A stretch of DNA of 64,000 nt. Source: Nitrospinae bacterium CG11_big_fil_rev_8_21_14_0_20_45_15. GTDB lineage: Bacteria > Nitrospinota > Nitrospinia > Nitrospinales > VA-1. Below the pieces are notes generated by a model. It had not been told where the DNA came from, did not search any database, and was given only the letters and a program-made list of their open reading frames with translations. The stretch spans positions 62,001 to 126,000 of the forward strand of contig PCWG01000015.1 in the NCBI GenBank assembly GCA_002787235.1, written 5' to 3'. This document shows, one piece after another, positions 1 through 64,000 of this stretch (position 1 is its first letter; the number at the start of each line of letters is the position of its first letter). The position numbers were made by a program, and so were the translations under genes.

Positions 1-906
1 CCAGTTCAGCACCATGTCGCGCACCTTTTTTCCTGCATGGCCGAGCATGATTTGGAAGGTCCGTTATTGGGCGTCACCTGGGATGGTTCGGGATATGGAT
101 TGGATGGAACCTTATGGGGAGGAGAATTTTTTCACGTCAAAAAAGAATCCATTCATCGAGTCGCTTGCTGGAAACCTTTCCCTTTACCGGGTGCAGAGGC
201 CGCAATGAAAGAACCTCGACGCAGTGCTCTGGGTCTTCTCTATTCTGTTTTAGACGAATCTATTTTTGATCGCCCCGAACTGATGAAGTTTTTCAATTCA
301 GAAGAAACGGTCGTTCTGAAAACCATGCTGGATAAAAAACTCAACTGCCCGGTAACATCGAGTTGCGGAAGGTTGTTCGATGCCGTCGCTTCAATGACAG
401 GCATTCGGCAGGTGAATTCATTTGAAGCGCAAGCCGCCATCGAACTCGAATTTTTCAGACAAGGTTCATTTTCTGAAAGTTACTATCCTGTGGATTTGGT
501 CAAAAACTCAAAACCGCTTCCAATTTTTAAAAACAACAAAATCATACCCGCCTGTTATGATTTGAATTTAAAATATCATTTGGATCAAACTTCGCTCGTC
601 CGAGAGTTGTTGCAGGACATTGTCGGGAAATGCAGTCTTAACCTCATCCTGACCAAATTCCACAATGCTCTTGCAGAGTCGATCGTGTCTGTCGCAAAAC
701 AAATCGGTGAAGAGCGCGTGCTTTTATCTGGTGGTTGTTTCCAAAATAAATTTCTGACCGAACGAACGGTTCAACGATTGCTCCGGGAAGGTTTTCATCC
801 CTACTGGCACCAGCGCATTCCCCCGAATGATGGGGGGCTGGCTCTGGGCCAAATCTTTGCCGCTTCATGGAGTGAAAGAAAAAAGGAAGGTTTCTCATGT
901 GCTTAG
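1..906 (+). CDS. hypF: carbamoyltransferase HypF, C-terminal part (cut by window edge)
   Basis: This is the C-terminal ~301 residues of HypF; the reading frame is open from base 1, so the start lies outside the window. HypF uses carbamoyl phosphate and ATP to carbamoylate the C-terminal Cys of HypE, the first step in making the cyanide ligands of the NiFe-hydrogenase iron. Seen here are the Kae1-like domain signatures: VQHHVAH at residues 2-8, a DGSGYGLDGT-type loop with WGGEF after it, and near the C-terminus LLSGGCFQN and PPNDGGLALGQ. The acylphosphatase and YrdC domains must lie upstream. The gene overlaps hypC by 10 nt and heads the hypFCDE operon. Confidence 0.95.
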   Translation, partial: PVQHHVAHLFSCMAEHDLEGPLLGVTWDGSGYGLDGTLWGGEFFHVKKESIHRVACWKPFPLPGAEAAMKEPRRSALGLLYSVLDESIFDRPELMKFFNSEETVVLKTMLDKKLNCPVTSSCGRLFDAVASMTGIRQVNSFEAQAAIELEFFRQGSFSESYYPVDLVKNSKPLPIFKNNKIIPACYDLNLKYHLDQTSLVRELLQDIVGKCSLNLILTKFHNALAESIVSVAKQIGEERVLLSGGCFQNKFLTERTVQRLLREGFHPYWHQRIPPNDGGLALGQIFAASWSERKKEGFSCA

Positions 907-1151
907 CGATACCGGGTAAAATAATCCAGATATCAGGAGATGATCCCTTGATCAGAACGGGCCATGTCAGCTTTGGCGGCATCATCAAAGAGATCAATCT
1001 GGCTTATACTCCAGAAGCAACTCTGGATGATTATGTGATCGTCCATGTTGGATTTGCCATCAGCATCCTTGATGAAAAGGAAGCGCAAAGAGTTTTTGAC
1101 ACCCTGAATCAGCTCGATTCATTTGGAAATTCAGAGGAACGCCTCCAATGA
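897..1151 (+). CDS. hypC: hydrogenase maturation chaperone HypC
   Basis: Small (84 aa) chaperone of the HypC/HybG family. It begins with the family's hallmark MCLAIPGK, in which Cys2 binds the iron or the hydrogenase large subunit. With HypD it carries the Fe(CN)2CO unit and hands it to the large-subunit precursor in the cytoplasm. The start codon lies inside the end of hypF (10-nt overlap) and the stop overlaps the hypD start by 4 nt, so the genes are probably translationally coupled. Length is normal for the family. Confidence 0.97.
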
Positions 1152-2239
1152 AATATGTAGATGAATACAGAAATTCCAAAGAAGCAAAAATGTTTGCCGA
1201 AGCCATTGCCCGCACCGTCACGCGCACATGGACCGTGATGGAGATTTGCGGAGGTCAAACACATTCCATAGCAAAATACAGTTTGCAGGATTTATTGCCG
1301 CCTGAGCTTTCCCTGTTACATGGCCCCGGATGCCCCGTATGCGTCACGCCAGTAGAGCTGATCGACAAGGCCATTCATATCGCGGCAATGCCCAATGTGA
1401 TTTTCTGCTCATTCGGAGACATGTTGCGAGTTCCCGGTTCCAGTGCCGATCTGTTCAAGGTCAAATCCAAAGGCGGCGACATACGCATCGTTTATTCGCC
1501 CATGGATGCCCTGAACATTGCCCGGGACAATCCTCAAAAAGAAGTGGTATTTTTCGCAATCGGATTCGAAACTACGGCTCCAGCCAACGCCATGGCTATT
1601 TATCAAACAAAATCAGAAAATATTAAAAATTTATCTTTTCTGGTTTCACAAGTGATCGTTCCCCCTGCCATTTGTTCGATTTTGGAATCACCTCAAAACC
1701 GCGTGCAGGGATTTTTAGCGGCGGGTCACGTTTGCACGATCATGGGCTACAGTGAGTATGAGCCCATCGCAAAGGACTACAAAATCCCTATCGTTGTAAC
1801 AGGATTCGAGCCTCTGGATATCCTTCAGGGAATTTTCATGTGTGTCAAACAACTGGAAGAAGGACGCTTTGAAGTGGAAAACCAATATTCCCGCTCGGTC
1901 CGCAAAGAAGGAAATTTAGCGGCTCAAAAAATAATCCAGGAAGTCTTTCAAATAATTCCCCGTCAATGGCGCGGCATTGGAGAAATCAAACAAAGTGGGC
2001 TGGGACTGAAACCGGCATACTCTCAGTACGATGCGGAAGTTAGATTTCCTTGTGAATTTCATTATCAGGAAAACGCAACCGAATGTATCAGCGGCCTTGT
2101 TTTGCAGGGTCTTAAAAAACCCAATGAATGCCCGGCTTTTGGGAAATCCTGCACACCGGAGTCTCCTCTGGGAGCGACCATGGTTTCGACGGAAGGTGCA
2201 TGCGCCGCTTATTATCGTTACCAAACGGTGCAATCATGA
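1148..2239 (+). CDS. hypD: hydrogenase maturation iron-sulfur scaffold HypD
   Basis: HypD (363 aa) is the [4Fe-4S] scaffold on which the Fe(CN)2CO centre is assembled together with HypC. Visible motifs are CGGQTHSI (Cys34) and [10 protein letters not shown] (Cys62 and Cys65), the conserved cysteines for iron and redox chemistry. A C-terminal cysteine cluster around CPAFGKSC and the closing GACAAYYRY are typical of the cluster-binding domain. Start ATG 1148 overlaps the hypC stop, and the stop TGA overlaps the hypE ATG (ATGA). Length matches the family and no key residue is missing. Confidence 0.97.
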
Positions 2240-3306
2240 ATCTAGAGAATGAAATCAATTTTTCTATGGACGCTTTGAATTGTCCCCTTCCGATAGATGC
2301 CTCTTCATTTATTACGCTCGCTCATGGAGGAGGAGGAAAACTCACACAGCAATTGATTGAGAAAGTTTTTCAACCCGCGTTCAACAATCCGGAACTAGAA
2401 ACCCGGCATGACGGTGCAGTCATTGATTTCCCAAAAGGAAAACTAGCCTTCACAACCGATAGTTATGTTGTCAATCCTCTTATATTTCCGGGCGGAAACA
2501 TTGGTAGCCTGGCAATCAATGGAACGGTCAACGATCTGGCCATGTGTGGAGCCCGACCTCTTTATCTCACAGTCGGATTTATTATCGAAGAGGGTCTCTC
2601 CATGGAAGTGCTTTGGACCATTGTACGGACCATGAAAATAGCGGCCGAAGAAGCGGGAGTTAAAATAATTACCGGAGACACCAAGGTCGTTGATAAAGGC
2701 AAAGGCGACGGAATTTTTATCAATACTTCAGGGATTGGCATCATAGAGCATGATCTCACGATTCATCCCCAAAGCGTTCAACCGGGAGATGCCGTTCTTC
2801 TCAGCGGCGATATCGGAAAACATGGAATCGCCATCATGTCCGCTCGCGAAGGTTTGGGATTTCAAAGTGAAATCAAAAGTGACTGCGCCGGAGTTTCACA
2901 TCGAGTGCAAAAATTGTTCGATGCCTCAATCGAAATTCATTGCATGCGAGATCTAACAAGAGGTGGACTGGCAACCGCTTTGATTGAAATCGCAAAAACC
3001 TCTCAACTGTCCGTAACAATTGAAGAAATGGAAATTCCTGTACGCGAAGATGTCAAAGGAGCTTGTGAAATTTTAGGGTTGGATCCTCTTTACGTCGCGA
3101 ACGAAGGACAATTTGTAGTTTTTGTCAAAGCAGATCAAGCACAGCAGGCATTGCAAATCATGCAACAAGATCCACTCGGGGGCTCCGCCAAATGCATTGG
3201 AACCGTTGCGGATTCACCTGAAGGAACAGTCATCTTAAAGACAAAAATAGGAACCTCACGTCTGCTGGACATGCTAAGTGGAGAGCAATTGCCCAGAATT
3301 TGTTGA
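2236..3306 (+). CDS. hypE: carbamoyl-dehydratase HypE
   Basis: HypE (356 aa) dehydrates the carbamoyl group placed by HypF on its C-terminal Cys to a thiocyanate, the CN donor for the NiFe active site. The protein ends in PRIC, carrying that essential terminal cysteine. The N-terminal AHGGGGK motif and the HDGAVI region followed by TTDSYVV belong to the PurM/AIR-synthase-like ATP-binding fold. I chose ATG 2236, which overlaps the hypD stop as ATGA; the frame is open further upstream (from 2128), but that would run deep into hypD. Last gene of the hypFCDE run; no hydrogenase structural gene is in the window. Confidence 0.96.
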
Positions 3307-3641
3307 ATATGAAATGCAGAAGGGTTTGAAAAACGAAAGGCAGAGCCAGGAGAAAAACGTTCTTTCTCTCCGCGCATAAAAAATCACATAAAAAACAGAG
3401 TCTACGCTCTGCCAATCAAGCGAAAAAACGCACGAAAAAACGGAAGCTAAGTTGTAAGGGATCATGGAGCTGATGTTCAGCTCCATGACTTTTCACCTCT
3501 AGCGAAAAGAGAAAGGTAAGCCCCCCTCCCCCAAATGCACTTGCGTCGTTTTCCTTAATGATCTTCAAATTGGATTATAAGATTATAGCGAAAGTTGCAG
3601 AATTGTCAAACCAAAAAACATCAGAGAGTGTAATTAATCAA
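3307..3641. other. convergent intergenic region
   Basis: This 335-base stretch lies between the ends of hypE (+) and the TPR lipoprotein gene (-). No convincing ORF was seen; the short minus-strand frames here lack gene context. The one clear structure is the perfect hairpin at 3462-3488. A pyrimidine-rich run lies around 3520-3535. Confidence 0.6.
3462..3488. terminator. perfect 12-bp hairpin, probable terminator
   Basis: TCATGGAGCTGA (3462-3473), loop TGT, then its exact reverse complement (3477-3488), followed by CTTTTCACC on the plus strand. It lies 155 nt past the hypE stop and 154 nt past the end of the minus-strand TPR gene. The U-run is short, so termination is inferred from position and stem quality. 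Confidence 0.45.
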
Positions 3642-6077
3642 TTATTTAGCCTGTGGATTACTTTTTTCCAGCTTTGTTGAAAAAAATCGTGTCCGATCCA
3701 TCTTTTCCAGGACGATTTGTTCCTTAACGCGAGACAATCCTATATGTGATTGATTATTAAGGGGCTCCATTTCGATGGATAGGGCAAAGGTCGCTCTCGC
3801 TTCTAACAAACGATTTAAGTTGAATAACGCCCAGCCCAAGCCATCCAATGCTTCCGGGAGGTTAGGAGACACTTGCAGGACCTTGCGAAACTGATTGAGT
3901 GCTTCTTGATTTCTATTTTGAGCGATATAAATTCTTCCCAACTTTGTACGCACAGTGGTCTGCATTTTGACCACACCTATCGCATTAGACACCGTTTCCC
4001 AAACAAATTTTGGCGTTGGATTCAATATCAGAGTCTGTTGGAGCAATTCTGCGGATTGATCCAGATTGCCCATCTCAAAATAATTATACGCCAGTCCCAT
4101 TCTCGCCTCAGACCGATTCGGTTGCCTTGCCAACGCAATATTGAACATTTGCATGGATTGTGGGAGCATTTTCTTCTGAAAATAAGCCCAGCCCATTTGA
4201 TTATAAACCTGCCAACCAAATCGTTCCGCTTGCAATAATTGTTCAAATTCAGAATTGACCGCAACATTGGGATCCAAAGAGATCGCCTTTGCAAAATACT
4301 CAACCGCCAAAGCAGGATCGCCCTGTTGATGGATAAGCCAGCCCATCTCCATGTAAATAGAAGCACGCAGTGGAAACTTTTTAATCTCAGTTCTGAAATA
4401 ATGCAAGGCTTGCGCACCGGGCAAACCCTTGCGGACACTTTGATCGTGCAAATAAGCAACCTCTTTCACTTCAGGATTCGCCTCGTACACTGTGTTCAGA
4501 TAGCCTTCTGCCTTGATGAAATCACCCGCATTAAAGGCAGACATACCCGCACCCTTTATCGAATCCAACTCGAAATCCGAATATTTTTTCGCAATCTCAA
4601 ATTTTTGTTCCGCAAGATCGTATTGTTTTTTGCGAAATTGCCCCCAACCCAGTTGGTTGTAGGCCACCGCCAAAAAAGGATCCGAAGGATTTTTTTCATG
4701 ATCTTCAATATAATCAAAATAGATATGCGAAGCTTTTTTATAGTCTCCACTTTCCATCAAAACCTGTGCCTTATACAACTTAGGTCTCAACTCCCGCAAA
4801 GTCATTTTTAATCCATCCTGAACTTCAGGGCTGTCGGGATCGATTTTCCGGGCTTTTTGAAATAAATCCCAAGCCGCTTGCCATTCCTTCATACGCAATT
4901 TTATTTTTCCCAACTGAATGACCGGGTGACTCCAATCGGGAAATTTTGTAGAAAGTTCGAGATACTCCTTTTCCGCTATTTGATCCTTGCCGCGATCAAA
5001 ATAAAATTGCGGGACACTCGCCTTTTCCGTTTTGGCCTTATGGACTTCAATTTTTCCTTTAAGTGCACCTGAAAAAAGCGGCAAGTACTTAAGAATATCG
5101 TCAAAAACGGCCTCCGCATCGCTGATTCGATTGGCACCCAAATAACTCCATGCCAGTCCATTGCGAGCATCTACATTGTCATTGCCCTTTGCGATTTCTT
5201 TCTGAAACGCATCGATTGCCCAATCAAAAAAACTTTTATGATACAAACGCCAGGGTTCATCCAAAGCTGTGGAGGGCTCTTCAGCAAAACCTACTAATGC
5301 GGATAGATGACGCGGAAATTCAGTTGGCAGAGTGAATAATGAAAACTTGCCCGGCTGAAATGAAAAGATATCGGGTGTCGGTGAAGGTGATTTTGCAAAC
5401 CATTGGTTGCTTTCATCAATCAAATCAGCGGTATCTTTTTCTGAGTAGATTTTCAAGAATTCCTGCCGAGCATCATCCTGTCGATTCATCAATAAAAAAC
5501 AAAAACCAAGTGCCTTTGTGATTTGTCGTCGATCCTCTGTAAACTCTTCGGCTTTCTGGAAAACAGAAATGGCTTCCTCATACCTTTTCAGAGCAAATAA
5601 CGTCCATCCCTTACCGATCAAAGGGTCTATAGATTTTGGGGAAAACGTTTCGCCCCTGCGAAAGGAATTGAGAGCTTTAACGTAATCTTTCTGATAAAAG
5701 TAAGTCCAGGACAATTCCCGCAGTGCATCGGGATCTTGTGGGTTTGTCAGCAAAACCTTTGAGAAGTAATATTCCGCGACCTCAAAATTACCGAGCCGAA
5801 AATTCTTCTGGGCAAAATCCAAATCGGGACGATTTTTTTCACTCAACTTGGAATTCTGGGGAGGGGCTAAATTTGTAGCAGGAACAACATTCTCCTTAAA
5901 GGCTATCTTCTCCATAACTATTTCTTTAAAAGATTGCCCTAAATCTGGTATTTTTTTGCCAATGCTTCCACAACCTGCGCTGAATAAACTTAGCATCACG
6001 CAAAGTAACCCCATAACAGGTGGAATTAAAGCCTGTTTCTTTACTCGATAGATTGTGGGTAATATGAACATCAACAA
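3642..6077 (-). CDS. large TPR-repeat lipoprotein
   Basis: An 811-aa protein built almost wholly of tetratricopeptide repeats. Recurring 34-residue units of the A-W-xx-L-G-xx-Y/F type run from about residue 80 to 800. The N-terminus has a basic start, a hydrophobic stretch and LFSAGC with Cys36 as likely lipidation site, so it is probably a lipoprotein facing the periplasm. TPR arrays bind partner proteins, here perhaps in envelope assembly or polysaccharide export; no specific function can be read. ATG 6077 is the longest start; Met3 (6071) is equally possible. It is a single-gene unit, with hypE convergent at its end and a methyltransferase divergent at its start. Confidence 0.85.
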   Translation of the reverse strand: MLMFILPTIYRVKKQALIPPVMGLLCVMLSLFSAGCGSIGKKIPDLGQSFKEIVMEKIAFKENVVPATNLAPPQNSKLSEKNRPDLDFAQKNFRLGNFEVAEYYFSKVLLTNPQDPDALRELSWTYFYQKDYVKALNSFRRGETFSPKSIDPLIGKGWTLFALKRYEEAISVFQKAEEFTEDRRQITKALGFCFLLMNRQDDARQEFLKIYSEKDTADLIDESNQWFAKSPSPTPDIFSFQPGKFSLFTLPTEFPRHLSALVGFAEEPSTALDEPWRLYHKSFFDWAIDAFQKEIAKGNDNVDARNGLAWSYLGANRISDAEAVFDDILKYLPLFSGALKGKIEVHKAKTEKASVPQFYFDRGKDQIAEKEYLELSTKFPDWSHPVIQLGKIKLRMKEWQAAWDLFQKARKIDPDSPEVQDGLKMTLRELRPKLYKAQVLMESGDYKKASHIYFDYIEDHEKNPSDPFLAVAYNQLGWGQFRKKQYDLAEQKFEIAKKYSDFELDSIKGAGMSAFNAGDFIKAEGYLNTVYEANPEVKEVAYLHDQSVRKGLPGAQALHYFRTEIKKFPLRASIYMEMGWLIHQQGDPALAVEYFAKAISLDPNVAVNSEFEQLLQAERFGWQVYNQMGWAYFQKKMLPQSMQMFNIALARQPNRSEARMGLAYNYFEMGNLDQSAELLQQTLILNPTPKFVWETVSNAIGVVKMQTTVRTKLGRIYIAQNRNQEALNQFRKVLQVSPNLPEALDGLGWALFNLNRLLEARATFALSIEMEPLNNQSHIGLSRVKEQIVLEKMDRTRFFSTKLEKSNPQAK

Positions 6078-6117
6078 TTTTAATTCCTTGGGAAACAGGT
6101 TTCAATCTTTATATAGT

Positions 6118-6132
6118 AAGCGCATAACGCTT
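6118..6132. promoter_or_regulatory. inverted repeat next to a -10-like box upstream of the TPR lipoprotein gene
   Basis: AAGCG, a 5-nt spacer, then CGCTT lies about 41-55 nt upstream of ATG 6077. Reading the minus strand it is followed by TATATA, a plausible -10, but there is no good -35. It could be a small operator; weak evidence. Confidence 0.25.
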
Positions 6133-6294
6133 CATAATTTCATTCGAACAAGGCTAAATCCCTGTTTTTTTAACTTTATCGGCAGATTGGATTCATAGTT
6201 TGAGTAAAAAATGGGGTATATGCAAATTAAAACTTGGAACTTGCAGACAGCACACTCACAGAGTTTTTGAACGATCCATCAGGAGGTATTGCAG

Positions 6295-6807
6295 ATGAAA
6301 CCGACACGAGCCCTCGTAAAAGCTTTCGTAATAGCTCCCTTGAATATCATGCTGACTGTTCCCGCCCTCATTCTTTGGATTTCAGGTAACGGGGATTTTT
6401 TTCCTGAGCAAGTTTCACTCCTGCGCACCATTGCAGGGGCCACCTGCTTGTTCACTGGAATTTACATTATATTTCGCTCCCTTTCAGACTTGACTGACCG
6501 AGGTAAAGACGGCACACCCGCCCCTTGGGACCCACCCAAAAATCTGGTAGTAAATGGCATCTATAACAAGGTTCGCAATCCAATGATTTCTGGAATCGGT
6601 TTTGTTCTATTGTCCGAAGCAATGATTGTGGGTTCCTCAACTCTCCTGCTTTGGTTCATCCTATGGATTGCAGGCAATCTCATCTACACGCCTCTGATTG
6701 AGGAACCCGAATTGGAAAAACGTTTTGGAGTCAATTACCTTAAATACAAGGAAAACGTGCCACGCTGGGTACCTTTATTCTACCGCCAGGAGAAAACCAA
6801 AGAGTAA
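6295..6807 (+). CDS. membrane methyltransferase of the PEMT/ICMT type
   Basis: A 170-aa polytopic protein with four hydrophobic segments and the C-terminal signature of phospholipid/isoprenylcysteine-type methyltransferases: YNKVRNPM near residue 100, then EEPELEKRFG and YLKYKENVPRWVP, where the RxP and EE elements bind S-adenosylmethionine. The substrate cannot be read; bacterial members methylate lipids or are uncharacterised. Start ATG 6295 is set by a perfect AGGAGG at 6281-6286, 8 nt upstream; an in-frame TTG at 6289 is too close to that site. It is monocistronic by spacing. Confidence 0.85.
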   Translation: MKPTRALVKAFVIAPLNIMLTVPALILWISGNGDFFPEQVSLLRTIAGATCLFTGIYIIFRSLSDLTDRGKDGTPAPWDPPKNLVVNGIYNKVRNPMISGIGFVLLSEAMIVGSSTLLLWFILWIAGNLIYTPLIEEPELEKRFGVNYLKYKENVPRWVPLFYRQEKTKE

Positions 6808-6953
6808 AATACTTTTGAATCCTTCTCATGAACGTATGGTAAAATCATAGCGTTTCAATGAATCTTGCTACTTGGGCTCGTGGACCCTACGCTTTAAGGT
6901 TGTAAAATAAACACAAAATGATAGGATTAGCCTTTTTGAAAAAACTTGGAATC

Positions 6954-7859
6954 ATGATGAAAATTCTTTCAGTCGCGACAATTATATTTCTCCTCTCTCT
7001 CGCAGCCTGTACCGAGGATAAGACTTCCACGCCTGTCGTAGAGGAAGGGGTCAATCCTGCTCTTTCCCAACTGGAGATTGAACCCAATGAACCAGAAACG
7101 GATGAATCCACAAATCGAGTGGTTCCCATTGTATTGGCTCCAGAAGATCAGGCTAAAGCCAGCAAGGCCCCTCCCGGTATGGTCTTTATCAAGGGCAATT
7201 GCTTTGAAATGGGGAATAATTTTGCTCAGGAAGATGAACGGCCTCAACATGAAGTCTGCGTTGACGATTTCTTCATAGACAAATACGAAGTCACACAGGC
7301 TCGTTGGACAAAGGTTATGGGAGGGAATCCTTCTAAATTTACTGGGGATGATTTGCCCGTAGAGCAAGTAAACTTCGACGACGTCATGCGATTTGCCCAA
7401 AAATCCAATGGACTTTGCCGTCTGCCGACTGAAGCCGAATGGGAATATGCCGCTTCAGGCGGAGCCAAGACTCGATACTATTGGGGCAATATGATGGACG
7501 AGGAGTATGCCTGGTTCAATGACAATTCAGGGGCCAAAACTCATCCCGTAGGACAGAAAGCCCCGAACCAGTTTGGTCTGCATGACATGCTGGGCAACGT
7601 GTGGGAATGGACAAGCAATTGGTGGGAAGCCCCCTACTCTCTGGGTGCCGATAAAAACAACCCCAAGGGACCCGAAACTGGAAAATATAAAACCATTCGA
7701 GGGGGAGCCTTCGATTCCTATGCCGGTGCATTACGCATCACCAATCGAACCTGGTTGCACCCTAAAAATCGTGTTTTTCCTAAGGTTACTCTTTATGGAC
7801 AAACCGTAAACGAAATCTTCAACTACATCGGATTTCGTTGTGTCAAATCTGCGACTTGA
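6954..7859 (+). CDS. FGE/SUMF1-fold lipoprotein (not a catalytic FGE)
   Basis: About 301 aa. A signal sequence ends in LSLAAC, a good lipobox, followed by a Thr/Glu-rich linker and a formylglycine-generating-enzyme-type domain from about residue 55. Family hallmarks are GMVFIKGN, HEVCVDDFFIDKYEVT, LPTEAEWEYAA, LGNVWEWTSNWW, RGGAFDSY and a final GFRC. The Cys pair used by genuine FGE after the RGG motif is absent, so it probably does not activate sulfatases; similar domains bind ligands or serve in other oxidative reactions. The start is likely ATG 6954 or 6957; an in-frame ATG at 6918 would add 12 residues before the signal peptide. It converges on a second FGE-fold gene. Confidence 0.85.
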   Translation: MMKILSVATIIFLLSLAACTEDKTSTPVVEEGVNPALSQLEIEPNEPETDESTNRVVPIVLAPEDQAKASKAPPGMVFIKGNCFEMGNNFAQEDERPQHEVCVDDFFIDKYEVTQARWTKVMGGNPSKFTGDDLPVEQVNFDDVMRFAQKSNGLCRLPTEAEWEYAASGGAKTRYYWGNMMDEEYAWFNDNSGAKTHPVGQKAPNQFGLHDMLGNVWEWTSNWWEAPYSLGADKNNPKGPETGKYKTIRGGAFDSYAGALRITNRTWLHPKNRVFPKVTLYGQTVNEIFNYIGFRCVKSAT

Positions 7860-7917
7860 ACAGCCAGATAACACCGTAGATCATTCCCCCGATCTTTTTT
7901 TTAACTGACTAGAAAAC

Positions 7918-7943
7918 CACGCTCAGGTATGTCCACGAGCGTG
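7918..7943. terminator. weak 7-bp hairpin after the FGE-fold lipoprotein gene
   Basis: CACGCTC (7918-7924) pairs with GAGCGTG (7937-7943) across a 12-nt loop, about 60 nt past the stop at 7859. It has no U-tract. It may act with the stronger hairpin at 7982-7999. Confidence 0.25.
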
Positions 7944-7981
7944 TAAGTCACAGACCTTGTCTGCGATCAGCAAAGACCCAA

Positions 7982-7999
7982 GTGCCCAATGTTGGGCAC
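7982..7999. terminator. perfect hairpin between convergent genes
   Basis: GTGCCCAA and TTGGGCAC flank a TG dinucleotide, giving a 7-8 bp perfect stem. It lies between the stops of the two convergent FGE-fold genes (7859 and 8025). No U-tract follows on either strand, so bidirectional termination is inferred from position. Confidence 0.4.
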
Positions 8000-8024
8000 C
8001 GCTCTTTACACATCGATTCAATCA

Positions 8025-8822
8025 TTAATTCGCTTCATTAGCCGAAAGCGCACAACGAAAACCCACGCTGTTGTTCTGCAATTTGGGGATCGTAGCGTTG
8101 CGATAAGTCAAGCGGATATCTTCGGCATTATTCCTCCAGCTACCACCCCGTAAAACCTTATACTGTCCTTTATCCAAACCCTGCGGGTTCTTTTTTGGGG
8201 AAAATATATAGTATTCAGGATAATGCCAGTCGTTGACCCATTCCGATACGTTGCCAGACAAATCAAATACGCCATAATCTGATTTTCCAGCAGGATAACT
8301 GCCAACCGGTGCCGTTTTTCCGAGGTGGTTGTCAAAGTTGGCTTTGGTATCATCCGGGATATCATTGCCCCAGGGGAATTTAACAGGTCTTTTCCCACGT
8401 GCGGCTTTTTCCCATTCTGCTTCGGTCGGCAGTCTTTTACCTCTCCATTCACAATACTTTTTGGCGTCTTTCCAAGTCGTTCCCACGACCGGTTGTTGCG
8501 GCCCATTGAAACGTTCATTATCCGCATAAGAAGACGCTTTATGCCCTGTTGCTTTTACATACTCCTCGTATTGCGCATTGGTAGTTTCATACATATCAAT
8601 GTAAAACGAATCGATATCGACTTCATGTGCAGGATCTTCCGGTCCTAAAGTATGTCTGTCCGTATTGAAAATATCGGTAGGATTCAGCTCCATTAATGAT
8701 TTTCGACTGCCCATTTCATAAACTCCTCCGGGAATCAAAATCATCCCCTCCTTCTCAGCCGCAGTTGCAAATGATGGAATGGCAAGCAAAAATAGAAGGA
8801 ATAGTGTCGATACAAATTTCAT
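8025..8822 (-). CDS. secreted FGE/SUMF1-fold protein (not a catalytic FGE)
   Basis: A 265-aa periplasmic or exported protein with a clear signal peptide (ends ATAA near residue 22) directly followed by the FGE-sulfatase fold: GMILIPGGVYEMGS, HEVDIDSFYIDMYETTNAQY, LPTEAEWEKAARG, LSGNVSEWVNDW, LRGGSWRNNAEDIRL and GFRC. As in its convergent neighbour, the catalytic cysteine pair of true FGE after RGGSW is missing. The two share the fold but differ in anchoring (this one is soluble, the other a lipoprotein). Function is unknown; proteins of this type often sit near nitrogen-oxide or copper enzymes, but no such gene is adjacent here. Confidence 0.85.
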   Translation of the reverse strand: MKFVSTLFLLFLLAIPSFATAAEKEGMILIPGGVYEMGSRKSLMELNPTDIFNTDRHTLGPEDPAHEVDIDSFYIDMYETTNAQYEEYVKATGHKASSYADNERFNGPQQPVVGTTWKDAKKYCEWRGKRLPTEAEWEKAARGKRPVKFPWGNDIPDDTKANFDNHLGKTAPVGSYPAGKSDYGVFDLSGNVSEWVNDWHYPEYYIFSPKKNPQGLDKGQYKVLRGGSWRNNAEDIRLTYRNATIPKLQNNSVGFRCALSANEAN

Positions 8823-8929
8823 GAAAATCTCTCCAAAACGGTTTGTTGAAAAACTTCAGATTATAAGGTCTAAGGTAAAGGAACTCAAGCTGGAATATCA
8901 TCCAACCTTCATCTAACCCATTTGAAATA

Positions 8930-8958
8930 TTGACACTTTTTTTAATTACTATTACAAT
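8930..8958 (+). promoter_or_regulatory. sigma70 promoter for the zinc-ribbon gene
   Basis: TTGACA (8930-8935), a 17-bp spacer and TACAAT (8953-8958) form a near-consensus sigma70 promoter reading towards the gene at 9118. The predicted transcript has a leader of about 150 nt. Confidence 0.65.
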
Positions 8959-9117
8959 CGTCTACTTATAGAATGTAACAACTTGAAGTGGATGGTGGCA
9001 GGCGCACCACAATTTTTATGCAATTGTCAGTAGTCCATTGATTTTTGAAGGGTACAATGCTCGTAAGTGCTTTGCATATTTTTTTGATTTGCTCTACGAA
9101 CAGGAAGAACGTTTGTT

Positions 9118-9525
9118 ATGATGGATGATCACAAAAATGAACCTGTATTCTTGAATGGCGATACTGAAGCCAAGTTATGCTTGCAGTGCGGGTTTCCTAA
9201 CCGCAATACCGATTCAGCTTGCATGTACTGCCGAAACAGCCTGATTGCCGCGACAGGACTGATCTCCTGGTTCAGGCAAACTTGTCTCGTACTCAAATGG
9301 CGTTGGGAACTGAAGCAAAAAAAACACGGCCTTACCCCGAGCGCACGCAGATCTGTTTTTTCAATCCTGTGTTATTTTGTTGCCGGTTTCTTACTCACAG
9401 CTGGCGGTGTGCTTTTATTAGTCGGTGCAGTTTCAAATCATTCCTTCAGCGATGGGTTGATCTCCGTTTTATTTCTGCTTTACGGCGGAAATGTACTCAA
9501 AACGATTCTATTCCCTTCTCGGTAG
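9118..9525 (+). CDS. zinc-ribbon membrane protein
   Basis: A 135-aa protein of unknown function. The N-terminus has a zinc ribbon (Cys21, Cys24, Cys35, Cys38). A basic stretch follows, then two hydrophobic segments (about residues 80-105 and 108-130), so the zinc ribbon probably faces the cytoplasm from an inner-membrane anchor. Start is ATG 9118 or the adjacent ATG 9121; GGAAG lies upstream. It has its own strong promoter at 8930-8958. A different small zinc-ribbon/TM protein occurs at 14378. I do not recognise a named family. Confidence 0.75.
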   Translation: MMDDHKNEPVFLNGDTEAKLCLQCGFPNRNTDSACMYCRNSLIAATGLISWFRQTCLVLKWRWELKQKKHGLTPSARRSVFSILCYFVAGFLLTAGGVLLLVGAVSNHSFSDGLISVLFLLYGGNVLKTILFPSR

Positions 9526-9564
9526 CATACAAGGACTTTAGCCCTGCCCGTTTAGTGATCAAGC

Positions 9565-9594
9565 TTGACAATTTATTCTCCCAATTTGTATAAC
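9565..9594 (+). promoter_or_regulatory. sigma70 promoter for argG
   Basis: TTGACA (9565-9570), an 18-bp spacer and TATAAC (9589-9594). It lies 67 nt before the argG start, giving a short leader. Confidence 0.65.
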
Positions 9595-9660
9595 ACTCCT
9601 CAGCAAGCTGAAGGAGCTCCAAATTCATTCCCATTATTTTAAACGAAAGCGTTTACCTAC

Positions 9661-10872
9661 ATGAAAATGCAAGTCAAAAAAATTGTATTGGCTTACTCGG
9701 GCGGACTCGATACTTCCGTCATCATCAAATGGTTGAAAGAGCAATATGATTGCGAAATCATTGCTTTTGCGGCCGATCTTGGGCAGGGAGCAGAATTAGA
9801 TCCTGTAAGAGAAAAAGCTTTGGCCACTGGGGCCTCCAAGGTATATATCGAAGACTTGAGGGAAGAATTTGTCAGCGACTTTGTATTCCCCATGTTGCGA
9901 GCCGGTGCATTTTATGAAAATGATTATTTATTGGGAACCTCCATCGCCCGACCCCTTATAGCTAAAGAACAAATTCGCATTGCACGCAAAGAAGATGCTG
10001 ACGGTGTGTCTCACGGAGCCACGGGCAAAGGCAACGATCAAGTCCGGTTCGAGCTTGCCTATCAGACATTGAATCCCGAAATCAAGGTCATCGCTCCCTG
10101 GAGAATCTGGGACTTGAATTCCAGAACGGCATTGATCGATTATGCGAAAAAACATGGCATCCCGGTTCCCGTAAGTCAGGCCAAACCCTACAGCATGGAC
10201 CGAAACCTCTTTCACGTCAGTTATGAAGGCGGTATTCTGGAAGACCCTTGGAACAAGCCCGATGATGATATGTTCGTCATGAGTGTTTCTCCTCAACAGG
10301 CACCCGATAAAGTCACCACCTTGGAAATCGAATACGAACAAGGAAATCCTGTAGCCGTTAATGGCGAAAGAATGAGCCCGGCCGTTCTGTTAGCTACTTT
10401 GAACCAATACGGTGGCGACAATGGGATCGGCAGAATCGATATTGTAGAAAATCGTTTTGTCGGAATGAAATCGCGTGGCGTTTACGAAACCCCTGGCGGC
10501 ACCATTCTCCATGCGGCTCACTCGGCTGTTGAATCGATCACAGTAGACAGGGAATCTCTGTTTATAAGAGACTCACTGATCCCATCTTATGCAAAAATGA
10601 TCTATAATGGGTTCTGGTATTCACCCGAGCGGACACTCCTGCAAAAAATGATCGACCATACGCAACAGCATGTTAATGGAACCGCTCGTGTAGATCTTTA
10701 CAAGGGAAATTGCACAGTAACCGGGCGCAAAGCCGTGAAATCCCTGTACTGTCAAAATGTGGCAACGTTTGAAGAAGATGATCAATACAGACAAGACGAT
10801 GCCGAGGGCTTCATTCGCCTCAACGCGCTTCGTCTCAAACTTTATTCGAAAACCTTTCCTGACGTTTTTTAG
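9661..10872 (+). CDS. argG: argininosuccinate synthase
   Basis: ArgG (403 aa) joins citrulline and aspartate with ATP to form argininosuccinate in arginine biosynthesis. The N-terminal PP-loop YSGGLDTSV is intact, as are the [15 protein letters not shown]-like region (here [15 protein letters not shown]), the PYSMDRNL segment and the [10 protein letters not shown]-terminal element. Length is normal. Start is ATG 9661 or Met3 at 9667; no strong Shine-Dalgarno is seen. The gene has its own promoter (9565-9594) and is followed after 62 nt by an unrelated sigma-54 regulator. Confidence 0.97.
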
Positions 10873-10934
10873 AGCTCAATCAATAACAGCAATTGGCACC
10901 CAGGCAGTTACATAAATAACCGGGACAATTTCAA

Positions 10935-12329
10935 ATGAGTTCAATCCTTGTAGTCGATGATGAAAGAAGCCTGCGTGAATTTTTGACCATCATGCTTGAG
11001 GAACAAGGCTACGAGGTAGAGACAGCGGCTGATGGTGATTCGGCAATACGTTTGATTAAGGAAAAATCATTCGATCTGGCTTTAACAGACATTCGAATGC
11101 GAAAATCAAACGGACTTGATGTATTGACAGCAGTTAAACAATGGCAACCCAATACACCGGTGGTGATGATGACCGCATACGCCACTGCCGAAACCGCCGT
11201 CGAGGCAATGAAAAAAGGAGCTTACGATTACCTGTCCAAACCCTTTCAGGTCGAAGACCTGCAAATCATCATCAAAAATGCGATCGAAAAAAAGAAACTG
11301 GCGGATGAGAACGACTATTTAAAAACCGCACTGGGAGAAAGATATCATTTTTCCAATATGGTTGGCAAAAGCAGTGCGATGCAGAAAATTTTTGGTTTGA
11401 TCCAAAAAGTATCGGCCAGTGTCGCAACTGTTTTGATCACAGGTGAAAGTGGTACCGGCAAAGAATTGGCCGCAAAGGCAATTCATTTCAGCGGAGAACG
11501 AAGAAACTGTCCATTCATTTCCATCAACTGCGGAGCTCTGCCAGAATCTTTGCTGGAAGGAGAACTTTTCGGTTTTGAAAAAGGTGCCTTCACCGGAGCC
11601 GATTATTCGAAACCCGGGCTGATTGAATCCGCGAATCTGGGAACATTTTTTCTCGATGAAATTGGCGAGGCGTCCCCCTCCACTCAGGTCAAATTACTTC
11701 GTGTCTTGCAAGAAAAAGAAGTCATGCGGCTCGGCAGTTCGCAACCCATCAAAGTAGATGTCCGTTTTATGGCGGCAACGAATTGCGATTTATCACGAGC
11801 TGTTCAAAAAAAAGAATTCCGGGAAGATCTGTTCTATCGACTGAATGTGGTTCCTATTCATATCCCCCCATTGAGAGATAGAAAAGAGGATTTGCCCTTC
11901 CTGATAGAACATTTTCTGAATATTTTTACCAAGGAGCATAAATCTGATCGTCCCATTCAAGGCGTTTCGCATCCTGCATTGGCCCGCATGGAAGCCTATC
12001 ATTGGCCTGGAAATATTCGCGAACTGAGCAACGCGATCGAACGTGCTGTCGTTCTCGAAGCAGAAGATAAAATCCAACTGGAAAGTCTTCCCGACGAAAT
12101 CATTCATGGGCATTCTGCGGTCAATGAATGGATTCCGCCTCTGGATCAGGAAGGCCACATCCAATTGGAAGCAACGTTGGATCAGATCGAACGCCGACTA
12201 CTCCAAAGTGCTCTGGACAAAACTGGCGGAATGATCAACAAAGCCGCCGACATGCTGGACCTGAGTTTTCGCTCCATGCGCTATCGAATACAAAAACACA
12301 AACTCAAAGGGAAATACCGCAATCCATAG
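10935..12329 (+). CDS. sigma-54-dependent response regulator (NtrC type)
   Basis: A 464-aa activator with the full NtrC order. The receiver domain (1-120) has acidic Asp8/Asp9, phospho-acceptor Asp52 and Lys102. The AAA+ domain (140-370) has Walker A GESGTGKE at 170-177, the sigma-54-contacting GAFTGA loop at 217-222 and a FFLDEIG Walker B. A Fis-type helix-turn-helix closes the C-terminus (LDLSFRSMRYRIQKHKL). It should activate sigma-54 promoters when phosphorylated. No partner kinase is adjacent, so its signal and targets are unknown. It lies 62 nt after argG and 21 nt before the LpoA-like gene, so co-transcription with the latter is likely. Confidence 0.95.
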   Translation: MSSILVVDDERSLREFLTIMLEEQGYEVETAADGDSAIRLIKEKSFDLALTDIRMRKSNGLDVLTAVKQWQPNTPVVMMTAYATAETAVEAMKKGAYDYLSKPFQVEDLQIIIKNAIEKKKLADENDYLKTALGERYHFSNMVGKSSAMQKIFGLIQKVSASVATVLITGESGTGKELAAKAIHFSGERRNCPFISINCGALPESLLEGELFGFEKGAFTGADYSKPGLIESANLGTFFLDEIGEASPSTQVKLLRVLQEKEVMRLGSSQPIKVDVRFMAATNCDLSRAVQKKEFREDLFYRLNVVPIHIPPLRDRKEDLPFLIEHFLNIFTKEHKSDRPIQGVSHPALARMEAYHWPGNIRELSNAIERAVVLEAEDKIQLESLPDEIIHGHSAVNEWIPPLDQEGHIQLEATLDQIERRLLQSALDKTGGMINKAADMLDLSFRSMRYRIQKHKLKGKYRNP

Positions 12330-12350
12330 AATACTTCTTTTTGCCAAGCC

Positions 12351-14381
12351 ATGACCTTTCCCTTCCAATTGAATGCAATGATTCGTCTGTTAATCCTGTT
12401 TCTCTCTATTGCCTGCACGCTTGCAACAAAACCGGTATGCGCCGAAGAACCCGTTATTCCCGTTGTAGATCAAGCAGAGGCACCTCCTTTGGACAAACTG
12501 AACGTTCTGAGTCAGGCGGAAATATTTTTCCACTCAGGTAAATTCATTGATGCAAAACTTGCATATGAAAAATTTCTCGACCTTGAACATTTTGGTGAAA
12601 ACAATCTACTCGCCTATTATCGGTTGGGACAGATCGAACAAGAGAGCGGTGCATTTCAATCGGCACTCATGTTTTATCAGAACCTGTCCCGGAAATTTCC
12701 GAACAATACCTATGCTCAGGAAATCAGCTTCCATATTGCACAGTGCTATTTTGAAATCGGTCAATATCAACAAGCTGAAGAACTTTTCCGTCGAATCCTG
12801 TTAAAACATCCCGACCGACAAAAACGCTGGCATTCCCTGTTGTACCTTGCCCAGCTCGACCAGCGTCGCGTTGACTACGAAGCTTCGATCGATAAACTAA
12901 AACAAGTCCACCTCCAAAGCGACTCTGCATCCATCCGAGAAAAAGCCAACGAATTGATCGAAACCATCATCAACCAGCACCTGACTGTTGGTTTTCTGGT
13001 GTCAATGCTGGACACCTATCAATCATCGTATCCCGGGGCCACGATCCTGTTGAAATTGATCTCAACCTACCGCCTGCAACGAAACACTCCAGCGTATCGT
13101 AATGCGCTCGAACGCTTTCTGGTGTTATTTCCCGATCATCCCTTGAAGGTGAACATAGAAAATCAATTGCGAGCGGTACAGCAAACAACGATTGTAAAAG
13201 TCAAGCTGGCGGCGATACTTCCGCTATCAGGGAAATTGGCACTGACCGGACAAAAAACCCTTCAGGGAATTCAACTGGCAATGAATCGTTTGAGTCCAGA
13301 ACTTCGCAGTGAAATACAACTGATCGTCAAGGACTCCAAATCCGGTCAATCCATTAGCGAAATAATTCAGGAACTTGGCAACGATCCCGATGTTGTCGCT
13401 GTCATCGGCCCTATTTTAAGCCCTAATTTACGCCAGGCCGCGTCAGATGCTGAGGCCTTGCATCTGCCTTTGTTTTCACCAACCGCATCGGGAGAAGGAC
13501 TTCCCGAATTGAGCCATTTTATATTCCGCAATTCGCTGACACGCGATAATCAGGGACGTTTTATAGCTGAACATGCTGTGAACAAACTCGGCTTGCGCCG
13601 TTTCATGATTCTCTACCCTAATGAAGAATATGGAGTGCGATTAAAAGAAGTATTTGAATTGGAAGCACAAGCCCTCGGAGCCGAAGTACTCACCTCCATC
13701 CCCTACGAACGATCGCAAAATGATTTCAAAGAACAAATCCTTCAGATGGGAGGAATCAGCGATGATCTCCTGGAGAAAATAGGGAAAAAACAATTGTTGG
13801 ATGGGGAGGAACCCGCAGACTTCAGTCAAACGGGAGTTTTTTCCCGTCCACTGTACGAGATGGGGAACTGGTCATCGGAAAACAATATCGAGGATTTAAA
13901 AGTAGATCTGGAACTGGGCTATGATGCGATCTTCATACCAGGATTTTATGACAAGGTAGGGCTCATCGTGCCGCAACTTGTTTTTTATAATATAGACACC
14001 GCTACATTACTGGGTGCCTCTGGATGGAACTCCCCCGAACTCATCGAACACGCCGGGAAATATTTAAAGAAAAGTTTTTTTGTGGATGGCTTTTTTTCTG
14101 AGTCCAGAGAACCCAGAGTGGAAGACTTTGTCAATCGATTCAAGAAAGTATTTGGTCAGGTACCTTCGATCTTATCTGCACAATCGTACGATGCCACAGC
14201 GATACTTTTAGATCTTCTGAGTGATAAGTTGATAACTCGAGATAAAATCAAGGAAGGACTCTTGAAAATCAAAAATTATCCCGGTGTGTCAGGGCTGACC
14301 TCCATAACAGACCAGGGCGAATCCGACAAACAACTTTTCACCCTGACTATAAAAGATAAAAAATTTACAGAGGCGGATTGA
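12351..14381 (+). CDS. TPR plus LpoA-like periplasmic binding protein
   Basis: A 676-aa exported protein. A signal peptide ends around CAEE; Met10 (12378) is an equally good start. TPR repeats follow (about residues 45-280, YxxLGxIEQESG-type), then a type I periplasmic-binding domain (about 285-670) beginning VKLAAILPLSGKLALTGQKTLQGIQLA. This order is that of LpoA/YraM-like penicillin-binding-protein activators and related LivK-fold proteins. The expected role is envelope-located, either controlling peptidoglycan synthesis or binding a small ligand; this is inference from architecture. It overlaps the next gene by 4 nt. Confidence 0.85.
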   Translation: MTFPFQLNAMIRLLILFLSIACTLATKPVCAEEPVIPVVDQAEAPPLDKLNVLSQAEIFFHSGKFIDAKLAYEKFLDLEHFGENNLLAYYRLGQIEQESGAFQSALMFYQNLSRKFPNNTYAQEISFHIAQCYFEIGQYQQAEELFRRILLKHPDRQKRWHSLLYLAQLDQRRVDYEASIDKLKQVHLQSDSASIREKANELIETIINQHLTVGFLVSMLDTYQSSYPGATILLKLISTYRLQRNTPAYRNALERFLVLFPDHPLKVNIENQLRAVQQTTIVKVKLAAILPLSGKLALTGQKTLQGIQLAMNRLSPELRSEIQLIVKDSKSGQSISEIIQELGNDPDVVAVIGPILSPNLRQAASDAEALHLPLFSPTASGEGLPELSHFIFRNSLTRDNQGRFIAEHAVNKLGLRRFMILYPNEEYGVRLKEVFELEAQALGAEVLTSIPYERSQNDFKEQILQMGGISDDLLEKIGKKQLLDGEEPADFSQTGVFSRPLYEMGNWSSENNIEDLKVDLELGYDAIFIPGFYDKVGLIVPQLVFYNIDTATLLGASGWNSPELIEHAGKYLKKSFFVDGFFSESREPRVEDFVNRFKKVFGQVPSILSAQSYDATAILLDLLSDKLITRDKIKEGLLKIKNYPGVSGLTSITDQGESDKQLFTLTIKDKKFTEAD

Positions 14382-14656
14382 TACTTTTCACTGTCAACCG
14401 TTCAGAAACATATACATCCAGTGAATCAACAGCAACCACTTGTCTTTACTGCGGACAAGCAAGACTCAATGCAAATCCCTTGAAACCGATCCAATGCAAA
14501 CATTGCGGGAAATCCATAGGCCGTAGCGATCGGATTTGCTCGGGTTGCGGGGCACAAGTCCCCGGTGCGCTTGCATCCCTGATTGCGATTTCTATTTCCA
14601 TGCTGGCTTTGGGCTACTGGATTTATTTTATTTTCAGCACCCCCTCATCGCCCTAG
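14378..14656 (+). CDS. double zinc-ribbon single-pass membrane protein
   Basis: A 92-aa protein with three CxxC knuckles (Cys22/25, Cys40/43, Cys54/57), forming one or two zinc ribbons, then one membrane helix (about 63-85). The only start that keeps the frame is TTG 14378, overlapping the TGA of the LpoA-like gene, with a purine-rich GAGGCGGA just before it; this predicts translational coupling. Function unknown; such tail-anchored zinc ribbons often accompany envelope or secretion genes. Confidence 0.7.
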   Translation: MILFTVNRSETYTSSESTATTCLYCGQARLNANPLKPIQCKHCGKSIGRSDRICSGCGAQVPGALASLIAISISMLALGYWIYFIFSTPSSP

Positions 14657-14697
14657 GCATACTAAATGTCTGGTTTTAAGAGGAAACTTTAAAGCAG

Positions 14698-14717
14698 ATT
14701 ACAAACAGGTTTGTAAT
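14698..14717. terminator. perfect hairpin between convergent genes
   Basis: ATTACAAA (14698-14705), loop CAGG and TTTGTAAT (14710-14717). It sits between the zinc-ribbon stop (14656) and the HDOD gene end (14734). No U-tract; an AT-rich stem. Confidence 0.35.
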
Positions 14718-14733
14718 GCAGGCTCCAAAATCA

Positions 14734-15573
14734 TCATAAAAATACGCTGACCGCATCAGCAAATTTGTCGACAACCTCTTGCCTGACATCGGAAAGAATT
14801 TCCTTGTCTAATTCCAATAGGGATAAAACATTTTCATCCAATTCTGGCGCAAATGGCTGGCCACTGTCACCCAAACCGAGTTCATAAGCCAAGCAATCCG
14901 CCAAATGAATGGTTGCGGACTCCAAAGGATTGCGCTCGGACACCGTCGGATTGTGATGGAAACCCACCGCATCGAGCAAACGAACGGGAAGGTTCCATGC
15001 CTTGAGAAGTGATACGCCTACCTCTACATGACTGAAACCCATTATTTTTCGCTCCGCTTCGTGCAACGAAATCTGATCCGATCTGCAAAGCGCAAGTGCC
15101 CGCACCATTTTTTCTGGTGCTTTTTTGCAAATTGCCAAAACACCGATATCATGCAACATCCCGGCAATATAAAATCTCTCTACATTGTTTTCTTTTCTAT
15201 GGGTCGCTATGATTTGCGCCGCGATACCCACAGCAAGGCTATGCTCCCAAAAGTCGCTCAGCTTCAACATATCCTGAGGGATTCCCTGAAACTCTTTCAT
15301 CACCGTGGTAGCCAACACCAATTCGCTCAATTGAGTCAAACCCACAATGGTCATTGCGTGTTCAACCGTTTCTACCCCGGCAGTCAATCCATAATAGGGG
15401 CTGTTAACAATTTTCAATAGACGGGCAAGCAAGCCGGGATCGCCACTCAAAATTGCCGAGAACTCCGAGAATGAGCTGTCAGGATTTTCAATCGCTTCTT
15501 TAAATTTAAAATAAACTGCCGGAGGCGTGGCAACCCAATCTGCGGTGATTTTCTTTATTTCTTGTACAGACAT
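14734..15573 (-). CDS. HDOD domain signalling protein
   Basis: A 279-aa protein made of one HDOD domain (about residues 15-215), a degenerate relative of HD phosphohydrolases that usually acts as a scaffold or c-di-GMP/kinase-linked signalling module. Typical segments are LARLLKIVNSPYYGL, VEHAMTIVGLTQL, FWEHSLAVGIAAQ and FYIAGMLHDIGVL. It resembles the HDOD protein at 47151 along its whole length. It is divergent from purN across a 213-nt region that carries a strong inverted repeat. No operon partner is seen. Confidence 0.9.
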   Translation of the reverse strand: MSVQEIKKITADWVATPPAVYFKFKEAIENPDSSFSEFSAILSGDPGLLARLLKIVNSPYYGLTAGVETVEHAMTIVGLTQLSELVLATTVMKEFQGIPQDMLKLSDFWEHSLAVGIAAQIIATHRKENNVERFYIAGMLHDIGVLAICKKAPEKMVRALALCRSDQISLHEAERKIMGFSHVEVGVSLLKAWNLPVRLLDAVGFHHNPTVSERNPLESATIHLADCLAYELGLGDSGQPFAPELDENVLSLLELDKEILSDVRQEVVDKFADAVSVFL

Positions 15574-15669
15574 GAATAAAAATCCTTTTTGGGAGAAGGC
15601 ATAAGTATTTCATCCAAATACATCGTTCAGTCGTCGTTGCTTTGCATCCAGTAATAATGATAATCTGAA

Positions 15670-15695
15670 CACAAGTGCTTTCCGTTGCACTTGTG
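15670..15695. promoter_or_regulatory. perfect 9-bp inverted repeat between HDOD gene and purN
   Basis: CACAAGTGC (15670-15678), 8-nt spacer, GCACTTGTG (15687-15695), in the divergent region between starts at 15573 and 15787. It could be a dimeric repressor operator or an RNA hairpin in one of the two leaders. No known regulator motif is recognised. Confidence 0.35.
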
Positions 15696-15786
15696 GAATC
15701 CAAAGGTTTCTACCGACCCCGGATTTCGTTCAAATTTTTCAAAAGCCTATTATCTCAAGCTAAAGCAGATTTAGCAATTACTGTTA

Positions 15787-16413
15787 ATGGAAAAAAAATC
15801 ATACAAGCTCGGTATTTTGGTTTCTGGACGAGGCTCTAATCTTTCTTCGATCATGGACTCCATTGATCGGAAAGAACTCCATGCCGAAATCGCCCTCGTT
15901 CTTTCAAACAAAAAAGAAGCTCCTGCTCTAAAAAAATGTCAGGACCGCGGCGTTCCGTCTCTTTTTTTGGATCCTAAAAGCTATGCAGGAAAATCTCAAT
16001 ACGATTTGGCACTTGTAAAAGAACTGCAAGCCCGATCGGTCGATCTCATTTGCCTAGCGGGATACATGAAACTATTGAGCAGTGAATTCATCTCTGCTTT
16101 TCGGGGGAAGATTATCAATATACACCCTTCCCTGCTTCCCTCATTTCCCGGGTTGAATGCCCAGAAACAGGCCCTGGACTATGGTGTGAAATTTTCCGGG
16201 TGCACGGTACACTATGTCGATGAAGGCGTTGATACCGGACCCGTTATCATGCAAAGCGTCGTTCCTATTTACGATGCCGACAATGAAGAGGAATTGAGCC
16301 GTCGCATACTGGAGCAAGAGCACATCCTATACTCCAAAGCCCTGCAAGCGATCATCGAAGGTAGAATCCGTCTTGCAGGACGTCGAACCGTACAAAAACA
16401 GGAGAGTTTGTGA
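15787..16413 (+). CDS. purN: phosphoribosylglycinamide formyltransferase
   Basis: PurN (208 aa) transfers a formyl group from 10-formyl-tetrahydrofolate to GAR in purine synthesis. Key features are ILVSGRGSNL (phosphate-binding loop), the catalytic NIHPSLLPSFPG with its Asn and His, and the VDEGVDTGP loop with catalytic Asp. Length is normal. The stop TGA overlaps the GTG start of lolA by 4 nt, placing it first in a purN-lolA-rseP unit. There is no purM neighbour, unlike many genomes. Confidence 0.96.
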   Translation: MEKKSYKLGILVSGRGSNLSSIMDSIDRKELHAEIALVLSNKKEAPALKKCQDRGVPSLFLDPKSYAGKSQYDLALVKELQARSVDLICLAGYMKLLSSEFISAFRGKIINIHPSLLPSFPGLNAQKQALDYGVKFSGCTVHYVDEGVDTGPVIMQSVVPIYDADNEEELSRRILEQEHILYSKALQAIIEGRIRLAGRRTVQKQESL

Positions 16414-17060
16414 AATTCAGGCATCTTATCTTTCTGATTGCACTCATCAGTTTTCCCAAATTATCTCTGGCCAATGAGCTCAATGAAACGCTTTTGGCAA
16501 TACAAAAGCATTATGAATCCGTTGAAACATTTTCGGCAAAATTCACTCAAAAGGCTTATGTGAAAATGCTTGGCAAATCACAAACGTCTGAGGGGACGGT
16601 TCTCATTAAAAAACCGGGGAAAATGCGTTGGGTTTACAAAAATCCCGATCCTCAACTGATCGTGAGCAATAATAAGATGTTGTGGTTTTATGCACCTGAA
16701 GAAGGCCAGGTTTCTCAAATACCGATGGATGATGTCTATTCCTCAAATGCACCGGCTCTTTTTCTTTCAGGTAAAGGAAAAATCGCAGAATCGTTTTCCG
16801 CCACAAAAATTGATGAGAAAAATGACGAAATCATTCTGACGTTGGTACCGCTCGAAGTAGATCATTCACTGACCCAACTCCTGTTGTACGCCAACAACAA
16901 ATCATTTCAAATTACGGGTGCAAGCGTGTATGATAAATTGGGGAATCGGACAGAGATTCGATTTAAAGACATCCAGATCAATCTGGAAATTCCTGAAAAA
17001 ACATTCCAGTTTATAAAACCCCCGGAAGCAGAGTGGCTTGATTTTACAACCACCCCTTAA
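16410..17060 (+). CDS. lolA: outer-membrane lipoprotein carrier LolA
   Basis: LolA (216 aa) is the periplasmic chaperone that carries lipoproteins from LolCDE to the outer membrane. A signal peptide (cleavage after SLA near residue 21) precedes the LolA fold: YESVETFSAKFTQ, GTVLIKKPGKMRWVYKNP and the NKMLWFYAPEEGQV segment. The start is GTG 16410, overlapping the purN stop, with GGAG at 16401-16404. Its presence shows a diderm cell with lipoprotein sorting, in line with the predicted lipoproteins in this window. Confidence 0.93.
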   Translation: MKFRHLIFLIALISFPKLSLANELNETLLAIQKHYESVETFSAKFTQKAYVKMLGKSQTSEGTVLIKKPGKMRWVYKNPDPQLIVSNNKMLWFYAPEEGQVSQIPMDDVYSSNAPALFLSGKGKIAESFSATKIDEKNDEIILTLVPLEVDHSLTQLLLYANNKSFQITGASVYDKLGNRTEIRFKDIQINLEIPEKTFQFIKPPEAEWLDFTTTP

Positions 17061-17081
17061 CAACCCAGTCATTCTAAAATA

Positions 17082-18455
17082 ATGTTTGAATTTTTCAATT
17101 TACCCGTAGACGGGCTATTTGGTTTTTCCGCAAAAATGGTCATATTTTTGATCGGTTTGGCGGCTCTTATATTTGTTCATGAACTCGGACATTTCCTTGC
17201 CGCCCGTTGGGTGGGGGTGATCGTCGAAAAATTCTCCATCGGATTCGGGCCTAAAATCTTCGGCTACAAATCTGGAGAGACCGAATACATGCTCGCAGCG
17301 ATTCCGCTGGGCGGCTATGTCAAAATGAAGGGCGAAGAACTCGAAGACAGTTTTGATAAGGAAGCAGGCTCGTTTTCAGCCGCACCTCCGAAACACCGTC
17401 TGCTGATCGCTTTTGCCGGTCCTCTATTCAATATCCTGTTTTCGATTGGTATCTATTTTTTCGTCTATCTCACCGGGTCTCCCAATCTCGCTCCGGTTGT
17501 AGGCTCAATCAAAGACGGTTCTCCTGCACAGGTGGCCCAGTTGCAGGCAGGGGATAAAATTGTCTCTATAGATGGGAAGGAAATCCGCTTCTGGGAAAAT
17601 CTACAAGATGTGGTGCATCGTGCTCCTGGTAAAACTCTTAACTTTGGCATCGAGAGAGGTACGCTCAAACTGGACATCCCTGTAACACCTGTGTCCGAAG
17701 AAATCACCGACATGTTTGGAGATAAGGAACAGGTTGGTTTGATTGGCATCAGTCCTTTGGTGCGCGATATCACTTACGTTAAAAAGGGCTCTTCCGCAGA
17801 TAAAGCGGGAATTCAGGTAGGCGATAAAGTTCTAGCCGTGGACGATGTACCCATAAAAGGTTGGGGAGATTTAAAACCTGCGGCGGTAGACAAACCGGGT
17901 CAGGAAGTAACTTTTCGCATTCAGCGCGGTACTGCCGAGCTTTTATTAAAAGTGACGCCGGAACTAAAATCCGTTCCCGACCCAGAAAATGAAGACAAAA
18001 AAATAGAAATTGGCGAAATAGGAATCGCCATGAGTGGGACGATTGAGGAAGAAATCTATGGGCCTGTGGGAGCCTTTCAACGCTCTCTTAAAGAAACTTG
18101 GAAGATGATCGCCTTGATTGGAATCAGCCTGCAAAAGATGATATTTGGCTCTATATCAGCGGATTCGATTGGCGGGCCGATAATGATCTTTCAAATATAC
18201 GGTGAACAGGCCGAACAAGGTTTCAGTGAGCTGATTCGATTGACCTCTCTTTTGAGTATCAATCTGGGACTGCTCAACTTGTTGCCCATCCCCGTACTGG
18301 ATGGTGGGCATATTCTTTTCTTTCTGATCGAAATCCTGAAAGGCCGTCCTGTGAGCGAGAAAAATCAGGAACGCGCCCAGCAAGTCGGTATCTTCATGCT
18401 CATCAGTCTGATGGTCTTTGCCTTCTACAATGACATCATAAGACTCATCAGCTGA
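17082..18455 (+). CDS. rseP: site-2 protease RseP with two PDZ domains
   Basis: A 457-aa intramembrane zinc metalloprotease. The first membrane helix carries HELGH (residues 33-37) and the last part the LDGGH motif that supplies the third zinc ligand. Two PDZ domains lie between (about 125-205 and 215-300). RseP clips anti-sigma factors such as RseA and remnant signal peptides in the inner membrane. No rseA/rpoE is in the window. It lies 21 nt after lolA and is probably in one operon with purN-lolA, rather than with the more usual dxr or bamA. Confidence 0.95.
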   Translation: MFEFFNLPVDGLFGFSAKMVIFLIGLAALIFVHELGHFLAARWVGVIVEKFSIGFGPKIFGYKSGETEYMLAAIPLGGYVKMKGEELEDSFDKEAGSFSAAPPKHRLLIAFAGPLFNILFSIGIYFFVYLTGSPNLAPVVGSIKDGSPAQVAQLQAGDKIVSIDGKEIRFWENLQDVVHRAPGKTLNFGIERGTLKLDIPVTPVSEEITDMFGDKEQVGLIGISPLVRDITYVKKGSSADKAGIQVGDKVLAVDDVPIKGWGDLKPAAVDKPGQEVTFRIQRGTAELLLKVTPELKSVPDPENEDKKIEIGEIGIAMSGTIEEEIYGPVGAFQRSLKETWKMIALIGISLQKMIFGSISADSIGGPIMIFQIYGEQAEQGFSELIRLTSLLSINLGLLNLLPIPVLDGGHILFFLIEILKGRPVSEKNQERAQQVGIFMLISLMVFAFYNDIIRLIS

Positions 18456-18462
18456 TCCACAC

Positions 18463-18485
18463 TGGAGAGGCATTGAGCCTCTCCA
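18463..18485. terminator. perfect 9-bp hairpin between rseP and bfr
   Basis: TGGAGAGGC (18463-18471), loop ATTGA, GCCTCTCCA (18477-18485), just 8 nt past the rseP stop and between convergent genes. It lacks a U-tract on both sides; termination inferred from stem and position. Confidence 0.5.
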
Positions 18486-18526
18486 AATAGAAAGAAAAGA
18501 CTATACAAGACAGAATTTCCTAAATT

Positions 18527-18991
18527 TTACATATGTTCTGCGAGGTAATTTTGGATGCCGATGTCTTTAATACGGCTGAATTGGGTTTCCAGCCAATCGC
18601 AACTTTCCTCACTGTCCGTAAGGATTTCATCCAGTAATTCCTTGGTTCCAAAATCCTTCTTCTGTATGCACTCGTGAATCAGGTTTTGCAAACTGGCGAC
18701 ATGTTTTGTCTCAAGTGCGTACTGATTTTTCAATTGCTCCTGACAATTGTCTCCAACTTGGATTTCATCATAACGCGCCATGTTGGGAACACCATCCAGA
18801 TACAGGATACGCTCAATCAATTTATCCGCATGTTTCATTTCGCCCATTGATTCGCTTCGGGCATGACTGGCCAGTTTATCAAAGCCCCAATTTTCCTGCA
18901 TTTTGTAATGAATGTAATACACATTGATCGCCGTTAATTCCCCGGTCAATATTTCATTAAGCCCATCAATAATTCCTGGTTCTGCTTTCAT
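18527..18991 (-). CDS. bfr: bacterioferritin with incomplete ferroxidase site
   Basis: A 154-aa bacterioferritin subunit. These form 24-mer iron-storage shells with haem at dimer interfaces. It aligns without gaps to E. coli Bfr from memory up to residue 133. The haem ligand Met52 is present (EMKHAD), as are ferroxidase residues Glu18, Glu51, His54 and Glu94. The remaining two are changed: Glu127 and His130 are both Ser in the segment before DWLE. This subunit should bind haem but be poor at iron oxidation, as in two-subunit Bfr systems. A Fur-like palindrome lies upstream (19151-19169). It is transcribed separately from map/era, 318 nt away. Confidence 0.92.
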
Positions 18992-19309
18992 AACTACCTC
19001 TTAAAATATTTACAATGATTGAGTGTGAATTCTTTTAAGTGCCTGCCTGCAACAACTTTTTACGCACTCCCTATTCCTAAAAATGAGGATGGCAGAATAA
19101 AAATAAATCGTCAACCCTTTTATTTACAACAATTTATACATGATATCTATAATGATAACCTATATCATTGGCAAGAATTCAAATCACATTTATCTTCATG
19201 ATTTAAGGAATCAACCCTATAGATTTCATAACTTTATCTCAAACCAACCGGGTCAGGAATTAGTTATTTCTGAGAAACGGTATCAATAATGCAAACATAC
19301 AATTTTCTA
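18992..19309. other. AT-rich intergenic region upstream of bfr
   Basis: A 318-base region between the map stop and the bfr start, both on the minus strand. It is strongly AT-rich. It holds the Fur-like inverted repeat at 19151-19169 and no convincing ORF; plus-strand frames here have no ribosome site. The bfr promoter should lie here, but I could not fix its -35 and -10. Confidence 0.6.
19151..19169. promoter_or_regulatory. Fur-box-like inverted repeat upstream of bfr
   Basis: AATGATA, 5-nt spacer, TATCATT: a perfect 7-5-7 repeat. It is preceded by GATATC and TATAAT, so the whole reads like the repeated GATAAT-type hexamers of Fur boxes. Its position, about 160 nt before bfr, suits iron control of an iron-storage gene. 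Regulator identity is inferred. Confidence 0.4.
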
Positions 19310-20074
19310 CTAAAATGGAGTTTTCCCGTCGATGCGTGTGAGAACTTCGTAGCCTGTTTCCGTAACGAGGATGGTATGCTCAAACTGAACGGAGAGGGAG
19401 CCATCTTTTGTCACCGCAGTCCATTTGTCGGGCAATACCCTCAATCCCGGTTCTCCTTCGTTTACCATCGGTTCAATGGTAAATACCATGTTCTTCTTCA
19501 TTTCCACGCCCTTGCCAAAATTTCCGTAGTGCAAGACTTGCGGTTCTTCATGGAAGTTCACCCCGATGCCATGCCCACAAAATTCCCTGACAACGGAATA
19601 CCCAAAACCCTCAACGTATTGCTGAATCGTCGCACCAATATCGCCCAAACGCCCACCGGGTCGGACCTGTTTGATGCCGAGGTCAAGAGATTCCCTGCAA
19701 ACATCCACCAAACGCATCTGACTCTTTCTTGGTGATCCAACAAAGAAGGTTCTGCTGGTATCCCCATGAAACCCATCTAAATAAGTGGTGATGTCCAGAT
19801 TAACCACATCCCCATTTCTCAATTTGCGGTCTTTTGGAATCCCATGACAAATTTCGTCGTTGACAGAGGAACAAATGCTCTTGGGAAAACCTCTATAATT
19901 CAAGGGCGAAGGAATCGCTCCGTTAGAAATAATGAAATCGTGGCAAATATCATTCAGCCGATCGGTTGTCACGCCCGGTTTCACATATGGCTCGATCATG
20001 AGCAATACCTCTGCCGCAAGCGTACAGGTTTTACGCATTCGTTCGACTTCTTCGTCTGTCTTAATGTGGATCAT
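19310..20074 (-). CDS. map: methionine aminopeptidase type I
   Basis: A 254-aa MetAP that removes the initiator Met from nascent proteins. The pita-bread fold with five metal ligands is intact: NLDITTYLDGFHGDTSRTF provides two Asp, and GHGIGVNFHEEP, FTIEPMVNEG and the late QFEHT the His/Glu ligands. No N-terminal zinc finger, so type Ia. It starts at ATG 20074, 14 nt inside the end of era, so the two are translated together; this era-map pairing is unusual but looks real. Confidence 0.96.
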   Translation of the reverse strand: MIHIKTDEEVERMRKTCTLAAEVLLMIEPYVKPGVTTDRLNDICHDFIISNGAIPSPLNYRGFPKSICSSVNDEICHGIPKDRKLRNGDVVNLDITTYLDGFHGDTSRTFFVGSPRKSQMRLVDVCRESLDLGIKQVRPGGRLGDIGATIQQYVEGFGYSVVREFCGHGIGVNFHEEPQVLHYGNFGKGVEMKKNMVFTIEPMVNEGEPGLRVLPDKWTAVTKDGSLSVQFEHTILVTETGYEVLTRIDGKTPF

Positions 20075-20969
20075 GAGTGTATCCTAACTCCTGAAGATCA
20101 ATGGAGCTCTGACTCCATCCATTTTTTACTTTAACAAAAAGCTTCAAGTAAACACTGCAACCAAAGCGTTTCTCAATTTCTTTGCGCGCCAGTTGCCCAA
20201 TTTGTTTTATCAACCTGCCTTTTTCTCCAACAACGATCATTTTCTGAGTGCGTTTTTCGACATAAATCGTGGAGTCGATGACCAATACCCCCGGCTTGCT
20301 TTCTTTGATTCTATCAGTCAATACGGCCGATGAATATGGAATTTCCAGTTGTGTCAACTTCATGATTTTTTCCCGCACGATTTCACTGACCCAAAATTCA
20401 TCGGGACAGTCGGTGATCATATCATCAGGAAAGTACTGCGGTCCTTCTGAAAAATATTTCAATACCGTTTGTTCAAGGACATCCACACCATCATTTTTCA
20501 ATGCAGAAATTGGAATGATTTCGGCAAAATTTCTTTTGGTCAAAGAATTTCCCATCAGTTCCAATAATTGTGGTTTTGGAATTCGGTCAATTTTATTAAC
20601 AATCAGAAATACCGGAGCCGAAATTTTTTCCAACAGAGCAAGTGCATAATCATCGTCTTCAGAAAACCCCTCGGTTCCATCGATCAAAAATAAAATCAAA
20701 TCGACATCGGAAAAAGTTCTCAATGCCGTTTGCACCATCATCTTATTCAGCTTCGAATGTGCTTTATGAATGCCGGGTGTATCTAATATAATGATTTGGC
20801 CGCCTTCCAGATGGGCAATGCCTGTTATCTTGGTACGTGTCGTTTGCGGTTTGCTGGTAATCGCCGCCAGTTTTGCATCCACCAGCTGGTTCAACAACGT
20901 GGATTTACCTACATTGGGCTTGCCAATGAGGCTAATATAACCTGACTTGAATTTATCCTCTTTATTCAA
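20061..20969 (-). CDS. era: GTPase Era
   Basis: Era (302 aa) is a GTPase that binds 16S rRNA near its 3' end and acts in 30S assembly. The G-domain has GKPNVGKS (about 16-23), the TTR switch segment, DTPG and NKID; the C-terminal KH domain carries GEKGRLIKQIG. Length is normal. Transcription goes on into map (14-nt overlap). It is divergent from hemW. Confidence 0.97.
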   Translation of the reverse strand: MNKEDKFKSGYISLIGKPNVGKSTLLNQLVDAKLAAITSKPQTTRTKITGIAHLEGGQIIILDTPGIHKAHSKLNKMMVQTALRTFSDVDLILFLIDGTEGFSEDDDYALALLEKISAPVFLIVNKIDRIPKPQLLELMGNSLTKRNFAEIIPISALKNDGVDVLEQTVLKYFSEGPQYFPDDMITDCPDEFWVSEIVREKIMKLTQLEIPYSSAVLTDRIKESKPGVLVIDSTIYVEKRTQKMIVVGEKGRLIKQIGQLARKEIEKRFGCSVYLKLFVKVKNGWSQSSIDLQELGYTHDPH

Positions 20970-21122
20970 AGGGTTACCGTCGTTCTGAAAATCCCAATCA
21001 TAGTATCTCCGTTTTATCTATCGATTTACAGGCTCTTGTATTAACATCAATCTTTCATTGCATCGCTTACAGATTAAAATGCAAATCATATGTACATCGT
21101 ATAAAAAGACAATAATCATATC

Positions 21123-22262
21123 ATGAATTCTCTAGGAATTTATATCCACATTCCATACTGTTTGCACAAATGCGGCTATTGCGATTTCAATTCCCACGTT
21201 GCAAGGGAAAAGGAAATGCCTGACTACGTTTCCGCATTGTTGAAGGAAATGGAAATTGCGTCGAATGAAATGGATATCGACTCTGAAATCGTATCCATTT
21301 TTCTTGGCGGCGGAACGCCAACAACGCTTCCTCTCGAATTGCTCGAAAAGATATTGATCCGATCCCGGCAAATCTTTCCTTTGGTTCCTGATTGTGAGAT
21401 CACGTTCGAAGCCAATCCTGCATCGGCCAGTCTGGAGAAATTATCCGGACTTCGTCGCATCGGATACAATCGAATCAGCATCGGAGTGCAATCTTTTCAG
21501 GCCAATGAACTCGTAACACTGGATCGCATTCATTCGCCTGATGAGGCCGTCACTGCCATCAACTGGGCCCGGCAAGCGGGATTCGATAATCTGTCCATCG
21601 ACCTGATGTTTGCTTTGACCGATCAGACTCCCGAAACCTGGAACAATACCCTGAATAAGGCGTTGGCTCTGGCCCCCGAACACCTGTCAACTTATAATCT
21701 GATGATCGAACCGGGAACGGCATTTTATGGGCTTCAAAAAAATGGTAAATTAAAACTTCCGGAAGATGAGCAACAGCTTTACTATTTTCAGGAAAGCATT
21801 CGCCAACTCACTCAGGCGGGATATCAGCATTACGAAATTTCAAATTTTGCGAAGCCTGGCAGAGAGTGTCGTCATAACAAAATATACTGGAACAATGGAA
21901 ACACTTTTGGCTTTGGTGCGGGTGCCGCAAGATATTTGAACGGGCAACGCAGTAAGAATATTAATTTACCGTCAGACTACATTCGCCAAATAATGCAAAA
22001 TGGGGATGCTACCGAATCGACCGAATGCCTGCAAACCCTCGACGCCATGGGCGAAACGCTGATGCTGGGTTTGCGCATGCTAGAAGGCGTCAACATTCCT
22101 CAGTTCGAGAATAGATTCAAGGTATCCTTCCATTCTCATTATCAGGAAGTTCTAAAAAAATTATCTCGGGAAAATTTTATCAAACTCACAGAAGACCGAC
22201 TTGCTCTAACCACAAAAGGTTTGTATCTGGCGGATTCGGTCATTATGGAATTCATGAACTAA
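21123..22262 (+). CDS. hemW: haem chaperone HemW (radical SAM, HemN-like)
   Basis: A 379-aa radical-SAM protein with YIHIPYCLHKCGYCDF at the N-terminus; Cys13, Cys17 and Cys20 bind the [4Fe-4S] cluster. HemW binds haem and passes it to target proteins and was long annotated as coproporphyrinogen oxidase. It lacks the extra N-terminal segment of true HemN, and GGGTPTTL and the HYEISNFAKPG segment are typical of HemW. Start ATG 21123. It is followed 13 nt later by mazG. Confidence 0.93.
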   Translation: MNSLGIYIHIPYCLHKCGYCDFNSHVAREKEMPDYVSALLKEMEIASNEMDIDSEIVSIFLGGGTPTTLPLELLEKILIRSRQIFPLVPDCEITFEANPASASLEKLSGLRRIGYNRISIGVQSFQANELVTLDRIHSPDEAVTAINWARQAGFDNLSIDLMFALTDQTPETWNNTLNKALALAPEHLSTYNLMIEPGTAFYGLQKNGKLKLPEDEQQLYYFQESIRQLTQAGYQHYEISNFAKPGRECRHNKIYWNNGNTFGFGAGAARYLNGQRSKNINLPSDYIRQIMQNGDATESTECLQTLDAMGETLMLGLRMLEGVNIPQFENRFKVSFHSHYQEVLKKLSRENFIKLTEDRLALTTKGLYLADSVIMEFMN

Positions 22263-22275
22263 ACATTGGGATGCT

Positions 22276-23064
22276 ATGACACTACCTGGAAAAGAATTTC
22301 AGAAACTCGCGGAAATCGTCGATGTATTGATGAGTGAAAAGGGTTGCCCCTGGGACCGTGTGCAGACGCGCGAAACCCTCAAACCTTACCTGGTAGAAGA
22401 ATGCTACGAAACGCTGGAAGCTCTCGATGAAAATGATCCTGAAAAGATCAAGGACGAGCTGGGCGATCTGATGTATCAAATTTTGTTTCATTCAAAAATT
22501 TCAGAACAGAATGATGAATTTGGCATTGCAGATGTTGTGAGAACTATCAGTGAAAAAATGGTTCGAAGGCACCCTCATGTATTCGATCAAGCCAGTGCCG
22601 AGACTCCCGATGAGGTGGTCGATCAATGGGAAAAAATCAAAAAGACAGAGAAAGCCAGCAGTCAACGTGACTCTGTATTGTCGGGTATCCCGGTTCACTT
22701 GCCGGCTCTGGCACGTTCTCAGAAGCTTCAAAAAAAAGCCGCAAAGTGCGGGTTCGACTGGAAGAAAATTGATGATGTCTTCCTCAAACTCGATGAAGAA
22801 GTCGAAGAATTCAAACAGGCTCTGCGAACGGGGGATGAAGAATCTGCCTCAGAGGAACTGGGCGACATTTTATTTGTGCTTGTCAATATTGCAAAATTCA
22901 AAAAAATCGACGCTGAAGAATCTCTCCGTCAAACCAATCAAAAATTCATTCGCCGATTCCAATACATTGAGGAACAAGCCTCAAGGCAGAAGCGCAACTT
23001 GAAAGATCTGAGCCTCGATGAAATGGAAGCTCACTGGCAGGATGCAAAAAAAATAAAATTGTGA
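22276..23064 (+). CDS. mazG: nucleoside triphosphate pyrophosphohydrolase MazG
   Basis: A 262-aa protein with two MazG domains. The first has GCPWDRVQT, EECYE and the ELGDLMYQ metal-binding motif; the second (from about 165) has EEVEEFKQAL and EELGDILF. It hydrolyses NTPs/dNTPs to monophosphates plus pyrophosphate, cleaning the nucleotide pool. It follows hemW closely and converges on the TfoX-N gene 15 nt downstream, with no room for a separate terminator. Confidence 0.95.
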   Translation: MTLPGKEFQKLAEIVDVLMSEKGCPWDRVQTRETLKPYLVEECYETLEALDENDPEKIKDELGDLMYQILFHSKISEQNDEFGIADVVRTISEKMVRRHPHVFDQASAETPDEVVDQWEKIKKTEKASSQRDSVLSGIPVHLPALARSQKLQKKAAKCGFDWKKIDDVFLKLDEEVEEFKQALRTGDEESASEELGDILFVLVNIAKFKKIDAEESLRQTNQKFIRRFQYIEEQASRQKRNLKDLSLDEMEAHWQDAKKIKL

Positions 23065-23079
23065 TATGCCAGGAACCTC

Positions 23080-23403
23080 TTAAGGGACCTGTCTGGCCCT
23101 GAGTGCCCACTGCATCAATTGCTCAGAATCCTCCAGAACTTCTGCAGGCACTTCATAATAATTTTTCAACGTTTGTTTTTCAGTCGGACGAAAGGCTTGC
23201 ATCCCTTGCTCTAGATAAGGTGCCCGAGTCACAATGTCCGTTTTGAAATAAACTCTCCCCTGATAGAGAATCGCAAAAAATTTTCCATCCAGATAGAAAC
23301 CGTACCCGCCAAACAAACGTCGATTCGTCAGGCCACTCAGCCTATCCAGTTGTTCCAGAAAATAGTCCCTGAACGAGTCATCAATTGGAATTTTCGTAGT
23401 CAA
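23080..23403 (-). CDS. TfoX N-terminal domain protein
   Basis: A 107-aa protein comprising just the TfoX N-terminal domain: FLEQLDRLSGLTNRRLFGGYGFYLDGKFFAIL, the usual start of the family (shown here in part). In gammaproteobacteria TfoX/Sxy acts with CRP in competence, but stand-alone N-domains are widespread and their role is unclear. Its start overlaps the end of the DUF1858 fusion gene by 23 nt, so it is the last gene of that minus-strand unit. Confidence 0.85.
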   Translation of the reverse strand: MTTKIPIDDSFRDYFLEQLDRLSGLTNRRLFGGYGFYLDGKFFAILYQGRVYFKTDIVTRAPYLEQGMQAFRPTEKQTLKNYYEVPAEVLEDSEQLMQWALRARQVP

Positions 23404-24313
23404 TGCTTCGACTTTCTTCTAAATCTTTAGTGATCGCTTCATTGATTTCATCCAGAATAACTTTGATCTCAATATTGTGCATACTCGCTGTTTCCTGAAC
23501 TTGCTCAAAGGATTGACCGGGACAGGAAAAACAACCTTCTCCATAATGTTTTTCAAATACGGCTTTAGTTGTTGGATAGGTTTTTATCAAACTTCCCACC
23601 AATACATCGGGCTTGCACTCTTCTCCACGATGGATCTCTCGTCCAGATGGCTCTTTTTTGGGCTCAACTTCTTCTGTACTTGTCGTTTCCGCTGAAGTTG
23701 TTTCGTGTATGACACTGTTGAGTTTTTCGATGAAGGCCACACTATCGACACCATGCTTTGAACAGGCAGTTTCGACTGACACCACTTTGGCAAAAGTAGC
23801 ACGTGCATTGGGGTTGGCTAAAGCACTGAAACCGTTATCGAGGAAAACGTTCAAGGTTTGCGGGAATTGCCCCAGAACGCGTGCCACTGTCATCTTACCC
23901 GTAATTTTGCTCACCAGTGGCTTGGGATCAGTTAATACAAAATAAAGGTTGTAACACATGATGAGCAATCCAACCCCGGTGATCAAAGAAAACAATCCAA
24001 ACAAAATACCTATGAGACCACCGGTCATGCCGCCCAAAAGATAGGTGAGCAACATGCCCATGAGACCCACATTATGCAAAATAAAATGATACTTCACGCC
24101 CTCGGGCCATGGCACCGCGCGAGCACTGAAACGTGGAAGAACGTGATACGAGACACCCGCAATCATCATCGTCATGAATCCCAAAAGATTGAGATGAATG
24201 TGTACAAAACGAATGGACCCTCCAGGAACAAACGCCATTTTGACACCCAATACGATTCCAAGTACAAAATAAATCAATCCAGCCTTAATAAATAATCGAG
24301 GATAATTTTCCAT
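23381..24313 (-). CDS. His-rich membrane domain fused to two DUF1858 domains
   Basis: 310 aa from ATG 24313, which clears the upstream gene's stop at 24330; the frame is open to 24352 but would overlap it. Residues 8-128 form about four membrane helices with His38, His40, His57, His76 and His80, resembling the helices of haem-copper oxidase/NnrS-like proteins. Two DUF1858 domains follow: one at about 140-200 without the cysteine motif and one at about 235-295 with CFSCP (Cys261, Cys264). DUF1858 domains occur with nitrogen-oxide and hybrid-cluster proteins. A redox or NO-sensing role is inferred; I do not know this exact fusion as a named protein. Confidence 0.8.
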   Translation of the reverse strand: MENYPRLFIKAGLIYFVLGIVLGVKMAFVPGGSIRFVHIHLNLLGFMTMMIAGVSYHVLPRFSARAVPWPEGVKYHFILHNVGLMGMLLTYLLGGMTGGLIGILFGLFSLITGVGLLIMCYNLYFVLTDPKPLVSKITGKMTVARVLGQFPQTLNVFLDNGFSALANPNARATFAKVVSVETACSKHGVDSVAFIEKLNSVIHETTSAETTSTEEVEPKKEPSGREIHRGEECKPDVLVGSLIKTYPTTKAVFEKHYGEGCFSCPGQSFEQVQETASMHNIEIKVILDEINEAITKDLEESRSIDYENSN

Positions 24314-24329
24314 AAATCTCTTTCTTAGA

Positions 24330-25544
24330 TTATTGTTGATACACCCTTCCACGCCATTCAGACCGTTTCAAAATCACGACCTGAAACATGGAGTCCAACA
24401 TGATAGCAACCATCATAATGGCTCCCAGTGGAAAAATAAGGGTATACAATGGATTCAATTTCAGTTCAATTGCAAGTCCAATACTCGTAGCAAGAACCAG
24501 TAAGAGAGAGCAAAAGGACAGCACCAGCGTCCATTCTCCCCCAAGATAAATATTCGCACCCATCAAAAAATAAGGAGCAGGAACAAACATCAGGATCATA
24601 AAAATATAATAAATATTCCAAAAAACAGATTTTCTTAACGCAATAAAAATATTCTTTCGCCAACCCTGCCAGATTTCTTTGAGCGAATGATACATGCGAA
24701 TTGAAAAAATTTCCTTGCCATCAGCAACGACCAAATTCAATCCGCTTCTTTTCACCCTCTTTGCAAGCATCACATCTTCCAGAATTTCATCTCGAACCGA
24801 TTCATGACCACCAATGGAATCATAGGCCTCCCGCTTGAACATAAGAAACGCCCCAAATCCCATCGCATTGTGCTTGTCTTTATCTAAAATTTTTTCAAAC
24901 CGAGTCAATGATGCAATGAAACCAAAAATCACCGGTTGGATACAACGCTCCCAAAACGATCCAAAAATTGTAGCAGGCATCAGTGTCGTCAAATCAGCAT
25001 TTCTCTCCTGCGCCAACTGAACGGCAGATGCCAGAGCCAGAGGCTCAAATACCAGATCGGCATCAGTGAATAATAAAAACTCCCCTTTCGCCACACTCTG
25101 AGCTTGATGCAGAGCAAACGGTTTTCCAAGCCATCCTTTTGCTAACGGTTGGCCCTGAATAAACCTGAGCCGATCATTGATATCTGCCAATGATTGAATG
25201 ATCTCTCCCGTTCGGTCTGAAGAATGATCGTCCACAGCAATGATCTCAAAATTCGGATAATTCTGCGCAAGAAGAGATTCCAGACAAGCCCCGATGTCTC
25301 TTTCCTCATTGCGCGCGGGCACACAAATCGATACCAATGGCGCGTCTGAAGTAATAGCGGACTTCTTCGAAATGCGAATCAATCCTTTCATGTTTATCGA
25401 TAAAAAAATGACCACAAAGATCATCAAAAAAAAGTGAGCGATGACAAAATAGGTCACGTCTTTACCCCAGCAATGTTTTGCAAAACAATAGCGATCATGA
25501 ATTGATGATCCACCCTTATGAGAACTCTCCGAGTGAAAAATCAC
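24330..25544 (-). CDS. family 2 membrane glycosyltransferase (HpnI/CrtQ-like)
   Basis: A 404-aa inner-membrane GT2 enzyme. One N-terminal helix (about 31-52) is followed by a GT-A domain with ICVPARNEE, VDDHSSDRTG and the FTDADLVF metal-binding motif, and three C-terminal helices. The pattern is that of transferases acting on polyisoprenoid, hopanoid or carotenoid lipids, but the substrate is unknown. The first 30 residues before the helix look unlike a protein N-terminus; GTG 25457 just before the helix is a good alternative start. It ends 16 nt before the DUF1858 fusion and may head its operon. Confidence 0.85.
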   Translation of the reverse strand: MIFHSESSHKGGSSIHDRYCFAKHCWGKDVTYFVIAHFFLMIFVVIFLSINMKGLIRISKKSAITSDAPLVSICVPARNEERDIGACLESLLAQNYPNFEIIAVDDHSSDRTGEIIQSLADINDRLRFIQGQPLAKGWLGKPFALHQAQSVAKGEFLLFTDADLVFEPLALASAVQLAQERNADLTTLMPATIFGSFWERCIQPVIFGFIASLTRFEKILDKDKHNAMGFGAFLMFKREAYDSIGGHESVRDEILEDVMLAKRVKRSGLNLVVADGKEIFSIRMYHSLKEIWQGWRKNIFIALRKSVFWNIYYIFMILMFVPAPYFLMGANIYLGGEWTLVLSFCSLLLVLATSIGLAIELKLNPLYTLIFPLGAIMMVAIMLDSMFQVVILKRSEWRGRVYQQ

Positions 25545-25587
25545 CTTGAAATCAAAAAGCTTTAGCCTTTAACTTACTGAATTTATT

Positions 25588-25596
25588 TGCTATAAT
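25588..25596 (+). promoter_or_regulatory. extended -10 promoter for the SH3 protein gene
   Basis: TGCTATAAT: an exact -10 hexamer (25591-25596) with the TG extension, 56 nt before ATG 25652. The -35 is weak, as is common with extended -10 promoters. Confidence 0.6.
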
Positions 25597-25651
25597 AGTT
25601 TTCCCATGAGTAAATAAATTTAATTTTTCACTCCTGTCTCACATACAGTTT

Positions 25652-26104
25652 ATGATTCAAAAATTTGCCATCGCGATGTTTGTCCTCACCCTCTTCCAAT
25701 GGTCGCTGGAAACGAATGCCAATGCAATATGCGTAGATAATTACAGAGCCAATCTAAGAAAAGGACCCGGCGTACAATATCAGAAGCTTTGGGAAGTTTA
25801 CAAATACATGCCATTTAAGATGCTAAGAAGAAAAGGTGATTGGCTACATGTACAAGATATGGATGGAGATAGATATTGGATTCACAAAAAACTCATCTCT
25901 TCTGCATACAAATGCGCGGTGATTAAAAAAGATGACACCAATATGCGTGAAGGCCCCGGCACAACGTATCCTGTCACTTCCTGGAGCCCTGTAAAAAAGT
26001 TTTTTTCATTTAAAATTCTGGACACAAAAGGTGATTGGGCATATACGGTTGACGAAACGGGCGATAAAGCCTGGGTTCATCTTTCTTTAATATGGATTCA
26101 ATAA
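25652..26104 (+). CDS. secreted protein with two bacterial SH3 domains
   Basis: A 150-aa exported protein: signal peptide (ends near residue 25), then two SH3b domains (about 26-85 and 90-148). Each has the R-x-GPG-x-Y/Q pattern (NLRKGPGVQYQKLW and NMREGPGTTYPVTSW) and a closing WVH/WIH. Such domains bind cell-wall peptides or partner proteins in the periplasm. It has its own extended -10 promoter and lies alone between divergent and convergent neighbours. A one-domain relative is at 41848. Confidence 0.85.
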   Translation: MIQKFAIAMFVLTLFQWSLETNANAICVDNYRANLRKGPGVQYQKLWEVYKYMPFKMLRRKGDWLHVQDMDGDRYWIHKKLISSAYKCAVIKKDDTNMREGPGTTYPVTSWSPVKKFFSFKILDTKGDWAYTVDETGDKAWVHLSLIWIQ

Positions 26105-26186
26105 CGTTTCCAATTCTAATGAAAAAAACAAATCATAAATAGTTACTACCTATTTTTACAATTCAATATCTATGTGTCAGACTTCC

Positions 26187-26525
26187 TCAGTTGGTGCCTG
26201 CGTCATAGCGGGTAATTTTCACACGTTCTTCTGTTACCATTCCACCATTCATCACATCTTCCAATTTTAGTTTTACTTTCGCAATATTTTCAGGCTTATC
26301 GACCGCTTCAACGACAATCGGTAAATTCGAAGACAAGCGTAAAATTGAAGTCGTGTGGATTTCACTGTGGTTGCCATAACCTGCAATTCCCCTTAGAACG
26401 GTCACCCCTGCGATTTCTTCTTTTTTGAAAAATTCGACGAGGAATTGGTAAAGGGGCTGACCTTCGTATTCGTCCGACTCACCAATAAATATTCGCAACA
26501 AAACAGCTTCATACTCATTTTTCAT
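26187..26525 (-). CDS. DUF190 family protein
   Basis: A 112-aa DUF190 protein with a PII-like ferredoxin fold: LRIFIGESDEYEGQPLYQ, GVTVLRGIAGYG and LPIVVEAVDKPE. DUF190 proteins are often paired with crcB and are thought to be regulatory, possibly nucleotide-binding like PII. It lies 9 nt after crcB on the same strand, so co-transcription is nearly certain. This association supports a role in fluoride handling. Confidence 0.93.
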   Translation of the reverse strand: MKNEYEAVLLRIFIGESDEYEGQPLYQFLVEFFKKEEIAGVTVLRGIAGYGNHSEIHTTSILRLSSNLPIVVEAVDKPENIAKVKLKLEDVMNGGMVTEERVKITRYDAGTN

Positions 26526-26534
26526 AATTCATTC

Positions 26535-26906
26535 CTACCACATAGCACCGAGGATTTTCCCAAGATAAACTGCAAATAATGTCAAAAATAACGTTGCAAG
26601 TACATTTGCAGTAAATAACAGAATTTGATTCTGCTCCAAAAGTTTTAATGATTCATAACTGAATGTTGACATCGTCGTGAATGACCCCAAAACGCCTATA
26701 GCCAGAAACATACGTGCCTGTTCAGAAAAAATCCCTTTGAACTCACTGAGGTACAGAATGAACCCCAGGAAGAAACTTCCAATCGTATTGACACCCAGTG
26801 TGCCGAAGGGAAAAGTGATGATCCCCATTTGAATCCAGGCACTGACCCAGTATCTCAATAACGCACCAATAAAACCACCTGCTCCGATATACAACCACAA
26901 TGGCAT
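26535..26906 (-). CDS. crcB: fluoride channel CrcB/Fluc
   Basis: A 123-aa four-helix membrane protein that works as a dual-topology dimer exporting fluoride. Family motifs are GGFIGALLRYW near the N-terminus, GTLGVNTIGSFFLGF with its conserved Asn, and GVLGSFTTMSTFSYE with the pore Phe/Ser/Thr track. The Shine-Dalgarno AGGAAA lies just upstream. DUF190 follows. I looked for a fluoride riboswitch upstream and did not find one. Confidence 0.95.
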   Translation of the reverse strand: MPLWLYIGAGGFIGALLRYWVSAWIQMGIITFPFGTLGVNTIGSFFLGFILYLSEFKGIFSEQARMFLAIGVLGSFTTMSTFSYESLKLLEQNQILLFTANVLATLFLTLFAVYLGKILGAMW

Positions 26907-27100
26907 TTTGATTTTGGTTTCCTGTGAGCTAGCTATTAGAAGATTTTCCAGTGTCGCAACAAGGGAACGTTTGCAAATAATTGTGATTCATAACGCAGTT
27001 TTGTATATATTCCAAGGTAATTATAGTCAATTTGCTGTTCAAAATACATAGACCTGAGAAATATCATCGGGCCACCTTAAATCAGATTCAAAATTTTGCA

Positions 27101-28243
27101 ATGATAAATATTTGTCACATCAGCGGTACCACCTCACTAGGAGGCGGCCCCGAGCATCTGTTCCAATTATTGAAGCATTGTAATAAGAATCATTTTTCAT
27201 CCATCATTTGTACGCGCCAGGATGGGCCTTACTGGGAAAAATTCCAACAACTCGATATTCCCTTGCATCCCTTTACCTTGAGAGAATTATCGGTTTCTTC
27301 TTTTGTCAGCCTGTATCGATTCCTAAAAAAAGAACGTCCGCAACTCATCCACACTCACGGAAAAGGCCCCGGCCTCTATGGCAGAATCATTGGGAAAATA
27401 CTGGGCATCCCCACAATCCATACATTTCATGGTTTTCACTATGATGACATTCAACCTATCAAAAGGTGCCTGCACTTATTCATCGAAAACATACTGTGTC
27501 GCCTGACCGACCATCATATATTTGTCGGCGAAACTGAAAAAAAAAGAGCGCAGATAATATCTGGTTTGAATGAAATGAATTCCAGTGTCATTCCTAATGG
27601 AGTCGATTCTGTAAGTATCCAATCCTTACGAGTCGATAAAACGAAACTGCTGCGTGATACCGGATTGGAACATTTTAACAATAAAAGAATTCTCGGTGTC
27701 ATTTCAAGAATCTCTCCTGAAAAAGGGATTTCGCAACTGTTAGAACGTTTTGCTGAAACTCGTGAACAACAACCCGAATGGAAATTAATGATCGTCGGCG
27801 GCTTTCCTGAAGAGCATCAGCCCTACAAAGAGAAAATTCTAAAACTTGTCCGCGAGCTCAAACTAGAACCCGATATCGCACTCCCCGGATTTCGTGAAGA
27901 TGCCATGCAATTTCTGAAATGCTTTGATCTTTTTATATCCCCCTCATTGAGCGAAGGATTGCCTTTGGCACTATTGGAAGCCATTTCTGTGGGGACACTC
28001 GTCATCGCGTCCAACATCCCCGGCAATCGCGAAGTGTTGGGCGACCCGCCCTGCGGACTAATCTTCTCCCCAGAAACGCCACATTCCCTATCTACCGCAT
28101 TGAACGAATATGACAAATTAAGCAAAAATGATATTGACCGATTAAAAAATAGGGCTTTACTCAGGGTCAGAACAGAATTTTCAGCTCTTGAAATGGCCAA
28201 AAAAACCTACGCCCTTTACCAAAAGGTCATCAACGACAAATAG
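27101..28243 (+). CDS. GT4 family glycosyltransferase
   Basis: A 380-aa GT-B fold glycosyltransferase. The N-terminal domain starts MINICHISGTTSLGGGPEH, the family's glycine-rich acceptor-side loop; I therefore chose ATG 27101 rather than the in-frame ATG 27032. The C-terminal domain has ISRISPEKGI and the SPSLSEGLPLALLEA motif that binds the sugar nucleotide. It probably transfers a hexose-type sugar to a lipid or polysaccharide acceptor at the inner face of the membrane. No polysaccharide operon surrounds it. Confidence 0.93.
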   Translation: MINICHISGTTSLGGGPEHLFQLLKHCNKNHFSSIICTRQDGPYWEKFQQLDIPLHPFTLRELSVSSFVSLYRFLKKERPQLIHTHGKGPGLYGRIIGKILGIPTIHTFHGFHYDDIQPIKRCLHLFIENILCRLTDHHIFVGETEKKRAQIISGLNEMNSSVIPNGVDSVSIQSLRVDKTKLLRDTGLEHFNNKRILGVISRISPEKGISQLLERFAETREQQPEWKLMIVGGFPEEHQPYKEKILKLVRELKLEPDIALPGFREDAMQFLKCFDLFISPSLSEGLPLALLEAISVGTLVIASNIPGNREVLGDPPCGLIFSPETPHSLSTALNEYDKLSKNDIDRLKNRALLRVRTEFSALEMAKKTYALYQKVINDK

Positions 28244-28281
28244 CAATGTTGTCATGCACTTTTCAAACAAACGTGCAAACA

Positions 28282-30246
28282 CTAGGGCCCCGTTTTCAGT
28301 ATCTCCGTGGCTTTTTTCAGCGGAGCATGCCGTCCAAACATAATCAGCATATCGCCTTCAACAAATTTAAAATCTTCAACAGGATTAGCAGTGACCTCGC
28401 CACTGCGCACAACGGCAATCAGTTCCGCTCCGCATCTGTTTTTAATATCTGCGTTCTTCAATGTTTGACCGTTCGCCCAGGAATCTTCAACAACTTGGAA
28501 AGATTCCGTCAAACTAGCGGTAAGATAAGTTGAAAATTTCCTCAAACTTTCTGAGTTGAGGGAAAAACCACGCAACATCCCGTAGCCCTCCATTCGTACT
28601 AGTTCGATTTGTTGCTCGATGACATTATTGGGCATTCGAAACTCTCTCAAGACCCTGCTGAAAATTTCTATAGAAGTTTCAAATTCTTCCTGAATGACTT
28701 GATCGGCCCCCAAAGCCATCAAAGAATCCACCTCACTGCTATGACGAGCGCAAGCGATGATATGAATACCCGGATTGATTTTTCTCGACAATTTGATCCC
28801 CTGTTCCGCCGCCCGGTGATCCTTTGTTGAAAAAACAATCGCTCGTGCGTTTGCGATACCGGCTCTTTTCAAAGTCCCCCTTCGAGCCGAATCACCATAC
28901 ATAACGTTCATTTTTTCTTTGAGAGCTCTTTTGACTCTTTCACCATCAATATCGATGATCTGAAAAGGAATTTGCACTTCTTTCAATACCCGAGACAAAT
29001 TTTGTCCCACCATTCCATAACCCACAATAACCACATGATCAGTTAAAGAACTCACTCCAAGTTTAACCGCCTCTACTTTCTCACCCCTGCCAGAAAAGAA
29101 ATAGAAAGACAATTTTGAAGATGCCTGAATCATCAGTGGAGCCGTCAACATACTTAGAGCCGAAACAAAAATGAAGGTCTGATATTGGAGATCTGTCAAA
29201 ATTCCTTTGTCAGCACCAATTTTAGAAAGTGCCAATGAAAATTCACCTATTTGTGCCAAACGCATTCCCGCAATGAATGCGATACGAGGAGGATGGCCTG
29301 AAAATAAGGTAGCCAAAAAAGCCGCCAGACTTTTCAAAATAATGACGACCAATAACAAACCTAAAATTTGCAAACCGCCCTCAGCAAACAAAGTCAAATC
29401 CAGCATCATTCCTATCGAGATAAAAAAGATGGCACTGAAATAATCCCGCAAAGGCAGAATATCGAGAATGATTTGATGACTGTATTCCGAATCAGAAAGA
29501 ATCATCCCTGCAATGAACGCACCCATGGCCAAAGACAAGCCCAAACTCTGGGATGCCCAGGCCGTACCAAGAATGATGAGTATGACCGTCAACGTCAGAT
29601 GCTCTTGGCTTCCCTTACGGGCGACATATTCCAAAGCCTTGGGAGCAATCAATCGAGACACAACAACAATCAGGATCACCGCTAGAATAGAAAGGAAGAA
29701 AGCCCCGGCCACACCGGCCGATTCGACATCCCCTGAAATTGTAAGCAATGGCATGATCAACAAAATGGGAACCACTGCCAAATCTTGAATCAATAAAATA
29801 CCCACACAAATCTGGCCATGCGAAGTTTCAAGTTCTGCCGCTTCAGCAATCATTTTCATAACGATTGCGGTACTGCTCAAAGTTGCCAGTAAGGCAATTA
29901 AAATTGCCGCATTATCTGCAACACCCCAAAATCTTAAAATCCCGAAAGCTCCCAGAGAACCCAACAGAATTTGCAATCCCCCCGCCTTCAAAATTTTTGC
30001 CAGATGCTCCAGCAAACGCCCCAAAGAAAACTCAAGACCGACAACAAATAAAAGCAAAACAACACCGATTTCGGCCAGTTTTTCTACAGACTCAAGATCC
30101 CCCACTAATTTCAGACCGTAAGGACCAATGACCAATCCCGCCGCTATAAAACCCATCACAGAGGGCAAACGAAATCGATGAAATATTATATTGATCGGTA
30201 ACGAAACGACCAACAGAAGAACCAAATCATGAATCAAATCTTCCAT
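28282..30246 (-). CDS. CPA2 cation/proton antiporter with TrkA domains (KefB-like)
   Basis: 654 aa from ATG 30246, where the first membrane helix begins; an in-frame upstream extension to 30330 looks non-coding. About 12 helices (1-385) form the Na+/H+ exchanger domain (LLFVVGLEFS, SSTAIVMK, MGAFIAGM). A RCK/TrkA-N nucleotide-binding domain with HVVIVGYGMVGQNL (about 410-525) and a C-terminal TrkA-C domain (about 560-650) follow. It probably exports K+ or Na+ in exchange for protons under NAD(H) or ligand control. No KefF/KefG partner adjoins it. Confidence 0.93.
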   Translation of the reverse strand: MEDLIHDLVLLLVVSLPINIIFHRFRLPSVMGFIAAGLVIGPYGLKLVGDLESVEKLAEIGVVLLLFVVGLEFSLGRLLEHLAKILKAGGLQILLGSLGAFGILRFWGVADNAAILIALLATLSSTAIVMKMIAEAAELETSHGQICVGILLIQDLAVVPILLIMPLLTISGDVESAGVAGAFFLSILAVILIVVVSRLIAPKALEYVARKGSQEHLTLTVILIILGTAWASQSLGLSLAMGAFIAGMILSDSEYSHQIILDILPLRDYFSAIFFISIGMMLDLTLFAEGGLQILGLLLVVIILKSLAAFLATLFSGHPPRIAFIAGMRLAQIGEFSLALSKIGADKGILTDLQYQTFIFVSALSMLTAPLMIQASSKLSFYFFSGRGEKVEAVKLGVSSLTDHVVIVGYGMVGQNLSRVLKEVQIPFQIIDIDGERVKRALKEKMNVMYGDSARRGTLKRAGIANARAIVFSTKDHRAAEQGIKLSRKINPGIHIIACARHSSEVDSLMALGADQVIQEEFETSIEIFSRVLREFRMPNNVIEQQIELVRMEGYGMLRGFSLNSESLRKFSTYLTASLTESFQVVEDSWANGQTLKNADIKNRCGAELIAVVRSGEVTANPVEDFKFVEGDMLIMFGRHAPLKKATEILKTGP

Positions 30247-30462
30247 AATTGAATCTAAAAGTAAGGAGAAGTTAAAAGAATAATTTATAATGGGAACGAA
30301 CAAACAAAACACCTGCTCGCAAAATAACAAAAACAGTTCCTACTTACTACAGTATATAAAAATCAGGTTTTACAGCATTTGACAAACTTTCAATTTTTCA
30401 ACATCTGGCCATAAAAATGTAAGAAGAATCAGAAATCAAAAAAATAGAAGTAGGAGGCCAAA

Positions 30463-31563
30463 ATGCTTAAAAAAGTCACGACTTCAATACAAGCTATTCT
30501 CTTAGTAATTTTTCTCACCACCGTCTATCCAACTCTCAGTCAGGCTCAATCCGCAAATATTTCTGATGGCATGTCCCCACTTCTCGCGGCAAAATACATT
30601 CACTCCGTCATAGAAGCCAATCGAACCATTTATTCAGAATTGATCGTAGAACGTCTTGGAGCCACCATTGGTTTACCCGCGACAGAAAACTGGGAAAAAG
30701 AAAAAGCCTTGCCCCTGCCCGCCCAATTTCTCCTCAAAACGGCAGAGGACTCCAACGCAAAAGGCATTGGCATGCATTACCGTCTGATTAGCTTGTGGCC
30801 CATCAATAAAAAAAATGGACCGCAATCATCCTTTGAAACCAAAGGTCTCGAACATAATTTACAAAATCCAACGGAACCTTTTTCACAACTGATATCTGTC
30901 AATGGAAAACCATTTTTTCGAGCAATATTTCCAGACAAAGCTGTTTCAAAATCATGCGTGCAATGTCACAACAAACACCTTCAGAGTCCCAAGCGGGACT
31001 TTAAACTGGGCGATATAATGGGGGGTATAATAATCGACCTGCCCGTGGAAAAAACAGCATCGGCAAACAACAGCCCGTTGATTGCACCGGAAGTCGTTGC
31101 CGATTATATTCACTCCATTATCGAATCCAATCGAACCGTTTATTCAGAAACCATTGTCGATCGATTGCATAAAATGAAAATCGCCTATGCATCGGAAAAC
31201 TGGTGGGAGGACAATACTTTATTGCTTCCAGCACAATTTTTGCTCGACGCGTCGGATTTGATCGCCCAAAAAAACGTTGCGCTGGATTTCAAGTTGATCA
31301 GTCTATGGCCAATCAATCCACAAAACGGATCGGCCAATGAATTTGAAAGGAATGGACTGCAATACGTCCTGCAACATCAAACGAGACCTTATTTCAAAAA
31401 AACAACCCTCTCCAGAAAAAAGTTTTTCGAAGCAATCTATCCTGACTACGCGGTAACACCAGCCTGCGTCGAATGCCACAACCAACATCCGAAAAGTCCT
31501 AAAAAGGATTTTAAACTAGGAGATGTGATGGGAGGAATTTCTCTGTTCTTTACAATCAAATAA
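30463..31563 (+). CDS. tandem Tll0287-like (DUF3365) dihaem c protein
   Basis: A 366-aa exported protein: a signal peptide (cleavage near QAQ-SA, residue 29) and two copies of the Tll0287-like/DUF3365 domain (about 38-193 and 208-362). The copies are closely similar, with repeated AxYIHS-ANR/SNR-T-YSE, FKLISLWPIN and KxDFKLGDxMGG. Each holds one CxxCH haem c motif (Cys165-His169 and Cys335-His339). These domains are redox or gas sensors in other bacteria, usually single and attached to kinases; here they form a stand-alone dihaem periplasmic protein. A perfect AGGAGG lies before ATG 30463, implying strong translation. Confidence 0.9.
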   Translation: MLKKVTTSIQAILLVIFLTTVYPTLSQAQSANISDGMSPLLAAKYIHSVIEANRTIYSELIVERLGATIGLPATENWEKEKALPLPAQFLLKTAEDSNAKGIGMHYRLISLWPINKKNGPQSSFETKGLEHNLQNPTEPFSQLISVNGKPFFRAIFPDKAVSKSCVQCHNKHLQSPKRDFKLGDIMGGIIIDLPVEKTASANNSPLIAPEVVADYIHSIIESNRTVYSETIVDRLHKMKIAYASENWWEDNTLLLPAQFLLDASDLIAQKNVALDFKLISLWPINPQNGSANEFERNGLQYVLQHQTRPYFKKTTLSRKKFFEAIYPDYAVTPACVECHNQHPKSPKKDFKLGDVMGGISLFFTIK

Positions 31564-31597
31564 AAAGCAATCAAAGACTTTGTGGAGTCAATATCTC

Positions 31598-31972
31598 CTA
31601 GGCATCCTCAAAATAGGAAGCACCTGAATGCTCGAATTCTTTGATTTCCACTCTTCTGATTTGAGCATTGCCATTATTGACATGCGGCTTTAATGCTTCA
31701 AAAAGCCACTGTGCGATATTTTCAGCAGAAGGATTCATCTTGTCAAAAGGAGGAACTTCGTTCAAATTTTTATAGTCCAGAACCGAAAGAATTTCATCTG
31801 TCAATTCTCTTAACTTTACAAAATCGATTCCCAAACCAATTGCATCCAGCTCTTTCGCGGATGCCGTAACCACGGCGATCCAATTGTGGCCATGCAAATT
31901 TTCATATTTGCCGTCGTAAAATTTGAGCTGATGTGCGGCCGAAAATGTCGTGCGAATCGTTACTTCAAACAT
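31598..31972 (-). CDS. QueD/PTPS-family protein with altered active site
   Basis: A 124-aa protein of the 6-pyruvoyl-tetrahydropterin synthase/QueD family (COG0720). The zinc ligands His14, His27 and His29 (HGH) are present, as is Asp66. The catalytic nucleophile four residues before HGH is Tyr23 instead of Cys, and the catalytic His after Asp66 is Tyr67 (LDYKNLNEV instead of LDHxxLN). Normal QueD chemistry, making carboxy-tetrahydropterin for queuosine, seems unlikely. It follows bioA by 9 nt on the minus strand. I withhold the queD name because of the changes; it could be a paralogue with another pterin role. Confidence 0.85.
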   Translation of the reverse strand: MFEVTIRTTFSAAHQLKFYDGKYENLHGHNWIAVVTASAKELDAIGLGIDFVKLRELTDEILSVLDYKNLNEVPPFDKMNPSAENIAQWLFEALKPHVNNGNAQIRRVEIKEFEHSGASYFEDA

Positions 31973-31981
31973 GGTCTCCCC

Positions 31982-33334
31982 TCATTTTTCCATTACTGTT
32001 AAAATACTTTTGTGTGCAACCTCTACCAAAAAATCTATCTCAGCCGTTGAAATGGATAAAGGAGGCATAAAATAAATGACACTCCCCAAGGGACGCATAA
32101 ACACTCCCCTCTTCAATCCTTCCAAATAGATTTGATATCCCACTCTTTCTTCAAACGCAAATGCGGAGCCGTCTTTCTTTTGCAGTTCCACAGCCCCGAT
32201 CAAACCCGTCTGACGGTATTCGCCACAGTACTCCATCTTCTTCAACACGGCACATGAGACATTCAGTGCGGTGATTTTTTCATTCAATTCATTAAAAAAA
32301 TTGGGCTCTGCAAATATATTCATGGTTTCATTGGCAACAGCGCAAGCCAACGGATTAGCGGTATAACTGTGACTGTGAACAAACCAGTCAAGGTTTTCAA
32401 ATGTGCCATAAAAAGCAGAATAAATTTTTTCACTGGTCAAAGTGACGGAAAGTGGAAGATAGCCTGACGTAATGCCCTTTGAAAGACAAAGGAAGTCGGG
32501 TTGCAATCCATGCGATTCACAAACAAAAAGTGATCCGGTTCGCCCAAAACCAACTGCAATTTCATCGAAGATGGTATGGACATCCATCGACCTGCATGCG
32601 TCCTCCAATTTTTTCAAATAAATGGGTGGATACATTTTCATTCCAGCCGCCCCTTGCACCAGAGGTTCCACCAATACACCTGCTATGGCTGAATTCTGAT
32701 CCGTCAGCACCTTCTCCATCGATTCAAAACATTCGGCATGACAGGACTCACGGTTCAAACTAAAAGGACAATGAAAGCAATCCGGCCCCTCAACTTCGAT
32801 ATTACCAGCCAAAACATCTTCAAATTTTTTCCGAAATAAATCGATACCGCAAACAGACAAGGCTCCTAAAGTTTCACCATGGTAGCCGCCTTTTAAATAC
32901 ACAAAACGATTTTTCTTTTCTTTACCCGTCTGCTTCCAGAACTGCAAACTCATTTTCAGGGCCACTTCAATGGAGGTGGAACCATTGTCCGAAAAAAACA
33001 CGCGCTGTAAGTTCTCTGGAGTTCGCTCGATTAATTTCTTTGCGAGTTCAATGGCGGGACGATGCGTTACTCCTGCAAACATCACATGAGCCATCTTTTC
33101 GAGCTGATTTTTTAAAGCCGCATTCAGGCGTGGATTATTGTGACCAAAAAGGTTGACCCACCAGGAAGATATCGCGTCGAGATAACTATTACCTTCCGCA
33201 TCGTAAAGATACACTCCGCTTGCCCTTTCAATCAACAAGGGTGCGACCGATTCAATATCTGTCAACGGCGTGCAAGGATGCCAGACGTATCTGGAATCTG
33301 CGGAGAGATCAGGATTTAAAAAAATATCAGTCAT
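31982..33334 (-). CDS. bioA: adenosylmethionine-8-amino-7-oxononanoate aminotransferase
   Basis: BioA (450 aa) is the PLP-dependent class III aminotransferase that makes 7,8-diaminononanoate in biotin synthesis, using SAM as amino donor. Seen are the BioA-specific WHPCTPL start, SSWWVNLFGHNNP, FSDNGSTSIEVALKM, the GYHGETLGALS segment, the FDEIAVGFGRTG motif with PLP Asp, and LSKGITSGYLPLS with the Schiff-base Lys. It lies between thiO (18 nt) and the QueD-like gene (9 nt). No other bio gene is in the window. Confidence 0.95.
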   Translation of the reverse strand: MTDIFLNPDLSADSRYVWHPCTPLTDIESVAPLLIERASGVYLYDAEGNSYLDAISSWWVNLFGHNNPRLNAALKNQLEKMAHVMFAGVTHRPAIELAKKLIERTPENLQRVFFSDNGSTSIEVALKMSLQFWKQTGKEKKNRFVYLKGGYHGETLGALSVCGIDLFRKKFEDVLAGNIEVEGPDCFHCPFSLNRESCHAECFESMEKVLTDQNSAIAGVLVEPLVQGAAGMKMYPPIYLKKLEDACRSMDVHTIFDEIAVGFGRTGSLFVCESHGLQPDFLCLSKGITSGYLPLSVTLTSEKIYSAFYGTFENLDWFVHSHSYTANPLACAVANETMNIFAEPNFFNELNEKITALNVSCAVLKKMEYCGEYRQTGLIGAVELQKKDGSAFAFEERVGYQIYLEGLKRGVFMRPLGSVIYFMPPLSISTAEIDFLVEVAHKSILTVMEK

Positions 33335-33352
33335 GAATTTAATTTAAAAATA

Positions 33353-34462
33353 TTATAACTTGTAGCGGGAAGGTGAAAATTCAGAAATTTCTTTGACACC
33401 CGATTCTAAAATCAACCCTGCCATATAATCCGCCTGATTCGGTGTCTGAAGAATTCCATTCCTGAAATGCCCTGAGGAAATAAACAGATTTTTATAACGA
33501 CCGCTTTTCCCCATGATCGGCGATAAATCTTCAGGGGCAGGACGGAATCCCGTCCAGGTTTCCAGTAGCGGTGCCGATTTGATGCAGGGAACAATTTCTG
33601 CGGCCTTGTCGATCAAAGCTTGAATGGTTTCCTCTTCGATCGCTGGATCAAAGCCCCTGTCTTCCATCGTTGATCCTATGACATATCCCAATCCTTCACG
33701 CCAGGGAGCGATGTAGGTCAACATCCCGTGTACTGTATATTTCAAACAATTATCTTCAACAGCGACACGGCACATCTGCCCTTTGATGGGCTTGATCGGC
33801 AGGGAAATATTCAATATCTTTCCCAACTGCGCCGACCAACTACCTGCGGACAACACATAAATTCCACCTTGCACCTCACCCGCATCGGTCAACGTTGCAG
33901 TGATCGCATTGTCTGTGAGACGAAATCCTGTCACACTTTCATTCATCACAGAAACACCCATAGATCGCGATGCTTTTGAGAGTGCCGAATGCATTTGTCG
34001 ATTATTGACTTGTGCTTCTGGAACCCATAAAACTTTCCCGCAAGTTGTTGACAGTGCCGGAGCCTTTGTTCTGACTTCAGCAGGCTCCCATATTTCGTAA
34101 GGGATTTTTTGCGAATCAAAGAAACTGATTTGCTTGTCCCAACGCCCTTCAAAATACGCAGAAGGAATCAACGATCCTGCCTGTGAAAAATAAACCGACT
34201 CACCTGCCCTGTCCTCAAGCTCGCTTATGAACTTCGGATATTTTCCCAGAGACTCCCGACAAAATTCAAAAAATCGATCCGCTTTCTCACACTCTCCATA
34301 CGGAGCCAGCATTCCCGCCGCCGCTCGTGATGCCATCAACGAGTTTACAGGATCACCCAATACAGCTACAGATAAATTGGGTTTCAAGCATTTCAAACGA
34401 AAAGCGATGCTGAAACCGATCACCCCTGCTCCAATAATCACTACATCGTACTTACGTTCCAT
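33353..34462 (-). CDS. thiO: glycine oxidase ThiO (FAD-dependent)
   Basis: A 369-aa DAO-family flavoprotein. The N-terminal VIIGAGVIGFSIAFRL binds FAD; MASRAAAGMLAPYGE and the C-terminal TWTGFRPAPEDLSPIMGK and SGHFRNGILQTP match ThiO, which oxidises glycine to iminoglycine for thiazole synthesis of thiamin. Other DAO-family amine oxidases are possible, but this C-terminus is characteristic. It leads the minus-strand run thiO-bioA-QueD-like; no thiS/thiG is adjacent. Confidence 0.9.
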   Translation of the reverse strand: MERKYDVVIIGAGVIGFSIAFRLKCLKPNLSVAVLGDPVNSLMASRAAAGMLAPYGECEKADRFFEFCRESLGKYPKFISELEDRAGESVYFSQAGSLIPSAYFEGRWDKQISFFDSQKIPYEIWEPAEVRTKAPALSTTCGKVLWVPEAQVNNRQMHSALSKASRSMGVSVMNESVTGFRLTDNAITATLTDAGEVQGGIYVLSAGSWSAQLGKILNISLPIKPIKGQMCRVAVEDNCLKYTVHGMLTYIAPWREGLGYVIGSTMEDRGFDPAIEEETIQALIDKAAEIVPCIKSAPLLETWTGFRPAPEDLSPIMGKSGRYKNLFISSGHFRNGILQTPNQADYMAGLILESGVKEISEFSPSRYKL

Positions 34463-34557
34463 TTTTCAAAAACTTTCAGACCCGTTGATTAATAGATCAA
34501 TCTCTTGCAATAACTTTTCCAAAACAAAGTCACCGCATTGGAGATTTGAACACCTCA

Positions 34558-34584
34558 AGTTATTGACTCCTGCATACAATAACT
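34558..34584. repeat. 8-bp inverted repeat in the gap between deacetylase and thiO
   Basis: AGTTATTG (34558-34565) and CAATAACT (34577-34584), an 11-nt loop. It lies just past the end of the deacetylase gene and 96 nt before thiO on the minus strand; could be a weak terminator or an operator. An isolated extra CAATAACTT copy sits near 34508. Confidence 0.25.
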
Positions 34585-34592
34585 CGTGTGCT

Positions 34593-35663
34593 TCAAGTTG
34601 TGACAACCCTGTTGAATTTATTCAAAAGACCGGGAAGCATTCCATTCAACCATAACATCAAAGTTCCCGTGTCTTTACCATCGCGTTTTTCATTCACTGG
34701 GATTCTCGGCAAACGTTCCATACTATTTTTGTGTTCGCAAAAAATATTTCCAATGCGTGTGGTGGTAACCGTTTTAAAGCCACAAAGTTTCGCCATCTCA
34801 AATTCCCTATCCCCAGCTTCTGCACGAGAGCCGAAGGGATATGAGAAATGCTCCACATTTTTCTCGATTTTATTTTCCAGCCTCTTTTTAGATTCTGTTA
34901 TCTCCCACTCCACTTCGGCGTCAGGCAATTTACTGAGCGCATAGTGGTTGACCGTATGCGCCCCGATCGTGACCAAAGGGTCTGCACTCAATTCTCTGAT
35001 TTGTTCCCAGCTCAAAGCAAGCTCGTCGGTCTTCAAATGCAAGTCATCGACATAATTTTTGAACACCGCTTTGATACGATTTAAAGGAACTTTGCCTTCT
35101 TCTTGTGCTATGAATTTATGAATGCTTTTATACGATGATTCTTTTTCCGAACGATTTGAGCAAGCATAATGAATTGTCTGTCCTTCCCATTCAAACGTCA
35201 GCTCCTGATGATTCAAAACCAAATCTTCAAGCAGATACCACCATAGGATGGCACTTCTTTCTGGAAAACTCGTGGTCACATAAATCGTGAATGGAACTTT
35301 GTATTTTTTTAAAACAGGATAGGCAAAATTAAAATTATCTGCGTATCCATCATCAAAAGTAAATGCCACGAATTTCCGCTTCGCTTTACCTTCGTTTAAA
35401 ATATCTGCAACACGATCCAGAGAAACCAGATCATAATCGTTCGCCAGCAAAAATTGAATGGACTGTTCCAGATATTCCGGCGTTACTTCCAGACCTGAAG
35501 CACCACCCATTCGGGCTCGATTCTCATCAGGACAAACACGATGGAACATTAGAATACTACCCATCCCTGCATACCAGGGCCGAGTGATCCTATGTATCCC
35601 GGATGCCGCCAACAGCGGGAATACGGTCTTGATGACACTGCGCTGTAATCCTTTGATGTTCAA
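34593..35663 (-). CDS. NodB-type polysaccharide deacetylase
   Basis: A 356-aa carbohydrate-esterase-4 protein. Motif 1 is TFDDGYADN (Asp104/Asp105, metal and catalytic base), and motif 2 is HTVNH, the zinc His pair. It would N- or O-deacetylate a sugar polymer or lipid-linked sugar in the cell envelope. No clear signal peptide is seen, though residues 8-25 are hydrophobic. The start is TTG 35663 with AGGTGA just before it; the next in-frame Met is 34 residues on. It follows the GNAT gene by 8 nt in the ACP-FkbH-GNAT operon. Confidence 0.88.
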   Translation of the reverse strand: MNIKGLQRSVIKTVFPLLAASGIHRITRPWYAGMGSILMFHRVCPDENRARMGGASGLEVTPEYLEQSIQFLLANDYDLVSLDRVADILNEGKAKRKFVAFTFDDGYADNFNFAYPVLKKYKVPFTIYVTTSFPERSAILWWYLLEDLVLNHQELTFEWEGQTIHYACSNRSEKESSYKSIHKFIAQEEGKVPLNRIKAVFKNYVDDLHLKTDELALSWEQIRELSADPLVTIGAHTVNHYALSKLPDAEVEWEITESKKRLENKIEKNVEHFSYPFGSRAEAGDREFEMAKLCGFKTVTTTRIGNIFCEHKNSMERLPRIPVNEKRDGKDTGTLMLWLNGMLPGLLNKFNRVVTT

Positions 35664-35671
35664 AAATTCAC

Positions 35672-36526
35672 CTATATATTTAAGATCGGTAACTCTGAAT
35701 ATAAAGAATCAATATCTTTTGCCGACAGAGTCGTCGATTTAAACACCCGTGGATGAGGAAGCGGCCATGACAGTGATACAATTGGGGCACGCCCTGCAAG
35801 CCAACGACGATCCATCAGCACCGAAACGGCTTTGAGACTCAAGCACAGGCTGGCGGAAATGCGACCGGCAAATTCTATAAACACACTGATATTGTTTGTA
35901 TGATGAACTTGAATGAATGGAAGATTTTTACGAATGATTCGAGTTGCCAGAATCAGACAATCCCCCTTTGAGGTATGGATGTTAATTTTTAAAAGACCGA
36001 ATCTTTCATGATCTCTCCAAAGCCTTTGCGACTCCCCTGTTAAAGTTCCGGATTGAGTGTCGTTATTGATTTCAATTTTACATTTTTTTATCAACGCTCC
36101 GATGCCGGGAACGGGGGGAATGATTTGTATATGTGTTTCAAGATCCGTGAATCCCAACTTGCATGCGACCTTATAAGTTTCCAGCGAACAAGTGAGGATG
36201 GTGATCGTGTAGTCCTTCAATTTCAAAACAGGTGTGAGAAGAAACAAACTCTGATTTCGGTATCGATCTTCAACAACCCAACTCGACACATTGCAAAACT
36301 TTTCTTCCTTACCGTTCATCGTGCGCTTGCTGAACAGGAGAGCAATGAATCCTCCTATATGCTCACCATCGACCAGTACGTATCCTATATAGCCCTCACC
36401 ACTGTTCCAGTTGTCCTGAAAAAGAGTCTGCCAGTTATCTCTGGATAAATTTCCATTATTGAATTTTTCAAACAGAGGCAAAGCCTTTGCAAAATCTTCT
36501 GGAATCGCTTTTCTAATGACGGCCAT
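35672..36526 (-). CDS. GNAT-like acyltransferase domain protein
   Basis: A 284-aa protein with a GNAT-type N-terminal half (about 1-150: IRKAIPEDFAKALPLFEKFN, IGYVLVDGEHIGGFIALLF, YRNQSLFLLTPVLK, ACKLGFT). The C-terminal half (150-280) contains LATRIIRKNLPFIQVHHT and no motif I know. Context, next to an ACP and an FkbH-like protein, suggests it moves an acyl group from the carrier to a sugar or amine. The acyl-CoA pyrophosphate loop is only weakly kept, so an ACP donor is plausible. Gaps are 28 nt from FkbH and 8 nt to the deacetylase. Confidence 0.7.
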   Translation of the reverse strand: MAVIRKAIPEDFAKALPLFEKFNNGNLSRDNWQTLFQDNWNSGEGYIGYVLVDGEHIGGFIALLFSKRTMNGKEEKFCNVSSWVVEDRYRNQSLFLLTPVLKLKDYTITILTCSLETYKVACKLGFTDLETHIQIIPPVPGIGALIKKCKIEINNDTQSGTLTGESQRLWRDHERFGLLKINIHTSKGDCLILATRIIRKNLPFIQVHHTNNISVFIEFAGRISASLCLSLKAVSVLMDRRWLAGRAPIVSLSWPLPHPRVFKSTTLSAKDIDSLYSELPILNI

Positions 36527-36554
36527 GCAAATCTCTTAAAATGAGCAGGGAGCG

Positions 36555-38237
36555 TTAGCCTGCTGTCAGGATCAAATCAACACACTCAGGCAACGGGTAC
36601 GGCTTACTGACATCGAAGATAAATTTTCCGCCCTCCTCCACCGTGGAAAAACCCGATCGTTGCAGGAACCGCAGACAGGGTTTATTTTTATCAGTCTGAA
36701 TATAATCAATATGTATTTTTTCCAGATGAATAGAACGCGCATATTCTATTGCAACGTAAAATAAAGACTCTTCAACGCAACGTCCCATCACACGACAACT
36801 GAGGAGGAAATCTACTAACCTCCCAACTTTTCCCTGATGTTCCATACTGATAATGCCAGTCAGACCGGAGTCTCCAAACTTATCCTGAACACGAACCAGC
36901 CATAAGTGATGGTTTTCATCGCGCTCCCAGTCTGCCAATTCGCTTTCAGTCAAACGCCGAGTGCGAAGATTCATCTGATTTGTTTTATTCAACAATTGCG
37001 TCGCACGTTGCCGATTGCCCTCACCAAGAGATTCCACCGTCACTTTGATGCCCAACGTCCGGAGCCATTCATCCAGAGTTCCCACGGATTGTCGCAGGTG
37101 CTTGCGCTGGTTTTCTTCCCGATACATTCGCAAGCGTTGAGCATCCTCTTCGCTGATTTGTGGACTATTGAAACAGGTCAGCTCTGACAGAGTTGTGGCG
37201 TACATCATTTTATCCTGTGGCCACTCCGGGACGAGAACCTCGGGCAATGCGTTTCTCACCCGCTCTCGTTCAATGGGATTGTCATCAATAAAAACAGCTG
37301 ACTGCAATCCCAGATTCAACTCTTCAAGAATTTCAATGATGTTCTGGGCCTTGTCCTCCCAGTTGATTCTCCAGGCAGAAAAATCTTCTTTTTTCAGAAG
37401 CATCTCAGGATGATTCTGAATGGCTTCCCAGCAGACCCCTTCCTCATTTTTACTGACGATTGCGAGAAGAATTCCCCGGCGCGTCAATGATTTAAGAACT
37501 CTCTGAAAATCTGCAAAAGCTTCTCCTGTCGGATCGTGTCCACCGAGTCGCAAATTTTTCCAACCCTCGTCCCCGACGATTCCCCCCCATAGCGTATCAT
37601 CGAGGTCGACAAGAATAATTTTTCGCGCGGACCCTGAGATTCCCGCCAGAGTTGATTTGACTTCAGCCACCGCAGATTTGAATACTTCATTGCCAAATGC
37701 GATTTTCCCCATGTACCAAAGTTTGGGGTTGCAAGCCTCTTTACCCGCCATCTGCATCCAGCGTCCTGCATTCAAAACATACACACCGGGAATTTTTTCC
37801 AGATTTTCCGCAAGCCGCAAATTCATACGACACAACAAATCCGTGAGTCCCGTTCCTTTCTTCATTTCCAGCATCCCATAGCCGCCAATGGATGCAGGCA
37901 AAGTCCACGAGGGAACCATGAGCACAGACACTTTTTGCGTGAGTTTAGACAGAGCCTCCGTATACGCGTCCACTTCAGCTAAAACGGTCTCGATCTCAAA
38001 GGGGTAGAAATCCAGTGCCCTTCGAAATGAATCTATCACCCCTTCCGGGCGTGTCCATACAAATGCCGAAGAATAGGATTCATTCCAGCATTCCGAGTTC
38101 TCATCCAGCAAAGTATGAATCACCTGTCCGTAAGGAGCCTGGACGGGAAGGATGCTCAAAGCATTCTTTAAATAACCCGCAAAACCACCCAGATTGAAAT
38201 CGGATAGCAGGAGGATTTTTTCAGACTCCCGACTCAT
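36555..38237 (-). CDS. FkbH-like HAD-IIIC protein
   Basis: A 560-aa FkbH-type protein: an N-terminal SGNH-like region (1-195), a HAD-IIIC domain starting VDLDDTLWGGIVGDEG (Asp211 nucleophile and Asp213), and a C-terminal GNAT-like domain (about 400-555; LLNKTNQMNLRTRRLT). FkbH proteins take 1,3-bisphosphoglycerate, dephosphorylate it and load glyceryl onto an acyl carrier protein. The ACP lies directly upstream with a 4-nt overlap, as that reaction requires. It may thus supply a C3 unit for a secondary metabolite or envelope decoration; product unknown. Confidence 0.92.
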   Translation of the reverse strand: MSRESEKILLLSDFNLGGFAGYLKNALSILPVQAPYGQVIHTLLDENSECWNESYSSAFVWTRPEGVIDSFRRALDFYPFEIETVLAEVDAYTEALSKLTQKVSVLMVPSWTLPASIGGYGMLEMKKGTGLTDLLCRMNLRLAENLEKIPGVYVLNAGRWMQMAGKEACNPKLWYMGKIAFGNEVFKSAVAEVKSTLAGISGSARKIILVDLDDTLWGGIVGDEGWKNLRLGGHDPTGEAFADFQRVLKSLTRRGILLAIVSKNEEGVCWEAIQNHPEMLLKKEDFSAWRINWEDKAQNIIEILEELNLGLQSAVFIDDNPIERERVRNALPEVLVPEWPQDKMMYATTLSELTCFNSPQISEEDAQRLRMYREENQRKHLRQSVGTLDEWLRTLGIKVTVESLGEGNRQRATQLLNKTNQMNLRTRRLTESELADWERDENHHLWLVRVQDKFGDSGLTGIISMEHQGKVGRLVDFLLSCRVMGRCVEESLFYVAIEYARSIHLEKIHIDYIQTDKNKPCLRFLQRSGFSTVEEGGKFIFDVSKPYPLPECVDLILTAG

Positions 38238-38536
38238 GCGCCATCACCGTTTACGCGAGCAACAATAAAGTCGGCCAGACGCCCGACACTCTTCAGAGGT
38301 TCCTGAGGATTTTCAAGTTCCTCGATCAAATTGATCGTCAAACCAAAATCAGTACTCATCCGGCCCTCCAGAGCGACCATAAAGTTTATCAAACCCAATG
38401 AATCCAGCTCACCCGCATCACCGAAAAGCAAAGTAAGTTCAGAGTTTTTAAGACGTTCCTCTTCCGCAAGCATCTCATTGACTTCTTCAATCGCTCCAAA
38501 GATGGACTTCAATGCACGTTCCCTTAGTTCCGACAT
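38234..38536 (-). CDS. acyl carrier protein
   Basis: A 100-aa carrier protein. LDSLGLINFMVAL carries the Ser46 that takes the phosphopantetheine arm, inside the usual DSL motif at the start of helix 2. It is stand-alone and not part of the fatty-acid fab cluster. Its stop overlaps the FkbH-like start as ATGA. It is the first gene of the minus-strand unit ACP-FkbH-GNAT-deacetylase, and the likely glyceryl carrier. Confidence 0.92.
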   Translation of the reverse strand: MSELRERALKSIFGAIEEVNEMLAEEERLKNSELTLLFGDAGELDSLGLINFMVALEGRMSTDFGLTINLIEELENPQEPLKSVGRLADFIVARVNGDGA

Positions 38537-38623
38537 TTTATAAATTATTCTCCGTTTAAAATGAAACCTAAAAGGAAACTATCAAATTATTGAAGATTCT
38601 CATAAAATAATTTCCAAGACCCC

Positions 38624-38661
38624 GCTGTCCGGTTAGAATAAACGCATATCTGGGCTGTCCG
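38624..38661. repeat. two GCTGTCCG direct repeats 30 bp apart
   Basis: GCTGTCCG at 38624-38631 and again at 38654-38661, in the 234-nt divergent region between the ACP gene (-) and the hotdog-SDR gene (+). The 30-bp spacing is close to three helical turns, as for paired operator half-sites. No regulator is known; weak. Confidence 0.25.
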
Positions 38662-38770
38662 TCACACCCCGTTTCTTAAGTTTTAAAATGATGTTCGAAC
38701 TCAGGGCTTTAACTCTTAAAGTTTCCAAAAAAAAACACTCTGACTTTCGTCGACTCAACAGGAAAGAAAA

Positions 38771-40186
38771 TTGACAGAACATAAATTCAACCTTGCAGAC
38801 CAACAACGATTTGCCCGGTTATCCGGTGATTACAATCCGGCTCATATCGATCCCGTCAAAGCCCGCAGGCTCATTTTTGGACGCCCGGTTGTTCACGGTA
38901 TCCACGCTTTGTTATGGAGCCTGGAAGATACGCTAAAGGAAAAAACAGGTCCACTGCAACTCTTGAAGTTGAAAGTCTCCTTCAAACGAGCGATCGGCAT
39001 CGAAGAAAACGTTTCCATTCTAAAAAAGAAAGAAACACCGGGTCAGATCGAATGGCAATTGGCAACCGATGTGGCACCCTCCGCTCATGTCATTGTCTCA
39101 TACGCAGTCATGCATAAAACAGATCAAAACAACTTCCTTATCGAAGGTCTGCCTCCGAAAACTGATTGCAAAGATCTTGACGCCAAACAAATCGAACGAG
39201 CCAAAGGCCACTTGGAGTTGTATTTCGCTAAAAAAGAAATGCAGAAGCAATTTCCTAATTTGACACAATTATTACCGCCTTGCCAATTGGCACAATTACT
39301 GTCTTTAACACGACTCGTAGGCATGAAGTGTCCCGGCCTGCATTCTATTTTTTCAGATTTGAATCTACAATTCTCGGACAGGTTTCAAGCTTCTCCGCAC
39401 TTGCAATTCAACGTGACCCGCTACGAGCCACGGATCTCACTCGCGGACATAACGGTTTCTTCTTCGGGTATGGAGGGCAACCTGCAGGCTTTCTTACGCC
39501 CTGCCCTGCAAGTTCAAGAATCTTATGCCCAATTGAGCCAAAAAATTCAAGCTTTGGAATTTTCCCAACAGAATGCGCTGGTCGTTGGTGGTTCCAGAGG
39601 TTTGGGAGAAGTCACAGCAAAACTGCTCGCCGCCGGAGGAGCTAAAACAACTATCACTTACAATCAAGGGGCCGAGGAAGCGCAAGCCATTGTGGATGAA
39701 GTCACTCTTGCAGGCGGAAAAATCCAATCTGTCCATTTTGACATTCTGAGTCCCAAAACCATTGGAGAAAATATAACCCATCTCTACTATTTTCCCACAC
39801 CCTATATCCACGCAGGAGCCCATCGTTCCTTTTCTTACCGATTGTTCTCAGAATTTTGTGATTATTATGTGGGCGGATTCCTCAATACGGTACGCAAGGT
39901 ACAGGAAAACAGCCGGAGCCCATTGAAATGTTTTTATCCATCATCCATCGCTGTTGACGAGTTACCGCCCAATATGGGGGAGTACTCTGCCGCTAAAATA
40001 GCAGGTGAAACGCTATGCACCTGGTTGATGAAAACGGACCCGCAGTTGAGTATCTTTCAGACCCGGCTTCCAAGAACTCAAACCGACCAGACGGCGAGCC
40101 TGTTGCCCGCAGATAAAGATCATCCGACCTCACTCATGCTGAAACACCTGCGCCGCTTTCAGGACGAAAAATTCAAGACTCCCTAA
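38771..40186 (+). CDS. double-hotdog (MaoC) fused to SDR reductase
   Basis: A 471-aa fusion. Residues 1-120 are a MaoC/R-hydratase hotdog with LSGDYNPAHID (catalytic Asp and His) and FGRPVVHG. Residues 125-260 look like a second, degenerate hotdog. Residues 270-465 are a short-chain dehydrogenase with VVGGSRGLGE (NADP loop) and YSAAKIAGE (YxxxK). The usual NNAG is replaced by an IHAGAH-type segment. It should hydrate/dehydrate and reduce an acyl-thioester, perhaps on the nearby ACP. The start is TTG 38771, backed by AGGAAAG just upstream and by the hotdog fold starting right there. Confidence 0.85.
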   Translation: MTEHKFNLADQQRFARLSGDYNPAHIDPVKARRLIFGRPVVHGIHALLWSLEDTLKEKTGPLQLLKLKVSFKRAIGIEENVSILKKKETPGQIEWQLATDVAPSAHVIVSYAVMHKTDQNNFLIEGLPPKTDCKDLDAKQIERAKGHLELYFAKKEMQKQFPNLTQLLPPCQLAQLLSLTRLVGMKCPGLHSIFSDLNLQFSDRFQASPHLQFNVTRYEPRISLADITVSSSGMEGNLQAFLRPALQVQESYAQLSQKIQALEFSQQNALVVGGSRGLGEVTAKLLAAGGAKTTITYNQGAEEAQAIVDEVTLAGGKIQSVHFDILSPKTIGENITHLYYFPTPYIHAGAHRSFSYRLFSEFCDYYVGGFLNTVRKVQENSRSPLKCFYPSSIAVDELPPNMGEYSAAKIAGETLCTWLMKTDPQLSIFQTRLPRTQTDQTASLLPADKDHPTSLMLKHLRRFQDEKFKTP

Positions 40187-40312
40187 AGGCCCGTTAATCG
40201 CAAAAGGCAGTTCTCATAGATTCAGAAAAAATCATATTGATCTGGGAAATTATTGAGTAACCTGATACAATCCATGGGCAAGTCGCAGTTTGGTCCCACC
40301 TGATTGATTTTA

Positions 40313-40332
40313 AAAATTGCTTCTGCAATTTT
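40313..40332. terminator. 8-bp hairpin between the hotdog-SDR gene and ahcY
   Basis: AAAATTGC, loop TTCT, GCAATTTT, 127 nt past the stop at 40186 and 99 nt before ahcY. The T-run lies inside the stem arm. It could end the upstream transcript or fold in the ahcY leader. Confidence 0.3.
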
Positions 40333-40430
40333 CGTTCATGCAGGGCATTTAAATATACTGAATCCGTGCGTTTCATTCACACAACCCATAAATTTCAAAC
40401 AACATACAGTCTCACTAAAAGGAGAAAATA

Positions 40431-41732
40431 ATGAGCTCAACCCTCGCTACACAAGATTATAAGGTCAAGGACATTTCTCTGGCCGAATGGGGCCGAGAAG
40501 AAATCATTCTTGCCGAAAAGGAAATGCCGGGCCTCATGGCTTTGCGTGAAAAATACAGCGAGAGCAAACCGCTCAAGGGAGCACGAATAGCCGGTTCCTT
40601 GCACATGACAATCCAAACTGCCGTACTGATGGAAACCCTCGTCGCATTGGGTGCCGAGGTGCGATGGGCATCTTGCAATATTTTCTCCACTCAAGATCAT
40701 GCCGCCGCCGCAATGGCAAAGGCTGGCATTCCTGTATTTGCATGGAAAGGGGAAACGGAAGAAGAATATTGGGACTGTACCGCGCAAACCCTTTTGTTCA
40801 AAGACGGCCCCAATATGATTCTGGATGATGGCGGTGACTTGACCGGCTACGTACATAAAAACCATCCTGAATTACTGGATAACATTCGTGGCGTAACAGA
40901 GGAAACCACTACAGGGGTTCATCATCTCTACAAGATGCTCAAAGAGGGTTCTCTCAAATTACCCGCAATGAATGTCAATGATTCTGTCACGAAATCGAAA
41001 TTCGACAATTTATATGGTTGTCGAGAGTCTTTGGCAGATGGAATCAAACGTGCGACGGACATCATGATTGCGGGGAAAATTGTCGTGGTCGCGGGTTATG
41101 GCGATGTCGGCAAAGGATGCGCTGATGCAATGAAAAGCCTGGGAGCTCGAGTCCTTGTCACTGAAATTGACCCCATCTGCGCCTTACAAGCCGCAATGGA
41201 AGGTTATCAGGTAACCACTATGGAAGAAACCCTTGCTGAAGGCGACATTTTCGTTACCACGACCGGTTGCAAGGATATCATCCTGATCGACCATATGGAG
41301 AAAATGAAAGACTCTGCCATCGTCTGCAACATCGGACACTTTGACATAGAGATTCAAGTCGATGCCTTGAACAAATTTCCGGGCATCATAAAAAAAGAAA
41401 TCAAACCACAAGTGGATAAATATACATTTCCAGACGGTCACTCTATCATTCTTTTGGCGGAAGGACGTTTGGTCAACCTTGGATGCGCCACCGGTCATCC
41501 CTCTTTCGTAATGTCCAATTCATTCACCAATCAGGTTCTGGCTCAAATCGAACTGTATACGAAAAAATATGAGGTAGGGGTTTATACCTTGCCCAAGCTT
41601 CTGGACGAAGAAGTGGCTCGTTTGCATCTGCAAAAACTGGGTGTGAAACTCACCAAGCTTTCAGCAGAGCAAGCAGACTATCTGAACCTGGATGTGAACG
41701 GTCCTTTCAAACCCGAGCATTACCGCTATTGA
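40431..41732 (+). CDS. ahcY: S-adenosylhomocysteinase
   Basis: SAHase (433 aa) splits S-adenosylhomocysteine to adenosine and homocysteine, removing the inhibitor left by SAM-dependent methylations. Family blocks include [14 protein letters not shown], the NAD loop [28 protein letters not shown] with the catalytic Lys/Asp region, and the C-terminal [10 protein letters not shown]. Length is that of the short bacterial/eukaryotic type. A good AAGGAG lies 7 nt before ATG 40431. The gene stands alone; a perfect hairpin follows at 41750-41773. Confidence 0.98.
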
Positions 41733-41749
41733 TCCGGGAGATATTTCAA

Positions 41750-41773
41750 CCAGTGCCCCTTTGGGGGCACTGG
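41750..41773. terminator. perfect 10-bp GC-rich hairpin after ahcY
   Basis: CCAGTGCCCC (41750-41759), loop TTTG, GGGGCACTGG (41764-41773), 18 nt past the ahcY stop and between convergent genes. It is a very stable stem but no U-tract follows. Confidence 0.55.
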
Positions 41774-41847
41774 ACTTGAAGCAACACACTATCAAGTAGA
41801 TAAAAGGTATACTCCTCTAACCCCAGAAAGATTTTGCCTGTTTGTTG

Positions 41848-42072
41848 CTAAGCAGACAATTCAGGACTCGCCGCCAGATGTATCCAGCCCTTTTTCTTTC
41901 CATTCCGCCAAGTGATACGTAGCCACTCGCCTTTCCTTTTGATGATCTGAACACGACTGCCGGCAGGCAAACGATTACAGCATTCCCCCTGTGGTTTCAG
42001 GAAAATGGAGTGTGCTTTTTCAAGAATTAGAGACGTTTCCATAAAAGTGGGAGCGGGCTTGCCAATCAGCAA
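41848..42072 (-). CDS. small SH3-domain protein
   Basis: A 74-aa protein, most of it one bacterial SH3 domain (LPAGSRVQIIKRKGEWLRI followed by KKGWIH). The start is uncertain: the longest frame begins at TTG 42072, while ATG 42042 gives 64 aa beginning METSLILEK. No signal peptide is seen. It resembles the domains of the secreted SH3 protein at 25652. It lies 50 nt after the M48 protease gene on the same strand and may be its last operon member. Confidence 0.55.
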   Translation of the reverse strand: MLIGKPAPTFMETSLILEKAHSIFLKPQGECCNRLPAGSRVQIIKRKGEWLRITWRNGKKKGWIHLAASPELSA

Positions 42073-42122
42073 TCAAAACCCTGAATCACATTCTTAAAGA
42101 AAGTTGAGTACTATCGGGTCTT

Positions 42123-43292
42123 TTAGCGCGGACGATTGGGAGATGCCGGCATTACATCTTCGGCAGGAATTTGCGAAATCTCGGGAATTTCAGGCATGGA
42201 TGCCGGCTTTCTCTTCGAAGCGGTCGTATCCGGTTCATTCTTCATGCTGACAATTTGGAGCCCTGGATAAACCCCTTTGCGGATGATTTTAATCAATTCG
42301 CCGGGTTTCAGAGGATCGTCCATCTTCATCCCATTGAGTACCGCGATTTCCAAATCCATCTGCGGGTCTTTCAACTCACGCTCGGCAATTTTCGTGTAGG
42401 TATCTCCTGCCTGAACTTCATAAATATCAATATATTTTTCATCAAAATAGCGTTGATCATTGGCGTGGCGCTTGCCATTATAAGGCAGACCTTTGATGAT
42501 CCTCAAATAGTCTTCTCGCTTGTCTTTTAAATCATGTGAGCGACGCACCAGCGAACTGGAAAACTGATCTGCCTGAATGATCCGGTCTTTGGTATCGGGA
42601 TGGGTTGCCTGAAAGCCATGATAGGCTTGCCCTGTCATGATTTCATTCTGGCGCAGGTTTTTCAAAAAATGGACCATGCGTTCGGGGTTGTAGCCTGCCT
42701 CCATGGCGTTGTACATCCCCTGTTGATCCGATTCCAACTCAGCTTCTCTACCGTAGCCCAAGTTGATCTGGTTGAACATGGCCGAGCTGACCATCAACCA
42801 TTGTCCTGCATTTTTGGGGCTAGCTATGGCACCACCCAGACTGAGTATCTGCGCGCCAATGCTTCGCAACATCAATTTTGCACCATGATGGAATATGACA
42901 TGACCGATTTCATGTCCCAGAACCCCTGCAAGCTCAGCTTCACTGTTGAGGGTCGCTAAAATGCCTGTGGTTATGTAGATGTACCCTCCAGGAAGGGCAA
43001 ATGCATTGATGTCAGAACTGTTGACTACCCTGAAGAAATACTTTTGAAAAACCTTATCCGATAACTGCGACACCAGCTTCTGCCCCACATCATTGACATA
43101 GAGCTGGAGCTTCTTGTCCTGATACAAACCATACTGCTGAATAATTTGCGGATCAGCCTCTCGCCCCATTGTCAACTCGGTTTCCTCGGAAATAAATGGA
43201 ACCGCCCCGACAATTTCAACGGTGCATAAATTTACTGCAAATCCCCAAAAAGCAAGCACCGTAAAAATAATAAATTTTCCAAAAATTTTCAT
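42123..43292 (-). CDS. secreted M48 zinc protease with LysM domain
   Basis: A 389-aa exported metalloprotease. A signal peptide (about 1-31) precedes the M48 domain with HEIGH (His127, Glu128, His131) and a downstream EAELESD third-ligand motif. A LysM-like domain (about 295-345; VQAGDTYTKIAERE) binds peptidoglycan, and a Pro-rich tail follows. It resembles BepA/LoiP-type periplasmic proteases that do quality control of outer-membrane proteins. The TPR protein at 43313, directly upstream in the same strand (20 nt gap), may work with it. Confidence 0.92.
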   Translation of the reverse strand: MKIFGKFIIFTVLAFWGFAVNLCTVEIVGAVPFISEETELTMGREADPQIIQQYGLYQDKKLQLYVNDVGQKLVSQLSDKVFQKYFFRVVNSSDINAFALPGGYIYITTGILATLNSEAELAGVLGHEIGHVIFHHGAKLMLRSIGAQILSLGGAIASPKNAGQWLMVSSAMFNQINLGYGREAELESDQQGMYNAMEAGYNPERMVHFLKNLRQNEIMTGQAYHGFQATHPDTKDRIIQADQFSSSLVRRSHDLKDKREDYLRIIKGLPYNGKRHANDQRYFDEKYIDIYEVQAGDTYTKIAERELKDPQMDLEIAVLNGMKMDDPLKPGELIKIIRKGVYPGLQIVSMKNEPDTTASKRKPASMPEIPEISQIPAEDVMPASPNRPR

Positions 43293-43312
43293 ACACTTTA
43301 ACTCGTGTCTAT

Positions 43313-44005
43313 CTATCCTGCGGTTTTTTCCAACTCCTGAATACGTTGGTCTACTCGACTCAATTGCTCACGTCCCTGAAATTTATTTTGCATTTGCCGT
43401 AAAACCATCAACGCACCCTGGGTATCTCCATCCAGCTGATAGCAACGCGCCAGACTGAAATAAACTTCCATAAATGCCGCTGACTCAGGATCATCCACCA
43501 AAGAACGGTAGATTTCGATTGCCTTTTTATATTCCTTTTTTCCTTCAAGAGATGAAGCAACACCCACTTTAGCGACTTGATACGGAGTATCGCCCTGTTT
43601 GGTTTCAGCTAAAATAGAACGGTATAGTTTTTCCGCTTCAGCGTATTTCTTTTCATCAAATAAAGCATCTGCCAGAATGAGTCCCGCTCTGTGTTTGTAA
43701 ACACCGCTATCAATCTGGTTGTAAATTTTCTCCAATTCATCAATCGATGCCTTGGTCGAGTCTTTTTTATCCGAGGTGCGTGACTCGCTCATCTTCAGGA
43801 GCAGTGTTTCCTGAGCCTCCGCATTTGAATTCTGCATTGCTTCCAGCCCCACTACTGCGAATACGACCAACATCAATCCAACGCCAATAGCGATCAAAGT
43901 GGGTTGTCGGTCCGCCCAATAATGCACGACCCTTTCCGTGTAAGTAAGAAATTGATCTGGGGTTTTGAGTATTTCTTTACGCGTAACTCTGTGTTCTTTA
44001 GACAT
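43313..44005 (-). CDS. membrane-anchored TPR protein (YfgM-like)
   Basis: A 230-aa protein: cytoplasmic N-terminus, one membrane helix (about 36-56; TLIAIGVGLMLVVFAVVG) and three to four TPR units in the periplasm (about 85-220). Order and length resemble YfgM, a periplasmic TPR partner of the SecYEG/PpiD chaperone network. It is the first gene of a unit with the M48/LysM protease (20 nt gap), fitting envelope protein quality control. It is divergent from gpsA. Confidence 0.8.
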   Translation of the reverse strand: MSKEHRVTRKEILKTPDQFLTYTERVVHYWADRQPTLIAIGVGLMLVVFAVVGLEAMQNSNAEAQETLLLKMSESRTSDKKDSTKASIDELEKIYNQIDSGVYKHRAGLILADALFDEKKYAEAEKLYRSILAETKQGDTPYQVAKVGVASSLEGKKEYKKAIEIYRSLVDDPESAAFMEVYFSLARCYQLDGDTQGALMVLRQMQNKFQGREQLSRVDQRIQELEKTAG

Positions 44006-44162
44006 GGATCGTTTGATTTATGGTTGATGTGTTATGGAATAAAAACAAATTTCAAGTGCGGGATGTGATATTTGCTGTTAATTAATTAGATCATAAAGAA
44101 TTTATGCGAACAAGTGAATTCTCCCTGCAATTTGAACTGTGGCGTAAAGCCCCTGTATTCGC

Positions 44163-44168
44163 TATAAT
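44163..44168 (+). promoter_or_regulatory. -10 box for gpsA
   Basis: An exact TATAAT, 35 nt before ATG 44204, in the divergent region upstream of gpsA. No good -35 is found at 16-18 bp, so it is a moderate call. Confidence 0.4.
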
Positions 44169-44203
44169 CTTTCGACTATTAACACTTCGCTCAATTCTTG
44201 ATC

Positions 44204-45226
44204 ATGCAAACACAGGACATTTCAGTCATCGGAGCAGGTAGCTGGGGAACAGCACTGGCTCTTAACTTATCAAAAAATTACAAGCATGTCGATTTATGGG
44301 TTTTTGAGGATGAACTTTGCAGTATCATCCAGAAAACGCATCAAAATGAATGGTTCCTCCCGGATATTGATCTGCCATCAAACATTCAGGCAACTTCCGA
44401 TCTGGAAATAGCTGTAAGAAATCGACCGGTTCTTATCCTTGCCGTTCCCACGCATTTTGTTTCCCAGATCGCGCAAAAGCTTAGACCTTTTCTGGTTCCA
44501 AATTGCTTGATCATCAATGCGGGTAAGGGTATCGAAAACGACACCTTAAGAACGATTCATCAAATTCTTGAGCACGAATTGCCACCTTCAATAGATACGG
44601 CAACCATTTCCGGCCCCACATTTGCGCTTGAAATTGCCAAAGGAGCACCTTCTGCTTTGGTTGCAGCCGCAAATACCATGGAAACGGCTGAGCGGGTCCA
44701 AAAAATCATGTCGGGACCTCGCCTGAAAGTCTTTGCCAGTTCAGATCTGATGGGCGTCGAAACAGGTGGCGCGTTGAAAAATGTAATCGCCATTGCGGCA
44801 GGTATCTCCGACGGACTCCAACTGGGTCACAACGCCCGTGCCGCTCTCATCACTCGTGGGCTTGTCGAAATTTCCCGCATTGGAACAGCTTTGGGCGCAC
44901 GCCCGGAAACTTTTTCGGGTCTCTCCGGGATGGGTGATCTGGTACTCACCTGCACAGGTGATTTGAGCAGAAATCGTACCGTGGGATTAAAATTGGGTCA
45001 AGGTCAGTCGCTAAAAGAGATCATGTCTAATATGAAAATGGTGGCGGAGGGAGTCAAAACAGTTAAATCTGCGCATGATTTAAAGAAAAAATTCAACCTT
45101 CAAGCCTCGGTCATAGAAGAAACCTACCAAATTTTGTATGAAGATAAATCTCCATCTGAAGCACTGAAAGATTTAATGAAAGTCAATATCACTTCAGAAT
45201 TTTCCGGCGTACGAGGACTGTCATGA
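44204..45226 (+). CDS. gpsA: glycerol-3-phosphate dehydrogenase [NAD(P)+]
   Basis: GpsA (340 aa) reduces dihydroxyacetone phosphate to sn-glycerol-3-phosphate, the backbone of phospholipids. The N-terminal SVIGAGSWGTALA binds NAD(P)H; NAGKGIE, the GPTFALEIAKG segment and GALKNVIAIAAGI with the catalytic Lys are all present. The start is ATG 44204; an in-frame TTG at 44198 is less likely. Its stop overlaps larB as ATGA, an unusual but clear pairing. Confidence 0.97.
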   Translation: MQTQDISVIGAGSWGTALALNLSKNYKHVDLWVFEDELCSIIQKTHQNEWFLPDIDLPSNIQATSDLEIAVRNRPVLILAVPTHFVSQIAQKLRPFLVPNCLIINAGKGIENDTLRTIHQILEHELPPSIDTATISGPTFALEIAKGAPSALVAAANTMETAERVQKIMSGPRLKVFASSDLMGVETGGALKNVIAIAAGISDGLQLGHNARAALITRGLVEISRIGTALGARPETFSGLSGMGDLVLTCTGDLSRNRTVGLKLGQGQSLKEIMSNMKMVAEGVKTVKSAHDLKKKFNLQASVIEETYQILYEDKSPSEALKDLMKVNITSEFSGVRGLS

Positions 45227-45996
45227 GCCCTGACAATTTAAAAGAAATTTTACAGGGCATTCAAGCTGGAAAAATTTCCCCAGATGAGGCCTTGGAAAAA
45301 CTCAAAACTCTGCCTTTCGAAAATTTGGGATTTGCACACCTGGATCACCATCGCCAATTACGCACGGGAATTCCCGAGGTTATTTATTGCGAGGGCAAAA
45401 GCAAAGAGCAGTTGCACACAATCATTCATAAAATGAGTCAAGCCGGTGCTACGGTTCTTGGCACAAGACTTTCACCTGAAAGTTATCAAGCAATTTCCGA
45501 TTCTCTTCCTGAAAACGCTGTTTACGATGATTTATCCCGCACACTCGTTATCAATAAAAATCCTGAAAGCTCCTATCAGGGGAAGATATGTATATTGACG
45601 GCCGGGACTTCAGATATTGGAGTTGCGGAGGAAGCCGCAATCACAGCAGAAATTTATGGCAGTCGGGTCCAACGCATTTTCGATGTCGGAGTCGCTGGTA
45701 TCCATAGATTATTCAACCATATTGACGAAATTCGCACGGCACGTGTGTTGATTGTCGCAGCGGGTATGGATGGTGCACTTGCAAGTGTTGTGGGTGGGCT
45801 GGTGAGTTGTCCCGTTATTGCCCTGCCTACGAGCGTGGGTTACGGCACTTCCTTTGGGGGGCTTTCTGCATTGCTCGCAATGCTCAATTCATGCGCGCCC
45901 GGTATTGGTGTTGTCAATATAGACAATGGATTTGGAGCGGCTTGTCTGGCTCATCGAATCAACATTGCAGATCCAATTACAAAAAGCCAGAAATGA
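45223..45996 (+). CDS. larB: nickel-pincer cofactor synthase LarB
   Basis: LarB (257 aa) carboxylates and hydrolyses nicotinic acid adenine dinucleotide, the first step of the nickel-pincer nucleotide of lactate racemase. The PurE-like C-terminal half has TAGTSDIGVAEEAA, FDVGVAGIHRLF and the late NIDNGFGAA. LarC and LarE, needed to finish the cofactor, are not in the window; many genomes carry larB apart from them. It is coupled to gpsA by a 4-nt overlap. Confidence 0.92.
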   Translation: MSPDNLKEILQGIQAGKISPDEALEKLKTLPFENLGFAHLDHHRQLRTGIPEVIYCEGKSKEQLHTIIHKMSQAGATVLGTRLSPESYQAISDSLPENAVYDDLSRTLVINKNPESSYQGKICILTAGTSDIGVAEEAAITAEIYGSRVQRIFDVGVAGIHRLFNHIDEIRTARVLIVAAGMDGALASVVGGLVSCPVIALPTSVGYGTSFGGLSALLAMLNSCAPGIGVVNIDNGFGAACLAHRINIADPITKSQK

Positions 45997-46081
45997 CCCT
46001 GCAAAAAAATTCAGCATTCGGTCCATGAAAGACCAACGATCGGGCCTGTTAATGCACCCGCCTGTATTTTAAAATAAAAAA

Positions 46082-46118
46082 CTCGCTCTCTCGTAATTTA
46101 AAGCTACAAGAGAGCGAG
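46082..46118 (-). terminator. rho-independent terminator (minus strand)
   Basis: CTCGCTCTCT (46082-46091) and AGAGAGCGAG (46109-46118) form a perfect 10-bp stem, with a GTA/TAC extension inside. On the minus strand it is followed by a run of T (46070-46081 read in reverse). It sits 126 nt after the small secreted peptide gene and is the clearest U-tract terminator in the window. Confidence 0.7.
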
Positions 46119-46243
46119 AAATAGAAATACCCTATATTTTTTTAGAACATCTGACAGACATTCCGGAATCGCATATCTCGTCGTATCAGATTGATGGTTT
46201 GCCTTGTAACCTACCCTGCCGCCACCCTTATTAAAACTTACCC

Positions 46244-46498
46244 TTATTTGTCGCTATCTTTTCCTTTGTCGTCGTCTTTATCTTTATCTTTTCCGCCATC
46301 TGCATCTTTATCTTTGTGCTTGTCACCATCTTTATCTTTTCCATCATCCCCATGCCCATCATCATGTTTGTCCTTATTTGCAAAAGCAGGACTTGTCAAA
46401 ACGGGATGATCTAAAATAATTCCGGCTCCCATTTGAGCAAATATGAACAAAAAGGCGAAGCTCACAGCGACCAGCGATTGTTTAAAATTGCGTTTCAT
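46244..46498 (-). CDS. small secreted Lys/Asp/Gly/His-rich peptide
   Basis: An 84-aa protein: a signal peptide (about 1-40, ending SPAFA) and a 43-residue mature part made almost only of Asp, Lys, Gly and His, with repeated KDKD and DGxDK units. It should be disordered and highly charged and may bind Ca2+ or other metals; DxDGD-like spacing recalls calcium-binding loops, but this is inference. It is transcribed alone and has a strong terminator. A plus-strand frame covering the same bases is a shadow of this repeat. Family unknown. Confidence 0.7.
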   Translation of the reverse strand: MKRNFKQSLVAVSFAFLFIFAQMGAGIILDHPVLTSPAFANKDKHDDGHGDDGKDKDGDKHKDKDADGGKDKDKDDDKGKDSDK

Positions 46499-46771
46499 TC
46501 GATTTAATTCTCCAATAGTATTTTTTTAAACACGACCACCAACAAGCCTGAACGGAAATGCGATCCAATTATGAAATTAAGAGTTTCCTAATCAAAAAGC
46601 AAGAGAAAAGAATAGCTCAATATGATCTATTTTAGGTTCAATTAATAGGGTTTTGACTTAAAATTTGGATATAAAAAGTCGGTTAATATTTGTGCTAAGA
46701 TAAGCCCTAATTGAGATATTATCGTTCCGTTGAAAATATGTCTCGACGTTAACAACTTTGAATCTAATCTC

Positions 46772-47161
46772 ATGTCCACTATAAAAAGCAATAAACTTCA
46801 ACCCGGGATGATTCTTGCCTCCGATGTGGTTGCATTTAATGGTAGAACATTGATTTCCCGTGGAGTCATTATTCAGGAAAAACATTTGAGTATATTAAAA
46901 AAATGGGGCATCGCCGAATTGGATATCTATGATTCTGACGAAACGGATACTAAAAAATCCATCAACATTGAAAATGAAAGGGAACTGTTTTCTATCCCCG
47001 AATATGTTCCTGACACAATACTTTCAAGTACCGTAGAAAAATGTAGTCAGTCATTTAAATTGAATAATCTTAGTGATCCCTTGACAAGAGAGTTTTTTCG
47101 ATTAGCGGTGGGATACTCTCTTAAAAATCATCCGGATGTGAAACCATTCGATGTCGTTTGA
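46772..47161 (+). CDS. small signalling-domain protein upstream of HDOD
   Basis: 129 aa from ATG 46772; the frame is open to a TTG at 46730 but that adds no conserved sequence. Residues 8-60 match the short domain often found N-terminal to HD-GYP or HDOD modules: LQPGMILASDVV, GRTLISRGVIIQEKHL, LKKWGI. The rest is not recognised. It overlaps the HDOD gene by 11 nt and is first in a three-gene signalling operon with the HDOD protein and a hybrid kinase. Confidence 0.75.
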   Translation: MSTIKSNKLQPGMILASDVVAFNGRTLISRGVIIQEKHLSILKKWGIAELDIYDSDETDTKKSINIENERELFSIPEYVPDTILSSTVEKCSQSFKLNNLSDPLTREFFRLAVGYSLKNHPDVKPFDVV

Positions 47162-47996
47162 CCTAAAAGAATTAATCAACGACGAAAGTCGTTTTTTTAC
47201 TCTCCCAGAATTGGCGATGAAAATCAATGCAATCGTCAACGATCCTGAAGGAACGTTCGAAGATCTGGCAGAAGTAATCAGCAGTGATGTGGGGTTATCG
47301 GTCCACCTTCTTAAAATTGTCAACAGTGGACTGTATAATTTCCACGAACCGATCGAAACCATTACTCACGCAATCTCAATCGTTGGGATGTCGCAATTAC
47401 GCGATTTGGCTTTAGGCTCTATTATCATCAATAAATTTAAAGGATTGCCTGAGGAAAGCATCTCCATGAAATCTTTTTGGGAGCACAGCATTGCGACGGG
47501 TATCGCTTCTCAAACATTGGCTATATACAAGCAGGAAATTAATCCAGAACGTTTCTATATGGCGGGTTTACTGCATGAAATCGGTCGCATTGTACTGTGC
47601 TTCAAATTTCATACCGAGATTGAAAAAATAATACAACGATGTGCCAGTGAAACAAAATCTACTCACAATATCGAAAGAGAGATTCTGGGGTTCGATCACT
47701 GCCTCGTAGGTGAAGCTCTTCTTGAATCGTGGAAACTTCCAAAATCCCAGCAGGAGGTCGTTCTTTATCACCACGCCCCTCTGGAATCAAAAGAGTATAG
47801 GGTGGAAGCAAGCATTGTACATTTTGGAGATATTTTTGCGCATATACTTTGCCTGGGCAATAGCGGGGAGCACTATACCCCTCCGATTTCAATTCATGCA
47901 TGGAACAAATTGGGCATTCCCATTGCGATGATACCCACCATACTTGGCAGAGTGGAGGAACGATACAATGACCTTATTTCCAACTACTTCTATTAA
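47151..47996 (+). CDS. HDOD domain signalling protein
   Basis: A 281-aa HDOD protein with LSVHLLKIVNSGLYNF, ITHAISIVGMSQLRDLALG, FWEHSIATGIASQ and FYMAGLLHEIGRI. It is clearly a relative of the HDOD protein at 14734, over the whole length, and the pair probably stems from duplication. HDOD domains lack the full HD metal site and act as signal scaffolds. It sits between the small LxPGM-type protein (11-nt overlap) and the hybrid kinase (6-nt gap), so the three likely form one pathway. Confidence 0.92.
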   Translation: MSFDLKELINDESRFFTLPELAMKINAIVNDPEGTFEDLAEVISSDVGLSVHLLKIVNSGLYNFHEPIETITHAISIVGMSQLRDLALGSIIINKFKGLPEESISMKSFWEHSIATGIASQTLAIYKQEINPERFYMAGLLHEIGRIVLCFKFHTEIEKIIQRCASETKSTHNIEREILGFDHCLVGEALLESWKLPKSQQEVVLYHHAPLESKEYRVEASIVHFGDIFAHILCLGNSGEHYTPPISIHAWNKLGIPIAMIPTILGRVEERYNDLISNYFY

Positions 47997-48002
47997 ATTA
48001 TA

Positions 48003-49757
48003 ATGAAACAGACCGAAGATGATTCCGGGAAAAAATCTCGACTGGAACACTTGGAAGAAACCTGCAAATCCCAGTTTTTTGCACTCGATCTCGCCGCATC
48101 TCTGGGAGCCTTTCACGGGGATTCCAACGAGAATAGAAACCCTGAACTCATTTTAGAAAAAACCTTTCAATTTCTTGTAAAAATCTTGCCTTTTGAAATG
48201 GCTGGTTTTTATATTGTTCGAGAAGAGGATTACGACTTCATTCTGAAATATGCTTTTCCAGAAAATAAACACCTTGAATTGGACGATGAAGTCCAAAAAT
48301 CTATTGATAGCGGAAAATTTGCATGGGCTCTGAATCAAAACCAAGCCGTTGTTTCAAAATCTTCTTTGAATGATCGCTCACTGGTTTTGCATGTTTTGGC
48401 AACCCAAACCCGGATCATTGGTATGTTTACGGGCTTGCTCACCACTAAGGACTTGCCTTCGTTCAAACAAAAGTTGAAGTTGATTTCTATCGTCATTCAA
48501 TATGCGGCTAACTCTCTTGAAAGTGCAGAGCTGTTTAATCTGTTAAAGGAGAGTCGGGATAACCTGCAAATTGAAGTCGATTTAAAAACGGCTGAACTGA
48601 TTGAGCAAAGGAACAAGGCTCAGCAAGCCAATCAGGAGAAATCCAATTTCCTGGCGAAAATGAGCCACGAACTCCGCACGCCTATGAACGCAATACTTGG
48701 CTTTTCTCAACTTTTGACAATGGATATCAACAACACTTTGACTGAAATCCAGAAAAAAAATATCGGGATGATATCTACTGCGGGAGAACACCTTTTAAAA
48801 CTTATCAATCAAGTGCTGGATTTATCAAAAGTCGAATCTGGGAAACTCGACCTGACTATACAAACAATTGATATCAATCCACTGTTGGAAAATGTCCTTT
48901 CCATCTCAAAATCATTGTTAAAAACAAACAATATCTCTCTTGAGTACCATAGAGTTTCTAATGACCGTTGTTTTATTAACGCCGATCCTCTCCGTATGAA
49001 TCAAATTCTATTGAATTTGATTTCCAATGCAATCAAATACAACAAACCCAATGGATCGGTGATTCTTTCTGTTGAAAATCTCGAAAATGGAAGGATTCGC
49101 TTTGGAATAAGAGATACGGGTCACGGCATCCCGGATAACAAAAAAGACAAAATATTCCAACCCTTTGAGCGTTTTGATGTCGATGCGGAAAAAATTGAAG
49201 GTACGGGCATAGGACTCACAATCACCAAACAACTTGTCGCATTGATGGGAGGACAGATCGATTTTGAAAGTGTTTATGAGCAAGGAAGCTTTTTTTACAT
49301 CGATTTCCCTGCTGTTGACTCAATCCAGGCTCCATTTGAAGTGAAAGCGACACCCCATTCCAATGAACTTCCCATTTCATCCAGTAACGACGAAGTCAAA
49401 ATTCTATACATAGAAGATATATCCGTCAACGTGGAGTTGGTCAAACAATTGCTAGAGGAACTGCCTCGCATCAAACTCTTATCGGCGTCCAACGCTTTGG
49501 ATGGTATTGAATTGGCAAAGAACGAACTCCCCAACCTGATACTGATGGACATTAATATGCCCGGAATGAATGGCCTCACTGCATTTCAAAAACTTCAAGA
49601 AATCAAAGAAACCGCGCAAATTCCAGTGATTGCATTGAGTGCCAATGCCATGAACGACGACATACAGGAAGCTCTGGATATGGGATTTAAAGACTATCTC
49701 ACCAAACCGATCAATGTTCCCAAGTTTTTGGGCACTATTAATTCCTTTTTAACCTGA
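48003..49757 (+). CDS. soluble hybrid sensor kinase (GAF-HisKA-HATPase-REC)
   Basis: A 584-aa cytoplasmic hybrid kinase without membrane helices. An N-terminal GAF-like sensor (about 20-195), a coiled coil, HisKA with MSHELRTPMNAILGF (phospho-His near 221), HATPase with the N and G1/G2 boxes (about 320-440; NLISNAIKYN, DTGHGIP, GTGIGLTI), and a C-terminal receiver (about 462-580; MDINMPGMNG with phospho-Asp, and LTKPIN). It is last of the HDOD operon. Its output may be the HDOD protein; no DNA-binding partner is adjacent. Confidence 0.93.
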   Translation: MKQTEDDSGKKSRLEHLEETCKSQFFALDLAASLGAFHGDSNENRNPELILEKTFQFLVKILPFEMAGFYIVREEDYDFILKYAFPENKHLELDDEVQKSIDSGKFAWALNQNQAVVSKSSLNDRSLVLHVLATQTRIIGMFTGLLTTKDLPSFKQKLKLISIVIQYAANSLESAELFNLLKESRDNLQIEVDLKTAELIEQRNKAQQANQEKSNFLAKMSHELRTPMNAILGFSQLLTMDINNTLTEIQKKNIGMISTAGEHLLKLINQVLDLSKVESGKLDLTIQTIDINPLLENVLSISKSLLKTNNISLEYHRVSNDRCFINADPLRMNQILLNLISNAIKYNKPNGSVILSVENLENGRIRFGIRDTGHGIPDNKKDKIFQPFERFDVDAEKIEGTGIGLTITKQLVALMGGQIDFESVYEQGSFFYIDFPAVDSIQAPFEVKATPHSNELPISSSNDEVKILYIEDISVNVELVKQLLEELPRIKLLSASNALDGIELAKNELPNLILMDINMPGMNGLTAFQKLQEIKETAQIPVIALSANAMNDDIQEALDMGFKDYLTKPINVPKFLGTINSFLT

Positions 49758-49990
49758 ATTTTCTATCTGAACACTTCGGCATTCAGACTGTTTATGCCAA
49801 AAAAGTTGGGATTCACGTTCGGGCATTCCCTCCTCTTTTAGCTCGATAGAATGACTCCATAAAATAACATTGTTCTTATTGCAGATTATTGATTCCATGC
49901 TAACATGCCCGCACGGTATATAAATGCCCTCCTGAATGATTCCTGAGAATTTCTTTAAAAATAAAACCCTTTCTAATACGAAATTAAAAT

Positions 49991-50563
49991 ATGAATCCTT
50001 GGCACGATGTGGAACTTGGCGACAAGATTCCTGATCTTTTTCCCGCTATTATCGAGGTCCCCAAAGGATCTAAAGTAAAATATGAGTTAGACAAAACAAC
50101 CGGATTGATCCGTGTGGACCGAATTCTATACAGCTCCGTACAGTATCCGGCAAATTACGGATTCATCCCACGTACTTATTGTGACGATAACGATCCGCTG
50201 GATGTACTGGTATTGGGTCAAGAACCGGTGTATCCATTATCAATCGTAATGGCAAGGCCGATTGGCGTGATGGAAATGATCGATGAAGGGGAGACCGATG
50301 ATAAAATCATCGCCGTCCACGCTCATGATCCAGAATACGCTCACTATGAAGCCATTGAGGAACTCCCTCCCCATCGCATGATAGAGATAAAACGGTTCTT
50401 TGAAGACTATAAGTCTCTGGAGAAAAAGGTTGTGATCGTCGAGAATTTTCTGGGGCGCAAGGAAGCGATAACGATCCTGCAGAATGCGATGGAACTCTAT
50501 CAGAAAAAAATGGAAAACAGTGAAACTACTTTGGATAATAGACTCCTCGATAGGATATTATGA
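49991..50563 (+). CDS. ppa: inorganic pyrophosphatase (family I)
   Basis: A 190-aa soluble pyrophosphatase that splits PPi to two phosphates and so drives biosynthesis. The signature [11 protein letters not shown] gives the three catalytic Asp; the N-terminal [14 protein letters not shown] and [12 protein letters not shown], and KRFFEDYK, are typical. Length is normal. It lies alone; upstream is a TATATA but no proper -35. Confidence 0.96.
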
Positions 50564-50663
50564 AATATAGTTTTATTTCTTCATCAATGATAAATCCTAT
50601 CGTCGTAAATTAGTTTTATACCCAACTACTATCACTACAAATATTTACGTTCTTTTTTTCTAA

Positions 50664-52307
50664 ATGAAAATGGCAAACTCTCAAAACAAATTTCTACTTA
50701 TTTGTAAACAGAATGCCTTTTTTTATTTCTTCCTATGTCTGATCCTGGCTAGCTTCGGAATCAGGATGCTTCAATTTGGAGATACCTATTCAGGGTACCA
50801 TTTAGTCCGGCAGATGGATAATCTTGCGTCGATAGAGGACTACTACTTTGAAGGCATCAATTTTCTAAAGAGAAAAGTTTTAGGGGGCGGTGGAGTCAAC
50901 GGGTATGCCCTGTTGGAGTTACCGGTGTATCAAACATTGGTTGTCTGGTTATCTCCTTCATACGAAGCCCTCCAACCCACAGCCAGATACCTCAATTTGG
51001 TATTTTCCCTATTGAGTGTCATTTTAGTTTTTAAAATATCAAACTCATGGTTTGGTCGTACAACAGCTTTATACTCATCTCTTTTTTTTGCGTTCGCCCC
51101 ACTGAATTTAAGTTATCAGAGAGCGTTCATGATGGATATTTCTACCGTGTGCTTTTGTTTATTTTCCACATGGTTTTTAATAAAAATTTTAGAAACGCCT
51201 GGTAGAATCTGGAACTATTTATTTTTTATTTTATTTGGGGCCGCTTGCGTCGTTACAAAACCATTGTATTTTCTTCCCGTGGTAATGCTTTTTCTCACCA
51301 ATTTTTTTCTCAATTCCAATCCACTAACATATTCAAATATCTTTGAATATGTAAAAAGTCACTTTCGACTGGTGGTTGCATTCTTTTTTATCACAGCTTC
51401 CTTAATTGGCTGGTTGCTTGTTGTAAAAACGGTGAATGGTGAAGGCCAGGGAATGATGGGATTCATACAGTGGGAATTTCTATTGTCTCCCAAATTCTAT
51501 TTTTTGATGGTTTTTCGATTTGTCACGCTGATTTTAAATCCTTTTACGACCCTCATGTTTATCATTGGGGTGGCTCTCATTTGGAAGCAAAGGAGAAAAA
51601 AGGATGAGGTCTCACTCATATTTACAATCCCTCTATACTATGCCTTATTTGGGCAGATAAATTTTCCGCATGAATACTACTCTCTGATAATGGTTCCCTA
51701 TTGCTCTATAATTGCCGGGCATGGAACACAATGGCTTGAAGAGCAATTAACGAGCCATGAATTGGTTAAATTCCAACAAGTTTGGAAAGGAATCATTTGC
51801 CTGGTTGTTTCTCTCACATCCATCATTATATTTTTGCTGAATTTTATTATAGGCTCACCCGGTTTGAATCAAACAACTCTCCAGATTGAGAGAGAAATGG
51901 CAACGGTCCTTACCCCAAGAACGAATTCCTATGTATTTATGAACAAAACAGGATTTCCAATCACAGACTTTTTAAAGCACAATCGGGCTTTGTTTGTACT
52001 TGCCAAGGTCAAACCTTTGACCGAAATAGAAGTCCGCGATAGAGGTACCCCCATAAGCTCTCAAGAAGTGTTGTTTGCCTTGAGACAATATGGCCAGGTT
52101 CAGATAACGGAAGATAAAGTTCCAGATTTCGACTCGGCAGAATTGCAAAAAATGTTTCGTGGAAATTTACACTACACACTATTTTACAAGTACAATTCAT
52201 CTCAAAGGTCTGCCATAAAAACGCAAATGAGTAACCACACGCTTACCTATAGTTCTGCTGATTGGCTGGTCTTTGAATTGAAAGATCATTTACCATTGAA
52301 CAAATAA
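50664..52307 (+). CDS. polytopic membrane glycosyltransferase (GT39/ArnT-like)
   Basis: A 547-aa membrane protein with about 10-11 helices, an early periplasmic loop with Asp residues, and a C-terminal extracellular part from about 410. The pattern fits the GT39/GT83 (PMT/ArnT-like) family, which uses polyprenyl-phosphate sugars. The DNA is clearly AT-richer than its surroundings. It is followed by a radical SAM protein and an ArnC-like GT2, which would make the lipid-phosphate donor; together they look like a small glycosylation cassette. The acceptor is unknown. Confidence 0.8.
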   Translation: MKMANSQNKFLLICKQNAFFYFFLCLILASFGIRMLQFGDTYSGYHLVRQMDNLASIEDYYFEGINFLKRKVLGGGGVNGYALLELPVYQTLVVWLSPSYEALQPTARYLNLVFSLLSVILVFKISNSWFGRTTALYSSLFFAFAPLNLSYQRAFMMDISTVCFCLFSTWFLIKILETPGRIWNYLFFILFGAACVVTKPLYFLPVVMLFLTNFFLNSNPLTYSNIFEYVKSHFRLVVAFFFITASLIGWLLVVKTVNGEGQGMMGFIQWEFLLSPKFYFLMVFRFVTLILNPFTTLMFIIGVALIWKQRRKKDEVSLIFTIPLYYALFGQINFPHEYYSLIMVPYCSIIAGHGTQWLEEQLTSHELVKFQQVWKGIICLVVSLTSIIIFLLNFIIGSPGLNQTTLQIEREMATVLTPRTNSYVFMNKTGFPITDFLKHNRALFVLAKVKPLTEIEVRDRGTPISSQEVLFALRQYGQVQITEDKVPDFDSAELQKMFRGNLHYTLFYKYNSSQRSAIKTQMSNHTLTYSSADWLVFELKDHLPLNK

Positions 52308-52377
52308 CATGCGTGATATAATCGTGAAGAGATATATTAATTTATTATGTATTTAAAATACCAAGAGACCTGTCCCA

Positions 52378-53442
52378 ATGACACCTTTAGAAAATAAAAA
52401 TAAATACACTTTATTGAAATTGAGAATTGTCCTTTCAATATTATTGAAAGGAAAAATATCGTTTAAGAAAGTATATAATTTTGCTTACGCTTGGCTTGCA
52501 CATAAAATGAAACTCAAGCGAACCGCACCGTTTCCTTTTATGATAAATTTTGAATTATGGAACGAGTGCAATGCTCAATGTACTTTTTGCAGGACCTCAG
52601 ATGGAGTCATTTATAATCAGAATCCAAATGAGTCGTCAGGTTCAAGTATACCCAAAGGTCAGATGCCACTTGAATTGTTTGAAGATGTGATTGAACAGGT
52701 CAAGGATCATATCCTGATCGCGGTGTTGTATGTGAATGGCGAGCCTCTCATGTACAAAAATCTGATCCCTGCGGTAAAATACGCATCCGAACGAAAGATA
52801 GCTACAATCATTGCCAGCAATGGTGAATTGCTTTTTGAAAAGAAGATTAATGAATTATTAGATGCCGGATTGGACTGTATCAAAATCGCTATCAGTGGAT
52901 TCAATCAGGATACTTACACGGTTCAACATAGAAATGGAAATATTGAAACCGTCAAAAAAAATCTAAGAGATCTTGCGCGCTTGAAAAAGGAAAAAAATTC
53001 TTCAATCGTTATCATGCTCGACTACATCCTTTACGATTATAACGAACACGAAAGAGATCTGGCACAACAATTGAGCAATGAATTAGGATTCATTTTCAGT
53101 TGCCGCAGGGGAAATCTTTCCTATCTGGAAGAAGAACGTCCCGATATCTTATCCACTGAAACCGTTTCTCCCAGTCCCGAGTTCCCCATCCAAGATCTTT
53201 GCGAATGGCCTTGGAAAGTCATGACAATTGATTGGAACGGAGATATGTTTCCTTGCTGTGATTACACCGTTTGGAACGATGTTGAACCCTACGACACGAT
53301 AAAGGTAGGACAAACCCGCATTGCTGAGGTTTGGAATGGACTTACGGCCCGAAAAAATCGCGAAACGCACTTGAATGAAGGGCGTGGAGGAATTGATATT
53401 TGTTCTAAATGCCCGAGAGTCGGAACAGCTTTCAAATATTAA
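52378..53442 (+). CDS. radical SAM protein with SPASM-type C-terminus
   Basis: A 354-aa radical SAM enzyme. The [4Fe-4S] motif is in FELWNECNAQCTFCRT (CxxxCxxC). The C-terminal SPASM-like domain (about 280-350) has the cysteine pattern CEWPW, MFPCCDY and CSKCPRVG for further clusters. SPASM proteins modify peptides or carbohydrates; the substrate here is unknown. Placed between a GT39-like and an ArnC-like transferase, it may modify the sugar or lipid they handle. The N-terminal 40 residues are basic and hydrophobic. Confidence 0.87.
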   Translation: MTPLENKNKYTLLKLRIVLSILLKGKISFKKVYNFAYAWLAHKMKLKRTAPFPFMINFELWNECNAQCTFCRTSDGVIYNQNPNESSGSSIPKGQMPLELFEDVIEQVKDHILIAVLYVNGEPLMYKNLIPAVKYASERKIATIIASNGELLFEKKINELLDAGLDCIKIAISGFNQDTYTVQHRNGNIETVKKNLRDLARLKKEKNSSIVIMLDYILYDYNEHERDLAQQLSNELGFIFSCRRGNLSYLEEERPDILSTETVSPSPEFPIQDLCEWPWKVMTIDWNGDMFPCCDYTVWNDVEPYDTIKVGQTRIAEVWNGLTARKNRETHLNEGRGGIDICSKCPRVGTAFKY

Positions 53443-53594
53443 CAGATCACAAACGGCTTTAGTGCCCACATTTTTTATTTTTAACAAACCCCAATCCCCT
53501 CTGAGTTTTAAAGGATGCTTTTTCAAATCCAAATAAAAAAACAGAGGCTGTATAGTTTTATTTCCATGTTCACCATTTTTTTGATGGATAATCA

Positions 53595-54650
53595 ATGATC
53601 GTCAATATTGAGCCCAACGACACACAACCCACTGCGTCCCTTCCCCTTATTTCAGTAATCTTTTCTTTTAAGAATGAAGAAGAAAACATTCCCGAATTGA
53701 TTCGACGGACCAAAGATGTGTTGGAAGGACAGATTGAAGCTCAAATAGTTAGAGACTATGAGCTTATTTTTGTAAACGATGCATCCACTGACAGGTCTCT
53801 AGAGATGCTTCTAAATTTTTCGCTGACCAACAATCGAATAAAAATAATTAACATGTCACGAAATTTTGGGGTCTTTCCATGCACCTTCGCTGGACTGAGA
53901 TTTTCCAAAGGTGATCTCGTAGTGTATATGGATGCAGACCTTCAGGATCCCCCAGAAATCATACCTAAACTACTTGAAAAATGGAAAAGTGATAAAGACA
54001 TCGATGTGGTACACACGATAAGAACTGATCGCGCTGGAGAATCTCGTTTCAAGCTGTGGATAACGAAAATGGGTTATCTGCTATTGAATAAAATTTCAAA
54101 CATTGAGTTACCGGTAGAAGCTGGAGATTTTAAATTACTCTCACGTCGCGTGGTCGATCATTTGCTTCAGTTCAAAGAGAAATTACCCTATACAAAAGGA
54201 CTCGTATGCTGGGTGGGTTATAAGCAGGAGAAAGTTTTTTATAGTAGAGAGCGGCGTTTTGCAGGAGAGACAAAATTCCCGACACTCGGATTGGGAGCCA
54301 TTGCCAATTTCACAAACTCAGCACTCATATCCTTTTCCTCTGCACCTCTTCAAATAGCTTCTCTAGTGGGGATTTCAGGTTGCCTTGTGAGCGGCTTAAT
54401 GATTTTTCATGTTCTGTTTGAAAAATTTTCGGGCCATAGTATTCCTGGCTGGACAGCAATAATGACCGCTATTCTATTTTTGGGAAGTGTCCAGCTACTG
54501 ACCATCGGCATTCTGGGAGTGTACATTCATTCAATTTTTATTGAAGTGAAAGAGCGTCCCAATTACATCATTGAAAGTATTCATGGGTTTGATAAACCTT
54601 TGTCAATGGATGCAATGTTAAAAAACAAAAACCCACATGAGCAGACCTGA
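53595..54650 (+). CDS. polyprenyl-phosphate GT2 (ArnC/DPM1-like)
   Basis: A 351-aa GT-A glycosyltransferase with ISVIFSFKNEEENIPEL, FVNDASTDRS and MDADLQDPPEI (DxD-type site), and two C-terminal membrane helices (about 245-270 and 280-305). This is the architecture of ArnC/GtrB-like enzymes that load a sugar onto undecaprenyl phosphate. The GT39-like protein at 50664 could use its product. It is the last of the AT-rich three-gene cassette and converges on the epimerase gene 19 nt on. Confidence 0.93.
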   Translation: MIVNIEPNDTQPTASLPLISVIFSFKNEEENIPELIRRTKDVLEGQIEAQIVRDYELIFVNDASTDRSLEMLLNFSLTNNRIKIINMSRNFGVFPCTFAGLRFSKGDLVVYMDADLQDPPEIIPKLLEKWKSDKDIDVVHTIRTDRAGESRFKLWITKMGYLLLNKISNIELPVEAGDFKLLSRRVVDHLLQFKEKLPYTKGLVCWVGYKQEKVFYSRERRFAGETKFPTLGLGAIANFTNSALISFSSAPLQIASLVGISGCLVSGLMIFHVLFEKFSGHSIPGWTAIMTAILFLGSVQLLTIGILGVYIHSIFIEVKERPNYIIESIHGFDKPLSMDAMLKNKNPHEQT

Positions 54651-54669
54651 TAATATCTGTGAACTCAAA

Positions 54670-55674
54670 TTATTTCGTTGCTAGAAATTTATTGAAATAA
54701 TTGATGAGGCGGACAAAGCCTTCATCGGGTGTGACGATGGGACTGTATCCCAAATCATTTCGAGCTCCACGGATATCGTAATAATGATCGGTCGCCAATT
54801 GTCCAGCAACAAACCGGGTGATGGGCGGCTCGTTTTTTAATTTAAAAAATCCATAAACTCCCTCGGCGACGAGTCCCAAAACATAGGCGGTCCGAAAGGA
54901 GATGCTCTTTTCAACAGTCGGTAAATGCAGAGCATTCAATAAATCGTTGATCCATGTCCACAGCTCAACAGGTCGGTCATCACTGACAAAATACGCCTTC
55001 CCTCCGACTTTATCTGGATCGCTACGCAGAACTCTTTCTGCAAGCACATGACACTCGACGGCATTGTCGATATAAACCATATCCACTTTATTTTTTCCAT
55101 CCCCCACTTGCACCAACTTACCCGACTGCGCCTTTTCTATCAATCGAGGGACCAAATGCGGGTCGCCAGGTCCCCAAATCAAATGGGGTCTGATGGAGAT
55201 CGTACGCAAGCCATTCCTTCCATCCGTAGATGAAACGAGCTGTTCGGCCATCGCTTTAGTTTTTGGATAATGGCAAAGATAATCGTTCGGGAATGCAACC
55301 GATTCATCAACGCACGATTGATCCTCCATGTCGTAAATCACACTGGGGGAACTGGTGAAAATCAATCGCGGAATATGATGGGCCAGACAAGCATCTATGA
55401 TGTTTTGAGTTCCCTCAACATTGGTTTTGTAATATTCGGAGTAAGGTCCCCATATACCGGGCACTGCGGCGGAATGGAAAACGGCATCCATTCCTTGCAG
55501 AGCGTCAAAAATAGCGGATCTGTCCTTCAGGTCGGCGCGCACCTGCCGGATTGCAGAGCTGAGTGCTGGATAATTCCGCCGTCCCAAAACTGTGACCTGA
55601 TAACCATCGGCAAGCAAACGCTCTGCAAGAGAGGCCCCAAGAAATCCGCCGCCGCCTGTCACCAGACAATTCAT
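54670..55674 (-). CDS. NAD(P)-dependent epimerase/3-beta-HSD-like SDR
   Basis: A 334-aa extended SDR: VTGGGGFLGASLAERLL (NAD(P) loop), FHSAAVPGIWG, and YPKTKAMAEQLV (YxxxK). The C-terminal half and the SISFRTAYVLGLVAE hydrophobic stretch are like 3-beta-hydroxysteroid dehydrogenase/isomerase-type epimerases, some acting in sterol, hopanoid or long-chain hydrocarbon (OleD-like) synthesis. The substrate is unknown. Its start overlaps the coaE stop by 4 nt. Confidence 0.85.
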   Translation of the reverse strand: MNCLVTGGGGFLGASLAERLLADGYQVTVLGRRNYPALSSAIRQVRADLKDRSAIFDALQGMDAVFHSAAVPGIWGPYSEYYKTNVEGTQNIIDACLAHHIPRLIFTSSPSVIYDMEDQSCVDESVAFPNDYLCHYPKTKAMAEQLVSSTDGRNGLRTISIRPHLIWGPGDPHLVPRLIEKAQSGKLVQVGDGKNKVDMVYIDNAVECHVLAERVLRSDPDKVGGKAYFVSDDRPVELWTWINDLLNALHLPTVEKSISFRTAYVLGLVAEGVYGFFKLKNEPPITRFVAGQLATDHYYDIRGARNDLGYSPIVTPDEGFVRLINYFNKFLATK

Positions 55675-56276
55675 GCTTTTGCTTTCCCTGTAAGATCCTT
55701 GAAAACTTTACTGACATTATCCCTCAAGTTTGCAAGATCACCGTCATTCTCGATGATAAAATCCACGTGAAGTAATTTCTCCTCAACGCTCATCTGGGAA
55801 TTCAAACGTTCGATCACCTGTTCCCTGCTCCAGCCATTGCGTTTGACGACCCGTTCGACCTGATCTTCCATCCGACTGCGAACAACAATGACCTTGTCCA
55901 TATTTTTGTGATTTCCCGACTCAATCAACATCGCGGCATCAACAATTACCACGGCATCAGGATCTCCTTCGAGAACACGCTGATAGCGTCGGCGTTCTTC
56001 TTCAAAAACTTTTGGATGAAGGATGGATTCCAGTGTTAGTTTTTTAGCAGGATCACTAAAGATAAGAGAGGAAATTTTTTTTCGATCCAGACGTTCATCA
56101 TCCTGAAGAATATCGGAACCGAATTTTTCGACAATCTCTTTCCATGCCGGGCGATTTGGAAGAACCAGTTCCCGGCAAAGTATGTCGGCATCAATCACAC
56201 GAGCACCCAAATCGCGAAACAGAGATGCCGCTAAAGATTTTCCCGATCCTATTCCACCTGTCAGTCCAATCAACAC
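55671..56276 (-). CDS. coaE: dephospho-CoA kinase
   Basis: CoaE (201 aa) phosphorylates dephospho-CoA, the final step of CoA synthesis. GLTGGIGSGKSLAA is the P-loop, then DADILCRELV and the LIESG/KVIVVRSR elements. Length is normal. It is coupled to the epimerase gene (4-nt overlap) and follows the class IV aminotransferase by 13 nt. Another CoA gene, coaBC, lies at the end of the window. Confidence 0.96.
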   Translation of the reverse strand: MLIGLTGGIGSGKSLAASLFRDLGARVIDADILCRELVLPNRPAWKEIVEKFGSDILQDDERLDRKKISSLIFSDPAKKLTLESILHPKVFEEERRRYQRVLEGDPDAVVIVDAAMLIESGNHKNMDKVIVVRSRMEDQVERVVKRNGWSREQVIERLNSQMSVEEKLLHVDFIIENDGDLANLRDNVSKVFKDLTGKAKA

Positions 56277-56289
56277 GGGGCGTTAGTAG

Positions 56290-57177
56290 TTAAAATTGGA
56301 GTTTGAATGCCGGATCGTATGGAATTTCAGATTCCAATACATCTCCGTACAATCTCATCATTTTTTGCGATAGAGGGCCCGGGCGACCCTCCCCTACGAT
56401 TTTATTATCTATCCGCGTTACAGGCATGACGCGCTTGATCGTCCCAGTGATAAAAACTTCATCGGCTGAAATCAGGGCTTCAACAGGCAGAGAACCTTCT
56501 TCAACAGAAATCCCATTTTCCTGTGCCAACTGCATGACCATACTCCGGGTGATTCCAGCAAGAATTCCACAACCCAATGCGGGGGTGAACAACGTTCCAT
56601 TGTGCGCAAAGAAAAGATTGCTGGTCGTGCTTTCTGCCAGATCACCATTTGCATTGAGCATAACCGCATCATGGGCTCCCATGCGGTTTGCCTCCACAAC
56701 AGCAAGAATATTATTCAAATAATTGCCGGTTTTAATGCCAGGATTCAAAGCATCTCTTGCGTTCCGCTTGACCGAGACCACAGCCAAATTTACACCGCTC
56801 ATATACAATTCGGCGGGATACTTTTTTTCAGCACTGACATAAATAATGACATTTGGCTGGGTGCAGGATGAGGGATCAATATCAACGGCACCCTCCCCCC
56901 GAGTCACTATAATGCGGATATAGGATTCTGGATTGCCCGCTTCCTGCAAAGTCCGCTGGAGCTCTTCGGCAAATCGATCAGTGGACCAGGGAATATTGAG
57001 TGAAATACCATCTGCCGAATTATGCAATCGTTGCAAATGGGGATAGAGAAAACAGGGGCGGTTCTTGTGCGTCGCAACCACTTCATACACACTGTCACCA
57101 AAAAGAAAACCATGATCATAAAATGATATGGATAAATTTTCGGAAATCACTCCGTTAAAATTTATTTTAGTTGTCAT
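56290..57177 (-). CDS. class IV aminotransferase (branched-chain or D-amino acid type)
   Basis: A 295-aa PLP enzyme of fold type IV. ISFYDHGFLFGDSVYEVVATH, the Arg/Glu loops, IKTGNYLNNILAVVEA with the Schiff-base Lys, ESTTSNLFF and GITRSMVM are all there. Family members are branched-chain transaminase, D-alanine transaminase and ADC lyase; the sequence does not decide firmly. The start is ATG 57177, as the in-frame TTG 57189 only adds four residues. It heads a minus-strand run with coaE and the epimerase. Confidence 0.88.
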   Translation of the reverse strand: MTTKINFNGVISENLSISFYDHGFLFGDSVYEVVATHKNRPCFLYPHLQRLHNSADGISLNIPWSTDRFAEELQRTLQEAGNPESYIRIIVTRGEGAVDIDPSSCTQPNVIIYVSAEKKYPAELYMSGVNLAVVSVKRNARDALNPGIKTGNYLNNILAVVEANRMGAHDAVMLNANGDLAESTTSNLFFAHNGTLFTPALGCGILAGITRSMVMQLAQENGISVEEGSLPVEALISADEVFITGTIKRVMPVTRIDNKIVGEGRPGPLSQKMMRLYGDVLESEIPYDPAFKLQF

Positions 57178-57250
57178 ATTCCAATCCAAGTGGCAGGAAC
57201 GATAAATAATCTGGACAATTATAAAAACCCAAATTCATCTGCAATCCAAA

Positions 57251-57994
57251 TTATTCATATTTATCGACTGATTTGAGGAGTTTGTCCAATTTTTCAACAT
57301 CATCCTTCGTGTACTCTTCCTGAGGCTTTCCCAAAAATTCAGAGGCTTTTTTAATTTCATCGCTGAGTTGCGAGATTCTTTCAAGGTTTAGATTTGTAGT
57401 TGCACTACTCTGCTGTTTATCACCTTTTTGAGACAACTTGGTGATGTCCTCCAAGCTCTTTAATTTTTCCTTGAGGCCTTTCAACGTGTCACCGTCCATA
57501 CCCGGTATATTTCCGATAAATTCCTGAGAAGCTCCCAAAGCTTCGGTTACCCAGCCAGAGACAGACTGCAAATACGGGGCGGATATAGAGCCCTCCGTTG
57601 CCTTTTTATAAAAGTCCGGAAAGTAGCCCAGAGGAACCAGTAAAATAACAAGAATGACTAAACCTTTTGCCAAACCGACCATCGCACCCAAAAATCGGTC
57701 CATTCCAGAAAGACCTGCGGCTTCTTGAAAAAACTTCCGAATGATGTTCCCCAGAATTTTTACTGCGATCATCGTCGCGACATAAATAATCACAAAAGCC
57801 GCCACCTTCGCAACCGTCTCGTTACTTATGGTACTACTGAGAGATTTTGCCAAATCACCATGATATTTGACGGCCACGGCATATCCACCAACATAAGCCA
57901 ATAACGAAAAAATTTCTCGAATGAATCCTTTGAACAAAGAATAAAGAAAACTGAGGGTGAGAACAATGAGGACGCAAACATCAAATGGTGTCAT
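57251..57994 (-). CDS. CvpA family membrane protein
   Basis: A 247-aa protein. Four helices in the first 135 residues form the CvpA/colicin V production domain: VCVLIVLTLSFLYSLFKGFIREI with the conserved Gly-Phe-Arg, then GNIIRKFFQ, GMDRFLGAMVGLAKGL. A charged cytoplasmic or periplasmic tail (150-247) with predicted coiled coil follows. CvpA acts in envelope homeostasis and stress; the exact activity is unknown. The tail is longer than in E. coli CvpA. Confidence 0.9.
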   Translation of the reverse strand: MTPFDVCVLIVLTLSFLYSLFKGFIREIFSLLAYVGGYAVAVKYHGDLAKSLSSTISNETVAKVAAFVIIYVATMIAVKILGNIIRKFFQEAAGLSGMDRFLGAMVGLAKGLVILVILLVPLGYFPDFYKKATEGSISAPYLQSVSGWVTEALGASQEFIGNIPGMDGDTLKGLKEKLKSLEDITKLSQKGDKQQSSATTNLNLERISQLSDEIKKASEFLGKPQEEYTKDDVEKLDKLLKSVDKYE

Positions 57995-58140
57995 GTGGAG
58001 AAAACCGTGTATTTATGTGTAAATAATTAAATTCAAAGGAACTCAAAAAGGAATTTGCAATTTTTATCAAAAATGATAATCCCAACCACTCTTAAAGGAT
58101 TATTCTTGAATCGAAGGGTTGTGTCAATAGTAAGGGAAAT

Positions 58141-58659
58141 TCATTCATCGGCAGTACTGCCAACATGGCTCCAGAGAGTCAAAAAAGTTGGGGTGAATTG
58201 GGTTTTATCCTGCTCGATCGCAACAGTTATTTCCTGGGGTGACCAAAATCGTCCTTCGCTGATTTCATCACGATTGATACGTATTTTTTTTTCAGAAACA
58301 CAACGATAACTCCAAACATGTTCCCAAAAAGTTTCTGGCCCTGCTTTCAATTTCATAATGAATGACAAAGGCTCGCAGATATTCAACTCTTCCATGAGCT
58401 CACGATTCGCCGCTGTCATGTAGTCTTCTCCAGAATCAACGTGCCCGGAAGATGAAGTATCCCAAAGTCCAGGGCTTTCGTCCTTTATTTCAGCTCGTTT
58501 CTGCAGAAACAAATGTCCTGAAGAATTGAAAACGAAGATATGAACCGACCGATGCATTAATTTCTTTTGATGAACCTCTTGCCTTGATGCTCTACCAATC
58601 ACGCAGTCGTCATCATCGACAAAATCAAAGAACTCTATGGCATCGATGTTCATACTCAA
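58141..58659 (-). CDS. Nudix hydrolase (YfcD/Idi-like)
   Basis: A 172-aa Nudix protein. GHVDSGEDYMTAANRELMEE holds the Nudix box with all Glu metal ligands and the Arg; the Gly near its end is Asn. The start (FDFVDDDDCVIGRASRQEVHQKK) and RSVHIFVFN are as in YfcD and isopentenyl-diphosphate isomerase-like hydrolases. The substrate is likely a nucleotide or isoprenyl diphosphate; not fixed. Single gene between cvpA and the HPr fusion. Confidence 0.93.
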   Translation of the reverse strand: MSMNIDAIEFFDFVDDDDCVIGRASRQEVHQKKLMHRSVHIFVFNSSGHLFLQKRAEIKDESPGLWDTSSSGHVDSGEDYMTAANRELMEELNICEPLSFIMKLKAGPETFWEHVWSYRCVSEKKIRINRDEISEGRFWSPQEITVAIEQDKTQFTPTFLTLWSHVGSTADE

Positions 58660-58688
58660 TACAGGGTGGAAGGAATATCAAGTTATCA

Positions 58689-60002
58689 TCAGGCGTTCGA
58701 CCTGAGGTAATTCAATTCTGGAGGAATGGGTTTTTCTTCGCAATAATTATTCTTTGCCAAAATTTCAAGATCATTTATTACGCGCTGGTCGCTTTCAAAT
58801 TGAACCGATTGTATGCCCTTATCGGCAATAACACCACCCGCCTGAAGCATGCTCATCACCGATCGAGCGTTGTATTTTTCGTTGTCAATCACCAGAAAAA
58901 GATCACAATCGTATTTACGGGCAATCAGGGACAAGTAAGTAGAGGGACGGGCATGAAATCCCAGCGGTGTTGGAATGGGTAAGATAATTCTTTTGAATTT
59001 TATCAGCTGTGGTAACACTTCTTCAGCCAAACACGCTCCCTGCTGAATAAAGTACAATGCGTAATAAAATGCAAAATTAACAATTTGATTCAGCAAATCA
59101 TTTTTATCTGCCATCATCGAAATTTTTCTTTTGCATTCACCCGGCCGTATTCCTTCTTCATGCCGCTCATACATATGAGAAAGCCATAACGCGGATTCGA
59201 GTAGATGAAGTGGCATGGAAATATACCCGCGTATGTATTTCAATTCTGAATAAATCTGTTCTGTCTTTGTGTTTTTAACGTAAGTATCAAACTCGGATTG
59301 GACATTATGGATTTGAATCAGAAATTCTCTCAAAACCTTTTCATCCAGCCGGGAGGGAACGATTTGTTGCAATTCATCAGGATCATAGGTCTGAGGAATT
59401 GACAAAGCCAACATGGATTTACTCACATTCCGAATTTTTTCACATAAATCTACAATTCGCTCTTCTTCGTCCTTAACGTCTTCTTCACTTATATTTCTTG
59501 GTAACTTTTTATTAGCGGAAGTTTCAGCATATTCGGCCATTCCTGTTTCATTTGGAGGAAACTCAAGACCATTGTTTTTAGCCGTAACAATCGCTTCTTT
59601 GAACAAGTTGTAAATAGAGCTATTTAAAAATCTTAACGTCGCTTCTGCACTCGTTTTGAACTTGCGATCCATCTCCGGGGTTTCACGGAGTTTATAATAA
59701 GGGTAGCGATCCAAAATATGCCGGATATAAAATGCGGCAATCGAAAGATTTCTTATCGATGCAACATACTCTGAAAAAAATGCCCAGGATTTATTCTCTC
59801 TTGCCCCATGTTCATCCAAAAAACTTTCAAAGGAATCCGTTTCATATTTCAATGTAGAATAGAATTTTTTGGAGATTACCTTTCCGCTGGCAATTTTTCT
59901 TTCCAATGAAATATAGATTTTAATAAAGCCATTATAAGACTCTTGTATCAAACATAAAAACTCCTCTTCACTGACTATTTCAACAAGGGATTGGGGTTCC
60001 AT
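58689..60002 (-). CDS. long helical protein with C-terminal HPr domain
   Basis: 437 aa from ATG 60002 (a TTG at 60008 is in frame). The first 335 residues are mostly alpha-helical and acidic, with no membrane helix and no family I know. The last ~95 residues (about 338-420) form an HPr phosphocarrier domain: LGFHARPSTYLSL with the phospho-His and Arg17 equivalent, and ARSVMSML with the regulatory Ser; His and Ser are 31 residues apart, as in HPr. PTS enzyme I was not seen nearby. It may be a regulatory PTS-like protein; the fusion itself is unusual. Confidence 0.85.
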   Translation of the reverse strand: MEPQSLVEIVSEEEFLCLIQESYNGFIKIYISLERKIASGKVISKKFYSTLKYETDSFESFLDEHGARENKSWAFFSEYVASIRNLSIAAFYIRHILDRYPYYKLRETPEMDRKFKTSAEATLRFLNSSIYNLFKEAIVTAKNNGLEFPPNETGMAEYAETSANKKLPRNISEEDVKDEEERIVDLCEKIRNVSKSMLALSIPQTYDPDELQQIVPSRLDEKVLREFLIQIHNVQSEFDTYVKNTKTEQIYSELKYIRGYISMPLHLLESALWLSHMYERHEEGIRPGECKRKISMMADKNDLLNQIVNFAFYYALYFIQQGACLAEEVLPQLIKFKRIILPIPTPLGFHARPSTYLSLIARKYDCDLFLVIDNEKYNARSVMSMLQAGGVIADKGIQSVQFESDQRVINDLEILAKNNYCEEKPIPPELNYLRSNA

Positions 60003-60104
60003 ATTCAAAACTCTATCATTCCGGTTAAGATGATTTTTAGGAGTTTAACGTGCCGGCATTGAGTTCACAAAGCCTCACTTTAAAAGAGGGTCGCAAGTAT
60101 TGAC

Positions 60105-60635
60105 CTAACGGCATAAAATTTTCTTCGGCAGATACTTCTGCCAAATTTTTAAATGAGTCGAAGATCCAGTAGGTACAGAAAAATGAAAATAGGGATATTG
60201 CGGCTGGACGGGAGGTCTCAACAGTTGCATATTGGCTTCCACAAGCGTCTTACTGCCTTTTCTCAAATTGCAGGGTTTGCACGCCACAACAACATTTTCC
60301 CATTGTTCCTTCCCCCCTTTAGATTTTGGAAAAATATGGTCGACTGTCATGGACTGATATTTCTCACCACAATACTGGCAGGTGGATTCATCCCTGCGGA
60401 GTATATTTTTTTTACTGAATGCAATTTTATTATTCCGGTTTTTTCGGACCAGCTTTAAAGTCCTTATCACAGCGGGTAAAGGGAAAGCTGTTGTCGGTGA
60501 GCGCACAATATAACCATCGCTTTCAACTTCCTCTGCCCTGCCTGAGAGTACCATGACAATGGCATGTTTAGCGCTACAAAATTGCAAAGGCTCATAGGAA
60601 TAATTCAACACCAGACTTTTTAATGATTCCAGCAT
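60105..60635 (-). CDS. HNH endonuclease domain protein
   Basis: A 176-aa protein of the widespread HNH family seen as a stand-alone housekeeping-type gene. An N-terminal region (LVLNYSYEPLQFCSAKHAI) is followed by the HNH motif: CQYCGEKYQSMTVDHIFPKSKGG, WENVVVACKPCN with two zinc Cys pairs (shown in parts). The active His and Asn are present. Function is unknown; there is no restriction, toxin or mobile gene beside it. Confidence 0.9.
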   Translation of the reverse strand: MLESLKSLVLNYSYEPLQFCSAKHAIVMVLSGRAEEVESDGYIVRSPTTAFPLPAVIRTLKLVRKNRNNKIAFSKKNILRRDESTCQYCGEKYQSMTVDHIFPKSKGGKEQWENVVVACKPCNLRKGSKTLVEANMQLLRPPVQPQYPYFHFSVPTGSSTHLKIWQKYLPKKILCR

Positions 60636-60771
60636 ATCAATTCATCCATTAAGATCTATTATCAATCTCATAATCTGATAAAAGTTTATTGAACCCTATC
60701 AAGACTGTCAAGCAAGTGTCCGAAAAGACTCACTTAAAGAATCTGTGCAGTGCCTTAAAAAATATTCTATC

Positions 60772-62190
60772 TCAAAGCATATTTCCTTGTCCCAATAAGC
60801 CTTTTGAGTCAAAAACGGATTTTATGATCTTCATATCCTCAAGACCTTGTTCACCAGCCATTTGGTGAAAATACTGTTTTTTAAGTTTCCCGATACCATG
60901 CTCGGCAGAAATTGTGCCACCCCAGGCAAGGACCTGATTCACCATACCTTGATATAAAGCCGCTATTTTTTCCTTTGTATCCTCTTCCGGGAAAAAATTG
61001 ATATGCAAATGGTTATCTCCAATATGACCAAAAACAACATATTTCACATTGCTTGCCGACAATTCCCGTTTGTAAAATCGCATCAGATCTTCAAAATATT
61101 CAAAAGGAGCCGCCATATCGGTTCCCACTTTAACAGAGTTGTTTCTGCTGAGTTCCTCATTGACCAAAGATGGGAGCGCATGACGAAAGTCATGGAATTT
61201 TGCAACATCTCTTTCATTTTGCGAGATCCAGGAATCGTCCAGGTTCACATCTTTCGATTCGAGAAAATCAAACCATCGTTCCACAATATTATCGTAAACA
61301 TCATCCCCATAAATATCCTGTTCAAAAAACAATGCCGCTCTGGCGCGACCGGGAATCGTTCCAAATCGAGACCGCAACATTTCCAAAGAATAGAAATCAA
61401 AATATTCCAAAGAACATGGTGATATTCCCTCTATGTCTGATTCTTTAAATTTACGGACGAGCATCCATAAGGGTTCATCCTCATCAAAAAAAAGTATCCC
61501 GCTCAAGAAATGACTCGGCTTGGGCACCGTCTTTAATTTTATTTCTGTGACAATTCCCAAAGTTCCACCAGAACCAATGAACAAATCCAGCCAATCCATA
61601 TTTGGACGTACAAAAAATCCGGTCGCATTTTTACATTGTGGACTCAAATAACTCACTTGTGGAAAGTCAATTGTGGAGCCATCTTCCAACTTCAAAGGAG
61701 AGCAGATTTTATCACCCCTGCTAACCACGCACTTACGCCCATCCGACAAAAAGATATCGGCTTTTTGCACATAATCGCGTGTCACACCAAATTTGTAACT
61801 ACGAGAACCCGAGGCATTGGTCGCAAAATTTCCACCCAGAGAAGCCAAATTTTCAGTGGGATTGGGAGGATAAAACCAGGAGGTATTCTGTAAGTGATTC
61901 TGTAAATCTTTGAGTGCGACGCCTGCACCCACTTCAACACAAGCATCCTCTCGAATTTGCAAATTCAAGAAACGCTCCATCGATACGATGACACCGCCCT
62001 GTGGTGTTCGTCCCGCAGTCAAGCCCGTTCCCGCACCAGATATGGTTATCGCATCTGTATTTTCTAATAAAAATTGCCTCAATTCCGTTTCATTTTCAGG
62101 AATGACAACAGCAGAAGCGAAACCATCGGGGTTATTTGAAGCGTCTTTCAGGTAAGGGGCGATCTCTAATGGATCGGTTTTTCGCAACAT
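60772..62190 (-). CDS. FAD-binding oxidase, GlcD/D-lactate dehydrogenase-like
   Basis: A 472-aa flavoprotein. The PCMH FAD domain (about 25-215) has SGAGTGLTAGRTPQGGVIVS and NPTENLASLGGNFATNASG; the FAD-oxidase C domain has YVVFGHIGDNHLHINFFPE and the catalytic SAEHGIGKLKK near the end. Such enzymes oxidise D-2-hydroxy acids (D-lactate, glycolate) and pass electrons to quinones or cytochrome c. No iron-sulfur partner (GlcF) is adjacent. The start is ATG 62190; TTG 62196 is also in frame. Confidence 0.92.
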   Translation of the reverse strand: MLRKTDPLEIAPYLKDASNNPDGFASAVVIPENETELRQFLLENTDAITISGAGTGLTAGRTPQGGVIVSMERFLNLQIREDACVEVGAGVALKDLQNHLQNTSWFYPPNPTENLASLGGNFATNASGSRSYKFGVTRDYVQKADIFLSDGRKCVVSRGDKICSPLKLEDGSTIDFPQVSYLSPQCKNATGFFVRPNMDWLDLFIGSGGTLGIVTEIKLKTVPKPSHFLSGILFFDEDEPLWMLVRKFKESDIEGISPCSLEYFDFYSLEMLRSRFGTIPGRARAALFFEQDIYGDDVYDNIVERWFDFLESKDVNLDDSWISQNERDVAKFHDFRHALPSLVNEELSRNNSVKVGTDMAAPFEYFEDLMRFYKRELSASNVKYVVFGHIGDNHLHINFFPEEDTKEKIAALYQGMVNQVLAWGGTISAEHGIGKLKKQYFHQMAGEQGLEDMKIIKSVFDSKGLLGQGNML

Positions 62191-62242
62191 AGACAAGTAT
62201 TAGTAAGAGCAAACACTCTATTTGTCTTACGCAAAGGAGAGA

Positions 62243-63124
62243 TTAGATTCTGGGAAAGCGGACAATACAAAACGTACCTTTAAATTTTTTCTCCATATGT
62301 ATTTTGCTGACAACATTATTTTGTAAATTCCATATTCCAAAGCAATCAATCGTCAAAGGTCTGGTTTTAGAGTCAACCGCTTTATCATCTGCTTTGGTTT
62401 TAACAAAAAATCGAGCCACCAATCCTCTGGTTGCCCTATCTCCAAATCGCCTTGTATTTATACAGGACCTGAGCTCAGGATGTGCTTCAATATCGACCAA
62501 CTCTTCGATTGTTTTCCCTATGAGTTCATCTTCCTTGAATCCCAATTCTCCGCAAAGCTTTGAATTGATCGATGAAACTTTTCCATGTTCATCAAGGTAA
62601 AAGACCCCATCCGAAACCGTTTCGACCATGAATTGATACTGGTTCCGACTCTCAATGATCTCTTCCGTTTGTGCCAGAAGTTTTTTATTGGATGTATTCA
62701 AATCGCGAATCAATTTTTGTATATTTAAATGCGCTCCAATACGGCTAAAAATTTCGACATCTTTAAATGGTTTCGCAATGTAATCCGAGCATCCCACACG
62801 ATATCCTTTTACAATGCTCTCCTCATCAATTTTCCCCGTTAAAAAAATGACAGGGATGTCCTTGGTCTTTTCATTAGCCTTCAATCTTTTGCAAGTTTCG
62901 TAACCGTCAATTCCCGGCATCATTACATCGAGCAAAATCAGGTCGGCTTCGAATTTATCCAACACCTGCAATGCTTTTTCTCCACTGCTTACAACAGAAA
63001 GATCAAAGTTCTTCTTTAAAATATAACTCAAAATATCAAGGTTTTCCGGGACATCATCCACAATGAGAATTTTCATCCCGCTCAATTCTTCCGCAAAATA
63101 ACTCATCTTACTCGGACTTCTCAT
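62243..63124 (-). CDS. response regulator with REC and PAS domains
   Basis: A 293-aa protein: a receiver domain (about 17-135) with ILIVDDVPEN, LILLDVMMPGIDGYE (phospho-Asp) and YIAKPF; a short coiled coil (about 138-160); and a PAS domain (about 163-290) with VETVSDGVFYLDEHG and LGFKEDELIGK. It has no kinase, GGDEF or DNA-binding output. It could pass signals to an HK or HDOD partner elsewhere. The start is probably ATG 63124; Met17 (MKILIVDD) is also possible. Confidence 0.88.
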   Translation of the reverse strand: MRSPSKMSYFAEELSGMKILIVDDVPENLDILSYILKKNFDLSVVSSGEKALQVLDKFEADLILLDVMMPGIDGYETCKRLKANEKTKDIPVIFLTGKIDEESIVKGYRVGCSDYIAKPFKDVEIFSRIGAHLNIQKLIRDLNTSNKKLLAQTEEIIESRNQYQFMVETVSDGVFYLDEHGKVSSINSKLCGELGFKEDELIGKTIEELVDIEAHPELRSCINTRRFGDRATRGLVARFFVKTKADDKAVDSKTRPLTIDCFGIWNLQNNVVSKIHMEKKFKGTFCIVRFPRI

Positions 63125-63196
63125 AATTACCAGGACCTCTCGAATAGAGATAAAAACATTTTTTAAAGTTATTGATAAGAAAGAACTAACAACCTG

Positions 63197-63367
63197 TTAT
63201 TCATTTTCCTTTTGATCTTTGTCTTCTTTTTCATTTTCGTCGCTAATTTCTTGAATATTCTTGGGATAGTGATTGATAAAACTTGCGTATTTAATCAATG
63301 AATACCCCATGAACAACATAAAACCAACAGAAAGCACTAAAATAAGAGTATCAAGAAAATCTTCCAA
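63197..63367 (-). CDS. small membrane protein (56 aa)
   Basis: A 56-aa frame that starts at TTG 63367 behind a good Shine-Dalgarno (GAGGTG, 4 nt before) and ends at TAA 63197-63199. One hydrophobic helix (about residues 6-26) is followed by a conserved-looking SLIKYASFINHYP stretch and a very acidic/Lys-rich tail. It lies 72 nt upstream of the REC-PAS gene on the same strand. Not recognised; the strong ribosome site, a full helix and a charged tail argue that it is translated. Confidence 0.55.
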   Translation of the reverse strand: MEDFLDTLILVLSVGFMLFMGYSLIKYASFINHYPKNIQEISDENEKEDKDQKENE

Positions 63368-63484
63368 AATTCACCTCGTCATTTTTCAAAATCATCTAAA
63401 CCCAAACAATGATGTTTAGAGTAAACGTTTATATTTTAACAGATTAAATCGTTTAAGGTATAGTAAAGAAATTGATGGGAAGAA

Positions 63485-64000
63485 CTAACTCTTGAGCTCT
63501 TTGCGGATACGATCGAGCAGAATATCGGCAATTTCGCGTTTATCTGCACGTGGCAGTCGCTCCACACTGCCATTGGAGTACACAAGTGAAACCTGATTCA
63601 TGTTGGATTGAAAGCCTATCCCCGGAGCACTGATATCATTCGCGACAATCATATCAACCCCTTTGGAAATCAATTTTTCCTTCGCACTTTCGATCAAGTT
63701 CTCAGTCTCAGCCGCAAATCCTGCAATGAATTGCGTCGTTCTCTTTTGAGCAACCGATTTCAGAATATCTACCGTGGCCTGCAACTCCAGATTCAAGGAC
63801 TGCCGTCCCTGCTTCTTCATTTTTTCTTTCTGAATGGTTCTTGGTGCAAAATCCCCCACCGCCGCAGTCATCACCAAAATATCACAATGAGGAAAACGAC
63901 GATGAACACAATCATGCATTTCATTTGCCGTCACACAATTGAAGATTTCGACACCTGAAGGTTTTTCCAAACGCACGGGACCACTGATCAAGTCCACTTG
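63485..64000 (-). CDS. coaBC: CoaBC phosphopantothenoylcysteine synthase part (cut by window edge)
   Basis: The C-terminal ~171 residues of CoaB, which couples cysteine to phosphopantothenate with CTP; the frame runs off the window end. Seen are VDLISGPV, VTANEMHD, MTAAVGDFAP, IKKQ-type KMKK, the GFAAETENL and the KGVDMIVANDIS motifs. CoaC (flavin decarboxylase) would be outside. An in-frame GTG at 63997 is an internal Val, not a start. Together with coaE at 55671 the window has two CoA-synthesis genes. Confidence 0.93.
   Translation of the reverse strand, partial: QVDLISGPVRLEKPSGVEIFNCVTANEMHDCVHRRFPHCDILVMTAAVGDFAPRTIQKEKMKKQGRQSLNLELQATVDILKSVAQKRTTQFIAGFAAETENLIESAKEKLISKGVDMIVANDISAPGIGFQSNMNQVSLVYSNGSVERLPRADKREIADILLDRIRKELKS

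What the first reader, a model, noticed from the sequence alone, without database searches (positions are those of the whole stretch)
34593..40186. ACP-FkbH-GNAT-deacetylase operon facing a double-hotdog-SDR gene
Carrier protein, glyceryl-ACP-forming FkbH-like protein (4-nt overlap), GNAT and polysaccharide deacetylase genes lie in one tight unit. A MaoC-type hydratase/SDR fusion is divergent from them. Together they could load glycerate on ACP, transform it and pass the acyl group to a deacetylated amino sugar. I know no described pathway with this set.
Basis: partly seen in the sequence, partly recalled or inferred. Interest (0 to 1): 0.6.

Follow-up and report, generated by a model that had tools for sequence, protein, structure and literature searches.

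The report
Acyl-swapping cassette for surface sugars
In a marine nitrite-oxidiser relative, five neighbouring genes look like a small assembly line that puts a three-carbon acid from glycolysis on a carrier protein, reshapes it and attaches it to a sugar that has first lost its acetyl group; related bacteria keep the last two genes but swap the acid-making genes, which suggests interchangeable cassettes for decorating cell-surface sugars.

Summary
In detail: ACP and FkbH overlap by 4 nt, GNAT and deacetylase follow at 28- and 8-nt gaps, and a MaoC-SDR gene is divergent. All five have intact motifs or folds and evolve under purifying selection. The genome is a Nitrospinaceae MAG. The full block recurs only in one congener, and four genes in a third genome. 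Two sub-modules are much more widely conserved. (1) GNAT+deacetylase: in 77 Nitrospinota genomes, all 9 with the deacetylase also have the GNAT (10 genomes); the two are directly adjacent in 7 loci. The acyl-donor genes beside them swap: FkbH/ACP; MaoC/B12-radical-SAM/FkbH/ACP; ACP/SDR/AMP-ligase/MaoC; SDR/FabH. (2) The rare MaoC-SDR fusion sits beside FkbH+ACP in 7 of 7 occurrences in two phyla, with an N-acyltransferase within about 5 kb. The best reading is a deacetylate-and-reacylate cassette for surface glycans using an ACP-bound C3 hydroxyacyl group, possibly glyceryl converted to lactoyl. Precedents for the parts: FkbH glyceryl-ACP, Flavobacterium ACP-fed N-acylation of O-antigen sugar, Caulobacter HfsH/HfsK. 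The combination appears undescribed in the open literature searched: a new variant of a known kind. All chemistry is inferred and the sugar acceptor is unknown.

The parts
38234..38536 (-). small acyl carrier protein (100 aa), carrier Ser46 in DSL motif; proposed scaffold for the FkbH product
   Evidence: weak PF00550; Ser invariant; 80%, 52% and 38% identity to carriers in G025, G032, G043
36555..38237 (-). FkbH-like protein (560 aa): HAD-IIIC domain DLDDT/DDNP plus C-terminal domain with SCR motif (Cys481); proposed to load glyceryl from 1,3-bisphosphoglycerate onto the ACP
   Evidence: (TIGR01686 6.6e-89); 4-nt overlap with the ACP gene
35672..36526 (-). tandem-GNAT N-acyltransferase family without a Pfam/NCBIfam model (284 aa); proposed to transfer the ACP-bound acyl group to an amine
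   Evidence: no family; 19-member family; Eis-like tandem GNAT fold
34593..35663 (-). cytoplasmic polysaccharide deacetylase (PF01522) with intact catalytic motifs and no predicted signal or TM segment; proposed to free the acceptor amine
38771..40186 (+). MaoC-type hotdog hydratase/dehydratase fused to an SDR (471 aa, TTG start), DYNPAH and GGSRGLG...S...YSAAK intact; proposed to act on the ACP-bound acyl group
   Evidence: linked to FkbH+ACP in 7/7 loci
38537..38770 (.). divergent intergenic region between the two transcription units (no promoter call above shuffle background)
27032..28243 (+). GT4 glycosyltransferase; possible partner: homologues (46%) lie next to the cassette in G032 (L020) and G030 (L022), but the gene also sits at this site in congener G026, which lacks the FkbH cassette

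Best explanation
The five genes form a surface-glycan N-acylation cassette. FkbH takes 1,3-bisphosphoglycerate and loads glyceryl on the dedicated ACP. The MaoC-SDR fusion then remodels the ACP-bound group, most plausibly by 2,3-dehydration to pyruvoyl-ACP and reduction of the 2-keto group to lactoyl-ACP. The cytoplasmic deacetylase removes the N-acetyl group of an amino sugar on a cytoplasmic, probably lipid-linked, glycan precursor, and the GNAT transfers the acyl group from the ACP to the freed amine. Shown: gene content, motifs, folds, linkage and purifying selection. Inferred from established FkbH biochemistry: glyceryl loading. Inferred from gene linkage only: action of MaoC-SDR on this acyl group, and transfer to the deacetylated amine. 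Speculative: lactoyl as product, and the identity of the sugar.
For: GNAT and deacetylase co-occur in 9 of 9 deacetylase-bearing genomes out of 77, hypergeometric 6e-11 without correction for shared ancestry, and are adjacent, GNAT first, in 7 loci. Donor genes swap around the pair: FkbH/ACP (window, L019, L020), MaoC/B12-rSAM/FkbH/ACP (L022, L023), ACP/SDR/AMP-ligase with MaoC (L064), SDR/FabH (L063, L066); most of these sets would yield short acyl thioesters, several of them hydroxylated. MaoC-SDR is rare (2/77 and 5/401 genomes) yet adjoins FkbH+ACP in all 7 cases, divergently in 6, with an AAC(3)-like or GNAT N-acyltransferase nearby in all 7. Homologous cassettes lie among RmlA/RmlB/epimerase/GT2/O-antigen ligase genes or in exosortase-A EPS loci. 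FkbH-to-ACP glyceryl loading is established (PMC7489565, PMC4979870). No signal or TM segment in the deacetylase fits a cytoplasmic acceptor.
Against: No biochemistry. The whole five-gene set occurs in only two genomes of one genus, so MaoC-SDR could act on another acyl chain. In the window genome the cassette is not inside a polysaccharide locus, and no acceptor-sugar genes adjoin it. G032 C345 has the same four genes without MaoC-SDR (9-kb contig), so glyceryl itself may be the transferred group there. In G042:C47 and G038 the GNAT is not next to the deacetylase.
Confidence: 0.6

Rival explanations
1. Same cassette, but the group transferred is unmodified glyceryl (N-glyceryl amino sugar), and MaoC-SDR has a separate role or only trims side products.
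For: G032:C345 (L020) has ACP, FkbH, GNAT and deacetylase without MaoC-SDR in the 9-kb contig. Glyceryl-type decorations of bacterial glycans are known (di-O-methylglyceric acid on Campylobacter flagellin, PMC3958885), and an FkbH-domain gene, cj1302, lies in that glycosylation locus (PMC7099621).
Against: MaoC-SDR adjoins FkbH+ACP in 7/7 loci in two phyla, which is hard to explain without a shared substrate. Both its active sites are conserved.
Confidence: 0.25
2. GNAT and deacetylase act independently: the GNAT acylates a sugar nucleotide or small amine and the deacetylase trims a polymer, so the neighbourhood is a general surface-polysaccharide island rather than a deacetylate-reacylate pathway.
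For: Most betaproteobacterial members of the GNAT family sit next to a 2-oxoacid dehydrogenase E1 gene, at least one in an exosortase-A EPS locus, and mostly without this deacetylase family. In L021 the GNAT lies beside FkbH/ACP without a nearby deacetylase.
Against: In Nitrospinaceae the deacetylase never occurs without the GNAT in the same genome (9/9) and is usually the next gene, whatever donor genes flank them.
Confidence: 0.15
3. A small secondary-metabolite or lipid pathway: FkbH/ACP supplies glyceryl for a non-glycan amide.
For: Characterised FkbH proteins in the papers found belong to polyketide/NRPS pathways (PMC7489565, PMC4979870, PMC10099666).
Against: No PKS/NRPS/KS genes in the block; the deacetylase belongs to a carbohydrate-active family, and homologous blocks sit with sugar-nucleotide and glycosyltransferase genes.
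Confidence: 0.08

Closest known systems
FkbH/ACP glyceryl-ACP modules (tetronate glycerate-utilisation operon; methoxymalonyl-ACP pathway)
   Same: FkbH-like HAD protein next to a stand-alone ACP; glyceryl loaded from 1,3-bisphosphoglycerate, further modified on the ACP (PMC7489565, PMC4979870)
   Different: here there is no PKS, no FabH-like ring-closing enzyme and no glyceryl-oxidising dehydrogenase pair; instead MaoC-SDR, GNAT and a polysaccharide deacetylase
Flavobacterium psychrophilum wfp R-group genes (WfpC-G)
   Same: O-polysaccharide-specific ACP with acyl-building enzymes predicted to feed an N-acyltransferase on an amino sugar; donor genes vary between strains and change serotype (PMC6519341)
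   Different: acyltransferase is PglD-like, the acceptor is a UDP-amino sugar made by dehydratase/aminotransferase, donor chain is FAS-like; no deacetylase and no FkbH described
Caulobacter holdfast HfsH (deacetylase) / HfsK (FemX-like tandem GNAT)
   Same: cytosolic polysaccharide deacetylase plus tandem-GNAT acyltransferase proposed to acylate the amines exposed by HfsH (PMC5362036)
   Different: acyl donor there unknown; HfsK is FemX-like and c-di-GMP-controlled; a sequence-family link was not tested here
AAC(3)-fold 'Antibiotic_NAT' acyltransferases (e.g. FrbF)
   Same: in Comamonadaceae the homologous FkbH-ACP-MaoC-SDR module is followed by such an N-acyltransferase
   Different: a different Pfam family from the GNAT; plays the GNAT role in another lineage (inference)
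Corramycin ComK (FkbH domain) / ComJ (radical-SAM methyltransferase)
   Same: FkbH-loaded glycerate proposed to be C-methylated by a radical-SAM enzyme (PMC10099666), like the MaoC/B12-rSAM/FkbH/ACP variant in L022/L023
   Different: modular assembly-line context

Membership tests
FkbH glyceryl-ACP synthases | FkbH/HAD-IIIC domain with DxDxT nucleophile and conserved SCR cysteine region | tested here: met
   TIGR01686 6.6e-89; D211xD213xT215, D318-D319 and S480-C481-R482 invariant in 9 FkbH proteins
FkbH glyceryl-ACP synthases | cognate stand-alone ACP encoded alongside | tested here: met
   4-nt overlap ACP/FkbH; ACP Ser46 invariant
FkbH glyceryl-ACP synthases | loads glyceryl from 1,3-bisphosphoglycerate | not testable with these tools
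   needs intact-protein MS
NodB/CE4-type polysaccharide deacetylases | PF01522 domain with TFDDG and HxxxH metal-binding motifs | tested here: met
   TFDDG102, HTVNH236, SYPFG274; TFDDG, H236/H240 and YPFG invariant in 9 homologues
GNAT N-acyltransferases | GNAT fold | tested here: met
   AlphaFold pLDDT 82; best PDB hits are Eis-like tandem GNATs, E 2e-10, TM 0.58
GNAT N-acyltransferases | match to a curated GNAT family model | tested here: not met
   no Pfam/NCBIfam match at E<=0.1 for the window protein, none at E<=0.001 for homologues
MaoC hydratase/dehydratase fused to SDR | MaoC GDxNPxH catalytic motif and SDR GGxxGxG / S / YxxxK | tested here: met
   DYNPAH at 20, GGSRGLG at 273, S391, Y405-K409 conserved across phyla
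MaoC hydratase/dehydratase fused to SDR | two hotdog folds (double hotdog) | tested here: inconclusive
   length and predicted secondary structure fit, but pLDDT 63
wfp-type ACP-fed O-antigen N-acylation | PglD-like hexapeptide acyltransferase and sugar aminotransferase in the same unit | tested here: not met
   none of the five block genes is of either kind; the acyltransferase is a tandem GNAT
HfsH/HfsK system | FemX-like acyltransferase in a holdfast (hfs) locus | tested here: inconclusive
   GNAT resembles Eis-like tandem GNATs rather than FemX among the best structural hits shown; no sequence comparison with HfsK was run

The most novel reading that the evidence does not exclude
A glycolysis-fed 'deacetylate-reacylate' cassette: glyceryl-ACP made by FkbH is dehydrated and reduced by a MaoC-SDR fusion to lactoyl-ACP, and a previously unnamed tandem-GNAT family transfers it to sugars deacetylated by the adjacent enzyme; exchange of the donor genes around a fixed deacetylase-GNAT pair diversifies surface glycans of Nitrospinota.
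Probability: 0.3. Interest if true: 0.68.

Novelty: new variant of a known kind. Interest (0 to 1): 0.52.

Why it matters
If right, it gives bacteria a direct route from a glycolytic intermediate to an amide decoration on surface sugars, independent of CoA. It gives a first testable role to an unnamed tandem-GNAT family and to a MaoC-SDR fusion, both found across phyla. It also shows a plug-and-play pattern (fixed deacetylase-GNAT pair, exchangeable acyl donors) by which poorly cultivated marine Nitrospinota, and EPS-forming Betaproteobacteria through the related FkbH module, could vary their surfaces against phages and grazers. The idea that Caulobacter HfsK re-acylates HfsH-exposed amines is unproven; this cassette is a similar system in which the candidate donor is encoded next door.

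Tried and rejected
Viral contigs with FkbH: no hit. Exosortase in the window genome: none, so the exosortase link of a betaproteobacterial homologue does not extend to this organism. Empty-site test in congener G026: synteny is conserved up to ThiO and then breaks, but AhcY lies about 270 kb away, so a clean insertion could not be shown. Base composition shows no island signature. Promoter/terminator scan at background. MaoC-SDR fold search was uninformative beyond the SDR half because the model is weak. GT4 at 27032 as an obligate cassette member: rejected, since it is present in G026 without the FkbH cassette. Literature searches for FkbH with polysaccharide pathways returned only three open papers, of which only the Campylobacter cj1302 paper was read and bears on glycans. 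Lactoyl formation from FkbH-loaded glycerate (recalled for bryostatin-type loading modules) could not be verified in the open library.
Full report
What is there. The window lies in contig C26 of a 3.37-Mb Nitrospinaceae genome assembly (named relatives). On the minus strand run ACP (38234-38536), FkbH (36555-38237), a 284-aa protein (35672-36526) and a polysaccharide deacetylase (34593-35663); ACP and FkbH overlap by 4 nt, and the other gaps are 28 and 8 nt. A MaoC-SDR fusion (38771-40186, TTG start) is divergent. FkbH is clear (TIGR01686 E=6.6e-89), as are the deacetylase (PF01522 E=3e-23) and MaoC plus SDR. The ACP scores below Pfam's cut-off but keeps the carrier serine in all seven related carriers. 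The 284-aa protein matches no Pfam or NCBIfam model; its AlphaFold model (pLDDT 82) has a tandem-GNAT fold, nearest to Eis-like acetyltransferases. Catalytic motifs are intact in deacetylase, FkbH, ACP and MaoC-SDR. Compared with congener G025 all five genes show dN/dS of 0.06-0.18, and the TTG starts are conserved.

Conservation of the block. Only two of 77 phylum genomes carry MaoC-SDR: this one and G025 (same five genes, same order and divergence, 72-80% identity). A third genome (G032:C345) has ACP-FkbH-GNAT-deacetylase at 46-56% identity, beside an RmlC-like protein, GT2, GT4 and an O-antigen-ligase-type protein. In congener G026 the neighbourhood is collinear from the GT4 gene to ThiO and then diverges; the FkbH cassette is absent there.

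Module 1, receiver. The GNAT family occurs in 10 of 77 genomes and this deacetylase family in 9, all 9 within the 10; the tenth genome holds only a contig-end GNAT fragment. The hypergeometric probability is 6e-11, not corrected for shared ancestry. GNAT lies directly upstream of the deacetylase on the same strand in seven loci (window, L019, L020, L063, L064, L066, and L067 where GNAT is broken). In L022 and L023 both are in one cluster about 5 kb apart; in G042:C47 and G038 they are not adjacent.

Donor swapping. Around the pair the acyl-donor genes change: ACP+FkbH with MaoC-SDR (window, L019) or without (L020); MaoC + B12-binding radical SAM + FkbH + ACP (L022, L023); ACP + SDR + AMP-ligase with MaoC downstream (L064), whose SDR and ligase are 59-65% identical to a Chloroflexi locus also carrying this GNAT (L038); SDR + FabH-type ketoacyl synthase (L063 in congener G026, L066), beside epimerase, RmlB and GT2 or RmlA genes. 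From established family chemistry these make short acyl thioesters, several of them hydroxylated. The pattern indicates one acceptor reaction fed by exchangeable donors.

Module 2, donor. The MaoC-SDR fusion is rare outside too: 5 of 401 genomes drawn from the family of a Comamonadaceae isolate. In all five, and in the two Nitrospinaceae, it adjoins FkbH and ACP, divergently in six of seven; an AAC(3)-like N-acyltransferase follows the ACP in four, and the GNAT lies nearby in the others (PDB relatives of the AAC(3)-like protein). One of these loci (L045) carries hydrolase 1 and 2 markers of exosortase-A EPS loci. The FkbH tree places the window clade far from the Comamonadaceae clade and from the L022 clade, so the partnership is either ancient or was formed more than once.

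Mechanism. FkbH proteins load glyceryl from 1,3-bisphosphoglycerate on an ACP, after which the unit is modified on the carrier (PMC7489565, PMC4979870). A dehydratase and a ketoreductase locked to this module suggest that glyceryl-ACP is dehydrated to pyruvoyl-ACP and reduced to lactoyl-ACP; this step is inference from gene linkage and chemistry. The deacetylase has no signal or membrane segment by a simple hydropathy scan, so it should act in the cytoplasm, where ACP chemistry occurs, on a lipid-linked or nucleotide-bound glycan; the GNAT would then acylate the freed amine. The presence of a different N-acyltransferase family next to the same donor module in another phylum supports an amine acceptor.

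Relation to the known. The nearest analogues are the Flavobacterium psychrophilum R-group genes, where an O-polysaccharide-specific ACP is predicted to feed an N-acyltransferase and donor genes vary among serotypes (PMC6519341), and Caulobacter HfsH/HfsK, where a GNAT was proposed to acylate amines exposed by a deacetylase (PMC5362036). Campylobacter flagellin carries di-O-methylglyceric acid and its glycosylation locus holds an FkbH-domain gene, cj1302 (PMC3958885, PMC7099621). A radical-SAM methylation of FkbH-loaded glycerate is proposed for corramycin (PMC10099666), matching the L022 variant. The combination FkbH/ACP + MaoC-SDR + tandem GNAT + deacetylase was not found in the open papers searched. 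I rate it a new variant of a known kind.

Limits. No experiment supports any step, the acceptor sugar is unknown, the co-occurrence test ignores phylogeny, several genomes are fragmented, ORFs in related loci were called with a simple script, and the MaoC-SDR model is weak.

Noticed in passing
G000:C24 (L028 8655-10936) and homologues L029-L032: A second FkbH + ACP pair followed by an unannotated ~397-aa protein, within a surface-polysaccharide-like cluster conserved in five genomes of the family; its FkbH clade is far from the window's.
   Followed up: partly
L067 (G042:C20) 10587-11051: The GNAT next to an intact deacetylase appears broken (frame with stops, split matches), a possible pseudogene, while the same genome holds another intact GNAT with FkbH/ACP on C47.
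   Followed up: no
L063 (G026:C1, about 227-247 kb): The SDR-FabH-GNAT-deacetylase cassette of congener G026 lies beside a nonulosonic-acid-type gene set (NeuB, UDP-GlcNAc 2-epimerase, DegT aminotransferase, PglD-like).
   Followed up: partly
L038 (Chloroflexi MAG) and L064 (G043, Nitrospinaceae): SDR + AMP-ligase + GNAT shared at 59-65% (SDR, ligase) between phyla, suggesting horizontal transfer of the donor module.
   Followed up: no
L040-L047: Homologues of this GNAT in Betaproteobacteria sit next to a fused 2-oxoacid dehydrogenase E1 gene, mostly with an E2, and in L045 and L042 with exosortase-A-associated hydrolases, hinting at an acyl donor made by that complex.
   Followed up: partly
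window 30463-31563: Protein with tandem Tll0287-like domains, each ending in a CXXCH haem motif.
   Followed up: no
L072 8644-9765 and L074 1067-2368: Extra deacetylase copies in G030 and G032 lie near other large unannotated proteins (373 and 433 aa, the latter with a weak GNAT match), perhaps alternative acyltransferases.
   Followed up: no
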